64,000 bases of DNA from Tridacna crocea (taxonomy: Eukaryota; Mollusca; Bivalvia; Cardiida; Cardiidae), in assembly GCA_943736015.1 (NCBI GenBank), contig OX031063.1:40626672-40690671 (forward strand). The letters are read 5' to 3'. The position numbers were made by a program, and so were the translations under genes. The notes below the pieces were generated by a model. That model saw nothing but the letters and a program-made list of their open reading frames with translations, searched no databases and was not told where the DNA came from. Of the stretch, positions 1-64,000 are shown in pieces (position 1 is the first letter of the stretch; every line of letters begins with the position of its first letter).

Positions 1-369
1 AGCAATCCACATGCAGAATATAATTATACTATATTGAGCTGTATTTGAAATTGTAAATAAAGATCTTTTTTGTATCATGTCTTGTTTTATTTATTAACAA
101 TGTTTGTATTAAAGGTGGCAAATTCTTAGGCACAGGTAATAAGATAAGTAGAATTCATCATAAGATGTAAAAAGGGCCATATTGACATACACTGAATTTA
201 CTGATACAAATCTGCTGTAGATCACTTTGATCACTGTAATATTGAGTCAATCAATATTTCAATTTAAAGTTTGACATATACATACAAATACATTGTGAAA
301 CATTGTAGAGAAAATGAGCTCTTCAAGTGAAAATTTAAGAAATCAAGAATAGAAACATGATCTTACGAC
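1..369 (+). other. AT-rich start of window; possible 3' end of an upstream transcript
   Basis: A canonical AATAAA hexamer at 56-61 is followed by a T-rich stretch, which would fit the polyadenylation region of a + strand gene ending just before the window. No coding exon is visible, so this is only a possibility. The rest is AT-rich DNA with no recognisable feature. Confidence 0.2.
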
Positions 370-540
370 ACAGAGCTCCAGATAGAGGGAGTGATTAATT
401 GTTCTCAACTAACTCCTATGTTGTGGGTACTCATTAGAACTATCTCTTCAAGATGATTCTAATGAGTGCCAACAACACTGGGTTTAGAAGAGAAACAATG
501 GATTTAGAATACCATCACTCTGACTTATCTGGAGCTCTGT
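370..540. mobile_element. Small TIR element (GAGCTCC-type MITE), complete copy
   Basis: The ends are inverted copies: ACAGAGCTCCAGATA on the left and TATCTGGAGCTCTGT with an extra CT on the right, continued inward by GAGGGAGTGAT and ATCACTC. A second internal palindrome is built on GTACTCATTAGAA and TTCTAATGAGT. Relatives lie at about 905-1062 and 16343-16533. No coding capacity. The target duplication is not clear, so the superfamily is unassigned. Confidence 0.6.
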
Positions 541-904
541 ATACATACAAATAAAATGGACTGTAGTTATCAGTAGTACATGAGCACCACATCAGGATGC
601 AGAATGTAAGCTACAGTACTTTTTTCTAACAAATTTTAGGTCAAGAAAACAGGCATAATTTGAAAGATGTATTGAGGGTTATCTGTCACATCTGTAACTT
701 ACACTTCTCATCTTTCCACAATGTTTCCACCCTTTCAAAGAAAGTTATGTACAATCATTTTATCAGAATTTTACTTTTTGCCTACAAAATACTTTCCATA
801 TGGAATTTTTGAAAATATTCTAATCTAGAAAGGGTATTAAACTCACATGGTCAGATCTCAATATAATGAGGGAGAGATGGTTTTCTAAATCCAGTACATG
901 TATT
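541..904. other. Intergenic stretch, no feature seen
   Basis: AT-rich unique-looking DNA. No open frame with family resemblance, RNA gene or repeat was recognised. Confidence 0.4.
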
Positions 905-1062
905 TCTGTTTGAGGCCCTATAATTATTGTGGGTACTCATTGGAATCATCCAATGAAACAATTCTAATGAGTACCCACAACATAGGGTTTAGTGGAGAAT
1001 AATTAATATTTTCAATTTTAAAATAAAAAATCACTCCCTCTCTCTGGACCTCTGATGTATTG
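905..1062. mobile_element. GAGCTCC-type MITE, 5'-degenerate copy
   Basis: It shares the internal palindrome (GTGGGTACTCATT and AATGAGTACCCAC) and the right terminus (ATCACTCCCTCTCTCTGGA) with the copies at 370-540 and 16343-16533. The left terminus is degraded. Confidence 0.45.
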
Positions 1063-1101
1063 GTGAACTAAGCTATGAATAGATTGTAAACACAAATTGT
1101 T

Positions 1102-1329
1102 TTAACCCTTTCCCAAACCACAAATTTTGGACTCTTCCAAACAGAAAGAGTTTGCAGACGACAATTTTTTGATTTGGAGAAAATGGCAGAAAGTTCTCAA
1201 ATGGTAGAAAACACTGTGGGAAAAGGAGAAATTGCTCGTTACAAGCAATTTCTCCTTTTCCCACAGTGTTTTCAAAAGACTTTTACTGCAGACACGTAAA
1301 AAACCAGGGCTTGTTTGGGAAAGGTTTAA
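1102..1329 (-). mobile_element. TTAA palindromic MITE, subfamily B
   Basis: Begins TTAACCCTTTCCCAAAC and ends GTTTGGGAAAGGTTTAA, so the termini are inverted and TTAA-flanked. The centre is a long hairpin whose loop is GCTCGTTACAAGC instead of the commoner GCTGGTAACCAGC. Both arms carry CACTG/CAGTG where subfamily A has CATTG/CAATG. No protein is encoded. Confidence 0.7.
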
Positions 1330-1567
1330 AAACATACCTGAAACATTGCAATCAGCATTATGTGTCCTGCCATTTACTTGATGTTTGGTTTGACCCCTAC
1401 CCAATGAAGAAAATTCATGTCTGCCATGCTGAACCAATACATCCGCTTGATTAATTTTCCCTCTGCCACGACCTCTTCCTTTTAAGTAAACTGGCCGATC
1501 TGACATAATAAAAGCCTGGGAAGAGAAAAAAGGTTGATTGTTATGACTAGCATAATTGAATTCCTGA

Positions 1568-1782
1568 ACCATATACCACACAATCCCCACTTTTGACGAC
1601 TCTGAGAAAGAAGCCTTTAGAAAACATTGTGGGAAAAGCAGAAAATGCATTTTCTCCTTTTCTCACAATGTTTTCTACCCTTCACAAAGCAAAATTCAAA
1701 TTTTCAGTCATTTTCACTTTGTCGTCTGCAAATGCTTTCAAATTAGACAAACCTAACATTTTGTCATTTGGTAATGAGTTAA
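1568..1782 (+). mobile_element. TTAA palindromic MITE, subfamily A, shortened hairpin
   Basis: Left end ATACCACACAATCCC, right end GGTAATGAGTTAA. The hairpin is shorter than usual because the GGTAACC apex is missing (AAATGCATTT at the tip). A further fragment of the family, CTTTACCAAATGACAAAAG onward, adjoins at 1784-1850. Confidence 0.65.
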
Positions 1783-1929
1783 ATCTTTACCAAATGACAA
1801 AAGTTTGCACTCTACCAAATTGAAAGCATTTGTAGATAAAAAATTGCATGTAGGAAGAAGAAATTGACTTGGGAAGGTCTCTTCCTGTCCTGTGACGTTG
1901 ATACAGACCCTACCAGGTGGAAAGTGTGT

Positions 1930-2200
1930 AACTGATAGATATTTCTAGAGAAAAATACTGCCATTAGATATAAAATACGAGTAAAAGAAAGAATAGTGTG
2001 TTTAAAATATATCTAGAGAAAAATACTTCCATTAGAGATAAACACACTGATAGATATTTCTTGAGAAAAATACTGCCATTAGATATAAAATACAAGTGAA
2101 AAAAAGAATAGTGTGTTTAAAATATACCGGTATCTAGAGAAAAATACTGCCATTAAATATAAAATACCAGTGAAAGAAAGAAGACTGTTGTTTAAAGATA
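1930..2200. repeat. Degenerate local tandem repeat
   Basis: Three to four imperfect copies of a unit of about 75-100 bp recognised by TAGAGAAAAATACTGCCATT followed by ATATAAAATAC and AGTGTGTTTAAAATAT. Copies start near 1938, 2012, 2060 and 2130 and differ by small indels. Confidence 0.6.
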
Positions 2201-2514
2201 ATCTGTTTGTAGACTCTAATTTGTCATTCATTCATTTGCATTTCTGGGGTGCAGTGCCTTCCATCTTTGTTGTTATGAATAAGTATTCTTATGCCTACTT
2301 TGTATATAGAAAAGAATACCGGTAAATCAAAATCATACTTGAGGTTATAAAATATACATGTACTTTGTCAAGCACTGCTGCCAAGATCTAACTTGGTAAG
2401 AAATGCCTAGAAACGAATTGTATATTTGTGCAATTTATTCCAATTTTTTTTTGCATCTGCTTGTGAAAAAATTATGCAACCTTTAAATTTCTGCAAAGTC
2501 ATAGCAATTCACTG

Positions 2515-2744
2515 TTAACCCATTAACACACAATCCCTACTTTTGACACCCCCAGAAAAAAAGCCTTTTGAAAAAATTGTGGGAAAAGGAGAAAATGCTG
2601 GTTAGCAGCATTTTTCTCCTTTTCCCACAATGTTTTCTACCCTTCACACAACAAATTTCAAATTTTCAGTCGCTTTCATTTTGTCATCTGCAAATGCTTT
2701 CAATTTGGACAAGCCTAAACGATTGCCGTTTGGTAATGAGTTAA
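2515..2744 (+). mobile_element. TTAA palindromic MITE, subfamily A
   Basis: TTAA at 2515-2518 and 2741-2744. The hairpin apex is altered to GCTGGTTAGCAGC, still symmetric. Full length, about 230 bp. Confidence 0.7.
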
Positions 2745-3041
2745 GCGGAAAATCAGCATATTCATTGGCTTTCCAGGGCTCAACACAATTTCTTTTCCTT
2801 TATGATCCAGCAGGAATCCAAAACTGGACACCATTCTGATTATTACGGATCCCTCCAAAGTTAGAAAAAAGTATGTTTTGATTGACCAACTTGTTGTTAT
2901 TACTTGAAGGTTTGGGTTTTTTTTTCTGATAAATTAGATTCATCAGCGTTTTGCTACATCATGGGCCAATAGATCATCATCCTACACCTCCTCATCTATA
3001 ATCTATAATTGTGTAATATACTGGTCTATCCCATAGATAGA

Positions 3042-3047
3042 TATAAA
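3042..3047 (+). promoter_or_regulatory. TATA-like box in LTR 1
   Basis: TATAAA followed by GGTATAA. It recurs in LTR 2 and is TACAAA in LTR 3. It sits about 70 bp before the tRNA-like unit, where a Pol II LTR promoter would be expected. Function is inferred. Confidence 0.4.
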
Positions 3048-3114
3048 GGTATAAAGTACTAAAGTAGTCGGGTACAGGTATTTGGTGATATATCGTGCGG
3101 CCATATCGACATGT

Positions 3115-3188
3115 GGTTCGGTAGCTCAGTTGGTTAGAGTGCAGGAACGGTATTCCTGAGGCCCTGGGTTCGAATCCCGTTAGAGCCG
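3115..3188 (+). tRNA. tRNA-like sequence in LTR 1
   Basis: Folds as a cloverleaf. The acceptor arm GGTTCGG pairs with TAGAGCC (mismatched near its base in this copy). The D arm is GCTC/GAGT. The anticodon stem CAGGA/TCCTG has a 7-nt loop ACGGTAT, formal anticodon GGT. The T arm is around GGTTCGAATCC. The A box TAGCTCAGTTGG and B box GGTTCGAATCC match Pol III consensus. A run of five T (3194-3198) follows within ten bases. Loop position 33 is C, not the universal T, so translation competence is doubtful. Best read as a tRNA-derived Pol III unit rather than a host tRNA gene. Confidence 0.6.
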
Positions 3189-3193
3189 CGATA

Positions 3194-3198
3194 TTTTT
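3194..3198 (+). terminator. Pol III-type T5 terminator in LTR 1
   Basis: Five T residues, five bases past the tRNA-like 3' end. The equivalent runs in LTR 2 (3479-3483) and LTR 3 (3767-3771) are kept. Confidence 0.5.
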
Positions 3199-3214
3199 CA
3201 CCACCTGTTACATT

Positions 3215-3227
3215 TGGCGCCCAACGT
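3215..3227 (+). other. Primer binding site, tRNA-Lys type
   Basis: TGGCGCCCAACGT starts two bases after LTR 1. By established knowledge it is the complement of the last 13 bases, including CCA, of the tRNA-Lys isoacceptor that primes several retroelements. Repeated after LTR 2 at 3500-3512 and absent after LTR 3, as expected for a terminal LTR. Confidence 0.75.
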
Positions 3228-3270
3228 AAATAACCCACTTATTAAGAGAGATAGGGTAGTAGTGGTTGAG

Positions 3271-3288
3271 AGATTCGTGGACGAATCT
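3271..3288 (+). other. Conserved hairpin in TRIM internal domain
   Basis: AGATTCGTGGACGAATCT: eight paired bases around GG. An identical hairpin lies in the second internal domain (about 3556-3573). In such a small internal region this is the only evident structure, so a packaging or dimerisation role is possible but unproven. Confidence 0.45.
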
Positions 3289-3294
3289 TCATGT

Positions 3295-3304
3295 GGAGGG
3301 GAAG
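3295..3304 (+). other. Polypurine tract before LTR 2
   Basis: GGAGGGGAAG, separated from the next LTR by TA. The second internal domain ends GGTGGGGAAG at 3579-3588, just before LTR 3. Confidence 0.65.
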
Positions 3305-3306
3305 TA

Positions 3307-3497
3307 TGTAGCATACTGGTCTATCCCATAGATAGATATAAAGGTATAATGAAGTCGGGTACAGGTATGTGGTGATATATCGTGCGGCCTGATCGACATG
3401 TGGTTCGGTAGCTCAGTTGGTTAGAATGCAGGAACGGTTCCTGAGGCCCTGGGTTCGAATCCCGGTCGAGCCGCGATATTTTTCACCACCTGTTACA
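3307..3497 (+). repeat. LTR 2 of tRNA-bearing TRIM
   Basis: 191 bp, TGTAGCATACTGG to TGTTACA. It differs from LTR 1 by a 9-10 bp deletion after the TATA region, a 2-bp deletion in the anticodon loop and scattered substitutions. Confidence 0.85.
3402..3473 (+). tRNA. tRNA-like sequence in LTR 2 (shortened anticodon loop)
   Basis: Same cloverleaf as in LTR 1, with a better acceptor stem (GGTTCGG with TCGAGCC, wobbles allowed). The anticodon loop is reduced to five bases, ACGGT. A and B boxes and the following T5 run are intact, so it may be transcribable but not decode. Confidence 0.5.
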
Positions 3498-3590
3498 TTT
3501 GGCGCCCAACGTAAATAACCCACTTATTAGAGAGATAGGGTAGTAGTGATTGAGAGATTCGTGGACGAATCTTCATGTGGTGGGGAAGTA

Positions 3591-3785
3591 TGTAATATAC
3601 TGGTCTATCCCATAGATAGATACAAAGGTATAATATAGTCGGGTACAGGTATTTGGTGATATATCGTGCGGCCGTATCGACATGTGGTTCGGTAGCTCAG
3701 TTGGTTAGAGTGTAGGAACGGTATTCCTGAGGCCCTGGGTTCGAATCCTGGTCGAGCCGCGATATATTTTTCACCACCTGTTACA
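3591..3785 (+). repeat. LTR 3 of tRNA-bearing TRIM
   Basis: 195 bp, TGTAATATACTGG to TGTTACA, followed directly by the target duplication ATTG and host DNA with no primer binding site, which marks the true 3' end of the insertion. Confidence 0.85.
3686..3759 (+). tRNA. tRNA-like sequence in LTR 3
   Basis: Cloverleaf with the 7-nt loop ACGGTAT, anticodon stem TAGGA/TCCTG (one G-T pair) and acceptor GGTTCGG/TCGAGCC. The B box is GGTTCGAATCC and a T5 run follows. C33 is again present, as in LTR 1. Confidence 0.6.
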
Positions 3786-4025
3786 ATTGTACTCTTGATG
3801 AATTTGGATACAGAGCACGCATGTCCTGCAAATATGACCCAGAAAATTATGGACTTTTTTGTGTGATACAATTAAAATGATTAAGTACAGATGGGCTATC
3901 AGCAAAGTATTTAATGTAAACATGTGCAAAGAAAATAGATTTAGGCCTGTGTCAAAAGAAATTCAGTACTGGCAATTGTATATGTACTATGACTGTGAGT
4001 GAATGGTCTCCTCGATGGAGAGAAA

Positions 4026-4312
4026 TTTTAAAAAAAAATGTAAAACATGATGGATATCTACCCTGAAAAGGTGTCTACTGAGGAATCGCCAAATGTCGCA
4101 GGTACATTTTTCTGTTGTCTATTGCTAGGCTAAGTAAATTATGATCTGACAATGTTTGTTTCGTGGGTGATTTTGGGTGGGAAAGGCTGTCTTGTCCTAG
4201 CGCCGGCAATCAAGAGGTTGCATTCCATATGTTTATATTATATAGGGGAGATTATTTTTTCATATTTGATAATTTATTTTGGTTATAGAATGTCAAATTC
4301 CTGTGGTTGGAA
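4026..4312 (+). repeat. Dispersed repeat, + copy
   Basis: A segment around the motifs TCGTGGGTGATTTTGG, TAGCGCCGGCAATC and TATTATATAGGGGAGAT recurs in reverse complement at about 28322-28645. No termini or coding sequence were defined, so its class is unknown. Confidence 0.55.
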
Positions 4313-4970
4313 GCAAATATTAATCAACAATCTCCCAAAACAATCAACAATGTTGGCAGTTTCGATGGTAGTGCAAACAGTGGAGGTGATACGGTGAGAA
4401 TAAGGGAGCAAAACAACAAATGGGGGAGAATACACTAATAGGAGATGAATGACATGGTGATGCATCTGGGGGACGGAACGACTTGGGGAGGAAATGGTTT
4501 GGGGGCGAAACGACTGTGAACCGTCACTGTCACAGAACTTACAAGCTTTTGAAATGTCACGGACTTGAGTCTAATTAAAATTTACAATCCATCACAATCC
4601 ATTGAAGTAAAATTAAATCAAAAAGCGTTTCTTTCTCAAACAACAACTGTCATTTTGTGACACGTTCTTCTTTCAGTTTACGTCAATCAGCTGTAAGGCG
4701 AAATTACGTATTCTGCAAACAGCCTTAATATTGCATGCTGGTACCACGCTTCCTAACGGTCTATCATACTGCACATAGCTGGCTCCCCCCCTTTCAGTTT
4801 CACAACTGCTTTGGATTGACTTATATCAATAAATTATTATCAATATATCTCAGGTACAACAAAAACAGGAAAGATCTGAAGATCAAACGCTTTGTCAGCG
4901 AAAAGGCAATTAATTTCTACCCTCCCCATTTAAACCCATACATTAAGGCTGATCAACGTTTTCCTTTTCT
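4313..4970. other. Region upstream of UBE3A, no feature seen
   Basis: No repeat or coding exon recognised. Short G-rich runs (GGGGGACGG, TTGGGGGCG) occur near 4470-4510. Confidence 0.3.
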
Positions 4971-5144
4971 TATATAAACATGGGCGCTGCCATTTAATTT
5001 GAATTGTGGGATAGCGGTAACTTCCTCCGTAAGATGTCGCTTACAGTTTGACAGATTCTCCTGAAATTCTTGCACAGTAGTAATATTGTGGTGGACTGAA
5101 ATCTGACGTATTATAAATGATTAGTCAAGGAAAAAGTCTTTCGT
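4971..5144 (+). promoter_or_regulatory. UBE3A: Putative UBE3A promoter and 5' leader
   Basis: TATATAAA at 4971-4978 lies about 170 bp before the proposed start codon. The leader would contain two tiny upstream frames, ATGGGC...TAA from 4979 and ATGTCGCTT...TGA from 5033. The assignment rests on position next to the inferred first coding exon; there is no direct evidence for a transcription start. Confidence 0.3.
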
Positions 5145-5194
5145 ATGAATAACAACGACGGAAGTGTGAATGACAGTGGAGTAACGGTCTCCAG
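5145..5194 (+). CDS. UBE3A: UBE3A coding exon 1 (start codon)
   Basis: ATG at 5145 begins [16 protein letters not shown] and the exon ends AG before donor GTATAC. The two leftover bases join the first G of exon 2 to make AGG, giving S-R-K-R, which parallels the S-R-M-K-R of human long isoforms. An in-frame stop at 5118-5120 excludes a longer upstream frame. No N-terminal homology can be used at this length, so the exon is inferred from phase, donor strength and position. Confidence 0.6.
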
Positions 5195-8100
5195 GTATAC
5201 TGAATCTGAAACAGCACTTGGTAAACCGATGGGTGGGGTACCTGCCTTAAATCAAAACTGAAAGTGACCACGCAAAAGCATGTCAACTTGCTCTTTTAAA
5301 AGAAATCATCTCCATTATATGCCTTAAAATATTGTTTCACACTGAATGAACCAAATTTGATGTCATTTCATCATGAATTTACTCACAGATCATTGCGAGT
5401 ATTTTGGAGAAATATGGAATCGGACCAAAGCTCTTCTCCTGGTAATTCGTGCGGCATAATTTTTTGTTGCGGTGCATGCGCATACTTGAAAACGTGTCAT
5501 AACTTTTAATTACCTTCAGTCTGAAGGTGTCTGCTCCGATGCTAATTTTGTGACTGGTCTTCGCATTCACCTTCATATACAGTATCAGCCCTCATTAAAC
5601 GCATCTGGAATAAATATTATTTTACCGGCCTCTTTTTAAAGGGCTCGATGCGACAAAATTTCAAATGACAGCTAATAAAATGGGCATGGAACGTTAGATA
5701 GATGATTAATCTTTACTAAATGGCAGATGTTTGTTAATATCTAAATCCTACCTTCGTGCAAATCGGTACTTTTCAACGTAAATTACCCTTAAAACATATC
5801 TTATTTACTCACAAAATGCAAGCCAGAATTGGAAAATGCGAGTTGAAATTACTAGCACTTGCTAGAAAATGAGAGTGCAAATTAATGAAGAACAGTTGTG
5901 GAATGTTCTGATTTTCATATGTGAATACAAAAAAGAATAATTCTTTTCATTCTAGATAAACATTGGTCACGTCGCCCTGAAAATACCCATCGACGGCTGA
6001 ATACATTGATAATTTTACATGTTGCCATTGAAGCCTCAGAGCTGTAGTTTGTTATCTGAGTTTAGCGAGCCACATGCGTTCGTCTGATATCATCAATTAA
6101 TTAAAACCTAACTAGAGAACAGTAAAACCCATAGTTTGCCCCTCAATGCGCCTCAAAATACTCCAGCTTGTCACATGACTTTATGATATCAGCTGCATTG
6201 ATATTTTTTGGGGGGTTTCCATTGAATAACGGGAAATACCATAGCAACACTGGTCTATAAAGCTGTTTTATAGTGAGTTTTTTTCAGTATTTGCAATATT
6301 TTGTCGGTAAAAAATACATGCTATCCCCGAATGGTGTATTTTATCGATAATTCAATCTTCTGCGGTAACTGTAATAGAAGTCGGACACATGTAATTCCGT
6401 CGATGTTCGAATAATTATGTCATATTCCAATAGCACAAATCAACAGAGTAACACAAATCACCAGAACTAGGCATAGTAGCCTCCAGTATCCATATTCCGT
6501 GATGATATGGAAACAACATTATGAAATTAGGAATTAAATCAAGGATATAGCTAGAAATTACATGTCTTCATCTTCATAAAAAATAATTTTGATCACTTTC
6601 ATATGAAAAGAATAACTTTGATATCAATTTTTATCTTCAATTGCATAATATAAAGAACATGCCATCTACCTTCTTGTGCAAACATGGCGTGACCTAATTC
6701 GGGTAGCTCTGTAGTATTTACAGGTGAAAGTCAAAGATCTTTGTATCTTTTTAGAAGGAACACTGTTTAGATTTAAGAAAAAAGATGTAGATTTCTGGTA
6801 TCCGGTTTAAACGTCCCACAATCAAAACATCCCACAGTCAAAACATCCCACTTTTGGTAAAACGTCCCCATTTCGATTCCAAATTGATTAAAAAATTACC
6901 TGAAAACGTCCCCTTTAGACCTTCCTGTATATCTTTTTAAAGTTGTAAGTTTAATCTTGTATGATTATTTCAGAAGACTTTCATATTTGATGTTTACCAT
7001 TTTGATGTTGTCATTTATTGCACAGGTCATTTAACCCATATCCTGCCAAACAAAATGTGAGACCTGATTTTAGAAGTGTAGAAAAAAATTGTGGGAAAAG
7101 GGGAAAATGCTGGTAAAAAGCATTTTTTTCCTTTTTCCACACTGTTTTCGGAAGGATGCTTCTTCTGGGTCATAAAAACAAGGGATTGTTTGGTAAAGGG
7201 TAAATCTGGACAAGTGTAAGTTTTTGTCTAGGTGTAAAGAGTTCAGTCAGGCTGCCTGGCATTCTGATTATACAGTTTGTAGTCAATGGCTTCCATGTGC
7301 TAAAGCTGAAATTGCCTCTCTCTTCTGTTTAGCTCTGAGGTTAAGCCAGGTACATCACAAGAAGCAGGTGTACAGGACGGAATGTAAGTAGCCTTTTTTA
7401 ATGTGACATAGCACATGACTATTTCTGGTAGTAGTCCAGGGATTATTCCATCATCCCATCTATTTGTAGAAATTGGAAACATTTTTATAAAAACAGAGAT
7501 ATATAAGGACTCAAACCTACTACTCAATAGAACTGAAAGGCACAAAGTCCAAACAAAGTTCATTGTGATGTGATTTTCCCAATTCAGTTGTACAACATCC
7601 CAGAATTTCTGCCCTCGCAGAATACTTTATTATTATACTGTTGACTTTTTATATTACTCCTACATTATCTTGACAAAGAAAGCTTCTCTTTGTTCCAAGA
7701 TTGAAGAACCTTTCGAAATTTTGTGACATATACAAGCATTTTGACATCGTGAAATTTTGTTTGGTTCTTTACCTGTCACATGATTTGCTGAAAAATACTT
7801 TAAAAAAATCAAACATTTCTATCATATGTTATTGTTTTTCCTGTTTTTTCTCATAATATATTGATACAAATTTGTATCAGAGTTTTAAACAGGGTTGTAA
7901 AATATGAGTAAGCAATGTAAATTACCAGTAGAATTAAGTACTATGTATGCCTATGAAGATATTACTGAAAAAAAAAATCTCAGGATTATACCCCCTGCAA
8001 AACGAATGTTTTCAGAGGGGGGGTATACTGGAATCAGCCTGTCTGTCCTTGTATCCGTCTGTGTGTCTGTCTTTGTGTCCGTCTGTGTACAAAATACTAC

Positions 8101-11100
8101 GTATTAATTTTGTATTGCTAACTCCTTCGACAGTTTTCCTTCAATTGTATTGACACTTTGCACATATACTGGTCATATATTGAAGATTTGCAAGAGGCAA
8201 TTTTCAAGTGACAAATCTACCTGGTTGAGGAATTATCTGCCCTTGAACTTGTCACTTTTTTCTGTCAAAGCGGTGGAGGGGGTATTAAGTCACATTTAGT
8301 GACAGCTCTAGTTTGTTTTGCTTATTATTATTGAAAATGGTATGCCTTGAAAAAGGGGGAGAACAGGTTAAATTGTAGCACCAAAAATAGACATATATTG
8401 CATTTAACTCTTTCCCAAATGACAAAGCTTTAGGGCTAGACTGGTCCAAATTGAAAGCACATGCAGACGACAAAATAAACGCAGCTCAAGAATTGAAACT
8501 TGTTTCTATGAGGGTAGAAAACATTGTGGGAAAACTAGGAAATACTGTTTAGTGTTTACCAGCATTTGCTGTTTCTTACAGTGTTTTCAAAAGGCTTCTT
8601 CAGGGTTGTACAAACCAGGGACTTTTTAGTAAAGAGTTGATAGATTAAACCATTTTCAAAGAATGGGCCAACGTTGAATTCTTTGCAGTAGAACGTCTGA
8701 AGTCACCAGTTAACAGCATTTTCTCTTTTTCCAACAATGTTTTCTATACTATAGGCTTCTTTCTCAGGGTCGTTAAAAGTCAGGATTGTCTTTCCCAAAC
8801 AATTCAAAGAAGGCTTTTGAAAACACCGTTGGGGAAGGAGAAAATGCTTATAACCAGCATTTTTTCCTTTTCCGACAATGTTTTCTACCCTTCCGGAACA
8901 AATTTCAATTTTTTTACTCGCACAGATTTTTTCAGCTGCAAATCCATCAAGTTGGACCAGTGTAAAATTTTGTTCTTTGGTAAAGAGTTAACCCGTTACC
9001 ACATAGCAAAGTTTTAGACCTATCCAAATTGAAAGCATTTGCAGACAACAATTTCAAAGTGGCTCAAATGGTGCAATTTTGCTTTGATAGGGTAGAAAAC
9101 TTTGTGAGAAAAGGAGAAAATACTGGTTACCAACATTTTCTCCTTTTTTCACAATGTTTTCAAAAAGATTCTTCCTCGGGGGCTTTTAAAGTCGTCATTG
9201 TGTGGTAAAGGGTTAACCCAATACCACACAATCCCTACTTTTGACGCCCCCGAAAAAGAAGCCTTTTGAAAACACTGGGGGAAAAGGAGAAAATGCTGGT
9301 AACCAGCATTTTTTTCCTTTTCCCACAGTGTTTTCTACCCTTCCCAGAACAAATTTCAATTTTTCAGTCCACTTTATTTTGTCGTCTGCAAATGCTCTCA
9401 ATTTGGACCAGTCTAAAATTTTCTCCTGTTGTAAAGAGTTAATGTATCTCTATGATGCATGGTATCACGCTAGCCATCATATAGTCATGGATCCGTAAAA
9501 TCTATTTTGTATAATAACCAACTGAATTATAAGATAAACTGTACCTTTGACCTCTAGAAAATTTACCAGTAGAAAAAACTTTCGACCCAGGTCAGCCCGT
9601 GCAGACTGCGCATACTCCTGCCCTTGTTTTTCTGTCCTCATTTTTATGGTTTTTTGAATGTCAACTGTAGTTGTCTGTTCTTTCAGGAAGCGAACTGCAG
9701 CTAAACAACTCATCGAGGCCTATTATTTCCAACTGACAGATGGTTGCGGGGACAAGGCCTGTACAAATGATTGCTGTGCCTCATCCCCTGTGTTTTCAAT
9801 GAAAGACAAAGACAGAAATGCTTTAGCTCTACTTTCCATTCAGTTATTTAAGAACAAAGCAAAGCTTTGTGAAAATGGCCGTAGCAAAGTAGCCAAACTT
9901 CCTGGAGATGAAGATGTTTCCACCCTAAATGTTCCTTCAACGTCAAGAGGTGATAGAAGTCCTGAAACAGGACTTGTGAGACCTGTTTTACCTGGCCCAT
10001 CAACGTCAAAGTCTCCCGCTGTGTCACCCTCAGGTATTGCTCTAAAAAATATTTATACACTTTGTCAGACAATTATTCCTGGTCCTAAAGAAAAGATTTT
10101 GAAGACAACTAATACAGTGTTCTTAACTCATTACCAAACAACAATATTTTAGGCTTGTCCAAATTCGTAAGCATTTGCAGACAACAAAATGAAAATGACT
10201 GGAAATTTGAAATTTGTTTTGTGAAGGGTAGAAAGCATTGTGGGAAAAGGAGCAAAATGCTGGTTACCAGCATTTTGCTCCTTTTCCCACAATGTTTTCA
10301 AAAGGCTTCTTTCTCAGGGTCATCAAAAGTAGGGATTGTGTGATAATGGGTTAAACACTGGGATCTATATTTGAAAGTGTAGGAAGTATTCAGGGAGAAG
10401 GAAAAAATGTTGGTTGCTTCAGTTCTTTTCCCTCTATGTTTGCAAAAGCTTACTTCCATAGGATCTCAACATCCCTGACTGTTAGGTAAAATGTTATTTC
10501 TAAACAACCTGTACTATTTCCAAAAACAATTTTGTGAAAAAAGAGATAACAGGGCAACTGGCTATTTGCCAAAGATCAGTAGGTTTGGTCCATACTCTAT
10601 CGAAAGTTATATTATGTAGACGTTTTCAAAAACTTCTTCTTCATTACTTGTTCAAATAAGTGTTGAATACCATTCATTAAAACAATCAATTCCGAGATTT
10701 TAAGACCCTGATAAAGAAAGATCATGAAAACATTATCTTTTTCCTAGGGCTGGTGAACCCTTTACCACACAATCCTAACTTTTAACAACCCTGAAAATGA
10801 AGGCTTTTGAAAACATTGTGAGAAAGGGAGAAAATGCTGAAAACCAGCATTTTTCCTATTCCCAAAATATTTTCTACCTTAGTATCAGAGAGCTTAATTC
10901 TATATGTACCAGTTTTGAATTTGTCTTCTGATGATGTTATGAATTTGAAGTCGTCGTAAATTTGTTTTCTCGGAAAGGGTTAATTTGTTGTCTGCAAATG
11001 CTTTCAACATTGATAAGTCTAAAATTTTGTTGTTTGGTAAAAAGTTAAGACTAGGAATTGTGTGATATAGGGTTGAATTTGTTGTTCTTTGTGGAATTTG

Positions 11101-14100
11101 TAGCAATTTTTTGGTAGCTTTTCACCCTTAACCTACTAAATAAGTTAACTCTTAACCACATAGTCCCGACTTTTAACGACCCAGAGAAATAACCCTATAG
11201 AAAACATTGTGGGAAAAGGAGAAAATGCTGATAACCAGCATTTTCTCCTTTTTCTCACAATATTTTCCACCCTATCAATATCAGTCAGAAATCATCATAT
11301 TACCCAGGTTTAATTTGTTACCTGCAGATGCTTTGAATTTGGTCCGGTCCAAAAATTTGTCCTTAAGTAAAGAGTTAACAGCAACATTTAAGCATTTAAG
11401 CTGAAAGTAAAAACCTGAATGTTTTTTCAAAATGAATATCTCCTTAAAAGCATTTTCTCTGCAGTCTGACTCAATCTACATTGTCTGCAAAAGGTCCTGA
11501 AGTTGAGTTTCAGGGTTTAACCCATTACCACACAATCCCTACTTTTGACGACCCTGAGAAGGAAGCCGTTAGAAAACATTGTGGGAAAAGGAGAAAATGC
11601 TGGTAACCAGCCTTTTCTCCTTTTTCCACAATATTTTCTACCCTATCACAAAAAACACATTTCAAGTTTTCAGTCACTTTTATCTTGTCGTCTACAAATG
11701 CTTTCAAGTTGGACAAACCTATAATATTGTCATTTGGAAATGAGTTAAACCCTCTGCAGTGATTGGTATTGCATTCTAAGGATCTGGTAGTTTCAGTTTT
11801 GATGGACATCCTTTGTCAGGATTGTAGACTGATTGTAGACTTTTTAAACTGTTAATTGTGGTTAAGGTAATGCACTTCTGGTGAAAATTCTAATTGGTTG
11901 ATAAATAAGGATAGATAAAGATTTATGCAGAAATAATATTTTTGCACATTTCTCACTCCGTAACGGATCAGAAATTCCGTTTATGTCTATATTGAAATTA
12001 TTTTTTGATACTTTTGTTAGTTTTGCAGAAGACAAAATAAACATGACTCAGGCCTTGAATTTTGTATTTAAGATAGTTCAATTATGGTTAAAAAGGGCAT
12101 TTAAACTCTTAGAGAAAAAATAAAAAAAGATTCATGTTTATGTGCTTGTTCAAAAAATTTTAAAACTGCTTTTGAAACAGTATTTTTGTTTAAAAAATTT
12201 TTTTTGCTCTTCTTGCCCCAGAATGCTTTCAAAAGCTGTGTTGTGCTTGAGTATAGAAAGTATACAGCCATGGGTTCATTGATTATTTCAGGTCAGGAAT
12301 TGAGCTTTTTATGTGAGGAAAACCTAAATGAAATTATAGAAGTGTGTAGAGCTACAGAAAATTGGTCCTCCCTTATAAAGGCCATTGGGTCAGTATACAG
12401 TAATCCAGACTCTTTGATAAAGAGTTTTCAGGTGAAATGTGGTGACAAAGTGTCTGAAGAAAACCAACATAAGGAGGATGTAGACTCAGACAAAGATGTA
12501 GATGAAAACAAGGACATCACTGGTCAAAGAAAAGAAGCTGTAAATGAGGTATCGAAAGGAGATATTGGTTTAGATTTACCATCGCTGGCACGATGTTACA
12601 GCTTACTAATGGACATCCCAGATCATCCTTTTCAAGGTGCTCTGATCAATGCTCTGTTGTCGTTATCAAAAAGCGTAGATGTAGACTTAAAGTACCGCAA
12701 TCGAGCAGAAAATGAGCCTAGTTACCTGAACTTGTTTCCAATAATAATGGAAATACCTCTCTTGCACAGTCCAGAATTCATAGAGTCAGCTTTTCCAGAG
12801 TTTTGTAAAGCCATGGGAAAACTACCGCTGATGTCACAAGCCAAACTTGCAAAATATTGGGCAATGTATCCACAAGACAAACTGAAAGATATAGTAGTTG
12901 CCATTCAACAGTTAATAACAGTGAAATTAATTGATGGAGAAGCAAGGTGGGGTAGGAGCTTTTCCTTAAATGATGAAGAACATATAACAGGACCTATCAA
13001 AGTGCTAAAAATTTTGTATTATGCAAGCTTGTATGGGGGAGACCATGACCCAAAATCGTTGCTGGATGAGGAGAAAGAAATGATGGATTCAGATAATCAC
13101 TTACAGCAAGAGTTATTAGGTGCTAGTGCTATGGGACATGAGTCGAAGGAGCCAAGACAAGCCAAAGATGATCCCCTAGCCAAGGAGCTAGATGTCTCAC
13201 ATATAGACTGTAGACATCCTCTTGTACCATTTGAGGACTTTGTCAATGAAACTCTAAATGAATATATAAATGTGGAGGTGGATTACAAGAACAAACTAGA
13301 AAGTGAAGACAATCAGTCAAAGTTTTCATTTGCCAATTACAGCTTTGTGCTCACCACAGCTTCGAAACAGATGAGTCTGTACATGGATAATCGCATACAA
13401 ATGTACAAGGAGCGGAGATCGTCTATTATTCAAACTATCATGCATGGCATGCCCCCAATGCCATTTCTACGAATAAGAGTCTCAAGGGATAGACTCATTG
13501 ATGATGCATTGGTAGCTGTAAGTATTGCAAAATTCAGGATGTTTTATTTGTTTTTAGGAGGGGAGGGGTCTCCGTAATACTAAATTCTTACTTCATATAG
13601 ACATAATATTTTAATGTACAAATAAAACCAACATCCTTTTTGCCAACCCCTTGGCAAGTTTCCAGATGACTTTATACAAAGGATACCTATTAATCTTTTT
13701 TTTAGATTGTTGAAGCTGGTCCAGCCTAATGTATGAATAGAGTTTGATTAAATTTGGTTTTTTTTTGGATAAATTGCTAAGGTTTCAAAGTATTTTAAAA
13801 AGTGAGAGACATTAAATAGTTATTTATGTATTTATTTAACTTTATACATGTATAACTTTTTCTTTTGACATGTAGTCTTTAACTCTTTACTACACAATCC
13901 CGACTTAATGATCATGGGAAAAAAGCCTTTTGAAAACATTGTAGGAAAAGGAGAAAATGTTGGTAACCAGCATCTTCTCCTTTTCTCACAATGTTTTCTA
14001 CCCTTCCCAAGACAAATTTCAACTTTTGAGCTATAGTTAGGTTGTCGTCTGCAAATTTTTCAATTTGGATTAGTCTACAGTTTTGTCATTTATTAAAGAA

Positions 14101-17100
14101 CTAAGGTGCTCTTTTCATATACTGTATACCCAACACCTGAATTATCTTGAGCATTACTGGTGCTTTCATTATACATGTAAGTAACTTAAAAGGTGTATAT
14201 TCAAATAATCATGTATGAGCTTAAGTCTATCTCAAGCAATAAAACTGTAGACTCTTTCAATTGAACAGATTTTCAGATAACAAGTAAAGATCTGCCTCAG
14301 ATGATTAGATTAGCTATTGCAGTGGTAGAAAAGATTATGTAATAGGGACACAATGCATAATTATGTCTAATATTTTCTCCTTTTTCCTTAGTATAATATT
14401 GAAAAGTCTTCGACCTAGGTTTAAAAAAAATATATTGGTTGATTAAAAGATTAAGTTATGATTTAGGAAAAAGACAAACTTATCTCTTCATCAGTAATCT
14501 GTGTGGATTAATAAATGATAAATACACAATTGGACTTAGTTGGGTACTTGTTGTTATGAAATACATGTAAGAGGGTTGAATGAAGGGCAAGGAGGACGTA
14601 CATGTCGTTCTCGGAGACTTTACATCAGTTTTGTCTTGTTTAGTTTGTTCTCTCAGTTTTTCTTTACAATAGTGAAGATGTAGAACTGAATATCTCAATA
14701 TATAAAACCTGACACGAGGGGGCTTTTGAGATAAGATTTTATTAACCCATTACCACACAATCCCTACTTTTGACGCCCCTGAGAAAGAAGCCTTTAGAAA
14801 ACATTGTGGGAAAAGGAGAAAATGCTGGTAACCAGCATTTTCTCCTTTTCCCACAATGTTTTCTACCTTTCACAAATCAAATTTCAAATTTCCACTCACT
14901 TTTATTTTGTCATCTGCAAATGCTTTCGATTTGGACAAGCCTAAAATTTTGTCGTTTGGTAATGAGTTAAACGAATTCGGTAAATGTTATTAAGTGAGCC
15001 TTTGGTGAGCTTAATGACATTTTGCCTTGTCAGATTCTTTCTGTCACATAACGATATTTCACAAAATATAGATCAGATGATGCAAAAACAATCATTGATG
15101 CACCAGGGGTAATATCCATAAGACCCATTCACTTTCATGAAATACGTAAAAAATGACATAAAAAATGACGTCACACAAATATAATATCAAACGTGTACAA
15201 GATAAGAAAATTTGTTGTAGGTATACATATATTAATACATTGTAAACAAGGGAGGTTATGTGATAAAATATTGTATACACTTACTTTGTAATTTTCAGCT
15301 TGAAATGGTTGCTATGGAGAATCCTTCTGATCTAAGGAAACAGTTATTTGTAGAGTTTGATGGGGAACAGGGACTCGATGAAGGGGGTGTGTCCAAAGAA
15401 TTTTTCCAGCTGATCGTTGAGGAGATTTTTAATGTTGACTTTGGTAAGACTTTTGTCTTTAACCTTGTATCATCTTTTGTTCTACAGGCAAAGGAGAACT
15501 GCTGGTAACTATCATCATCCTCTTTTACTACTTTGCTTTGAAAAGTTCTTCTTTAACTCTTTACCACACAACAAAATTTTAAACTGGTCCAAATTGAAAG
15601 CATTTGCAGACAACAAAATAAATGTGACTGAAAAATTGAAATATGTTCTGGGAAGGGTAGAAAACACTGTGGGAAAAGGGGAAAATGCTGGTTACCAGCA
15701 TTTTCTCCTTTTCCCACAGTGTTTTCAAAAGGCTTCTTTTTCAGGGGCATCAAAAGTAGGGATTGTGTGGTAATGGGTTAACCCCTCTACCCAAAAATTT
15801 CTTTGTTTTATGACAGTAAGGAAGAGACCTATTGAAAAAATAGCGAGGAAAGGAGAAAATACAATTATATAACATGTCAAAGGATTAAATAGTAATGAAT
15901 GATAGGGAAATGACAATGGCGATCAGTCTATGTTCAGTATTATGATGCGCAAAAAATAACTTTATTTGGTTAAGACAAACAAACCAAATGGCGCCAAGAA
16001 AACACAACATATCCGCCGTACTGCAGCGCAGTCAGCTGAGTCACAAATAAAAAAAACCCCTGCTTTCGGTTTCAATTACCACTGAATAATGAGTTTTGCG
16101 TCTGGTCATTTGAAATAGCTTTTGAGAAATTTTTATTTTTAACTTACTAGGAATTTCAGCATCGTATTATGATAATTTTTTCCAGCCCAATATCTTAGCA
16201 TTTTCTCACAATGTCCTACAAGAACCCTCAGGCTCAAACAAAAGCATTGTAATTGTCTGGTAAAATATCACTTGGACCTCAGCACTGCACATTTTGTCAG
16301 CAACTTCTATTACCTGTTATTTTCGTAATGAGAACTTCATGCAGGGGTCCAGATAAGAGGGAGTGATGACATTCTAAATTCATTATTTCTCTTCCAAACC
16401 CTATGTAGTGGGTACTCATTAAAATCTTCTCGATGAGACAATTCTAATGAGTACCCACAACATAGGGTTTAGTTGAGAATAATTCAAATTTTCAATAATG
16501 AAATCAGAATCACTCCCTCCATCTGGAACTCTATTCATGCACTATTAATTATCACTAGAGATAAATCTTATCGCATGTTTTCTGTTTCAGGCATGTTCAC
16601 GTATAGCCAAGAAACTCAGCAATATTGGTTTAACCCGATGTCATTTGAGAACGATGCTCAATTCACTTTGATTGGGATTGTATTGGGTTTGGCCATTTAT
16701 AACAGCACTATCGTTGATATCCATTTTCCAGCTGTAGTCTACAGAAAACTGGTGGGCAAGAAGGGGACATTTGAGGATTTAGCTGATGTGGATCCAGTGC
16801 GTTTTGAATTTAATCATACCTTATACCATTCTGTTATATGAGCATAAATTTTTGCAAAGTGTATTCCATTTGTGTTGCTCCTTTGCTACCATTAACTCCA
16901 TACTATGCAATTATGTGTTTAAATAAAGCTGAAGAAGAGAAGGCTTTTTGAAATGTAATGGGAAAAGAAAGCAATGCTGATAACCAGCATTTTCTATTTC
17001 GTTTGCACAACCTTGTCCACTCTTACATTTACAAATTCCAACATTTAGTATATATTCTGTAAATGCTTTCAAAAGTCTAAAGTCTGTAGCCTGGTAAAGA

Positions 17101-20100
17101 GCTAAATAAAGGCTGTTTTTCATTGGCATTTACAAGTATTCCATTTTAAATTAAATAGAATGGTCATTAACCCTTTACCCCATAAGGCATTCCTTTGGCA
17201 TCTATAATTGACCATAAATAACAGCAAGGATGAAGCCATTTCTTAGGTGTAGATGACACCTTTTGATAGCATAGAAAACATTGTGACAAAAGGTGAAATT
17301 GCTTGTCACAAGCAATTTCACCTTTTGCCACAATGTTTTCCTAAGGCTCCTACAAGCAATGTGTAGAAATGAGTAATATGGAGTAAAGGGTTAAGAAGAC
17401 TGCAGAAGTGGACATTGAAGATGTAGATCACTGGGAAACAGCCACACACTTGAAGTGCAACACGCGAAAAGGTGCATTCGGACATTTGCGTAAAGTGTCG
17501 TCTCTAATCAGCGTGTGCAGTCCGCGCAGGCTAATCCGAAACGACACTTTCCGATTTTATGTGATTTTCTGTTTAACGCAAGTCTACTGTAGCACAAAAT
17601 CTACTGTAGTCGTAAAGTGCCGTCTTGGATTAGCCTGCGCGGACTGCGCAGGCTAATCCGAGACGACACTTTACGCAAATGTCCGAATGCACCTTTTCGC
17701 GTGTTGCACTCCACTTAAGTAGCACTCTGATACAGGGAAGGGGGGTTTAACTCTTTACCAAACAATCCCTGGTTTTTACGACCCAGAGGAAGAAGCCATC
17801 TGAAAACATTTTTGGAAAAGGAGAAAATGCTGGTAAACCAGCATTTTTTCCCTTTCCAACAATGTTTTCTCCTCTTCTAAAGTCAAGTTTCAATTTTTGA
17901 GTCACATTCATTTTGTCATCTGCAAAGGGTCTCAATTTAGACCAGTCTAAAATTTTGTCGTTTGGTAAAGAGTTAAGTATTTCTACGATGCAATATACCA
18001 ACCCATCATCACACGATTGTGGAACCGTAAAATTCATTTCAACTAACAATCCATCGAGTCATGAGGTTGAATGATCATCAGACTTGCAGAAAATTAACCA
18101 GTGCCAAAGAATTACAGCCTATGTCAGCCAGGGTTGACAGCGAAGTCTGACACTGTTCAATACTTTCTGCAGATTGATTAAGCCTCCCTTTTCGCTTAGC
18201 TCTGTGTCTAATTTCATCTTTTTTTTCTATCCAAACAGACTTTATCTAAAAGTTTAGGGGAGATGATGAAATACAATGAGGATGACTTTGAAGATATATT
18301 CATGCAGACATTCCAAATCAGTTATAAAGATGTCTTTGGGAGCACTATAACACATAACTTGAAAGAAAGTGGTGATTCCATACCAGTTACTAAACTCAAT
18401 AGAGAGGTCAGTGAAAAAGTGAAAAAAACTTGGTAAAAATTTTCAGTAACCCAATTCTATACAACCCCATTTTTGTATAATCCAAAAGAGGAAGAGTTGA
18501 AAGCATGGTAACCCTTTACCACACAATGATAACTTTTAACGTCGGTTGGAAAGAGGCCTTTTGAAAATATAGTTGGAAAAGGAGAAAATGCTGGTAACTG
18601 ATATATTTTGTACTCTATGAAAGACACATTTTTATATTTAAAGTGATATTTTTTTTGTCGTCTGCAAATACTTCCTATCTGAACAAGGCTAAAATTCTGT
18701 CATTAGGTAAAGGATTGAAAAGCAATGATATTCAAGTAACAATCACTGTATTTTTTTTTTACAGTGAATGTATTTTTCTCTTTCAAGCTGAAGTCTGCTG
18801 CATTTCTTTGTTGTGTGCAAATGTTTCAGTGCTTTCAAATTGGTATTTGTCTGAAATCCTGCAAAAGAAGCGATACTACAGATATCCATTTTGGCAAGAC
18901 ATTTGTTAAATTTTCTATGAGTGGGTTTAATCAATTGACCTAGAATGATAATGGTTTCATAATTGAAATATCAGTGTACAGTATTATGCTTTTTGAAAAT
19001 GACCTGCAAAGAGCATTTTCTCCTTGATAGGCAGACATATCTTGAAATTTTAATGTGTAAATCATTTATTGTTACAGGAGTTTGTCCACTTATATGCAGA
19101 CTTCATTTTGAATAAATCCATTGAGAAACAGTTCCGAGCCTTTCGACGAGGCTTCCAGATGGTGACCAGTGAAAGTCCCCTTAGATCACTATTTCTACCC
19201 CATGAAATCGAATTACTTATATGTGGAAGTGAGGTAAGATAGCTTACAATCGACCTATACCTTGCAAGTTGGAGACTTGTCCCTATTGAAAGAGTGTTTT
19301 CTACCCATTCAAGTAGACATCCTATCATTTGAACTACTTTTTGTTTGCTGTCTGCAAATACTCTCACTATGGACAGGTTTAACAATTTGTTGATCAGTGA
19401 AGGTTTAACCCTTTCCCAAATGACAAACTTTTGGACAAGACCAAATTGAAAGCATTTGCGGACGACAATTCAACTCTTGCTGAAAAGATGATTTCTGTCC
19501 ATGATAGGGTAGAAAAACATTGTGGGAAAAGGAGAAAATGCTGGTTACCAGCATTTTCTCCTTTTCCCACAGTGTTTTCAAAAGGCTACTAATCCAGACC
19601 CGTAAAAACCAGGGATTTTTTGGGAAAGGGTAAAGCACTTGCAGACGCCACATTAAATATGGCAGAAATTTGGGATTTTTCTTTAATAGGATAGAAAGAG
19701 GTAATTGCTGGTGAATAGTATTTTAATATTTTCCCACAATGTTTTTTAAAAAGAAAACCTGATGACTCAGGTGTATGAAAAAACATGGATGATAAATGAA
19801 ACATGGTTGAAATTATGGAATTTGTCTTGTCCTTGAATAGGTAGAGAACAGGGTTGGGTGTGGGGTGGGGCGGTTGCTTGTTACTAGCATTTTCTTGCAC
19901 AGTTTTCAAATGCTTGTTTTCTTTGGGCTGTTATAAGTTTGGGTTGTGTTGTAAAGTGTTGAGCTGACAGTGTGCAAATTTCCATACATCCTTTGGAAAC
20001 ACTTTGTTACCATGTTATCATGGGGAGGTTTCTCATGATCAGAATTCAAGCAAGTCTTTTTTCAGAATGTTTTCTCTGTTGAATTTGGACTTAGCACTGT

Positions 20101-22498
20101 TTCTATATTCTAGGTAGTCATATGTTCCTGCCACAGATTTGGTTTGTGATCAGAAATGTTGCATTTATAGAATTGTTGCAATGAACTCTTTCCCAAACAA
20201 TCCCTGGTGTTTACAAGCCTCAGATGAAAGCCTTTTGAAAACATTGTGGGAAAAGGAGAAAATGCTGGTAACCAGCATTTCTCCTTTTCCCACAATGTTT
20301 GCTACCCTGCTGGAAACAAATTTTGATTTTAGAGTTCATCTATTTTGTCATCTGCAAGTGCTTTCAATTTGGAACAGTCTAAAATTTTGTCGTTTGGTAA
20401 AGAGTTAAACAACATTTGAGTACAGCAAAATGTTTTGCAAAGCTCTCTGCTGTAAAGTCATAGAGATTCATACTTGTTTGAACTCTTCACAACGCAATTT
20501 CAAGTTCTAAAGTTCTTGAGAGAAGAAAGCTTTTGAATGTGTGTGAGTGATAAAGAGTAAAACTTAATAGAATATTTTTCAATTCTATTTACAGAACTTA
20601 GATTTCCATGAGTTGGAGGAAGCCACAGAGTATGATGGAGGATTTGAGAAGACATCAACAACAGTCAAGTAAGTGTGGATATTAGCTTTTTTCTTTTTCC
20701 TAAAATGTATTCAAAACACTTTTCATAAAGGTCATTAAGACTCGGGATTGTTTAGTAAGGGTAAACCTGATAGAAGAAGTTTTAGACCAACCAAAATTGA
20801 ATATACTTGCAGATGATGATTCAAATGTTTGTGGTACCTTTATATCTTTAACCCTTTACCAAAGGACAAAATATCAGACTGGTCCAAATTGAAAGAGTTT
20901 GCAGACAACAAAGTGAGAGTGACTGAAAATTTAAAATATGATTTGGGAAGGGAATAAAACATTTTGGGAAAAGGAGAAAATGCTGGTTTGCAGAGTGATT
21001 TATGTAAATAGCTAGCATTGCTTTTATTCCTTCGGCACATGACAAGAGATTAATTTTTTTTCAAATTGATAGCATTTATTATTGACAAATAAAAGAAAAT
21101 ACTCATAAAGTAAAATTTGTAGTAGGAAGGATAGAAAAAAAAATTTGGGAAAATGAGGAAATACTCATTTCCAACTTTTTATTTTCTCACAGTGTTTACA
21201 AAAGCCTTCTCTCTTAGTGTAGTTGAAGCTTGGGATTGTTTTATAAGGGGTTAAAGCTTGAAGGGCAATTATGATTGATGTTGTTCTTGCCATGTCACAG
21301 GCATTTCTGGGAAGTTGTACACAGTTTTGATGAAGAAAACAAGAGGAAGTTGTTACAGTTTACAACCGGTACAGACAGAGTGCCTGTGGGAGGATTGTCC
21401 AAACTTAAACTTATTATTGCAAGAAATGGGCCTGACTCTGACAGGTAACTTCTAACTTGTTTTCTCTGATTGAGTTTCGTACTTTATAGCCAAGCCCTTT
21501 TTGTGCAATTGGTGGCATAAAGGACTTGAGACAAGGTTTGTTTAACCACTGGATTACTTGATTCCCCATTGTCCTGAGTTTTAACAGCTGATAGAATATG
21601 CTTCTTAAAAGATTATTTAAAAAAAAAAAAACGACTGGTAATCAGTGTTTTCACGTTTCCCATATTTCCATACAGAAAATTTTTGAAGATTGGAGCAATA
21701 TTCAATATGTTGTCTGATAATACTTTGAAGCTGAATAAGTCTGAAATACTGTTGTGTGGTAAAGATTTAAAGAATTTGTACAACTAAAGGCATTATAGAA
21801 CAGGATCTGATTGTAATGGATATGAAATTTGATCTTTGATCTATACTGTTGATACTTTTGTCTTTAATACTTAGGCTGAAAGAACTAAAAAATTAAGATA
21901 TCCTTTTGCAGAAAGTGTATGTTTTGATAGTCTTTTGTTTGTGTTGAATAGGATTTTCCAACAGTGTGTCAAATATATACATCATGTATCAGTTGTGCAG
22001 AACAACTATCTATTCATCCCTGTATTTTCTTATACCAGTGCTTTGAAACACAAACTATCCAATCAAACTGGAAGCATTTCCATGTCAACATCTAGGTAAT
22101 AATGAATAGCAATTAGCAAGGAAAGAATTATGTTGTAGCATCTATCATCAGTCCTCGAAAAGCGTTAGACCAAAGTGGGATTTGAACTTCTTCGCTTCTA
22201 GTCATGATGCGCAATACTTCCTGAATCATGCACAATACTACCTCAAATTATATGCAGAATCATTTTCAAGATAGCGTAAAAATTGTAATTAACACCAAAA
22301 CATTTGGATTTGGATTTGGCTGGGGTGCAGATGGAAATACTGCAATTTATACATTTACTTCTGAATCTTTTTTACAGGCTGCCTACTGCTCACACATGCT
22401 TCAATGTCCTCCTTTTGCCAGACTATGACAATAAGAACAAGCTTGAAGAGCGACTCTTGAAAGCCATAACATACTCCAAAGGTTTTGGCATGCTGTAG
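5145..22498 (+). CDS. UBE3A: UBE3A, HECT E3 ubiquitin-protein ligase (ten coding exons, complete)
   Basis: Join of 5145-5194, 9687-10033, 12292-13517, 15299-15443, 16591-16796, 18239-18406, 19078-19233, 20595-20668, 21301-21444 and 22378-22498. The exons total 2637 nt, giving 878 aa; human isoforms have 852-875. The enzyme takes ubiquitin from an E2 as a thioester and passes it to substrate lysines in cytosol and nucleus. The AZUL zinc finger (about residues 18-80) keeps all four cysteines, C37, C42, C47 and C78; in mammals this domain docks on proteasome subunit Rpn10. A linker and a conserved middle region follow, then the HECT domain from about residue 530. The N lobe contains [15 protein letters not shown] and the C lobe [10 protein letters not shown]. 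Catalytic C846 lies 32 residues before the C-terminus, the same distance as human C820. The protein ends KGFGML as in vertebrates. All junctions use GT-AG and agree in phase. The least certain parts are exon 1 and the GTGCGT donor of exon 5. Introns are filled with TTAA MITEs. Confidence 0.93.
5195..7030 (+). other. UBE3A intron 1, 5' part: no clear feature
   Basis: AT-rich. The only oddity is a short degenerate repetition of AACGTCCCA, AACATCCCA and AACGTCCCC around 6808-6915. Confidence 0.35.
7031..7203 (-). mobile_element. TTAA palindromic MITE in UBE3A intron 1, internally deleted
   Basis: TTAACCCATATCCTGCC at the left, GTTTGGTAAAGGGTAAA at the right. The left flank of the hairpin has lost about 60 bp. 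The apex GGTAAAAAGC is no longer symmetric. Confidence 0.55.
7204..7986 (+). other. UBE3A intron 1: no clear feature
   Basis: A possible frame on the - strand (7300-7563) has no recognisable relatives and is not called. Confidence 0.35.
7987..8315 (+). mobile_element. Non-autonomous element ending GACAGCTCTAGTTTG
   Basis: Begins with an inverted ATACCCCC / GGGGGTAT pair, has a pyrimidine-rich CTGTCTGTCC / CCGTCTGTGTG run, and ends GACAGCTCTAGTTT. The copy at about 47119-47470 ends GACAGCTCTTGTTT. The terminal CTCTTGTT is shared with the longer tandem-repeat elements downstream. Confidence 0.45.
8404..8641 (-). mobile_element. TTAA palindromic MITE in UBE3A intron 1
   Basis: TTAACTCTTTCCCAAATGAC at the left. 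The right end is AGTAAAGAGTTGA with the TTAA decayed. The hairpin arms are diverged (AACTAGGAAATACTG against CAGCATTTGCTGTTTC). Confidence 0.55.
8690..8991. mobile_element. TTAA palindromic MITE, two fused fragments
   Basis: A half copy (8690-8790) starting in the hairpin (GTTAACAGCATTTTCTC) runs into a second copy with intact hairpin (about 8818-8890) and right terminus TTTGGTAAAGAGTTAA at 8976-8991. Confidence 0.6.
8988..9216 (-). mobile_element. TTAA palindromic MITE, shares TTAA with both neighbours
   Basis: Its left TTAA (8988-8991) is the right TTAA of the preceding copy, and its right TTAA (9213-9216) is the left of the next. The apex is GGTTACC. Confidence 0.7.
9213..9442 (+). mobile_element. 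TTAA palindromic MITE, third in an end-to-end chain
   Basis: TTAACCCAATACCACACAAT to GTTGTAAAGAGTTAA. The hairpin apex is GCTGGTAACCAGC. It ends 244 bp before UBE3A exon 2. Confidence 0.7.
9687..10033 (+). CDS. UBE3A: UBE3A coding exon 2 (AZUL zinc finger)
   Basis: Acceptor TTCTTTCAG. Encodes [13 protein letters not shown] and the zinc-binding pattern C-x4-C-x4-C with the distal KLC, matching the AZUL domain found only in UBE3A. A low-complexity Ser/Pro/Thr linker follows. The exon ends at CAG before GTATTG, leaving one base (G) that pairs with GT of exon 3. Read-through past this donor would stop in the adjacent MITE. Confidence 0.93.
10123..10354 (-). mobile_element. TTAA palindromic MITE with symmetric one-base insertion
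   Basis: TTAACTCATTACCAAACAAC to GTGTGATAATGGGTTAA. Both hairpin arms carry the same extra base: GGAGCAAAATGC on the left and GCATTTTGCTCC on the right, where other copies read GGAGAAAATGC/GCATTTTCTCC. Confidence 0.75.
10757..11048 (+). mobile_element. TTAA palindromic MITE, enlarged degenerate copy
   Basis: Left AACCCTTTACCACACAATCC and hairpin GAGAAAATGCTGAAAACCAGC. The right part is split by about 60 bp of extra DNA before the terminus TTTGGTAAAAAGTTAA. Confidence 0.5.
11145..11378 (+). mobile_element. TTAA palindromic MITE in UBE3A intron 2
   Basis: TTAACTCTTAACCACATAGTC to AAGTAAAGAGTTAA. The apex is GCTGATAACCAGC, with one mismatch. Confidence 0.6.
11517..11748 (+). mobile_element. 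TTAA palindromic MITE in UBE3A intron 2
   Basis: TTAACCCATTACCACACAAT to GGAAATGAGTTAA. The right arm has GCCTTTTCTCC for GCATTTTCTCC. Confidence 0.7.
12292..13517 (+). CDS. UBE3A: UBE3A coding exon 3 (middle region, start of HECT)
   Basis: Acceptor GATTATTTCAG. Residues 133-541. Recognisable blocks include the helix [20 protein letters not shown], then [41 protein letters not shown] and MYKERRSSI. It ends IDDALVA before donor GTAAGT. An acidic Asp/Lys/Glu-rich stretch (about residues 170-200) replaces the similarly charged human linker. Confidence 0.95.
13518..13878 (+). other. UBE3A intron 3, 5' part
   Basis: AT-rich with no repeat recognised. Confidence 0.35.
13879..14104 (+). mobile_element. 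TTAA palindromic MITE in UBE3A intron 3
   Basis: TTAACTCTTTACTACACAAT at the left. The right terminus is decayed (TTTATTAAAGAACTAA). The apex is GTTGGTAACCAGC. Confidence 0.6.
14105..14741 (+). other. UBE3A intron 3, middle: no clear feature
   Basis: A weak possible MITE relic (14290-14420, TAATATTTTCTCCTTTTTCC) is the only repeat hint. Confidence 0.3.
14742..14970 (+). mobile_element. TTAA palindromic MITE, near-consensus copy
   Basis: TTAA at 14742-14745 and 14967-14970. The hairpin from about 14797 to 14863 has matching arms of more than 30 bases around GGTAACC. It can serve as the family reference. Confidence 0.8.
15299..15443 (+). CDS. UBE3A: UBE3A coding exon 4 (HECT N lobe)
   Basis: Acceptor AATTTTCAG. 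Encodes [20 protein letters not shown], the signature [11 protein letters not shown] and VEEIFNVDF. Donor GTAAGA after one base of a glycine codon completed by exon 5. Confidence 0.95.
15553..15781 (-). mobile_element. TTAA palindromic MITE in UBE3A intron 4
   Basis: TTAACTCTTTACCACACAAC to GTGTGGTAATGGGTTAA. Both hairpin arms carry CACTG/CAGTG like subfamily B, but the apex is GCTGGTTACCAGC. Confidence 0.75.
15782..16342 (+). other. UBE3A intron 4: no clear feature
   Basis: Around 15980-16060 the DNA is richer in CpG (GGCGCCAAG, CCGCCGTACTGCAGCGCAG). No other structure was seen. Confidence 0.3.
16343..16533. mobile_element. GAGCTCC-type MITE, near-complete copy in UBE3A intron 4
   Basis: Termini GGGGTCCAGATAAGAGGGAG and CTCCCTCCATCTGGAACTC. 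The internal palindrome is GTGGGTACTCATTA and TAATGAGTACCCAC. It ends about 60 bp before exon 5. Confidence 0.6.
16591..16796 (+). CDS. UBE3A: UBE3A coding exon 5 (HECT N lobe)
   Basis: Acceptor TTCTGTTTCAG. Encodes [34 protein letters not shown] and [14 protein letters not shown]. The end at CCA before GTGCGT is chosen because exon 6 then continues [10 protein letters not shown] exactly where human has VLYQSLKDLL. The donor is weak and the frame stays open another 15 codons or so, so a retained-intron form would truncate the protein. Confidence 0.9.
16889..17106 (+). mobile_element. Degenerate TTAA palindromic MITE in UBE3A intron 5
   Basis: Recognised by TTAACTCCATACTATGCAAT, the hairpin remnant GCTGATAACCAGCATTTTCT and the terminus CCTGGTAAAGAGCTAA. 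Confidence 0.45.
17167..17394. mobile_element. TTAA palindromic MITE, divergent subfamily C
   Basis: TTAACCCTTTACCCCATAAG to GAGTAAAGGGTTAA. The hairpin at 17274-17340 has arms unlike A and B (AAAGGTGAAATTGCTTGT and ACAAGCAATTTCACCTTT) yet is nearly perfectly self-complementary, with one mismatch. Confidence 0.7.
17452..17711. mobile_element. CpG-rich TIR element (GCGTAAAGTG type)
   Basis: About 52-bp inverted termini, GTGCAACACGCGAAAAGGTG and its complement, enclosing a short spacer, plus GGCTAATCC/GGATTAGCC palindromes. The flanks share CACTT, a possible 5-bp target duplication. Related fragments lie at 49645-49760, 52882-52975 and 55625-55712. Confidence 0.65.
17747..17976 (+). mobile_element. 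TTAA palindromic MITE in UBE3A intron 5
   Basis: TTAACTCTTTACCAAACAAT to GTTTGGTAAAGAGTTAA. Well-preserved termini. The apex has one extra A (GGTAAACCAGC). Confidence 0.7.
18239..18406 (+). CDS. UBE3A: UBE3A coding exon 6 (HECT)
   Basis: Acceptor CTATCCAAACAG. Encodes [20 protein letters not shown] and [10 protein letters not shown] to VTKLNRE. Donor GTCAGT in phase 0. Human counterpart: SLKDLLEYEGNVEDDM to ITNENRK. Confidence 0.92.
18508..18717 (+). mobile_element. Degenerate TTAA palindromic MITE in UBE3A intron 6
   Basis: AACCCTTTACCACACAATGA at the left and ATTAGGTAAAGGATTGAA at the right. The right half of the hairpin is lost after GCTGGTAACTG. Confidence 0.45.
19078..19233 (+). CDS. 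UBE3A: UBE3A coding exon 7 (HECT)
   Basis: Acceptor TTGTTACAG. Encodes [28 protein letters not shown] and [12 protein letters not shown]. Donor GTAAGA in phase 0. Nearly collinear with human EFVNLYSDYILNKSVEKQF. Confidence 0.95.
19405..19633 (-). mobile_element. TTAA palindromic MITE in UBE3A intron 7
   Basis: TTAACCCTTTCCCAAATGAC to TTTTGGGAAAGGGTAAA. B-type termini (TTTCCCAAA) with an A-type apex GCTGGTTACCAGC. The arms differ at CATTG/CAGTG. Confidence 0.7.
19634..20181 (+). other. UBE3A intron 7 remainder
   Basis: Contains a strongly decayed MITE relic (about 19640-19760, TTTTCCCACAATG) and a G-rich run (GGTTGGGTGTGGGGTGGGG near 19852). Nothing else seen. Confidence 0.3.
20182..20408 (+). 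mobile_element. TTAA palindromic MITE in UBE3A intron 7
   Basis: Left terminus decayed to TGAACTCTTTCCCAAACAAT, right GTTTGGTAAAGAGTTAA. The hairpin has one T deleted in the right arm. Confidence 0.65.
20595..20668 (+). CDS. UBE3A: UBE3A coding exon 8 (HECT C-lobe hinge)
   Basis: Acceptor CTATTTACAG. 74 nt encoding [20 protein letters not shown] and STTVK. Donor GTAAGT, splitting a lysine codon after two bases. Confidence 0.93.
20848..20990 (-). mobile_element. Truncated TTAA palindromic MITE in UBE3A intron 8
   Basis: TTAACCCTTTACCAAAGGAC through the left arm GGGAAAAGGAGAAAATGCTG, then broken off. Confidence 0.5.
21041..21256 (-). mobile_element. Degenerate TTAA palindromic MITE in UBE3A intron 8
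   Basis: Recognised by GATAGCATTTATTATTGACA, TTTTCTCACAGTGTTTACAAA and the terminus TTTTATAAGGGGTTAA. Confidence 0.4.
21301..21444 (+). CDS. UBE3A: UBE3A coding exon 9 (HECT C lobe)
   Basis: Acceptor CATGTCACAG. Encodes [32 protein letters not shown] and [12 protein letters not shown]. Donor GTAACT after AG, completed to AGG (Arg) by exon 10. Confidence 0.95.
22378..22498 (+). CDS. UBE3A: UBE3A coding exon 10 (catalytic cysteine and stop)
   Basis: Acceptor TCTTTTTTACAG. Encodes [16 protein letters not shown] and the tail [12 protein letters not shown]. The codon for the thioester cysteine is 22397-22399. Stop TAG at 22496-22498. Confidence 0.96.
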
Positions 22499-22837
22499 TT
22501 CTCATCTGTGATCAAAGACAGCGTAATTTATTGTGATATACCAAATGAGAAGCATTTTATACCCGTGGACTAATAGACTCTCTGCTATGTAGTATCTTGG
22601 ATAGAACTTTAACTTATTACCAAACAACAATATTTTAGTATTGTCCAAATTGAAAGCATTTGCATACGACAAAATAAAAGTGAGGGAAAATTTTAAATTT
22701 GTTTTTTGAAGGGTAGAAAACATTGTAGGAAAAGGAGAAAATACTGATTACCAGCATTGTCTCCTTTTCCCACAATGTTTTCTAAAGGTTTCTTTCTCAG
22801 GGTCGTCAAAAGTAGGGATTGTGTGGTAATGGGTTAA
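22499..22837 (+). mobile_element. UBE3A 3' flank with adjoining TTAA palindromic MITE (22609-22837)
   Basis: The first 110 bp after the stop have no AATAAA. The MITE that follows runs TTAACTTATTACCAAACAAC to GTGTGGTAATGGGTTAA and contains AATAAA at 22673-22678, the first such hexamer after the stop codon I noticed. If used, a transposon supplies the UBE3A polyadenylation signal; this is inference. Confidence 0.55.
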
Positions 22838-23089
22838 GAAGTTTCTGTAAAAGTTGCATTATAACTTGTAAAAAAAATGCAATTTAGCATTGACACATGG
22901 TTATTCTTGTTATGGAAGTTTCTAAATGCAATTTTTATGAGTCATTTGTTGAAAAGCTCAAACAACACATTTTTTGCAAAGTGTGTTACTGTCCAACTTC
23001 TTTGTCTGTGCAATTAGTTAAGCATAAAGACCATATCAGTTTACTTTCCCTCATAACACTATTCCTCATGCAATTTTCTTTTTAACTAT
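22838..23089. other. Intergenic, no feature seen
   Basis: AT-rich, with no repeat or exon recognised. Confidence 0.3.
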
Positions 23090-23250
23090 CCAGGAAAATT
23101 GAGCTTCAGAAAGCATTTTAGGAAATGGAGAAAATGCTGGTAAGCAGCATTTTCTCCCTTTCCCACAATGTTTTCAACACTTTCAAAGTCAATTTCTACC
23201 CCGAGTCATTGCTTTTGATATAGAGAGATTCAAAATATTGTGTGGTAAAG
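23090..23250 (+). mobile_element. Truncated TTAA palindromic MITE
   Basis: The hairpin (GGAGAAAATGCTGGTAAGCAGC) and right terminus TTGTGTGGTAAAGGGC survive; the left third is lost. Confidence 0.5.
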
Positions 23251-23617
23251 GGCACTGGTGAAAACATCATGCTCTAATGTTCCTGAGGAAATACCCTTTA
23301 GAATTAAAAAAAAAACAAGAGTGGATAAAGAGAAATGTTGGTAATTACATTTCCTCTTTTTCCCTCAGTTTGTACTAGTATTTCAAAGACAACTGGTATA
23401 ATTCAGATGCATCTACTTTGTTGTGTCCAACCACTTTCAAAACAGAAGTCTAGAATATTAAAGACGTATAGTTATAAAAGTCAGAGAAGATTTGAAACAC
23501 AGTAAATGTACTACATGTTCCCTTATCCTACTTGTTTCAAAATATTTTATTCCTTGAAATTGCGGAACTCATGCATTGTTTATCACAGAGCCATTCAAAA
23601 AAGTTAAGTTTATGGAT
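23251..23617. other. Intergenic with possible MITE relics
   Basis: A relic of the TTAA family may span 23280-23400 (ATTTCCTCTTTTTCCCTCAG). Otherwise featureless. Confidence 0.3.
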
Positions 23618-23864
23618 TAACTCCTAGTCAGACAACAAAGTTTCAGACTGCGCTGTTTAGAAAGCACTTTCAGATAAATTACAAGTCCTTTTGACCCCCT
23701 CTCTGGGGGTCAAAAGGAGCCTTTACCTGAACAGGGCAAAGAATAAAAAACTTCGAGGGAAACCTAGGAAAAACTGATTGCCAGCATTTTCTCCTTTCTC
23801 AAAATGCTTTCCAAGGCCGTCTGCCAAGGGTCTCCCACATGTGACTAATTTGTAATGAGTTAAC
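23618..23864 (-). mobile_element. Degenerate TTAA palindromic MITE
   Basis: Left TTAACTCCTAGTCAGACAAC, right GTAATGAGTTAA. The copy has lost hairpin symmetry and holds the palindrome TTTTGACCCCC / GGGGGTCAAAA at 23688-23716. Confidence 0.45.
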
Positions 23865-24084
23865 CCTTTACCTCGAAGTAAAATTTCATACTCGTCTACA
23901 TTGAGGAAATTCACAAAGGAAAATTGACATGTTGTCAAATGATGATACTTCTTGAGTAGGTAGAAAAAATTGTGGGAAAAGAAGAAAATGCTGGTTACCA
24001 ATATTTTCTCTTTTTTCCACAATATTTTCAAAAGCTTTTTTTCTCAGGGCTGTTAAAAGGCGGGATTGTGTGATAAAGAGTTAA
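23861..24084 (-). mobile_element. TTAA palindromic MITE sharing a TTAA with its left neighbour
   Basis: TTAACCCTTTACCTCGAAG to GTGTGATAAAGAGTTAA. The apex is GCTGGTTACCAATA, with decaying symmetry. Confidence 0.6.
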
Positions 24085-24135
24085 AGGTCTCTGACACTTT
24101 TCAACTGATTTAGATAAGTAAAGAAATCAGTATTC

Positions 24136-24359
24136 TTAACTCTTTACCACACAATTCCAAGTTGTAACAACACTGACAGAGAAAGTGAACATACTGTTGG
24201 ACATGGAGAAAATATTGGTAAAAACCAGGATTTTCTCCTTTTCCCAAAATGCTGTCTACATTTCATATATCTAAAGTTCATTTACACCAATTTTGATATG
24301 TTGATGTCTGATGTTTTAAGTTGAAAGAGTCTAAAATTCGTTGTTTAGGAAAGGGTTAA
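24136..24359 (+). mobile_element. TTAA palindromic MITE, diverged
   Basis: TTAACTCTTTACCACACAAT to GTTTAGGAAAGGGTTAA. The hairpin apex is TTGGTAAAAACCAGGA. Confidence 0.6.
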
Positions 24360-25202
24360 TGGTACTGAAACTTATGTTTTTGGTATTCATTAAATTTAGT
24401 ATTGGGAATACATTTCTCATAAGTGCCAAAGCATAATTTGAGCAAGGGCACATAAAATACAGTTTGCTTCCTTAATGCTCTGCTCTCTCAACTTGCAGAG
24501 CAACAATTCAGTGATCTGTAAACAAAATGCTTTTGTTTGTTTTTTGATAACTGTCTGATATTGTGCGTACAAGACTGACTGATATTTTGCCTCGAATTAC
24601 GCTTAAATTCAATAAATCTCTTTACTTTGTGTAGATGGTTTGTCCGTATATTTTTTAAAATATGAAGGCTCTTGCTCAGGGGAAATGTTGGCTTGGACTC
24701 TGCCTGGTGTAGAGCATAGTTCATTTGTAAACCTTTAGATTTTGTGAAATGGTAGTTCATGGCCCGATTCCAGCCAAAAATGATGGGTCTTCAAATGGAG
24801 TGCCTTTGGAAGAAAAAGACACCATAGAGCCCCAGCACAATAATGTTGAACCACCGTATGATGCACATAAACGATGGAGCTTACTCAAATAATGTTGAAA
24901 TGGCGGCATAAAAGTATTCAGTTAACCAATCAACCTGGACTGTGCCTGAATTGAGTTGTTGCCGATTCCAGACTGTGTTTGCAGCATGATTTGAAACGCT
25001 TTGATACAGTGAAATTTATGTTCATTCGTCATCCATAAAAACAAGGTTACTGTCTACTACACCATTATATATATATACATTTTTTTAACGGTTTTCGAAT
25101 GAAATGTCTATAATTTGCAATACTCCGTCGTTAAATAGGTGTAGGTATAAGGATTATAGTGCAGTGGTGACTTTCTTGGTGCTGATATTTACTTCTCGGT
25201 AT
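24360..25202. other. Intergenic, no feature seen
   Basis: A - strand frame at 24488-24760 has no recognisable resemblance and is not called. Confidence 0.3.
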
Positions 25203-25345
25203 TTAACTCTTTACCACATGGCAAAATCTTAGACATATGCACATTGAAAGCACATGCAGACGACAGTTTCAAAGTAGCCCAAATATTCTTTGATAGGGCA
25301 GAAAACGTTGCAGGAAAAGGAGAAAAAGCTGGTTACCTTCAGTCT
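25203..25345 (-). mobile_element. Truncated TTAA palindromic MITE
   Basis: TTAACTCTTTACCACATGGC through AAAAGGAGAAAAAGCTGGTTACC, ending at the hairpin apex. Confidence 0.5.
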
Positions 25346-25590
25346 CGCGCGATACCAAAATTTCTCGCGCTGCTGGAAGAAAATACTAGCAAGTTAGGAA
25401 AGTCACTACAACATAAATTTTCTTCTATAGGGAGAAATAAATTCAAGCACGAGGAAAGTTACTAAAAGATAATATTCCTTGTATTGTATAGCTACAACTT
25501 TCAACTTCAACATTTTGAAATTAATTAAATTGTAATCGAAAACAGTAAAACAATAAATTAGAAATTAGTACTGTGAATCGTAGTAACTCG

Positions 25591-26880
25591 TTTTTAGCTC
25601 CACTGGCCGAAGGCCAGCGGGCTTATGTCATGGCCTGGTGTCCGTCGTGCGTCTGTCCGTCCGTCTGTGCGTGCGTGCGTTAACTTTTATTTCAAACATC
25701 TTCTTCTCTGAAACTACCCATCCAATTTTGATGAAACTTCACAGAAATGATCCTGCCATGGTCCTCTTCAGAATTCCTTGAAAGAATTTTATTCCTTCAA
25801 GAACTCTGGTTGCCATGGCAACAAAACTGAAAAATATTGAAAATTTTTAAAAATCTTCTTCTCTGTAACCATAAGGCCTAGGGCTACCAAATTTGGCATG
25901 TAGCCTTATCTAGTGGACCTCTACCAAGTTCCTTCAAATAATAGCCCTCGGGTCAAAATTGGCCCCGCCCCGGGGGTCAGAAGTTTTATATGGGCTTATA
26001 TAGGGAAAACTTCAAAATCCTTCTGGTACCTAGCCATAGGGCCTAGGGCTACCAAATTTTGCATGTAGCTTTATCTAATAGACCTCTACCCAGAGTGCCC
26101 AAATGATAGCCCAGAGGTCAAATTTGGCCCGGCCCCGGGGGTCACAAGTTTTATATGGGCTTATATAGTGAAAACTATAAAAATCTGTTCGTACCAAGCC
26201 ATAAGGCCTAGGGCTACTCAATTTTGCATCTAGCTTTATCAAGTGGTTATCTACCAAAGGTGCCCAAATTGTTGCCCTAGGGTCAAATTTGGTCCTGTCC
26301 TGGGGGTCACAAGTTTTACATGGGCTCATATTGGGAATTTTTTAAAAATCTACTTGTACCTATTCATAAGGCCTAGGGCTACCAAATTTTGCATGTAGCT
26401 TTATCTAGTGGGCCTCTACCAGGAGGGCCCAAATTATAGCCTTAGGGTCAAGTTTGTCCCCACACCAGGGGTCACAAGTTTTACATGGGCTTTTGTGGTG
26501 AAAACTTTCTAAGTCATCTTGTAACTAACCATAATAAAGACTAGGACCACTAAATTTAGCCCTGTCTCATGGGTTTTATGTTTTACAGGGCTTTTTATTG
26601 AGAAAACTTTGAAAATCTTCTTGTTTATAACCACACATTATAAAGCTGTATTATTTGGTATGGGGCTTTATCTTGTAGACTTCCACCATGATTCAAGTAA
26701 TTATAGCTTTGCGGTCAAAATTGGATTTGCCCAGGGGTCACAACTTTTTTGTAGGTTTTTATGGAAAAAAAATGTATGCCCTCAAGTTTGAAACCAGTTG
26801 GCCAAATAATGTAATGTTTGGCTTGTAGTGTTTTTACGAATTAGCCAGTGCAGCGATACAGGGCCATCATGGCCCTCTTG
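25591..26880 (+). mobile_element. Long non-autonomous element with tandem-repeat core, family 1
   Basis: Starts TTTTTAGCTCCACTGGCC with the hairpin TGGCCGAAGGCCA and a GTCCGTCGTGCGTCTGTCC run. The core has about six imperfect 150-170 bp units (marker ATAAGGCCTAGGGCTACCAA). It ends with the hairpin GGGCCATCATGGCCC (26861-26875) and TCTTG. Terminal hairpin, lack of target duplication and tandem core suggest a Helentron-type (HINE) element by analogy; no helicase gene is present. Confidence 0.55.
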
Positions 26881-26933
26881 TTATGAATGGCGGATTTCAC
26901 AGTGTGTAGAAACGTTATGTAGAAATGTTATTC

Positions 26934-28225
26934 TTTTTAGCTCATCTGAGCACAACGTGCTCAAGGGGAGCTTTTAGGATCACCCGGTTTCCGTCGTGCG
27001 TCAGTGCGTCATGCATCGTCAACAATTCTTTAAACATCAACTTCTCCTAAACCGCTGGGCCAATTTGGACCGAACTTGGCTGGAATGTTCCTTGGGAGGT
27101 CCTCTTTAAAAATTGTTCACAGAATTTGATTCCATCAAAAACTCTGGTTGCCAAATGGAATTTTTTAGCAAATTCTTTAAAATCCTCTGAAACCGCAGGT
27201 CGGATTTTGAAATAATTTTACAGATATGTTCCTTGGGTGACCCTTTTCAAAACTTGTTCGTGAAATTATGATCCGTCAAAAAATGTGGCTCTGGTGAATG
27301 GGGGCTACTTGCACTATACAGAAATGAAGGAATTCTTAAAAAATCATCCTCTGAAACCGCTGGTCAGATTTTGAAATAATTTCACAGATATGTTCCTTGC
27401 GTGACCCTTTTCAAAAATTGTTCGTGAAATTTTGATCCGTCAAAAAATGTGGCTCTGGTGAATGGGGGCTACTTGCACATATTTACAGAAATGAAGGTAT
27501 TCTAAAAAATCTTCTCTGAAACCGCTGGTCAGATTTTGAAATAATTTCACAGAGATGTTCTTCGGGTGACCGTCAAGGTACAAGGCTCTGGTGAATGGGG
27601 GCTACTTACACTTTACGGAAATAAAGAAATTCTTAAAAATTCTTCTTCTCTGAAACTAATGGTCAGAATATGAAATAATTTCACAGAAATGTTCCTTTGA
27701 TGACTCTTTCCAAAACTCGCGAAATTTTGATCCGTCAAGAAACATGGCTCTGGTGAATGGGGGCTACTTGCACTATAGGGAAATGAAGACATTCTTAAAA
27801 ATTCTTCCTCTATGAAACCGCTGGTCAGATTATGCAGATTTCACAGAAATGTTCCTTGGACGACCCTTTTCAAAACTTGTTTACGAAAGTTTGATCCATC
27901 AAGAAACATGGCTCTGGTGAATGGGGGCTTTTAGCACTATATTGCCATAAAGAAATTCTATAAAATTCTTCTTCTGTGAAACGACTGATCAGATTTTGAA
28001 ATAATCTCACAGAAATGTTCCTTTGGTAGCCCTTTTCAAAAAGTTCTCGAGAAATTTTGATCCATCAAGAAACATGGCTCTGATGGCTGTGGGGTATTTA
28101 CACTACACAGAAATGAAGAAATTCTTAAAAATTCTTCTCTGAAATGGCTGTTAGATTTTGAAAGAAATGGCTATGGTTATCTCAGAAATTCAGGTGAGCG
28201 ATCCTAGGCCATTTTGGCCCTCTTG
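26934..28225 (+). mobile_element. Long non-autonomous element with tandem-repeat core, family 2
   Basis: Starts TTTTTAGCTCATCTGAGC with GAGCACAACGTGCTC. The core has about seven units of roughly 165 bp (marker GGCTCTGGTGAATGGGGGCT). It ends CAGGTGAGCGATCC, GGCCATTTTGGCC and CTCTTG. Its start and end are inverted relatives (GCTCAxCTGAG and TCAGGTGAGC). Confidence 0.6.
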
Positions 28226-28321
28226 TTTCTTGTGTGTTATTTTATTTTGTCGCGCATGAATTCGAGCCGGAAAATCTATTGGTACATGTATATATAATAA
28301 ATCATGGCCATGGGATTGATT

Positions 28322-28645
28322 GATCACAGGAATTTGACATTCAATAACCAAAATAAATGATAACATATGAAAAAAATCTTCCCTACATATAATATAAACA
28401 AAATAAATGATAAAATATGAAAAAAAAATCTCCCCTATATAATATAAACACATGGAATGCAATGTCTCGATTGCTGGCGCTAGCACCCGACAGCCTTTCC
28501 CAACCAAAATCACTCACGAAACACACATTGATCATAATCTCCTTTAGCCTAGCGGAAGACAACAAAATAATGTACTTGCGACATCCGGCGATACCTCAGT
28601 AGACACCTTTCAACCGGAGATTCCGTCATGTTTTACAACTTTATC
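28322..28645 (-). repeat. Dispersed repeat, - copy of the 4026-4312 segment
   Basis: Motifs ATCTCCCCTATATAATA, GATTGCTGGCGCTA and CCAAAATCACTCACGA are reverse complements of those near 4150-4270. The match extends through AGACACCTTTCA. Confidence 0.55.
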
Positions 28646-28754
28646 AGAAAATTTTGATTTGTCTGGGACACCATTGGTGAGCTTTTGTGATCGCCCAATG
28701 TCCGTCGTCCGTCGTGCGTCGTGCGACATGCCTCGTCCGTCGTCCACAATTTCT

Positions 28755-28933
28755 TTAACCTTTTCCCGAACAATCCCTGGTTTTTACGGGTCATAAATAG
28801 AAGCCTTTTGAAAACACAATGTTTTTTACCCTTTCATATAGAAAAATCATCTTATTAGCAACTGTTAATTTGTCATCTGCAAAATGCTTTCAATTTGGTC
28901 TGGTCCAAAATTTGCTGTTTGGGAAAGGGTTAA
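28755..28933 (+). mobile_element. TTAA palindromic MITE with empty-site proof of TTAA duplication
   Basis: TTAACCTTTTCCCGAACAAT to GTTTGGGAAAGGGTTAA with the hairpin mostly deleted. The uninterrupted host repeat at 34334-34360 and 37041-37060 reads ATTTCTTTAAA(A)CATCTTC. Here ATTTCTTTAA precedes the MITE and TTAAACATCTTC follows, so TTAA was duplicated on insertion. Confidence 0.8.
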
Positions 28934-29049
28934 ACATCTTCTCCTCCTAAAGCACATGGCCAATCTTGCTGAAACTTTGTAGGGATGTTCCTTGGGTGAA
29001 GCTCTACCAAAGTTGTTCAAGAGATGGAATTCAAGGCATAACTCTGGTT

Positions 29050-32000
29050 GCCATGGCAACCAAAAGGAAAGAAATAGCAAAATCTTTGAAAATCTTCTTC
29101 TCTGAAACTAGAAGGTGCAGAGCTTTGATATTTGGTATGTAGCATCTGCTAGTGGACCTATACCAAGATTGTTCATATGTTGCCCCTAGGGTCAAAACTG
29201 GCCCCACCCCAGGGGTCACAAGTTTGAAACATAGGAACAAAACAGGAAAATTTTAAAAATCTTCTTCTCTGAAACTAGAAGGCGTAGAACTTTGATATTT
29301 GGTATGTAGCATCTCCTAGTAGACATCTACCAAGGCTGTCCATATGATGCTCCTGGGGTCAAAACTGGCCCCGCCCTGGGGATCACAAGTTTGAAACATA
29401 GGAACAAAGAAAGAAAACTTTAAAAACTTCTCTGAAACTAGAAGGCGTAGGACTTTGATATTTGGTACATATATGTAGCATCTCCTAGTAGACATCTACC
29501 AAGGCTGTCCATATGATGCTCCTGGGGTCAAAACTGGCCCCGCCCTGGGGATCACAAGTTTGAAACATAGGAACAAAGAAAGAAAACTTTAAAAACTTCT
29601 CTGAAACTAGAAGGCGTAGGACTTTGATATTTGTTACATATATGTAGCATCTCCTAGTGGACTTCTACCAAGATTGTTCATATGATGCCCCTGGGGTCAA
29701 AACTGGCCCGCCCCAGGGTTCACAAGTTTGAAACATAGGAACAAAGAAGAAAAACTTTAAAATTCTTCTTCTCTGAAACTAGAAGGTGCAGAGCTTTAAT
29801 ATTTGGTATGTAGCATCTCCTAGTGGACTTCTACCAAGATTGTTCATATGATGCCCTGGAGTCAAAACTGGCCCCGCCCCGGGGTTCACAAATTTGAAAC
29901 ATATTAACAAAGAAAGAAAAGTTTAAAATTTTTATTTTCTGAAACCAGATGATGCAAAGCTTTGATATTTGGTAAGTAGCATCTCCTAGTGGACCTCTAA
30001 GAAGATTGTTCATATGATGCCCCTGGGGTCAAATTGGCCCCACCCTGGGGGCACAAGTTTGAAACATCGGAACAAAGAAGGAAAACTTTAAAAATCTTCT
30101 TCTCTGAAACTAGATGGTTCAGAGCTTTGATATTTGGTATGTAGCATCTCCTAGTGGATTTCTACCAAGATTGTTCATATGATGCCCCTGGGGTCAAAAC
30201 TGGCCCCGCACTGTGGGTCACAAGTTTGAAACATAGGAACAAAAAAGGAAAACTTTAAAATTCTTCGTCTCTGAAACTACATAGTGCAAAGCTTTGATAT
30301 TTGGTATGTAAATCTCTTAGTGGACTTCTACCAAGTTTGTTCATATGATGCCCCTGGGGTCAAAACTGGCCCTGCTCCGGCGTAACAAATTTGAAACATA
30401 GGAACAAAGAATGAAAACTATAAAATTCTTCTTCTCTGAAAATAGAAAGTGCAGAGCAATGATATTTGGTATCTAGCGTCTCCTAGTGGACCTCTATCAA
30501 AATTGTTCATATGATATCCCTGGGGTCAAATTGGCCCCACCCTGGGGGTCACAAGTTTGAAACAAAGAAGGAAAACTTTAAAAATCTTTTTCTCTGAAAC
30601 TAGAAGGTGCAGAGCTTTGATATTTGGTATGTAGCATCTTCCAGTAGACATCTACCAAGATTGTTCATATGATGCCCCTGGGGTTAAAACTGGCCCCGCC
30701 CCGTGGGTCACAAGTTTGAAACATAGGAACAAAGAAGAAAAACTTTAAAAATTCTTATTTTCTGAAACTAGACGGTGCAAAGCTTTGATATTTGGTATGT
30801 AACATCTCTTAGTGGACTTCTACCAAGTTTGTTCATATGATGCCCATTGGGTCAAAACTGGCCCCGCCCTGGGGGTCACAGGTTTGAGACATAGGAACAA
30901 AGAAGGAAAACTATAAAATTCTTCTCTGAAACTAGAAGGTGCAGAGCTTTGATATTTGGTATGTAGCATCTCCTATTGGACATCTACGAAGATTGTTCAT
31001 ATGATGCCCCTGAGATCAAAACTGGCCCCTCCCTCGGGGTCACAAGTTTGAAACATCGGAACAAAGAAGGAAAACTTTAAAAATATTCTCTCTGAAACTA
31101 GATGGTTCAGAGCTTTGATATTTGGTATGTAGCATCTCCTAGTGGATTTCTACCAAGATTGTTCATATGATGCCCCTGGGGTCAAAACTGGCCCCGCACT
31201 GTGGGTCACAAGTTTGAAACATAGGAACAAAGAAAGAAAACTTTAAAATTCTTCTCTGAAACTAGATGGTGCAAAGCTTTGATATTTGGTATGTAACATC
31301 TCTTAGTGGACTTTCTATCAAGTTTGTTCATATGATGCCCCTTGAGTCAAAACTGGCCCTGCTCCGGCGTAACAAATTTGAAACATAGGAACAAAGAATG
31401 AAAACTATAAAAAACTTCTTCTCTGAAAATAGAAAGCAATGATATTTGGTATCTAGCGTCTCCTAGTAGACCTCTACCAAGATTGTTCATATGATATCCC
31501 TGGGGTCAAATTGGCTCCACCCTGGGGGTCACAAGTTTGAAACACTGAAACAAAGAAGGAAAACTTTAAAAATCTTTTTCTCTGAAACTAGAAGGTGCAG
31601 AGCTTTGATATTTGGTATGTAGCATCTTCCAGTAGACATCTACCAAGATTGTTCATATGATGCCCCTGGAGTCAAAACTGGCCCCGCCCCGTGGGTCACA
31701 AGTTTGAAACATAGGAACAAAGAAGAAAAACTTTAAAAATTCTTTTTTTCTGAAACTAGATGGTGCAAAGCTTTGATATTTGGTATGTAACATCTCTTAG
31801 TGGACTTCTACCAAGTCTGTTCTTATGATGCCCATGGGGTCAAAACTGGCCCCGCCCTGGGGGTCACAGGTTTGAGACATAGGAACAAAGAAAGAAAACT
31901 ATAAAATTCTTCTCTGAAGCTAGAAAGTGAAGAGCTGTGATATTTGGTATGTAGCATCTCCTAGTCGACCTCTACGAAGATTGTTCATATGATGCCCCTG

Positions 32001-32250
32001 AGATCAAAACTGGCCCCTCCCTCGGGGTCACAAGTTTGAAACATCGGAACAAAGAAGGAAAACTTTAAAAATCTTCTTCTCTGAAACTAGATGGTTCAGA
32101 GCTTTGATATTTGGTATGTAGCATCTCCTAGTGGATTTCTACCAAGATTGTTCATATGATGCCCCTGGGGTCTAAACTGGCCCCTCCCCGGGGTTCACAA
32201 GTTTGAAACATAGGAACAAAGAAGGAAATCAGAATCATTTGTCCTTGAAC
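29050..32250 (+). repeat. Tandem array of about 167-bp units with a higher-order period near 988 bp
   Basis: About nineteen units, marked by CTTTGATATTTGGTATGTAG. Successive spacings are 163-172 bp. Variant units recur at long range: GATGGTTCAGAGCTTTGAT occurs at 30113, 31101 and 32090 (988-989 bp apart, about six units), with the neighbouring units also matching. Each unit carries TGGGGTCAAAACTGGCCCC and TCTCTGAAACTAGA. Confidence 0.8.
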
Positions 32251-32389
32251 TTTGATATTTGGTATTTATTTTCATTGTAGACCTTTGCTGCTAGTACTCA
32301 GGTGAGCGATATAGGACCATCATGCTCCCTTTGTTTAAGTTGTCAGAGAGCTTATGCTCGTTTGAACCAATGCTCAATTTCATATCTTC

Positions 32390-32591
32390 AGGGCCCCTAT
32401 TCACCAACCATTCGTGAGAACGTTCCTGGTCTTTTTTTTCAAGACTTTCTGATAGTGAAAGTGAAAAAACCTTTCTGATTGGCTTAACCATATGGATTAG
32501 CCAATCAGAAGTTCTGTTACTTTCACACTGATGAAATTCTGAAGAATGGGACTAAGAATTTTCTTAAGAATTGTGGGTGAATACGGGCCCT
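32390..32591. mobile_element. TIR element, AGGGYCCGTATTCACC type
   Basis: Ends AGGGCCCCTATTCACC and GGTGAATACGGGCCCT, with inner inverted AGAACGTTC / TAAGAATT segments and TGATTGGCTTA / TTAGCCAATCA palindromes. The sister copy is 45062-45240. No clear target duplication. Confidence 0.6.
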
Positions 32592-33005
32592 AATGTCTTG
32601 AATTGTAAAATATGTAGTTTGGGAACGGTTTCATCGTTTGTGGGCATATAAATGATTAGAAAACAAACGGCTTTCGTGAAATACAAAGATACCCATTTAC
32701 TCATATTACGCCAAATATAGTAAGTTTTTTCGATATTTAATCGAAGTATAGTAATTCTGGTAGCTTCATGACAAATATTACACACGTCTGGCTGTTGCGA
32801 GATTGCATACATTACAATGGATAATGGATAGAAAATGTAATTTTGGACTTGGCTCCTACATATCGATATGTCCATTCGTTCAGTCGAGGGTACAACAATA
32901 AATTATGCTTGTCAGGTGACTGTGTACGACCTTCGTCTTACATTCATGTAAATGACCAGTTTCCGAGCAGAGTTGTAGTTCGTTACTCTCACAATACATC
33001 TCTGC
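32592..33005. other. Intergenic, no feature seen
   Basis: No repeat with known family. The last eleven bases (32995-33005) are the left target duplication of the next element. Confidence 0.3.
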
Positions 33006-33356
33006 ATTATCTCCCGCTAGATGGCATTCTATAAATACTCATCTATCTAATTTGGGCATCCTGGGAAACCGAACCACTTTCGTACGCGACAACAGTTACT
33101 TTGAATTTCAAACTAAAATAAACGTTTACTCAATAAAACGCCACCTAGTGCAATTCACTCATCTGTGATCAGCAGTTTTGATAAATCTGGGGCTAAAGCA
33201 GGTCTCATTTCTCCTCAAACGTATTGATAAAAGCTATTTACTACATTGCTACAATACAGAGCGTATTATTACAGTCTGGCCGATTTCGGGGCTAGTACGT
33301 GATGCTTCATATAGGACAGGTCGAATCTTTGAAGAATATGACATGCGGAGGCAACG
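33006..33356. mobile_element. 351-bp element with 11-bp target duplication, copy 1
   Basis: Flanked by TACATCTCTGC at 32995-33005 and 33357-33367. The element runs from ATTATCTCCCGCTAGATG to ACATGCGGAGGCAACG. The weakly inverted ends suggest a terminal-inverted-repeat transposon; 9-11 bp duplications are known for Mutator-like elements. Identical length to the copy at 53716-54066. Confidence 0.7.
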
Positions 33357-33367
33357 TACATCTCTGC

Positions 33368-34261
33368 AATGGGCTAAATGACAAGAATCTTGTGAAACCG
33401 AGGAAAACATGTTTTGTTACTGTTTAGCTATTTCATGTGTAACAATAAAGTAGACAAACATGATTCCGGATACATTATAGGTGCATTCAAACTGATGAAT
33501 TTACCTGTATACAATGGAACTATTTTAGCAAGCTTCTTTACTGACCAGAATCTTAGGCCAGTTGTAAAAAAATGGCTGTGCCCATGAATGATGACAACGG
33601 TTTCGACACACCGATTGATGTAAGTTTGTAAGATTAAAAAAAAAGTTACCGTCCTTTAAAAGGTATTGAAGTTTTTCATAAAACCCTTTTTTTTTTCACA
33701 TTTCCTACCTCTATGTCTGATTGGCCGTATGCTGTTTGAACATTCGGCATACCTCGGGTGTTGGGAGATATCATATTCCTCGGCTGTAACTGGTGGATTG
33801 ATATGTGTCAGAACGGAAATACACCGGTTTACCGTTCTGGAAATTGTAAGGCTCCTCTTACAAAAGAAAACTTGAGTTTCAAGTTCCTATCGAAATCTTT
33901 CCAACTATATTTCAGTTAACAAACACTTCGTACATTCTTTTTATAAAGTGGTTTATCAATTCCGACTGAAGTTTTCACCGACAAATAGACAGATGTGAAT
34001 AACTTCAGCGAGTTTGTGTCTTTGCTAAATAACTAGTGGCCCGCTATATATAGAATCAGGTGATTCTCATTTCAACATGGAAATCTCCTCGATGCGGACG
34101 AGGTTACATGTAGGTACGAAATCGGCCGAGTTGTGACGAGTGCTAATTGAATAGCACACATAGGAACATGTAAACAGTTTGCTTCGAATTGGCCAGGGTC
34201 TAAATTAGAAATGAGTAAGGTAAGTTTTTAATGCAATTTTGATAAGAAGAGTAGTTCCCCG
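33368..34261 (+). other. Low-repeat region with two possible first exons
   Basis: ATG at 33572 opens MAVPMNDDNGFDTPID followed at once by GTAAGT (33620), and ATG at 34211 opens M-S-K before GTAAGT. Both look like short first coding exons, but no continuing exon was found in the window. The region is less repetitive than its surroundings. Confidence 0.25.
33572..33619 (+). CDS. Candidate first coding exon of an unknown gene
   Basis: Sixteen codons in phase 0 ending at donor GTAAGT; the context AAAAAATGG is acceptable for initiation. The product is unrecognised. It could be chance, since no acceptor-linked exon could be identified downstream. Confidence 0.2.
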
Positions 34262-35301
34262 TTTTTAGCTCACCTGAGCACGAAGTGCTCATGGTGAGCT
34301 TTTGTGATCGCGCAATGTCCGTCGTCCGTCGTCCACAATTTCTTTAAAACATCTTCTCCCCCTAAACCGCTAGGCTGATCTTGATGAAAATTGGCAGGGA
34401 TGTTCATTAGATGAAGCTCTACCAAAGTTGTTCAGGAGATTGAATTCAAGCCATAACTCTGGTTGCCATGGCAACCAAAAGGAAAAAAACAGCAAAATCT
34501 TTGAAAATCTTCTTCTCTGAAACTAGAAGGTGCAGAGCTTTGATATTTGGTATGTAGCATATTTGGTAGTAAACCTCTACCAGGATTGTTCATATGATGC
34601 CCCTGGGGTCAAAACTGGCCCCGCCCCGGGGGTCACAAGTTTGAGACATAGGAACAAAGAAGAAAAACTTTAAAATCTTCTTCTCTGAAACTAGAAGGTA
34701 CAGAGCTTTGATATTTGGTATGTAGCATCTCCTAGTGGACCTCTACCAAGATTGTTCATATGATGCCCCTGGGGTCAAAACTGGCCCCGCACTGTGGGTC
34801 ACAAGTTTGAAACATAGTAACAAAGAAGGAAAACTTTAAAATTTTTATTTTCTGAAACCAGATGATGCAAAGCTTTGATATTTGGTAAGTAGCATCTCCT
34901 AGTGGACCTCTAAGAAGGGTCAAAACTGGCCCCACCCCGGGGGTCAAAAGTTTGAAACATATGAACAAAGAAGGAAAAACTTAAATTTCTTCTTCTCTAA
35001 AACTAGAAGGTGCAGAGCTTTGATATTTGGTATGTAGCATTTCCTTGTGAACCTCTACCAAGATTGTTCATATGATGCCCCTGGGGTCAAAACTGGCCCG
35101 GCCCCGGGGTCACAAGTTTGAAACATAGGAACATAGAAGGAAAACTTTAAAAATCTTCTCTAAAAGTAGAAGACGCATTTTGGACAGTCACCCTCTCAGA
35201 ATTATTTGACATTGAACTTTGATATTTGGTACTTATCTTCATTGTAGACCTTTACTGCTTAGTAGTGAGGTGAGCGATATAGGACCATCATAGTCCTCTT
35301 G
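34262..35301 (+). mobile_element. Long non-autonomous element, family 3, complete short copy
   Basis: TTTTTAGCTCACCTGAGC, hairpin GAGCACGAAGTGCTC, GTCCGTCGTCCGTCG run, about five 160-170 bp units, then AGGTGAGCGATATAGGACCA, TCATAGTCC and TCTTG. Both ends are present, so it gives the boundaries for the family. Confidence 0.65.
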
Positions 35302-35346
35302 TTTACCATTTTGAATCGGCGTAATCTACCTACCAAAATCCATTAA

Positions 35347-35388
35347 AAACAACAACAACAAACAACAACAACAACAACAACAACAAAC
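35347..35388. repeat. (CAA)n microsatellite
   Basis: Interrupted AAC/CAA triplets. Confidence 0.8.
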
Positions 35389-36076
35389 CTGATACTTCTT
35401 TTCATTCCTTTGGTCTTTAGATATTTCTAATTTATTCATTTGAACACATTTCTACATTCGGCTATAATGAGTAAATTGGCATTTTTTAAAATGTGACGAG
35501 AATTCATGCATCTTTAATAGCCGGCTAGAAGAATGGTTGCGTAGGCCAGTAAGAGCCGTGAATGTTTTATACATTTCTGTGATGTTTATCTTTTTACCAG
35601 CCTTCAACACAAAATCGTGACTTATTTATCTGTGATCAACGTATGTAAACTTAACAGGAAAAGGATGTGATTCGGCTGGCAGTATGCGTGTTAATAACTA
35701 TCCCCAACATTGTTGGTGAAGGAGACATTGCAGGATACCAGCTTTTTCTCCTGTTTTCCACAATGTTTACAAAAGCGACATCTCAGGGCATAAAAGAAGG
35801 CATCGTTTGGTTATGGGTTTGCCTGAGTATCATATATACCTACATGTATTGTGTTTCCTCAGACGTTAAGATCTATTGGAAAACTAGAAAGGTCAATTTA
35901 TAAATCATGCGAGCATCTCCTTATTTAACAGACATTTATCATTTTATCCAGAATTCTGGGAGGTGCTCGGCAATCACTATGAAATAGCTGTGATACGAAC
36001 GTGATACGATAATAACGTTTTCTCTGCGGATATAAGATAATGTGACAAAGTGTATGCAAGGTTGTAAACAACGTAC
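35389..36076. other. Intergenic with one MITE relic
   Basis: A degenerate TTAA-family hairpin lies at about 35697-35820 (GGAGACATTGCAGGATACC and TTTTCCACAATGTTTAC). Nothing else seen. Confidence 0.35.
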
Positions 36077-39000
36077 TTTTAGCTCACCTGAGCACAACGT
36101 GCTTAAGGGGAGCTTGTAGGATCACCCGGTGTCCGTGGGCCAATTTGGACCAAACTTGGCTGGAATGTTCCTTGGGAGGTCCTCTTTAAGAATTGTTAGC
36201 AGAATTTGATTCTGTCAAAATCTCTGGTTGCCATGGCAATCAAATGGAATTTTCTGGGAAATTCTTTAAAAATCTTCTCCTCTGAAACCGCTGGCCCGAT
36301 TTTAAAATAATTTCACAGAGATGTTCCTTGGGTGACCCTTTTCAAAAACTGTTCGTGAAATTTTGATCCGTCCAGAAACACGGCTCTGGTGAATGGGGGC
36401 TACTTGCACTCTAAGATAAAGAAGAAATTCTTAAAAATTCTTCTTCTCTGAAACCACTGGTCAAATTTTGAAAAAAAAATTCAGGGATGTTCTTTGAGTG
36501 ACCCTTTTAAAAAAATGTTCGCGAAATTTTGATCCGTCAAGAATTATGGCTCGGGTGAATAGGGGCTACTTGCACTATAAGGCAAAGAAGAAATTCATAA
36601 AAATTCTTCTCTGAAACCACAGATCAGATTTTGAAATAATTTCTTAGGGATGTTCTTTGGGTGACCCTTTTGAAATGTTCGCGAAAATTTGATCTGTCAA
36701 GAAACATGGCTCTGTTGAATGGGGGCTACTTGCATTTTACGGACATGAAGAAATTCTTGAAAATTCTTCTTCTCTGAAACCGCTGGCCAGATTTTGAAAA
36801 ATTTCAGAGTTATTCCTTGGGTGACCCTTTTAAAAAATGTTCGCGAAATTTTGATCCGTCAAGAAACATGGCTCTGGTAAATGGGGGCTACTTGAACTAT
36901 ACGGATATGAAGAAATTCTTGAAAATTCCTCTTCTCTGAAACCACTGGTAAGATTTTTAGCTCACCTGAGCACGAAGTGCTCATAGTGAGCTTTTGTGAT
37001 CGACCAATGTACGGCGTCCGTCGTCCGTTGTGCGTCGTCCACAATTTCTTTAAACATCTTCTCCTCCTAAACCACTGGGCTAATCTTGATGAAACTTGGC
37101 AGGGATGTTCCTTGGGTAAAGCTCTACCAAAGGTCTTCAAGAGATTAAATTCCATCCATAACTCTTGTTGCCATGGCAACTAAAAGGAAAAAATGGCAAA
37201 ATCTTTAAAAATCTTCTTTTCTGAAACTAGAGGGCGTAGAGCTTTGATATTTGGTATGTAGCATCTGCTAGTGGACCTCTACTAAGATTGTTCAAAACTG
37301 GCCTTGCCCCGGGGGTCACAAATTTGAAACATACATGTAGGAATAAAGAAAGAAAACTTTAAAAATCTTCTTCTCTGAAACAAGAAGGTGCAGGTTTGAT
37401 ATTTGGTATATAGCATCTCCTGGTGGACCTCTACCAAGATTGTTCATATGATGCCCCTGGGGTCAAAACTGGCCCGGACCCGGAGGTCACAAGTTTGAAA
37501 CATAGAAATAAAGAAGGAAAACTTTAAAATTCTTCTTCTCTGAAACTAGAAGATGTAGAGCTTTGATATTTGGAAAGTAGGATCTCCTAGTAGAGTTCTA
37601 CAGTGTTTGCTCGTATGCTGTCCCTGGGGTCAAAACTTGCCATACCCCGTGGGTCACAAGTTCGAAACATAGGAACCAAGAAGGAAAACTTTAAAAATCT
37701 TCTCTGAAACTGGAAGGAGTAGAGCTTTGATATTTGGTATGTAGCATCTGCTGGTGGACCTCTACCAAGTTTGTTCATATGATGCCCCAGGGGTCCAAAC
37801 AGGCCCTGCCACGGGGGTCACAAGTTTGAAAATAGGAACAAAGAAGGAAAACTTTAAAATTCTTCTTCTCTGAAACTGGAAGGCTTAGAGCTTTGATTTT
37901 TTTATGAAGCATCTCCTAGTAAACTTCTTCCAAGTTTGTTTATATGATGTCCCTGGGGTCCAAACTGACCCCGCCCCAGGGGTAACAAGTTTGAACATGG
38001 GAAAAAAAGGAAAACTTTGTAATTTTTCTTCTTTGATACCAGAAGGTGTTGAGCTTTGATATTTGGTATAAAGCATCTCCGAGTGGATCTCTCCTAAGTT
38101 CAATCATATGATGCCCCTGGTGTCATAATTGGCCCCGCCCCGGGGGTCACAAGTTTAAACATGGGAACTAAAAAGGAAAAATTTAAAATGTTTCTTCTCT
38201 GAAACTAGAAGGTGTAGAGCTTTGATATTTGGTATGTAGCATCTACTAGTAGACCTCTAACAAGTTTGTTCATAAGATGTCCCAGGGGCCAAAACTGGCC
38301 CCGCCCAGGGGTCACAAATTCTAAACATATGAACAAAGAAGGAAAACTTTAAAATTCTTCTGAGAGCTTTGATATTTGGTAAGTAGTGAACCTGTTCAAA
38401 GTTTGTTAGCCCTCCTGAGCACAGGATGTTCACTGGGGTCAAAATTGAGTCACCTTGGGTCATAAACTAGGTCACTATGTTAAATTGATACCTTGTAGAG
38501 GCCACATTTTCTTGCTCAGCTGACTTGAAAATTAGTCAGAATGTTTGTCTTGATAAAATCTCACATGAGACTGCATTTAGTTCTTGTCTTCAATATGACT
38601 TTGTCATCTCAAGTCATAACCACTTCAAACTTGGTATGCATGTTTGTTGCAATATCACTGGGTACTGTGTGCAAGAACAGTAACTCTACCTAGCTCGGAT
38701 TTTGAGTAATTCCACTTTGATATTTATTTTTACAGTATTTCTTGCTTGTTCAGAATGGAACTTTGAAGTCTCAAGTCAAATTGACTTGAGACTTGGTGAA
38801 CATGTTTGTTGTATTGCCTGCCCTTTGCAACTATTATGCCTCCTTGACAACTGCCGGTGGGATGGGCATGTGTTGCGACAATTTGCCTCTCTTGTTTCAT
38901 TATCATTTGGCCTTGAACCTCAATATTTGGTATTTATCTTCATTGTAGACCTTTACTGCTTAGTACTCAGGTGAGCGATATAGGAACATCATGGTCCTCT

Positions 39001-39470
39001 TGTTAAATAATTTCACAGCAATGTTCCATGGGTGACCCTTTTCAATAATTGTTCGCGAAATTTTGATCCGTCGGGAAACATGGCTTTGGTGAATGGGGTC
39101 TACCTGCACTATACGGATATGAAGGAGTTCTTGAAAATTCTCCTCTGAAACGGCTGGTCAGATTTTGAAATAATTTCACAGCAATGTTCATTAAATGACC
39201 CTTTTCAAAATTTTTTGTGAAATTTTGATCCATGAAGAAACATGCTCTGGTGAATGGGGGCTACTTGCACTATATGGAAATTAAGAAATTCTTAAAAATT
39301 CTTCTTTTCTGAAACTGATGGTCAGACTTTGAAATGACTTTTACAAGTGACCTTTTGAAAATTGCTTTGCAAAATAATGATTTTGTTTCCAATGTTTCAA
39401 TTCTAAAAAAAGGGCTATGGTCCTCTCAAAAATTCAGGTGAGCGATCCAGGGCCATTTTGGCGCTTTTGT
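36077..39470 (+). mobile_element. Long non-autonomous element, family 2, split by a nested family 3 element
   Basis: Parts are 36077-36953 and about 39002-39470. The 5' start is TTTTAGCTCACCTGAGC with ATCACCCGGTGTCCG. Units carry GGCTCTGGTGAATGGGGGCT. The right part resumes within a unit (AAATAATTTCACAGCAATG) and ends CAGGTGAGCGATCC, GGGCCATTTTGGC. Confidence 0.6.
36954..39001 (+). mobile_element. Nested long non-autonomous element, family 3
   Basis: Starts TTTTTAGCTCACCTGAGC inside a family 2 unit and ends GGTGAGCGATATAGGAACA, TCATGGTCC and TCTTG, after which the interrupted unit continues with TTAAATAATTTCACAG. Undisturbed units read GATTTTAAAATAATTTC or GATTTTGAAATAATTTC. Insertion between two T residues without duplication fits the data, a Helentron-like trait. 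About seven core units, then a unique 3' part (38400-38950). Confidence 0.65.
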
Positions 39471-39610
39471 TTTCTTTTAGTTCTGCATGGAAAGTTTACG
39501 GAATTTGTGAAGTAGATGTCTTTTGCTGTTTTTGGTTCATTTTATCAATCAATGGATCTGTTCCAATGAAATTTCTTCCAGGTATAATGATATCAAAAAT
39601 ATACCTGGAG

Positions 39611-40905
39611 TTTTGGCTCGCCGAGTACAACGTGCTCAAGGGAAGCTTTTATGATCAACCAGTTCCCGTCGTCCTTCGTGCGTCGTCAACATATGATTTC
39701 ACAGATGTTCCTTGAGTGACCCTTTTGAAAAACTGCTCGCGAAATTTTGACCCGTCGAGAAACATGGTTATGGTGACTGAGCTACATGCACTAACGTTAT
39801 GTGGAAATGATAAAAGACTTATTTTTTTCATTCTCAGAAATGGTTGGTCAGATTTTGGAACAATTTCTTAGATGTATTCCTCGGGTGACCCTTTTCAAAA
39901 GCTGTTCGCGAAATTGTGATCCGTCGAGAAACAAGGCTCTGGTGACTGGGGACTACTTGCACCATACGAAAATGAAGAAATAAAAAAAAATCTTCTTCTT
40001 TGGAACTGCTGGTCAGATTTTGAATTAATTCGAAATGTTCCTTTGGTGACCCTTTTCAAAAATTGTTCGCGAAATTTTGATCCATCATGAAACATGGCTC
40101 TGATGGGGTTTAATTACACTATACGGCCATAACAAAATTCTAGGATATTCTTCTTCTCTGAAACGGCTTAGATTTTGAAATAATTTTCACAGAAATACCC
40201 CTTTTCGTAAAGTGTTCGAGAAATTTTGATCCATCGAGAAAGATGGCTCTGTGCTAATTACAATATATGGACATTGGACATGAGAGAATTTAAAAAGTAC
40301 AACTTTCTCTGAAATCAGGCTTCTGGTCACATTTTGAAATAATTTCGCAGGAATGTTGCTAGGGTGACTCTTTTTTTTTTTAAACATTTGTTCACAAATT
40401 GTGATCTGTCAAGAAACATGGTTCTGGTAGTGGTGGCTATTTGCACTATAGGGATATATGAAGAAAAAAATTTCAATTCTTCTCTGAAACGGCTGGTCAG
40501 ATTTTGAAATAATTTCACAGATATCTTTCTAGGGTGACCCTTTTCAAAACTTGTTCGAGAATTTTTTATCCGTCAAGAAACAACAGCCAATTGTTGGCAC
40601 CTGCATTTGGTTCTTTTGTTGTTCTTATGTTTTTAGTCACTTTCGAACATGTGCTCTTCTCAAAGAAATTGTCCTTGGTTATCTATCCAAAAATGTATTT
40701 CCAGAATTCTGATTCATCAAAATCATTGTTGTGGTGATGATTGAAGGGGTGGTGAAAGATTTTGAAATGGCTTTGACTGTGACCTTTTCAAAATTGATTG
40801 ACAAAATAATGATTTCATTTCCAGTGTTTCAATACAAAAAAAATGGCTACTTAAGGTCCTCTCGAAAATTCAGGTGAGCGATTCAGGACCATCTTGGCCC
40901 TCTTG
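39611..40905 (+). mobile_element. Long non-autonomous element, family 2, diverged copy
   Basis: Left end TTTTGGCTCGCCGAGTACAA with ACAACGTGCTCAAGG; units with GAAACATGGCTCTGGTG; right end CAGGTGAGCGATTCAGGACC, ATCTTGGCC and CTCTTG. Confidence 0.55.
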
Positions 40906-41409
40906 TCTTTTGTTTCGATACCTATTGCTTAAAATAGGTGTGCACCGAAAAGAAAATCTATCACCGTAGCATACGTCGATTTTTTTGTGCAGGGTATTAA
41001 AATTAAAACCACGTTATTTCCAATCCCAGTATTTTAATTGAATCGGCAAGTCATTGTTTTTTCCACGAATAGTATAAGTGAACTAAACATAAACAAAATC
41101 AAGATTGAAAATGATTTTTTCAGGAATTTGTTTTTATTAACTGTCATCAGAGACCTAATACTGATAACTTCAGTTTGTTTGACAATGTGCTAATAACGTT
41201 ACAGTATACTGAGACAGTATCTTGGACGAATGTGCAAGTGAAAATATACACGTATACCGTTCGATGGCTGGAAGCATGCTTGGCATAAATTTATAATTTT
41301 TTATACCTCACTTCTTTAAGCAAGTGATTACCAATGACAATGTTGTACGTGAAAAAAATCTATGTTTTGAGAACTGATAAATTTTATTGAATAAATAACA
41401 AACAGAAAG
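40906..41409. other. Upstream region of GPCR 1
   Basis: AT-rich. No repeat or clear promoter element recognised. A splice acceptor for an upstream non-coding exon could be present but was not identified. Confidence 0.3.
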
Positions 41410-42615
41410 ATGACAGAGAACTTGACTCAAGAACACGAGGAACAATTCGAAAACGTGCCACTTGCGCTTATCGTTATGATGCGGTTCACTGCAGTCTTTA
41501 TTCTATTGTTGAATGGAACTGTGCTTCTTTGTCTCTGTGTGAAGAAACAGAACATGCCGAGAATCTACACTTTACAAATGGTGTGTTTATGTCTTACAGA
41601 CAATATGGCGGGTGCTGCCCTGTTGGCCATGTCTTTTGCGGATTATGATTGGTTTAGAACCGACATCATACGGTGTTGCTTTCTTCTTGGCTTCTTTATA
41701 TCATCGCAGTCCACAACACTCTATAACGTGACAGCCATCTGTATTAACAGGTTTATAATTATGTTACGGATGGACAAGTTGGATCACCATCTGACCAGAG
41801 CTAAAGTAATTGCATTTAGCGCAGTTGCCTTAATGTTCGGATTCGTGTTTTGTTCTGTCCCCTTTTTCTTATGGAAACCCCAGCAAGAATACTTGCACAA
41901 CACTGGTTGTTCCATGGAAACAGTTTTCCGTGAAAAATTGGTTTCGTCAATGAAAGTGTTCCTTGGAACTTTCTTGTTTCCACTTCTTATTACAAACCTC
42001 CTGTACGGGTGTCTAGTATTCATGCTACGTCAAAAACATAGACGTATTCGTCCAGAGCTTCATTCCATGACTGAGAGAGGCGGGCCATCTAACATAAAAC
42101 CACACACGAAGAGGATCATTCAGGAAACTACAGACAGCGGACGGGGATCGTCAACCGACCCCTCTTTTGCGATAACAGCAAACTCTTCTTTGGCAAGACA
42201 GGGTACTTCAATGGCAAGGGGCATTTTAAATCAGAACACATGGAAAAGTAGGGTCGGTCAAGAAAACATGGAAGGGGCCTCTACTTCAAGAGTCAAATTG
42301 GTTCAGCAGCCGACAAACAATGTGCCGTCATCTCTGACGACCAACTCGGATAGAAGAACGCACCAAAGCAGAGCATTTGCGTTATTAGGTTTCATACTTT
42401 TGTTCCTTAATATCTTCTCTTGGCCTGGTGTAAGTGTGTTAATGATGGAAAGTGTTATAGATTCGTGGTCGCTTTCCAGAGGCGCAAAATTCCCATTGTT
42501 CACAACCATAACTTTTAACTCGCTCATAAACCCTATTTTATATACTGTCAGGGTGAAAGAGTTCCGAAAAGCTCTTTTCGACACGTTCTTTTGCACCCCA
42601 CCAAGATCACGATAA
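41410..42615 (+). CDS. Orphan class A (rhodopsin-like) GPCR, intronless, paralogue 1
   Basis: 401 aa with seven hydrophobic segments: about 17-43, 55-77, 87-112, 131-153, 183-206, 322-345 and 363-382. Family marks are N35 in LLNGT (TM1), D64 in LTDN (TM2), a C90/C167 pair able to form the TM3-ECL2 disulfide, P191 in TM5, SWPG (337-340) in place of CWxP, and NPILY (374-378) in TM7. The DRY motif is INRF, with N113 replacing the acidic residue and R114 kept. The position of the aminergic TM3 aspartate is F96, so a biogenic-amine receptor is unlikely. The third intracellular loop is long (about 207-320), Ser/Thr/Gln-rich and poorly conserved between the paralogues. N4 in NLT is a possible glycosylation site. 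No signal peptide is evident. Expected at the plasma membrane; ligand and G protein unknown. Upstream of the ATG is ATAAATAACAAACAGAAAG. Confidence 0.88.
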   Translation: MTENLTQEHEEQFENVPLALIVMMRFTAVFILLLNGTVLLCLCVKKQNMPRIYTLQMVCLCLTDNMAGAALLAMSFADYDWFRTDIIRCCFLLGFFISSQSTTLYNVTAICINRFIIMLRMDKLDHHLTRAKVIAFSAVALMFGFVFCSVPFFLWKPQQEYLHNTGCSMETVFREKLVSSMKVFLGTFLFPLLITNLLYGCLVFMLRQKHRRIRPELHSMTERGGPSNIKPHTKRIIQETTDSGRGSSTDPSFAITANSSLARQGTSMARGILNQNTWKSRVGQENMEGASTSRVKLVQQPTNNVPSSLTTNSDRRTHQSRAFALLGFILLFLNIFSWPGVSVLMMESVIDSWSLSRGAKFPLFTTITFNSLINPILYTVRVKEFRKALFDTFFCTPPRSR

Positions 42616-42790
42616 ATAGGTCTTTATTTCTCAATCCTCTACCACATAGGCCTGAGTTTTAACGAGCTTGAGAAAGAAGGCTTAAAATTGTAAAATTGTG
42701 GGGGAAGAGAAAAAGTAGGTAAACATCATTCTCTTCTTTTCCCATAATGTTTTTCACCCTTTTAACGACAAACTCTGGTAAAGGCTTCTA
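42616..42790 (+). mobile_element. Degenerate TTAA palindromic MITE after GPCR 1
   Basis: CTCTACCACATAGGCCTGAG and the hairpin remnant GTAAACATCATTCTCTTC with CCCATAATGTTTTTCACCC. Confidence 0.4.
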
Positions 42791-45061
42791 TCAGTTAGCG
42801 TCTTTGTCGTTTTGCTAGTGGTCTATAGAGTTTAGAATACTGCCACGTGAAAAGTGGCTCAAAGTCCATCGTATTTCACTCTCAGCAATCTGTATTTGTT
42901 GACATCTTAAATTTGTTTGCCTCAGTACTTAGCGTATGCAAGGCCGTGCATCACTTTGAACACACATATCCTCAGAACACAGGTGATACGCATCCCAGCG
43001 GGAAAACTGAATAGCAAATCGTCGTTTCTTATGAATATTCATATGGTCGAGAAGTACACTAATAGCCAATCGAGATATCGGTAACACAATGGTACTCTCT
43101 TGTAGATAGGGTAGGCCTACTTTCATTCCTCCACAACTTAAAATAGTCCTGGTAAAAAAATCAAAGGACTGATAGTCCTGAGAGTCGCCTGTAGGGTAAT
43201 GGGTTAGAAGTTTTCACCCTTTTTTGTTCAAATCTATTAAAAGCATTCAAGATACAAAATAACTTAACCACAAGACAGTATTATATGCAAGCATATTTCT
43301 GAGTTGTCATCCTAAAATTCAAAATATCCGTTTACATTTAAAAAAATGTGGTGGAAATTAAACTTTAGGCACCAGGACCAGCTTTAATAAGTTCAACGTT
43401 TTTTTACTCACAGACAGCCTTTGGAGCACAAACAAATATTTGACTCAGTGATCTACCTGTCTTTTGGAAATAATTTGTTTTTGTTGTTGTCCAGGTTGAG
43501 GTTTTGACCAGCAATGGACTCTATGAATGTGGCTGCTGCAACTCAATAAAATCTATAACCCAACAGCATGATCATCAGCCTTTAATATTTGTCTGCGTTT
43601 TATAACGTCCCAAGGATTATAGTGCTTCCACACCAATCGAAAATTGTCTACATGTATATTGCTTTGGTGTAAATTAAATGTTTTCGATTCGCTTTATTAC
43701 CCTTTACAAAAACCCTTCACAAGATTACAAACGCTCCAATAAAGAACTTGTTGTTGGAGCGGGTAAACACTGATCTGTTCTATTGTATTTGAATTATAGC
43801 GGAGTAAAAAGTCAATTTCTCAGATTGGTGGTTGTTAGAACTGCATGCGTAGTGAAATTCAGATTTTGGTAGTTACAAAAGCACCTTGCGTTCTAACACC
43901 CGCACTAATAAATTGTTGTTTAACAAATACTAGATCTAGGTTAATCGCTCATGAAAAAAAAAAAAAAAAAAACAGCAGACTTTAACAAATTTGGTCGTCT
44001 TTATGAACGAAAACCAATTAAATATAGCAAACTTCAAAGCACTCTCTCTACATGTTATAGGTCGGTGCACGCTGAAAGTAAAGGCCGGTTCAGCGACTGA
44101 TTAATAAATATGTAAATTCATAAAGATTTCCGTGGTGCAAATGACGTTTATACGTCACGTGATTACAAGATCTATATTTGTCGCAAAGCTACATTCCAGA
44201 AAACACCTGCAAGGCGATAACTTGGTACAGCCTAGAACCGTGTACATTGCATACGCTATGTACGATCTCTGGTGCACCTAGAATGTGGGTGTGCAAAGAA
44301 TCTAAAGTCTAGATTAAAAAGCTGGAAAGAAGCAACGTGTAAGAATGTCTAAGAAGGCAATGCAACCATTCGAAGTCGTTATAAATTCGTTAAAAAAATT
44401 AGCCTACTGTTGAGAAAAAAAAGCAATTGAAAGCTTCCATGTTAACCCGGCATCCCCTTTCGGCATCAATCATAGGTTGAGCGTTGAATTGAAATAAGGC
44501 TTGCAGTTAGAATTGTAAGATTGTAAGAGTTAGAGTGTACTGTAGAGGGATGACACTTTCGATCTTTGTGCACGATCTTAACTGATATTTTTTCGGTCTT
44601 AAGCCGAAAATCTTTTAGACGCTTTTCGATTGTGGTGTTGATGGGCGCCCACATATTCAAATATCGGTAACCTACATCAGCAACGAATAGTGTGATTGAA
44701 TATCGACAAGTAAACAATAGAAAAGATGGTGTATTTGTGATTAAAATTGTTTATATTTTCTAAAAATGACCCCTGAGATCACCAATCAAAATGCTTCATC
44801 AATAATTCACGAGAACTAGGAAACGCCAACGAAATAACCCAATGGGCAATTACAGAATGGAACGAAACTTGGTCACCGAGGATGATGTAGCCCAGACAAG
44901 TTCAAACCAAAGTCGTTATTAAAGTATACTTAAGTCTAGGACCATCTTTTCTTTTGTTTGCAAGTGCTGATTGGACATCAAATAATACAGCAGAAAGGTT
45001 AGTAGTGGGCATCATGGTGGTATATCACTCATCACAACTCGGCCGATTCCGTAACTACAAC
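42791..45061. other. Intergenic, no gene or repeat family recognised
   Basis: Contains an A-run at 43954-43972. Small frames at 42929-43126 and 44466-44717 (- strand) and 44954-45136 (+ strand) lack any resemblance to known proteins. The segment CCGGTTCAGCGACTGATTAAT near 44090 is unremarkable. Confidence 0.3.
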
Positions 45062-45240
45062 AGGGTCCGTATTCACCAACCACTCCTTAGAACATTCTTA
45101 GCCTTATTTTTCAGACTTTTGTCAATACAAAAGTAACCGTTTGATTTAGCCAATCAGGAGGTCTGTTACTTTCACAGTCAGAAAGTCCTGAAGAATAAGA
45201 CAAAGAACATTCTTAAGAATGGTTGGTGAATACGGACCCT
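45062..45240. mobile_element. TIR element, AGGGYCCGTATTCACC type, copy 2
   Basis: AGGGTCCGTATTCACCAACC and GGTTGGTGAATACGGACCCT with near-perfect inner matches (AGAACATTCTTA on both arms). Confidence 0.65.
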
Positions 45241-46127
45241 GACCCCGTCCGTATCGAGGAGGTCACCTTTGTAATTACTCTATCACAGGGTCTTAAACAT
45301 GGCGGCGCGCTTGAATTTCATTATTCCTCAATCCGCCAGCAAATCTTCCATCGGAATTGATAAATAACTTTAAGCGAATTAAATAACAAACATTTTGTTA
45401 ACTGTGACTTATGCATACCGTTACTTTTAGTGGACTCTTGATGTGATTGTTACAGCAGAAAAGCTGTCTTTTTTTTCTCGGGAAAGAAATACAAGGTATA
45501 GTCACATATCACCCATAGAGGGATTTGATCGATGGATCACCCGTGCGTTACCGAATGATTGGTGAATTTTAGACAACCATTACAAGAGTTGTTGGTTGCC
45601 ATTCATCAGCCATCAGCGGCGTGCATGGAAAAGACAAGTAACAAATGAAGATAAGGAATGTCGGTGTTGTGTAGGACAAAGGTCTACAAGTTCTGTCTTT
45701 TTTCTAAATTTTCTTTAAAAACTATTTTAAAACGGCTTCAAATTACTGTTTAGTTTCCTGTTTTACAGGAAAGACTTTTGGTTTCATATTTTCTATCAAA
45801 GAATAACAAAAGCTGTTGATTAGGGACAGATAGATTTTACGCTTACCTCTACCAACCCGTCTCATACACTCATTTAATTAAACATGTAATTTTACCGGGA
45901 AAAAATGAGTATAACTCTAGAGAGAACTCAAATAGATATACTTGTCCACTTTGATGTGTGTGGTAAAGGAAGAAAACCTGTTCGCCACGTTTCTAATAAT
46001 TGAGAAGCCGAATATGGATATCTAAGGAAAGACTGCCCTTTGTGTGAACCCTGAACTTCGTCATCGCCGTCTGTAAAATCCATTGATGTGGCCTACAGCT
46101 TTAACCAGCTTAGATGAATCGTGGTCA
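45241..46127. other. Intergenic with a CpG-rich ATG
   Basis: ATGGCGGCGCGC at 45299 opens a 22-codon frame to 45367 that resembles a first exon in composition only. No other feature. Confidence 0.25.
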
Positions 46128-46760
46128 TTAATCCTGCACCAAACAATCCCTGGTCTATACGACCCAAAGAAGAGGCCTTCTAAAAACATTGTGGGAAAGG
46201 GGAAAATGCTGGTAACCAGCATTTTCTCTTTTTCCCACAATCTTTTCTCCTCTTCTTGAGTCAAGTTTCAATCGTTGAGTCTCACGCTGTTTGTCATCTT
46301 CGCAAGCCAAGGCTGATGATTCGCTACTCTACCCTTGGCGGATCGAGCTTGATTTTTACATTCTCCCGATACGCTTTTTCATTGGATGCAACCAGCTCTA
46401 ACTGCAACGAATGAAATCGCTCGTAGCATTTTATCTTTGATAAAAATAGAACAAGGTCGCTACCTTTCGAATAGAAGGTAAACATGGAAACCCACGTGGT
46501 TGTCTGCTTATCGATTCATGTGTATTCGTAAGCATTTTTTTAAAACGATATTTCATTGGCTTTTAGACATATGATGTAAAGGGGGGTAATAACCAGCATC
46601 CAATAGAGAGCGCATCGCAGGAATTTCGAAATCGGGCTCAATCAGCCAAGGTAAGATCCACGTAGTGATCGTAACTTTGGCTCGCGAAGATGAATGATTG
46701 TCGTTTGGTAATGCTTTCAATTTGGAGCAGTCCGAGATTTTGTCGTTTGGGAAGGAGTTA
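46128..46760 (+). mobile_element. TTAA palindromic MITE split by another TIR element
   Basis: Left part 46128-46293 (TTAATCCTGCACCAAACAAT, intact hairpin with apex GGTAACC). The right part, from about 46694, resumes ATGCTTTCAATTTGGAGC and ends GTTTGGGAAGGAGTTAA at 46760. Confidence 0.6.
46294..46693. mobile_element. 400-bp TIR element nested in the MITE
   Basis: TCATCTTCGCAAGCCAAGG at 46294-46312 mirrors CTTTGGCTCGCGAAGATGA at 46675-46693 with two mismatches. The interior has no coding frame, and the host MITE continues on both sides. Target duplication is unresolved. Confidence 0.6.
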
Positions 46761-46907
46761 ACTATTCGAATTAGATTATTTAACAACAAGATGAAGACAA
46801 AGGATAAGAACATAGGCCACAACGAGGAAAATAAATTAACTTTTGACCAGACAACAGAATGTTAGACAGTTGCAAATCTAAAACATTTGTTGAAAACATG
46901 TTGGATT

Positions 46908-46970
46908 TGTCTACGATAGAACAGAAAATATTGTGGGAAAAGGAGAAAATGCTGGTTGTTTTCTGGTTGT
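46908..46970 (+). mobile_element. Half-hairpin fragment of the TTAA MITE
   Basis: AATATTGTGGGAAAAGGAG and AAAATGCTGGTTG, then unrelated DNA. Confidence 0.4.
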
Positions 46971-47118
46971 GATAGGGTTTGGCGATTGACTCTGCAAGTA
47001 GCTTTAGAAATTAAATAATGTACTTCATGAAAACCTATGCTCAGTTTCACGAAAAAGCCCAAGTCTCTTGTCTCACCCTATTCTACCAAAGGTCTCATGT
47101 TCCCACATGATTCGATAA

Positions 47119-47470
47119 TATGTTCCTCGAAGGGCGAGGATGTTGTCGCCGCTTCGTCTGTCCGTCCGTTTGTCCGTTCGCCCGCCCTTCCGTCAGTGCC
47201 TTCGTCCGTCTGTCCCTTCGAAGCCATTTCTCCACAACCCCTCGACCGAATTGGACGAAACTTCATACATGAACTCTTTAGGATATTGCACCGATGTTTT
47301 CGAAGTTGTCGCTGACAAAAGGTTGTTTCTTGTAAAATTCCAATTTTTACTTATTTCATAAAAATGTCACCCCACCCTTTTCTGCCGTGACCAATCATTT
47401 ACAGACAGCCTTCTCTTTCCTAAAACGAGACCTGCTCAGGGAGCATAATCCGTATATGACAGCTCTTGTT
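47119..47470 (+). mobile_element. Non-autonomous element ending GACAGCTCTTGTTT
   Basis: Hairpin CCTCGAAGGGCGAGG at the start, a long CCGTCTGTCC/CCGTTCGCC run, and the tail ATATGACAGCTCTTG. The tail matches the element at 7987-8315 and the last bases of the tandem-repeat-cored elements. Confidence 0.45.
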
Positions 47471-47569
47471 TGAAATGCTTTTAACTGATTTTAGAAGACT
47501 TCTCAAATACTAGGCTGACACAACGATTCAGGATCAACTAGGTAAAGTAAACGAGCTTATCAAAAATCC

Positions 47570-47786
47570 ATTTACCCTTTACAAAACGTCAGAATTATAG
47601 ACCTTTTCAAATTTAGAACATTGTGGAAAAAGGAGAAAATGCTGGTAACCAGCATTTTCTCCTTTTCCCACAAGGTTTTCTCCCCTGTCAAAGAAAAATT
47701 GCACCATTTGAGCCTTACTGAAATTGTCGTCTGCAAATGCTTTCAATATGGACCAGGCTAAAAATTTTGTCGTCTGGTAAAGAGTT
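47570..47786 (+). mobile_element. TTAA palindromic MITE, termini decayed
   Basis: Left TTTACCCTTTACAAAACGTC, right GTCTGGTAAAGAGTTGG. The central hairpin is intact around GGTAACC. Confidence 0.55.
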
Positions 47787-47859
47787 GGCGACCAGATTTC
47801 TTCAACTTCATGATTTACCCTTTTGTTCTCTTTATTCAATAAATCAGAGGTTTACCCTC

Positions 47860-48086
47860 TTAACCCTTTCCCAAACGTCAAATTTTCGACTCTTCCAAAC
47901 TCAAAGAGTTTGCAAACGACAATTCAAAATTTGAGAAAAATGGCAGAAAATTCTCCAAATGGGTCGAAAACACTGTGGGAAAAGGGGAAATTGCTCGTTA
48001 CGAGCAATTTCTCCTTTTCCCACAGTGTTTTCGAAAGATTTGTACTGCAGACACGTAAAAACAAGGGCTTGTTGGGAAAGGGTTAA
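47860..48086 (-). mobile_element. TTAA palindromic MITE, subfamily B, complete
   Basis: TTAACCCTTTCCCAAACGTC to GTTGGGAAAGGGTTAA. The apex GCTCGTTACGAGC is perfectly symmetric, and the arms carry CACTG/CAGTG. Confidence 0.75.
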
Positions 48087-48429
48087 AAAAACAAAGCTAA
48101 CGTTCATAATGAAAACGTTCATAAGGAAATCTTTAGGAGCTTATAGACTCTTCAACCTCAAGCTCCTTTTAAAAATTAAAACGTTCTTTGTTAATCCGCA
48201 ATAATTCTGAGAACAGCGCTGCATCAGCGTGAACAAGACATATAAACAAACACGTATATAATTATAGTGATATACGAACAGCCTATATATACTACTCAAA
48301 ATTTGCTAGGGATCACCCTAAAAGATTCACTCTAAATATACATGTGGCATGTATCATGTATGGTTTCACAATAATGTTACATTGGCACACTGATTAATGA
48401 AATGACAAGTGGCAATGGATCTTCAAGCC
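48087..48429. other. Intergenic, no feature seen
   Basis: AT-rich; nothing recognised. Confidence 0.3.
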
Positions 48430-48650
48430 TTTACCTCACAATGCCAACTGTTAAAGACACTGAGAAAGAAGCCTTTGGAAAACATTGTTGGAAAAGGAGA
48501 AAATGCTGGATACCAACATTTTCTCCTTTTCCAGCGATGTTTTCTGCCCTTTGACAGACAGCATAGTGCACGTTGCATGTAGTTTTTGATCAGCAAATGC
48601 TTTCAACTTGGACAAATTTAGAATTTTACAGTATGGTAAAGAGTTTATGC
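48430..48650 (+). mobile_element. TTAA palindromic MITE, diverged
   Basis: CTTTACCTCACAATGCCAAC to GTATGGTAAAGAGTTTA. The apex is GCTGGATACCAAC. Confidence 0.55.
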
Positions 48651-49287
48651 AAAACTGTCGTAACATATAAACGCATACAGAGATATGTAAGTGGTCCCTA
48701 TCAAAGTTTGAGTAGTATACAATCGGCCTTACTTGCGATTGATTCAGCCTCTATAAAAAATGGTTTAATGTCCTTGTCAAATATTACCGACCCAGGCCAA
48801 CCTGCAAAGTCCGTTCAGGTAAAAAATGTTTGCTGTCGGTACCTTTTACCTCAGGGTATAATCGGTTGCTGAAAAAAAAGATTTTATAGATCCATAATTA
48901 TATTCATATTTTTGTTCAATCACAGGTTTCTGTTTATTCATTTGTTATCAGTACAAAGAACTACGTCAAATGCCAGCATATTCAGCCCCACAGAATAAGA
49001 TTTAGAGACTACAAAACGTTTCTAACATAATTGAAATGGCGAATTGAATGAAGACTTATAAATTGGCTTTCACAACCAATAATGTCGTTGCATTAAAATA
49101 GGATTTAGCCATATTGTCATTGCTTAAGCTTGTAATTACTATTGACGTAGTTTGATAAGTGGACGTTAATAGTTTATTCTGGTTAACATAATAGAGGTGC
49201 ATAGTTTGATTCCTGGCACCCACAGACTATATATTATAAACATGGGAATTAACTGTATGTAGCCCGTTACTCGCTTGTGAGTGGATA
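48651..49287. other. Intergenic, no feature seen
   Basis: No exon, RNA or repeat recognised. Confidence 0.3.
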
Positions 49288-49517
49288 TTAACCCATTACC
49301 ACACAATCCCTACTTTTGACGACCCTGAGAAAGGAGCTTTTAGAAAACATTGAGGGAAAAGGAGAAAATGCTAGTAACCAACATTTTCTCCTTTTCCTAC
49401 AATGCTTTCTACCCTTCATTAAACCAAATTTCAAATTTTCAGTCACTTTTATTTTGTCGTCTGCAAATGGTTTTGATTTCAACGAGCCTAAAATAGTGCC
49501 GTTTGGTAATGAGTTAA
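49288..49517 (+). mobile_element. TTAA palindromic MITE, near-complete
   Basis: TTAACCCATTACCACACAAT to GTTTGGTAATGAGTTAA. The apex GCTAGTAACCAAC has two changes. Confidence 0.7.
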
Positions 49518-49644
49518 TGCAGTCTGGCTGCTACATTCGCTCTAACACGTACACTCGCTCAAAAAACGGTGCCATTGACAAGGGTTTGTACATCTGTTTT
49601 CAAGATATCAAATGCACATTAGATTGAATGAAACACACCATTAG

Positions 49645-49760
49645 CGGCACACACCCTTTCGTATAGTGCCGTCTCGGATTGGCCTGTGCAGACTGCGTAG
49701 GCTGATCCGAGACGACACTTTCCGCCATGTCCGAAACGCCCCCTTTTCGCGTGTTTCGAG
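49645..49760. mobile_element. CpG-rich TIR element fragment (GCGTAAAGTG type)
   Basis: GTGCCGTCTCGGATTGGCC and GGCTGATCCGAGACGACAC, with the right terminus CCCTTTTCGCGTGTTTCG. Confidence 0.55.
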
Positions 49761-49958
49761 AAAATTTTGCCTGCATGTCTAGGGCCCATTTTATCCAATG
49801 GCTGTCAGACAGAACTGTTTTACGGGTCCTTAATCATGTGGTTAATTGCTGAGGGTGCATTACCATGATGCATTAGGCAGTAATGCGATGAACAAGCCAT
49901 TTATTTCAGCTTCAGTCCATGTCCTAGATGCGGTTATTATTTACATTTGATACTGAAT

Positions 49959-50614
49959 AATATTGTATTTCATGTGTCTATTTTAGAAATGTTATGGGTA
50001 AAGAAATGTCGCAATTTAAGCTGGGGGTGGGGGGATTATTTCCCCGTCACAGTGAATATTTTTCTCCTGTCGAAAATCTGGTACTACTTTTTTTGTTCTA
50101 CTTTGCAGACTTGAGATCACAAGTTTTAACAGTGACATTCGTTGACAAAATAATCAGAGGAAATATGATATTTATTTCATCAGCTTGTGTTTAATATGGT
50201 GAATATTTGCCAAAATGGAGAAAGGTCCGCGAAAATAACGAGTGCCGTAAGGCACTAGTTATTTTCGCGGACTTTTCCCATTTGATGTTAGTCATGAAGG
50301 ACTTAAGAACTCACGAAGCCTGCATATTGTTTACTGTAGCCGTAGATCTAAGTGAAATGCAGATGAAGCGATCCAGTGTGTAAATGAAATATTTCAGTAG
50401 GTCTGTATCATTTTTCATTTATCAATATCGACACAGTTATTCAGTCTATTTTAAGAGCCGTATCGGAAAATTCAGTGTTTTATTTTTAGCAAAGTAGAGA
50501 AGTAGTTCCAGATTTTCGGCAGGAGGAAAACATTCACTGTGACGGGGAAAAGCTTAAATTACGACATTTCTTTACCCATTACAGTTCTGAAAATAGACAC
50601 ATGAAATATAATAT
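49959..50614. mobile_element. Foldback element with long TIRs and a central hairpin
   Basis: Outer arms of roughly 150 bp pair: TTTCATGTGTCTATTTT with AAAATAGACACATGAAA, then GGGTAAAGAAATGTCG and its complement, CCCCGTCACAGTGAATA and its complement. The centre (about 50226-50274) is a separate hairpin: GTCCGCGAAAATAAC pairs with GTTATTTTCGCGGAC, inside it AGTGCC with GGCACT. No coding frame. Confidence 0.65.
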
Positions 50615-50785
50615 GTTTAGTTCTTTCCCCAGACGATTTACGTAATTAGGTATGCTATCTTGTTGCACCTGAACCCTCTCCATTTCTGTCCACTCGATCC
50701 AGGACTAAGTATGCTTGTTCCTCAAACTCTTGATAAAGTGATGAAAGATGTACAAAATCTATTTGTTGTTTATTAGCTCAATTTT

Positions 50786-52775
50786 TTAAAGGTGGGTATT
50801 TAGATTTTTCACATCTCACCACATTAAAAAATATAACGTTATATATCACTGAAATTTCTATTACAAAACAATATAAATCATCAATAATTAAGAATCATAA
50901 AATTACAAAAAAGGAATTTATTTTGGTGTTAACTTAAACGTAGCCTCTTAAAATATTTTCAGATTTCGCGCCAGAAATGAAAGAAAGCATCGTGGGAATG
51001 TCAAGTGACTGGCACAAGACTAATGTCGCTTAAATTTCATAAAATAACAAACATGTACATGTAATTATTTTCCATAATATCTTCTTCGGACTCTGTGTGT
51101 GAAGCTTCGTCTGTGTCTTTCTGGTATGTAAATGAGCGAGTTGCTCATGTAAAAACAGACCGTGTTTCCCGTCGATGCCGACCTGGGCCGAAGTAAATCT
51201 ATAATTTCTCTTGTTGTGGGATAGTTTTCGACTATTGGGTGTTTATGAATGAAATAAGGCTTTGGGAGTATGGGGATGATTTTTCTTTTTTGTATTTTTG
51301 AAGGATTTTCGTCCCAAAATCTGAAGGGCCACTTTTAACCCCTCAGTCTGCTAATTAAGATAAGCGAAATTTGCAAGCCAACAGATAATCGGTAATTTTG
51401 CTCTTTCTAAAGTAGTTCCTGTTTTTTTTATACCTTGGTAAAGTGCAAATTCTTAGTCCTCAATCTATTAGGTGCCAAAGTGAACATTTGAAGTCCAAAA
51501 AACATTTAGAGCCAAAGTGCCAATTTGTAGTCCTTTAGAAGATTGTTCTATGTCACTTATACATTCGCAGTCTCAAAAACGATACTCTACCAAAGTGCAC
51601 CATTGTAGTGTACAATAGATTCGATGCGAAAGTGCATATTTTCGGTGTAGAATGGGTTTTGTGTAGAACTGCAAATTTGTACCAGGAATGATTTGTGGAC
51701 AATATATCTGTACTTTGCCAACGAATTGTAAATAAGAACTACAAATGTGTATTATACCACTGAATGGTTTGCACAATTGATCACCGAATATAAAATTTTT
51801 TGACTTCTTGGAACTATTTGACACTGAATGATTTTTAGATTTCGAAAAGGGCACTGAATGGCACCGATAGTCTATGGCCTGCAATCGTGCAGTTTGACTT
51901 TGAAAAACCTTTTGGTTGCAAATGTGCAATTTAGAATTGACTGGTTTTGGAAAAACAAATGCGCATGCAATTATGGGCATTGAATAGTGTTGCACCTACA
52001 AGTTTGCACTTTGGGCAAGAAGTAGTGTGTCGTAAGTTTCTGGTTTTTGACAAAACAAAAAATTGCAACAAATACATGTACTTAGGATTACGAATTGCGG
52101 ATCGATTGTAGACTAATGTTACAGCTCGTGTTCTCCTCTTGAATAACTTATCAAGAAAAAAAAGTCGACAACATCGTTGTAAAATATCAAATACTATCAA
52201 TATCAGTGAAGGTATTCTCTTTAAAAGGTGGCCCTTCAGATTTTGGGACGAACATTTTACAGACAAGCAAGAAAATGATCCTTATACTCCCATAGCCTTT
52301 TAATTTGCCTTCATAAAATCCCAGTCGTCGAAAACCATCCGATAACACGAAAAATTAGAGATTTATTACGGACCAGTATGACACCAACGGGAGACACGTT
52401 CTATTTTCAGATTATAAATTCTCTCATTTAAATACAGGAAAACACAGACAAAGTTTCAAACATCCGTCCGAAGAAGACATTATGGAAAACAATTACTACA
52501 TGTTTGTTATGTAATGGAATTTAAGCGTTATCAGTCACGTGCCAGTCATTTGATATTCCCACAATGCTTTATTGATTTTTGGCGCGAAATCTAAAAATAG
52601 CTTAAGAGGCTACGTAGCCTTTTAAGGGAATACCATCAAATTTTTTTTTTTTTGTAATTTTATGATTCTTACTTATTGATGATTTGTATTGTTTTTTCAT
52701 ATAAATTTCAATAATATACATGTATATTTTTTTTTAATTTGGTGAGATGTAAAAATTCTAAATACCCACCTTTAA
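50786..52775. mobile_element. About 2-kb TTAA-flanked foldback transposon with TIRs of about 550 bp
   Basis: TTAA at 50786-50789 and 52772-52775 flank the termini AGGTGGGTATTTAGA and TCTAAATACCCACCT. The arms stay paired inward to about 51345 and 52220 (AAAATCTGAAGGGCCAC against GTGGCCCTTCAGATTTT). The single-copy centre (about 875 bp) contains loosely repeated AAAGTGCA / ATTTGTAGTCC motifs. TTAA duplication with an AGG-type terminus is consistent with the Kolobok superfamily. Two overlapping - strand frames in the centre (51573-51995 and 51931-52266) show no transposase motif, so it is called non-autonomous. Confidence 0.65.
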
Positions 52776-52881
52776 GGACAAGATTTATCATCTGAATATT
52801 CATTTGTTGTAAGCAAATGCTTGCAATTTGGATACACGCATGATTCCCAGAGAACACATTTATAATATGAGCTATGCTATG

Positions 52882-52975
52882 TGAAAAAGGGGCTTTATGC
52901 ATTTGCGAAAAGTATCGACCCATGTTGGCCTGTGCAGTCCGCAGAGGCTGACATGGGCCGAAACTTTTCGATATC
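52882..52975. mobile_element. CpG-rich TIR element fragment
   Basis: GACCCATGTTGGCCTGTGCA and GGCTGACATGGGCC, with flanking GCGAAAAGT / ACTTTTCG. Confidence 0.45.
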
Positions 52976-53147
52976 CTCAAGATTTTTGTATGTCAAAGGA
53001 TCATTCTACCTTATGATTCAGTCCGTTGTCTGTTAAAATGGATAATTACAATGGATCCATATTAACATGATGACTTACTTGGTATAATGCATCATGTGGA
53101 TGCATTATGCCCCCTTTCGCCAAAGCATGGCTCATATAAAATATGAA

Positions 53148-53715
53148 TCCTCATCTCTGGCTAGATTGATTACCTCCCCTGATACAATAAAAGGACCAGT
53201 TTCATCTCTGGCTAGATCGATTACCTTCCCTGATACAATAAAAGGACCAGTTTCATCTCTGACTAGATCGATTACCTCCCCTGATACAATAAAAGGACCA
53301 GTTTCATCTCTGGCTAGATCGATTACCTCCCCTGATACAATAAAAGGACCAGTTTCATCTCTGGCTAGATCGATTACCTCCCCTGATACAATAAAAGGAC
53401 CAGTTTCATCTCTGGCTAGATCGATTACCTCCCCTGATACAATAAAAGGACAGTTTCATCTCTGGCTAGATCGATTACCTCTCCTGATACAATAAAAGGA
53501 CCAGTTTCATCTCTGGCTAGATCGATTACCTCTCCTGATACAATAAAAGGACTAGTTTCATCTCTGGCTAGATCGATTACCTCCCCTGATACAATAAAAG
53601 GACCAGTTTCATCTCTGGCTAGATCGATTACTTTCCCTTATACAATAAAAGGACCAGTTTCATCTCTGGCTAGATCGATTACCTTCCCTGATACAATAAA
53701 AGGACCAGTTTCATC
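53148..53715 (+). repeat. 51-bp minisatellite, about eleven copies
   Basis: Unit recognised by CTCTGGCTAGATCGATTACC and CTGATACAATAAAAGGACC. Since 51 is divisible by three, an open frame (53094-53495) runs through the first copies; a one-base deletion near 53451 closes it. The copies are very similar. Confidence 0.9.
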
Positions 53716-54066
53716 ATTATCTCCCGTTAGATGGCATTCTATAAATACTCATCTATCTAATTTGGGCATCCTGTGTACAGAACCGAACCACTTTCTTATG
53801 CGACAACCGTTACTTTGAATTTCAAACTAAAATAAACGTTTACTCAATAAAACGCTACCTCGTGCAATTCACTCAGCTATGATCAACAATTTAGGGAAAT
53901 CTGGAGCTAAAGCAAGGCTCATTTCTTCTCAAATGTATTGATAAAAGCTATTTTCTATATTGCTACTTTATAGAGCGAAATATTACAGTCTGCCAGCTTT
54001 CGGGGCTAGTGATGCGTCGTATAAGACAGGTCGAATCTTCGAAGAATATGACATGCGCAGACAATG
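53716..54066. mobile_element. 351-bp element with 11-bp target duplication, copy 2 (inside the minisatellite)
   Basis: Flanks CCAGTTTCATC at 53705-53715 and 54067-54077. The element is collinear with 33006-33356 and of identical length. The array resumes on the right with two more units, so insertion postdates the array. Confidence 0.75.
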
Positions 54067-54142
54067 CCAGTTTCATCTCTGGCTATATTGATTACCTCCC
54101 CTGATACAATAAAAGGATCAGTTTCATCTCTGGCTAGATTAA
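54067..54142 (+). repeat. 51-bp minisatellite, continuation
   Basis: One full and one partial unit after the inserted element. The first reads CTGGCTATATTGATTACC. Confidence 0.8.
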
Positions 54143-54354
54143 AATGTGTATAAATCTTGAATAAAACAATGTAGCCTTGTACGTGCCTCTTCTTATCTCG
54201 AGCATTTTTCTTAGATTGGAGAAAAAATTTGATTTTGGGTAAAGCATGAATGCTAAAATCAGGATAGAGTGTTTTATCGCGGACATGAGTTGTAAAGATA
54301 GTTACCCTCTGTGACTGGTGGCAATTAGTCGAAGTTTTTTTTTGCCTCTTAGCT

Positions 54355-54795
54355 CTTACGAATAAAGTCCTTAACAAAGAAACAAATGAAAAAATGTATT
54401 GCAGATTATATACAGGAACCGGGCAGAATTCGAACCCTGGAACGCCCGTACGAAAGGCCAATACCTCAACTCTTTACCACACGAGAAAAGTTTAGACTTG
54501 TCCAAATTGAAAGCATTTGCAGACGACAAAATAAAAGTGACTGAAAAATTGAAATTTGTGCTGGTTACCAGCATTTTCTCCTTTTCCCACAGTGTTTTCA
54601 AAAGGCTTCTTTCTCAGGGGTGTCAAAAGCAGGGATTGTGTGGTAATGGGTTAACCACTGAGCTAAAGAGATATCTCTTTAGCTCAGTGGTTCAGGTATT
54701 GGCCTTTCGTCCATGCTTTCTATGGGTTCGAATTCTGTTCGACCCTTATTTCTGCTACGCATTTGTTCATTTGCTTCTTTGTTTGTAAGAGTAGC
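54355..54795. repeat. Head-to-head pair of tRNA-like repeats around a 36-bp palindrome, split by a TTAA MITE
   Basis: The palindrome at 54655-54690 (CCACTGAGCTAAAGAGAT and its complement) holds one A box on each strand. The right arm continues to GGGTTCGAATTCTG (B box) and GACCCTTATTTCTGC. The left arm, interrupted by the MITE at 54467-54653, has the same elements on the - strand. Both arms resemble the LTR of the TRIM at 59326-59859, including CCCTTATTTCTGC and the end GTAAGA. Confidence 0.6.
54467..54653 (-). mobile_element. TTAA palindromic MITE inserted in a tRNA-like repeat, left hairpin arm deleted
   Basis: TCAACTCTTTACCACACGAG to GTGTGGTAATGGGTTAA. The repeat before insertion would read ACC(T)TAACCACTGAG, as in the intact TRIM copies (CCCTAACCACTGAG). 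Confidence 0.7.
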
Positions 54796-55624
54796 TCAGT
54801 CGTTTGTTAGACAAAATAGAGTTCATTGACTCATAATGACTTTTATGCGCGGATTCAGATATCTTTCTCGGGGTGGGGGGGGGGGGGGAAACCGCAAACG
54901 CACTCTTCTTTGATTTCGGATTTCAGTGGATGTAAGTCAACGTTTCCAGTTATAACCACGAGGAGATCTCCACATTTAGGACCATTTATTTTTTAAATTT
55001 ATGACTGTATTTTACATAAATTCTGTGCAATATCAAACCAGTACCATTTCACGAATCCTATATCCACATTTTGCCAAAATTCCAGGGGGGGGGCGGACCC
55101 CCGCTCCACCCCCCCCCCCTTGGATCCGCCCATGACTTTCCTGGTACTACGCATAACGGAGATGCATTAAACGCCCTTTTACCAGAGCATGGCTCAAAAA
55201 CTGCTCCTCTCTTTTCGCCAGGAGTTGTACTTTGATTTGCTCCTAATTACAAACTTCAGGTGTATTGCCCTACTTCATTTAACCTGATCCCGACCTTTAC
55301 GGCGAACATATAAGTAGGTATAAAAATAAAAATCCGAGAGACAAAAAAAAAAGAATAATGAAATACATAAACTACAGTTTCTATTATAACAAATCATTTT
55401 ATGCTGTCTTTTTCTTTTTTATATGAGACTCGTATATATGACTGATTAATAGCAAGCATGCATAAAAAAAGGATAAAAATCATTAGGACTGTTTCATCAA
55501 AGTTGTGAACTCTCATTTGTTATGCTGTAATACTTTTATCAGTTACGTCCATCTAGGTTTGCGGCTGTGATAATAAGTAATATCCATGAACAATGAACAG
55601 TGTATGATTTCATTATGGCCTACA
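54796..55624. other. Intergenic with G/C homopolymer tracts
   Basis: G-runs at 54875-54888 and 55085-55092 and a C-run at 55110-55119 flank GGATCCGCCC-type DNA. No gene. Confidence 0.4.
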
Positions 55625-55712
55625 TTACGCGAAAAAGGGCGTTCGGACATTAGCGTAAAGTGCCGTATCGGTTTAACCTGCGCAATCCGCACAGGCTAAT
55701 CAGAGCCGGTGT
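55625..55712. mobile_element. CpG-rich TIR element fragment
   Basis: ACGCGAAAAAGGGCGTTCGG, GCGTAAAGTGCCGTATCGG and GCGCAATCCGCACAGGCTAA. The right half is missing. Confidence 0.5.
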
Positions 55713-55715
55713 AAT

Positions 55716-55870
55716 GCAGAAAAATGACCCTCCCCTACAAAATAACATTATCATTATTCTACATAGAGAAATGACCCCAGAAGTCATTTCCCTACGTAGA
55801 GGTATGACCCGGGTCACTATTCTACGTAGAGAAATGACCCTCTGGGCTCATTTCTCTACGTAGAATAGTG
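55716..55870. repeat. Local repeat of CTACGTAGAGAAATGACCC
   Basis: Four imperfect occurrences in both orientations (near 55758, 55783, 55822 and 55848) built on the palindrome CTACGTAG. Possibly a small hairpin element. Confidence 0.5.
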
Positions 55871-55983
55871 ATACGAAATTTTAACGACCCTGAGGAATAG
55901 GACTTTTAAAAAAGCATCGCGAGAAAAGAAGAAAATGCTGATATTAAGGGAAACCACTCCTTCATACATGACCTCGTCTCGAT

Positions 55984-56210
55984 TTAACCCTTTCCCAAAC
56001 AAGCCCTGGTTTTTACGTGTCTGGAGTAAAAGTCTTTGAAAACACTGTGGGAAAAGGAGAAATTGCTCGTAACGAGCAATTTCTCCTTTTCCCAAAGTGT
56101 TTTCTACCCTTTCTGAGAACTTTGTGCAATTTTCTCCAAATCTAAAATTGTAGTCTGCAAACTCTCTCGGTTTGGAAGGGTCCAAAATTTGTCGTTTGGG
56201 AAAGGGTTAA
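55984..56210 (+). mobile_element. TTAA palindromic MITE, subfamily B, complete
   Basis: TTAACCCTTTCCCAAACAAG to GTTTGGGAAAGGGTTAA. The apex is GCTCGTAACGAGC. A degraded relative adjoins at 55870-55950. Confidence 0.75.
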
Positions 56211-56522
56211 GTACAATACCTATCAGCTGCGTTATACCCCCGTCATACCAAAGTCGTTCTCATTCCGTTCCGAAATTTTTTGTTGAACGGACTTAAACTG
56301 TGTTTGGACGGAGTGGACGTTAAGCAACCTTTTACTATCTATTTACGAACTTAATGGACGGGTTATGACTGGAAGGGCGCCCAAGAACTTTGAGCCTGCT
56401 CAAAACTTTTTGCCGTCCATCCCGTCATGTAATTAAACGGAGTGACAACTTACTCACAATGAGATGGGTGTTCTACAAACGGAACTTCCGTACTACGATC
56501 CTTATAAAGACGCGGTACAGTC
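56211..56522. other. Intergenic, no feature seen
   Basis: Relatively CpG-rich DNA (GGACGGAGTGGACG). No gene recognised. Confidence 0.3.
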
Positions 56523-56783
56523 CATCCTCGGATACCCCGGGTCTCCCTATTTGCTACGCTACATCGACCCTGGGACAATCGACTAATAAAACTTTGAATC
56601 AGCCGCCGAAAATCGATACGAAACGTCATAGCGTACAGTACACTCGCCCATCACAAAATGATGATGGAACCAATGAAAAGCCAGCATTCGGCCAACGGTA
56701 AAGCGAGGAAAATTCAATTAATTGTCCCAGGGGTCGATGTACATAGCGTAGCAAATAGGGAGACCCCGGGGTATCCGAGGATG
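56523..56783. mobile_element. TIR element CATCCTCGGATACCCC, copy 1
   Basis: Terminal inverted repeats of about 60 bp, CATCCTCGGATACCCC and its complement. Flanked by GTACAGTC at 56515-56522 and 56784-56791, an 8-bp target duplication. hAT or Merlin superfamily by duplication length; no transposase. Confidence 0.75.
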
Positions 56784-56791
56784 GTACAGTC

Positions 56792-57010
56792 CGGCATCAA
56801 TTTAAAGTGCATTTGCATTTTACCGAACGATATGACGCGTCCTGTACCGACCGCAGCCCGTTTTACGATTTTGCTGACTTGGGTACAACTTTTTAAAGCC
56901 TCCTTCACACCGAAGTATTTCTTAGAACTTTTTTTTTCGACCTGACATAATCAGAAAACGGTTTGAAGGGAGTAGAACGTGTTACTTTGACCTGATAATG
57001 CCTGAAGCCG
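56792..57010. other. Spacer between TIR elements, no feature seen
   Basis: Unique-looking DNA with a T-run at 56930-56937. Confidence 0.3.
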
Positions 57011-57246
57011 TAGGGCGTACTCCTTTCATCTGTTCTGGCACAATGTTCTGTGTTCTGGAATGCTGTTCTGGAACGTGCGAAAGGAATATTTCAGAACACA
57101 ATACACTGTTCCGGAAGTATGTTCTAAATTAAGCACGTTCGGAACATTATTCTAAACCATATCGAAATGAAAGTACATTGGCATGATGGCTGTTGCATGA
57201 GCTACTGTCTTAGCTGTGTTAGTGTTAGTTGAGGATATGATTAGCT

Positions 57247-57504
57247 CATCCTCGGATACCCCGGGGTCTCCCTATTTGCTACGCTACATCGACCCCTGGG
57301 ACAATTGACTAATAAGACTTTGAATCAGCCGCAGAAAATCGATACGAAACGTCATAGCGTACAGTACACTCGCCCATCACAAAATGATGATGGAACCAAT
57401 GAAAAGCCAGCATTCGGCCAGCGGTAAAGCAAGAGAAATTCAATTAATTGTCCCAGGGGTCGATGTAGCGTAGCAAATAGGAGATCCCGGGGTATCCGAG
57501 GATG
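57247..57504. mobile_element. TIR element CATCCTCGGATACCCC, copy 2
   Basis: More than 90% collinear with copy 1 and in the same orientation. Flanked by TGATTAGCT at 57238-57246 and 57505-57513, a 9-bp duplication. Confidence 0.75.
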
Positions 57505-57512
57505 TGATTAGC

Positions 57513-57516
<4 letters not shown>

Positions 57517-57544
<28 letters not shown>
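57517..57544. repeat. (GA)n microsatellite
   Basis: About fourteen GA repeats immediately right of the TIR element's target duplication. Confidence 0.9.
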
Positions 57545-57547
<3 letters not shown>

Positions 57548-57884
57548 GTCTACCATGTCCCTATTTACGGTATTCATATCGTAAAAAGGACAATTGCAAA
57601 TATTTCTATGAAGAATTGTCCGTCTTTCAGCCATCTTGTATCACCTAGCAAACGTTCAGCAGGTGTGCTACACCTCGATTAGATTAGAACAGTCAGAACA
57701 TGTTCTGAGGAACACGGCACAGTGTTCCGAATACTCCATTGACCTAGAGCATGTTCGGAGTGTTCGGATTAGCGAAAGGAATACGCCCCTAGTCTCATCA
57801 AACCTGTTCTTAAACATTTTTACCCAGTCAACAATATTATGCAGAGGACTAATTCTCCTGGGCCATATTTTGTTCGAGGAACCA

Positions 57885-58121
57885 TTTGCCATTATGGGAC
57901 AAGGGAAAATGCTGGTAACCAGCGTTTTTCCTTTCTCCACCATGCTTTCAAAAGTTCTTCTCTGCAAGATCATTTAAACTCGGGATTGTGTGGTACCTGT
58001 TAACAAACAATCCCTCAGGACCCCGAGGAATAGCGTTCTTAGAAAACATTGTTCCGTTTCAGGACAAAAGCTTTCAGTATGGACAAGTTAAGGATTTTAT
58101 CTTCAGGTAAAGAGTTAAATA
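57885..58121. mobile_element. Two adjoining degenerate TTAA palindromic MITEs
   Basis: The first ends GTGTGGTACCTGTTAA (58002); the second starts at the same TTAA with ACAAACAATCCCTC and ends TTCAGGTAAAGAGTTAA. Confidence 0.5.
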
Positions 58122-59325
58122 ATCACGATACTTTTCATGGTATCAGACATTCTGTTCTGTTCATAAACTGAACTGAGGAGGTATTGTCTGAAACATCAAG
58201 ATCCAACCTCAAAGGCACTACCATCATTATCTTATAACTTTGTTTATCCTGTACTAAAAATTGCTACAAAAGTCAAACTATTATATGTAGACAAGCATAC
58301 TGGTAATATCTTGCCAGTTTTGAGGAGAGTGCAGGAATGTCATGTTATGTTCTTTTTTTGAGACACAGAGAGAGAGCGACACAGATATAAATAGAGTCTC
58401 TTCATTTATTTTCGCTATATTTGTATTGGAAATATGGACAATAATCTTTGTCAATCCCAAATCACGTGATCATATCCACTAGTATTTTACCGAAACCTGG
58501 TGTTTTATTGAGAATCTGTGTTGATGAAACACATGACTTTGTATGCGTGTCTGCAGCTGGAATAATAAACGACAGGTCAAGTATCTTTATGATGTTGCGT
58601 TCTCTTTTTCTTTAGAGTTATTCCCGGTATAAAAAATCAGGCAGAAAATTATCATTTAGAACAATAATGTATTTTATGTAACATTTAGTAATGGAACCCC
58701 GTGATAATTTGGGCTCTTTTCGTTTGAATCGACAAGGTTTCGAGCTAGAATTATTTATATTTATTTATTTGACCCGAAAGTTAATTTTTTTAAGTGGAGA
58801 ATTGCTATTTTAAGGAGAAGAACTGTTTTGGCTTCATCTTTTACTCTTATCCTAGAAAAACATATACACACACACATACACACAGAGTTGACTATTTTGT
58901 TGCAATTTCTTACATTGTTAAACATCTGACATTAACGTGACTCACAGGAGAGGAGCTTTATAAGCTAGTAGCTTTCGTTCCAATCCTTTTCACGTAACTT
59001 TACCTACCAGAAAAGTACCATGTATTTAAATATTATATTGAATAAAATATGTTTAAACTAAACTAGAAAAACATAACAAACATAAATGTTATCTGTCGTC
59101 GACTTTCACAACTATGGGCACAATATCAAATGTATCTGCCCTTTGTTACATAATAGCGACTATCCCATCTCAAAAGGAATATAAAAAATGAGCCATGCTC
59201 GGGCAAAATAGGGGGCTTATTGCAAAATAAGTGTTAATGTTGTGTGTATTACTGTTTTATTCAGTGAAAGAAAATGCCAAAATATCTCTATGTACCATTG
59301 AATCTATATTCATATATGTATATGC
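58122..59325. other. Intergenic, no gene seen
   Basis: Contains a CA-rich stretch (58865-58884). The last four bases, ATGC (59322-59325), are the target duplication of the next element. Confidence 0.35.
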
Positions 59326-59534
59326 TCTAACGAACGAAGTCCGTAACAAAGACACAAATGAATAAATGCATGGCAGAAATAAGGGTCGGAGCGGGATTCG
59401 AACTCCGGAACTCCCGGACACAAGACCAATACCCTAACCACTGAGCCAAAGAGATATCTCCCTGACGCAGTAGCCAGATATTGTATTTAAATCGGGAGTA
59501 TATGCCATGCAGGAAGGAGTGGTCTCCCGTAACA
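59326..59534 (-). repeat. 3' LTR of the second tRNA-bearing TRIM
   Basis: 209 bp. The tRNA-like boxes span about 59393-59450 on the - strand. The outer end reads GTTAGA on the - strand next to the target duplication. Confidence 0.85.
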
Positions 59535-59632
59535 CACCCCCTCTTAAAGTCATCATTTATTGATGACTCAAAGCCTTATTAGGCAGGAAGTCCGATTTTG
59601 GACAACAAATGGGATTAATGGCTCAATGGCCA

Positions 59633-59650
59633 ATCCCGGACGAGCCCCCA
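59633..59650 (-). other. Primer binding site, tRNA-Pro type
   Basis: TGGGGGCTCGTCCGGGAT on the - strand, abutting the 5' LTR with no gap. This is the textbook sequence complementary to the 3' end of tRNA-Pro. Confidence 0.85.
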
Positions 59651-59859
59651 TCTTACGAACGAAGTCCGTAACAAAGACACAAATGAATAAATGCATGGCA
59701 GAAATAAGGGTCGGAGCGGGATTCGAACTCCGGAACTCCCGGACACAAGACCAATACCCTAACCACTGAGCCAAAGAGATATCTCCCTGACGCAGTAGCC
59801 AGATATTGTATTTAAATCGGGAGTATATGCCATGCAGGAAGGAGTGGTCTCCCGTAACA
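59651..59859 (-). repeat. 5' LTR of the second tRNA-bearing TRIM
   Basis: 209 bp, starting TGTTACGGGAG on the - strand. Unlike the 3012-3785 element, its tRNA-like part does not fold into a full cloverleaf: D arm and boxes are clear, the anticodon and T stems are poor, and no run of four or more T follows. Confidence 0.85.
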
Positions 59860-59863
59860 ATGC

Positions 59864-60360
59864 GACACAATGATATTACTTACAGACTTAAAGAAATGCA
59901 AGAAATGACAGAATACACCATTATTGTTAACAATACTGAAACTATTATTTTCAAAGAAATAAATATTGTCAGTACATTTATTGAAAACAATTATAATATA
60001 TGAGTTCTTTACATATTTGCAGGATTTATATTAAGACCAAGGGATACTGTCCCCGAGTTTTGATAAGAGCGTCATAACAGGAGTCGTTTGAATTCCCAGT
60101 CCCGATGGGACTATGGGATAAAAACTGAAAAGGATACCTACCGTCCTTTCCTTGAGAAGGTTGAAAAGATGAAAGGAAACTTTGCAGGGAGCTTGTCTAG
60201 AGTGCCCGAGGATCGCCCGTAAAGTATCTGTAATGAGTCTGTTAGAAGAAAGCAGAACCCATATTCTTCTTTAGAGATCAGTGGTTCAAAACGATCAGCT
60301 AATATAGCTATTAATTATCTGAGACAAATGGTTCATGAATTACATGTCAATATCAGTAAA
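59864..60360. other. Upstream region of GPCR 2
   Basis: No repeat recognised. An in-frame ATG at 60328 would add 11 residues to the receptor. No convincing promoter motif. Confidence 0.3.
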
Positions 60361-61569
60361 ATGTCTGCAAACACAACCGATGGGTTTTATGAACAATCTG
60401 AGAGAGTATCAATGCCATTCATTTTCATGATGCGAATCATGGCTTTCATAATTCTGTGTTTAAATGGAACGGTACTCTTTTGTATCTGTGTGAAAAAATA
60501 CAGTATGCCGAGAATCTACACGTTGCAGATTCTTTGTCTGTGTCTCACAGACAACATGGCCGGAGCAGCCCTCCTGGCCATGTCATTCATGGACTATGAT
60601 TGGTTTAGAACCGACATTATTCGGTGTTGTTTTCTTCTTGGCCTTTTCATGTCATCGCAGTCTGCAACGCTTTATAACGTGACGGCGATATGTATTAACA
60701 GATTTATAATTATGTTACGGATGGACAGGATGGATAATCATCTGACCAGAGCTAAAGTAATTGCATTTAGCTTAGCAGCTTTAGTTTTTGGCATAACGTT
60801 TTGTTCTTTGCCTTTCATATTTTGGGGGCCTGACTTAGGGTACAAAACCAAAACTGGCTGCTCAATGGAAGCAGCCTTTGGCGAAAACATTAGATCCTCA
60901 ATTAAAGTATTTTTCGGAACTTTCCTATTCCCGTTGCTGATCACAAACTTCCTGTATGGATGTTTGTTTTTCATGATACGACGCAAACTAAGACAGATTC
61001 GTCCAGAAACTCATGCTGACCCGGGCGAGGATGCTCCGTCTTACATAAAACTGCGCACAAAGAACCAGATAGGCAGCAGGTGGGTTGCATCGAGCTATCA
61101 AGTTTATAGTCAAAGAGCGGGACCTGCAAACTTAAGCACCTGTCTACGTGACACTTCAACAACTAATATGAATAAGACAAGATGGACAAAACGTGACGGT
61201 AGGGAAAACAACAGTTTGAATTTTCACGTGGGACGTATAGCGGTGGTTAGTCATTCGAATGCAAATACGGCACAATCCACATCAACTTCCGCAGCTGAAA
61301 GACGATTGTACCAGAATAAAGCATTTACATTGATTGGATTCATACTTCTTTTCCTGAACATATGTACTTGGCCGGGTATTTTGGTTTTAATGAAGGGTTT
61401 TCTCATTGATTCGTGGTCTCTGTCTAGAGGGTTGACTGTCCTCTTGTTCTGCAGTATAAGTTTTAACTCAATTATAAATCCGATTTTATACACCGTACGA
61501 TTGAAAGAATTTCGAAAAGTTCTCTGTGATATATTCTTATGTTCTCATTCGAGAACCGTTTTTCGATGA
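60361..61569 (+). CDS. Orphan class A (rhodopsin-like) GPCR, intronless, paralogue 2
   Basis: 402 aa from the ATG at 60361, which is chosen over the in-frame ATG at 60328 because MSANTTDGFYEQSERVSMPF then aligns without gaps to the start of paralogue 1. In this numbering: TM1 LNGT, TM2 LTDN (D64), TM3 with CINRF (N113, R114, F115), TM6 CTWPG (335-339) and TM7 NPILY (373-377). Cysteines at TM3 (C89/C90) and ECL2 (C167) are kept. No TM3 aspartate of the amine receptors (F96). The long third loop is unrelated in length and sequence to that of paralogue 1 beyond its first residues, whereas TM2-TM3 are almost identical, including at DNA level (GATTGGTTTAGAACCGACAT). Possible N-glycosylation at NTT. 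Plasma membrane receptor; ligand unknown. AATAAA at 61656-61661 could end the transcript. Confidence 0.88.
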   Translation: MSANTTDGFYEQSERVSMPFIFMMRIMAFIILCLNGTVLFCICVKKYSMPRIYTLQILCLCLTDNMAGAALLAMSFMDYDWFRTDIIRCCFLLGLFMSSQSATLYNVTAICINRFIIMLRMDRMDNHLTRAKVIAFSLAALVFGITFCSLPFIFWGPDLGYKTKTGCSMEAAFGENIRSSIKVFFGTFLFPLLITNFLYGCLFFMIRRKLRQIRPETHADPGEDAPSYIKLRTKNQIGSRWVASSYQVYSQRAGPANLSTCLRDTSTTNMNKTRWTKRDGRENNSLNFHVGRIAVVSHSNANTAQSTSTSAAERRLYQNKAFTLIGFILLFLNICTWPGILVLMKGFLIDSWSLSRGLTVLLFCSISFNSIINPILYTVRLKEFRKVLCDIFLCSHSRTVFR

Positions 61570-61655
61570 ATAATTTTTATGTTTGTTAAGAGAGTTGTAC
61601 ATGTTGGATTGTAGCTTGCATACGTTGAATTGCTCTTATCCTGCTAAATAACTAA

Positions 61656-61661
61656 AATAAA
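61656..61661 (+). promoter_or_regulatory. Possible polyadenylation signal of GPCR 2
   Basis: AATAAA 87 bp after the stop codon. Confidence 0.35.
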
Positions 61662-62097
61662 AATTTCAATTCGGTAATAGAAACCCAAATGTTCCTATTG
61701 CAAAGTTATGGTTTGGGGATTAGCGTCTACTGATCGTAATCATCTATTCACTTAGACAAAGAACTAAATCAAAGATGGGAAACTACATGTATATATATAT
61801 ACGCCACAATTACTGTAGCCAGTAATTCCCAAAACGCCACATTTATATAACCAAGGGAGTTATTTCCTTTCCGAGAGATAAATACTTCATGGGAGTTAAT
61901 CCATCGCCATCTGCACACTTTAACAAAAGGAGTTACTTCCCTCACAATAGGAGTTACGCTCGCGTGAATTATTTTAACATTTAATTAAAATTAAGTTGGA
62001 TAAATATCTGCATACCGTAATGCCAGCTCTTACTTTTGGTTGGAACAGAGATTGTATACATGTGTATAAATACAATCCAAATATTCTACGTAAATCA
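61662..62097. other. Intergenic with repeated GGAGTTAYTTCC motif
   Basis: GGGAGTTATTTCC, GGGAGTTAATCC, GGAGTTACTTCC and GGAGTTACGCTC occur within 61856-61965, apparently debris of a short repeat. Confidence 0.35.
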
Positions 62098-62568
62098 AGG
62101 GTGACAACCTACGTCATAACAGAGATGTCCGAATAGCCGCCATTTTGTGCGCAAAGTGCAGATTAATTACTTTAAAAAGATATATGTAACTAAAATCTAC
62201 TTATAATTCTACTTCATCTGGTGACGGTAAATATATGTGTCCTTTTCGTGAAATCAAAATGCCATGAAACAATTTTGTAGCTCTAGAAACACTTCAACAC
62301 AATTATTCTTACGACATTTATTTTTAAATCGCACATGTGTCACCGGCTTTGAAAATTGTGCGGAAGTAATTGCAAAAACAACGAAACTAATGAACAAAAT
62401 ATTAATGTATACTAACGAAGAAAGTTGTCAGGTACCATATGCACTGCTTTGTTTGGACAGATCTTCAATAACAATAATGTACAAGCTGAAAAACTTACCT
62501 TTTAAAACGAAAATGGCGGATTTAAAATGTTTCCGATGACGTATGCTATGACGTAGGTTGTTACCCCT
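62098..62568. mobile_element. TIR element AGGGKWACAACCTACGTCATA
   Basis: AGGGTGACAACCTACGTCAT at the left and ATGACGTAGGTTGTTACCCCT at the right, followed inward by GCCGCCATTTTG / AAAATGGCGG. About 470 bp. A + frame inside (62264-62539) has no transposase resemblance. No target duplication resolved. Confidence 0.6.
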
Positions 62569-62921
62569 GGTAAATGCACGCAGATAAGTGACAGGCTGCC
62601 TCACAGATAGTGCGGCCAAGAGGATATGTCTTCAACTTAAACCTGAAGATGTGTATCGTATAGAATTCTGGAAGAGGTAGATCGATGTAAAATATGTGTG
62701 GAAGAAGACGAGACATTCATGTACCTCGAAGGTCTCAAGTAAACATATTCATACTTTGAATTGTTCAAACAGTCCCAATAACACTACCTTACTCTAGAAA
62801 ACTTCTAAAATGGCCTCTGTATGTTATATTTGAATTATCCGTTTTACAGGAAATAATCAAAATGATTATAATGGTAATAATAATCAGGAAAAAGAGAAGA
62901 AGTAGAGGGAGAAGAAGAACA

Positions 62922-62972
<51 letters not shown>

Positions 62973-63141
62973 CATAGATATTTGCTTCTGTGAAATCCAG
63001 ACAACAAAGTCATGCTGTCTGTCGATCACCCGGGGCGTAGTGCTCTGTATACAACAGACATGTGATGGAGGTATTTGACAAACTGTAGTGGCTTCATATA
63101 ATAACGTTGCTCTTTCAAGTTTAAGAGAGTACGATAATAGA
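62569..63141. repeat. Intergenic with (GA)n at 62926-62970
   Basis: A run of about 22 GA dinucleotides inside a purine-rich stretch (62885-62970). Otherwise unremarkable. Confidence 0.6.
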
Positions 63142-63253
63142 AATAGGTATGCCATGTATACAGCGATTTGTAGTTGTTCCAGTTTACTGGTAAAAGGAAT
63201 AGGTATGCCATGTATAGAGCGATTTGTAGTTGTTCCAGTTTACTGGTAAATGG
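63142..63253. repeat. 56-bp tandem duplication
   Basis: Two copies of a unit starting AATAGGTATGCCATGTATA and containing GCGATTTGTAGTTGTTCC; they differ by two substitutions. Confidence 0.85.
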
Positions 63254-63288
63254 AAGGCAAACAAAGCAATATATACATACATATGGTA

Positions 63289-63855
63289 CAGGGTGACCCC
63301 AAAAAAATGAGACCCATGAACATGTTAATAAAAACTTCAATTTTCAGGCTACAGAAACCAAACATCACACATTTTATCTCAACTTAACGCAAGGCCTGCA
63401 CACCAAGTTTCATTAGTCAGGGCTTATCACTTACTGTTTAATGACGTCTTTCCATAATGTACTCAAAATGAGCCCCTCGGCTCTGGCGGCACACTTGAAC
63501 ACGACGCGCGAAGTTCTCAATGACTCAATGTCTATAGGAATAATCCCGAAAACATTCACGAGTTGAAGGAGGCCATAACTGCTAAGATTCGTGAGATTCC
63601 AAAGGAGGAGTGCGTTCGAGTCATTGAGAATTTCGCGCGTCGTGTTCAAGTGTGCCGCCAGCCCAGAGGGGCTCATTTTGAGCACATTATGGAAAGACGT
63701 CATTAAACAGAAAGTGATAAGCCCTGAGTAATGAAACTTGGTGTGCAGGCCTTGCGTTAAGTAGAGATAATATGTGCGATTTTTGGTTTCTGTAGCTTGA
63801 AAATTGAAGTTTTTATTAACATGTTCATGGGTCTCATTTTTTTGGGGTCACCCTG
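63289..63855. mobile_element. Foldback mariner-type element, TA target duplication
   Basis: TA at 63287-63288 and 63856-63857 flank CAGGGTGACCCCAAAAAA and its complement. The inverted arms extend about 240 bp each, far longer than a normal mariner TIR, because each arm includes the end of a transposase gene. Non-autonomous. Confidence 0.8.
63557..63706 (+). pseudogene. C-terminal fragment of a Tc1/mariner transposase
   Basis: Fifty codons to a TAA, containing LKEAITAKIREIP and VIENFARRVQVC followed by GAHFEHIM, the usual C-terminal pattern of this transposase family. No catalytic DDE/D region remains. The opposite arm encodes nearly the same end on the - strand (about 63435-63530). Confidence 0.65.
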
Positions 63856-64000
63856 TACTTCATGGATTTTTTTTTCTAAATCCAGTATCCGACATGATAC
63901 AGTTGATAGCAATCAATTGACGTTACAAGCTTATGAAAAATCTTAAAAATTGTTACGGTGCTCTTTTTTATTAAGAAACTAGCAGACACCACATAAACTA

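Follow-up and report, generated by a model that had tools for sequence, protein, structure and literature searches.

What sort of element carries a tRNA-like unit, built like an RNA polymerase III (Pol III) gene, in each of its long terminal repeats (LTRs), and how is such an element transcribed and copied? The question is raised by a short repeat of the bivalve Tridacna crocea that lies in a 64,000-nucleotide stretch of DNA (the window) on contig C8 of the 1.05-Gb genome. The first-pass annotation had called it a miniature LTR retrotransposon. We found that positions 3012-3785 are indeed made of such an element, but as a three-LTR tandem (LTR-internal-LTR-internal-LTR) rather than as one simple element; it is noncoding and has ATTG on both flanks (Table 1). 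Tandem-repeat detection reported 2.7 copies of a 284-bp period at 3012-3789.

The three LTRs share the ends TGTA...TTACA, LTR 1 and LTR 2 are each followed by TT and then TGGCGCCCAACGT, and the internal regions end in GGAGGGGAAG or GGTGGGGAAG and then TA. The TG...CA repeats, primer site, polypurine tract, and ATTG duplication described earlier are therefore all present. No open reading frame (ORF) of at least 150 amino acids in the ORF list overlaps 3012-3785, and 5S rRNA is absent among 25 Rfam matches to window positions 2500-4300. ARAGORN called a tRNA in each of the three LTRs, the Rfam RF00005 scores all exceed the gathering score of 29 bits, and a run of five Ts begins no more than 10 bases downstream of each tRNA-like part. 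A cloverleaf followed by T5 in every LTR, as first proposed, thus holds, with the qualification that the anticodon loop of LTR 2 is 2 nt shorter. Because the LTRs are 95.3% (LTR 1-LTR 2), 94.2% (LTR 2-LTR 3), and 96.9% (LTR 1-LTR 3) identical and the internal regions 97.8% identical, the tandem is not brand new.

Table 1. Coordinates of the three-LTR tandem and its parts in the window
Feature	Position	Strand	Basis
Target-site duplication, left copy, ATTG	3008..3011	+	sequence reading
LTR 1, 201 bp, TGTAAT...GTTACA	3012..3212	+	sequence reading, repeat detection, comparison
TATA-like stretch within LTR 1	about 3042-3055	+	
tRNA-like unit 1	3115..3188	+	ARAGORN, Rfam 41.5 bits
A box and B box in tRNA-like unit 1	A box about 3122-3133; B box about 3167-3177	+	by eye
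T5 run, Pol III terminator-like, after tRNA-like unit 1	3194..3198	+	
Internal region 1, 94 bp	3213..3306	+	
13-nt tRNA-Lys primer site, internal region 1	3215..3227	+	read against tRNA genes
Polypurine tract GGAGGGGAAG	3295..3304	+	
LTR 2, 191 bp	3307..3497	+	
tRNA-like unit 2, anticodon loop 2 nt shorter	3402..3473	+	ARAGORN, Rfam 41.2 bits
Internal region 2, 93 bp (primer site 3500-3512; purine-rich tract 3579-3588)	3498..3590	+	
LTR 3, 195 bp	3591..3785	+	
tRNA-like unit 3, top tRNA score of the three	3686..3759	+	ARAGORN, Rfam 49 bits
Target-site duplication, right copy, ATTG	3786..3789	+	sequence reading

Other features of the window and the genome are recorded here. A near-palindromic repeat with arms TGTGGGAAAAGGAGAAAATGCTGGT lies at 2566-2640 and has 43 further matches, making 44 in the 64 kb at three or fewer mismatches (chance mean, 0.00). 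It recurs in 78 of 145 fetched loci (18 overlapping loci dropped), all Rfam microRNA matches to it are below the gathering scores, and it is probably an abundant foldback element. Arrays of a roughly 145- to 166-bp repeat, with up to 19 copies, occupy 29080-32228, 34494-35057, and 36258-38361, and a 51-bp tandem repeat (11 copies, 96% matches) occupies 53151-53715. Two GPCR-like ORFs, at 41395-42615 and 60223-61569, look like paralogues by eye; the latter has five database relatives at no more than 59% identity. Elsewhere, positions 26516-27850 of contig C31 hold a COX1 gene with three TGA codons. This contig is probably mitochondrial, with a length of at least 27.8 kb that we take to be large for animal mitochondrial DNA.

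The window element is a terminal-repeat retrotransposon in miniature (TRIM) of the Helenus group, a kind already known; we assigned it by shared features, comparing the published families by description. Kojima (2024; PMC10886601) gave the name Helenus (TRIMp3) to TRIMs with a tRNA in the LTR, reported sizes of 311 to 1263 bp, and described 51 families from five orders of pteriomorph bivalves. The clam element resembles them in its A and B boxes within the LTR, primer site, purine tract, 4-bp duplications (as in animal Helenus elements; PMC10886601), absence of coding capacity, and TRIM size, as well as in its solo LTRs and tandem arrays, the latter reported for LTR-11_DR (PMC10886601). According to the same report, the primers of bivalve families include tRNA-Lys, seven bivalve families could encode tRNA-Thr, and the LTR tRNA has no complementarity to the primer site, which agrees with the present data. 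In that account, the origin of Helenus by SINE insertion is a proposal and the Pol III promoter is unvalidated. The primer-tRNA fusions, chimeras with partner elements, and possible exchange of tRNA parts between families described below are absent from the portions of PMC10886601 used here.

Two other TRIM systems invite comparison. Cassandra of plants (PMC7215508) and the clam element are both TRIMs whose LTRs hold a Pol III-type gene followed by a terminator, and both form tandem LTR-internal arrays, but Cassandra carries 5S rRNA where the clam LTR carries a tRNA-like part. The tRNA-based animal counterpart of Cassandra envisaged in the first-pass annotation, with a Pol III-type unit in its LTRs, therefore exists and has already been described as Helenus. 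The bivalve biv-TRIM (PMC6934838) is of similar size and also forms solo and tandem copies; it is described there with repeats of 202 to 218 bp, an internal part of 77 to 80 bp, and no identifiable primer site, whereas the internal parts here are 93 to 94 bp with a clear primer site. The conserved biv-TRIM sequence TGATCCCAAAGGAC is absent from both internal regions of the window element.

The element is dispersed through the genome. With its first 289 bp as the query, we obtained at least 83 matches (40 of 1021 candidates scored), 42 of which span the LTR and internal region. The last 19 bases of the LTR 3' end occur at 1025 places with two or fewer mismatches, versus 73 for the reversed pattern, and the LTR end joined to the native primer site occurs at 290 places with three or fewer mismatches, versus 0 for the control; the window element and its sister families have about 1000 LTR 3' ends in the genome. 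Most two-LTR copies are 480 to 486 bp long. A perfect 4-bp duplication flanks 24 of the 28 distinct multi-LTR copies among the best matches, or 23 of 27 independent copies, since L024 and L027 have common flanks. These two loci lie on different contigs with identical immediate flanks and are probably part of a duplicated segment. All 42 LTRs in the 20 best-matching genomic loci reach the RF00005 gathering score, and the tRNA part is accordingly no chance insertion at one locus. Full, single, and tandem copies were found, and other copies carry the primer site, purine tract, and duplication.

A less selected sample consisted of the first 100 exact LTR ends listed, from contigs C1 to C4, which we grouped into 82 clusters and classified by BLAST. 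Here the window family, family A, was represented by 21 single LTRs (10 with a perfect duplication), 17 LTR-I-LTR copies (I, internal region; 9 with a perfect duplication), and 1 LTR-I-LTR-I-LTR copy, also with a perfect duplication. Three of the 21 single LTRs lead into a primer site and so are not true solo LTRs. In 36 further clusters, the similarity to the A LTR was partial only, with the match starting at LTR position 49 to 54 in about 29 of them, as in family B (below), and 7 clusters of mixed form had no perfect duplication. Among 41 pairs of family A LTRs, the median identity was 97.9% and 6 pairs were 100% identical, so the family moved recently. The 284-bp tandem period and a tRNA-like promoter of the kind found in SINEs might also be expected of a satellite or SINE array imitating an LTR element. 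We regard such an array as very improbable, given that dispersed copies run from TG to CA, have the primer site and purine tract, and are flanked by 4-bp duplications, which single LTRs have as well.

Three sister families show which parts of the LTR are held in common. In family B (L065, L075, and L095), the LTR is about 152 bp long and starts with TGTAGC, and the internal region measures about 122 bp. The family is without the first ~52 nt of the A LTR, TATA-like stretch included, but keeps the tRNA-like part, T-run, U5, and primer site, has the first ~26 nt of the internal region in common with family A, and forms complete LTR-I-LTR copies. The net divergence between 41 A and 19 B LTRs (the B pairs being the 19 of 62 left by an internal-region filter) amounts to 2.2% for the shared U3 and to 0.1% each for the tRNA-like part and the sequence behind it. 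Family C (L121, L125, L131, L134, L137, L141, and L143) has another LTR and another tRNA-like part, which Rfam reported at an E value of 0.01 or lower in 4 of 7 loci (33 to 44 bits). Family D (L127, L135, and L140) has, as judged by eye, the 5' U3 and internal region of family A, with a different tRNA-like part; Rfam reported no tRNA in any of its 3 loci, and by eye no T-run follows the unit. From this comparison, a tRNA-like part is common to the families and the TATA-like stretch is not. The TATA box had been put forward as a second promoter, a role for the group that does not fit the multiplication of family B without that segment.

How the genomic RNA is made is the point at which the two main readings part. 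In the reading we consider probable, the locus is a tandem (three LTRs and two internal regions) of a Helenus-group TRIM with a Pol III unit, packaged in trans, primed by tRNA-Lys-CTT, and integrated with 4-bp duplications. The tRNA-like unit, through its A and B boxes, and the downstream T5 would together act as a Pol III transcription unit. Transcripts would begin about ten bases ahead of the tRNA-like unit in the 5' LTR and end at the T-run of the 3' LTR, R would correspond roughly to the tRNA-like unit, and read-through of the first T-run would be required. A longer LTR retrotransposon that also uses tRNA-Lys would supply the packaging, reverse transcription would be primed by cellular tRNA-Lys-CTT in particles shared with other LTR elements, and an element of about 480 bp (LTR-I-LTR) would integrate with a 4-bp duplication.

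The required read-through tells against Pol III, since most Pol III transcripts would be expected to terminate at the T5 of the 5' LTR, short of full length. Within the last 45 nt, a run of at least four Ts occurs in 79 of the 82 entries for A LTRs and in 36 of the 38 for B (the middle LTRs of tandems being entered twice). Tandem arrays of Cassandra are reported to give multi-unit transcripts, presumably by LTR read-through (PMC7215508). A second reading, possible but clearly the less likely, has the same TRIM making its genomic RNA with Pol II from the TATA-like stretch, the tRNA-like part being a passenger or the source of a short Pol III RNA. It would account for the TATA-like stretch of the A LTR and escape the early termination expected at the T-runs. 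On the other hand, family B multiplied without the TATA-like stretch, AATAAA is absent by eye from the window LTRs, and the tRNA-like part has almost no net divergence between A and B.

Scarcity of T-runs elsewhere in the element gives Pol III no specific support, as would suit the Pol II reading. In family A, runs of at least four Ts number 1 in U3 versus 49 expected by shuffling and 2 in the internal region versus 12, but runs of at least four As, a control that should be neutral, are equally scarce (3 versus 28 and 5 versus 19). In family B, the counts are 2 versus 12 (U3) and 7 versus 9 (internal) for Ts and 0 versus 2 and 5 versus 8 for As. We therefore rejected T-run avoidance as support for Pol III because it is unspecific. 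We likewise rejected the use of 5'-truncated copies to place the RNA start, because their starts are scattered; L162 starts 13 nt and L109 starts 25 nt before the tRNA-like unit, too few cases to use. These scattered starts, like the missing T-run of family D, count against the reading we favor.

Priming by tRNA-Lys is well supported. Five tRNA-Lys-CTT genes (L147 to L151) have the same mature 73 nt and match the primer site; the native A site matches the tRNA 3' end over 13 nt and then reads GTAAATA instead of GTGGGGC. Pol III transcripts of the element had been suggested as possible primers, of which we saw no sign: the primer is cellular tRNA-Lys-CTT, and its sequence is fused to aberrant copies. 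A 17-mer of a longer tRNA-Lys match occurs exactly at 13 places and with one mismatch at 25 more (reversed control, 0). Seven of the exact places lie behind A or B LTRs (two in L124), 2 lie in family C internal regions (L121 and L125), and 4 lie elsewhere; other LTR-like elements with the exact 17-mer are L117, L120, and L126 (two places). In A and B loci, the match to tRNA-Lys is 18 nt long in L069, L122, and L124, 19 nt in L119, and 20 nt in L123, and in L118 it continues into the tRNA.

These lengths recall the plus-strand strong-stop DNA of HIV, which is also primed by tRNA-Lys: synthesis stops at 18 nt, before m1A58, whereas on an unmodified tRNA it continues to the 5' end of that tRNA (PMC13191261). 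The HIV products are replication intermediates, whereas those described here are integrated in the genome, where the aberrant copies, judged by their sequence, look like fossils of reverse transcription that would record both the stop and the read-through. Of 40 candidate places, 21 were fetched, and we rejected the reading of all 40 as tRNA derived, because the variants in L068, L083, L095, and L101 enter B internal regions, so that they could be native. An 18-nt site stands in register before B internal sequence in both L101 and L068, differing from tRNA-Lys-CTT at 1 and 2 positions, respectively; this would be expected of a site inherited from the primer, and a native variant would look the same.

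Four loci carry 45 to 76 nt of tRNA-Lys. In L160 (contig C4; the same locus as L118), an LTR-I-LTR copy leads into a primer site, then into about 70 nt of tRNA-Lys, and finally into an inverted LTR. In L155 (C15), a B LTR and primer site continue into at least 65 nt of tRNA-Lys with GTTACA at the end. L159 (C3) is another LTR element, with 45 nt of tRNA-Lys, of which 44 are identical, and a second LTR copy, joined at a stretch of similarity. In L158 (C4), the LTR, internal region, purine tract, and U3 are those of Helenus A. A tRNA-Lys, complete with its CCA and slightly diverged, then stands where the tRNA-like part would be; beyond it lies the inverted end of another LTR (P), and the unit terminates in the forward end of P. 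The tRNA-Lys of L158 meets the Helenus U3 within one base of the expected start of the tRNA-like part, in a shared A-box context. Misincorporation at m1A58, considered as proof of an RNA template, gave a mixed picture, with C for T at this position in L160 and L158 and no such change in L159 and L155. We also searched with a 34-mer that spans the junction of primer site and tRNA; it occurs at 7 places, namely, the five tRNA genes, L159, and L155; L160 and L158 are too diverged to be detected by it.

In a second chimera, L034 (C12), the LTR-end sequence of an element Q lies inside the first LTR of a Helenus A copy; this sequence is 91% identical over 79 nt to L142, where the Q end precedes a tRNA-Lys-type site. 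Q has 27 matching places. Two of them form a pair on the same strand of C2, near C2:73549385 and C2:73558474, with a spacing of 9.1 kb that could be the size of a coding LTR retrotransposon. For the mobilization of Helenus by a Gypsy element sharing its primer type, the chimeras offer P and Q, known by their LTR parts and joined next to tRNA-Lys sites, as candidate partners. Copackaging with other LTR elements is supported.

We checked both ends of 14 aberrant units, placing them by eye with some freedom left. Perfect 4-bp duplications flank five (L034, TTTG; L098, TTGC; L158, TTAT; L160, CAAA; and L161, GGGA), versus about 0.05 expected by chance among 14. Three of four bases match in L069, L123, L128, and L155, and the flanks of L119, L124, L139, L159, and L162 do not match. 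The right end of L158 was sought once the left duplication was known, and it falls at the LTR end of P. The five are most simply read as having integrated as whole units, and assembly errors or later DNA rearrangements are therefore unlikely for them.

These checks bear on an alternative in which the LTR-tRNA-Lys fusions arose by DNA recombination or the longer primer sites arose by recombination with Helenus families that have 18-nt sites. Families C and D and some B copies do have longer (18-nt) primer sites of their own, L069 has 4 further nt in common with family C behind its 18 nt, and 9 of the 14 aberrant units are without a perfect duplication. Such recombination would not be expected to give the five perfect duplications or the run of 45 to 76 nt of tRNA-Lys from the primer site in L160, L155, L158, and L159, which is seen in no normal Helenus copy, and we think it improbable. 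In the reading we favor, the joins would have arisen during reverse transcription in shared particles.

Four side observations concern other composite loci. L126 (C17:435840-437560) is a palindromic copy of another LTR-like element, with an LTR end, a tRNA-Lys-type primer site, and inverted sequence, which places foldback products also outside Helenus. L156 (C6:19500000-19500800) is a tRNA-Lys-like pseudogene with an encoded CCA at its end and no evident adjoining LTR. L161 has 118 nt of foreign sequence (positions 803-920) inside a Helenus palindrome with a perfect duplication; one of the six frames of the insert is open over 38 codons, possibly as a pol fragment, and the insert matched no other fetched locus except L122, at the same place. 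In L128 (C2:13130500-13131070), an LTR and primer site are followed by a coding-like stretch ending in a 14-nt copy of the U5 end.

No report of integrated primer-tRNA fusions appeared in the literature surveyed, which was covered by titles and the openings of abstracts and is weak evidence of absence; PMC10886601 was the one paper on Helenus among those retrieved. Ohshima and Okada reportedly proposed in 1993 that a fusion of strong-stop DNA with the primer tRNA-Lys gave rise to tRNA SINEs. That model, a hypothesis of SINE origin, predicts LTR/U5 sequence joined to primer tRNA, as is seen here.

With the L158 fusion, capture of the primer tRNA becomes a concrete hypothesis, rivaling SINE insertion, of how LTRs came to bear tRNAs. 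Plus-strand synthesis would pass the 18-nt primer site and reach the tRNA 5' end, and the nascent strand would then move onto the RNA of another element. That Helenus gains or exchanges its tRNA parts in this way is a tentative idea, which we hold to be rather unlikely as it stands. L158 is a single copy and by itself does not demonstrate that capture founded any family. Similarity of the tRNA-like parts to tRNA-Lys, considered as proof of capture, was uninformative (aligned positions, 47/76 for A, 48/73 and 51/74 for C, and 42/82 for D). Capture, if true, would explain why families A and D have a common 5' U3 and internal region with different tRNA-like parts and why A and B have a common tRNA-like part with a different 5' U3 and most of the internal region different.

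Animal TRIMs with Pol III-type promoters are recent discoveries. What is new here is that primer tRNA sequence has been written into aberrant insertions, a direct trace of copying, and that candidates for the partner elements sharing a particle with Helenus are indicated by two chimeras. The L158 type of fusion is a testable route by which an LTR may acquire a tRNA gene, and copies of this sort add falsely to the tRNA genes counted in genome annotation. Repeated capture, if true, would give rise to new tRNA-bearing LTR families without SINE insertion.
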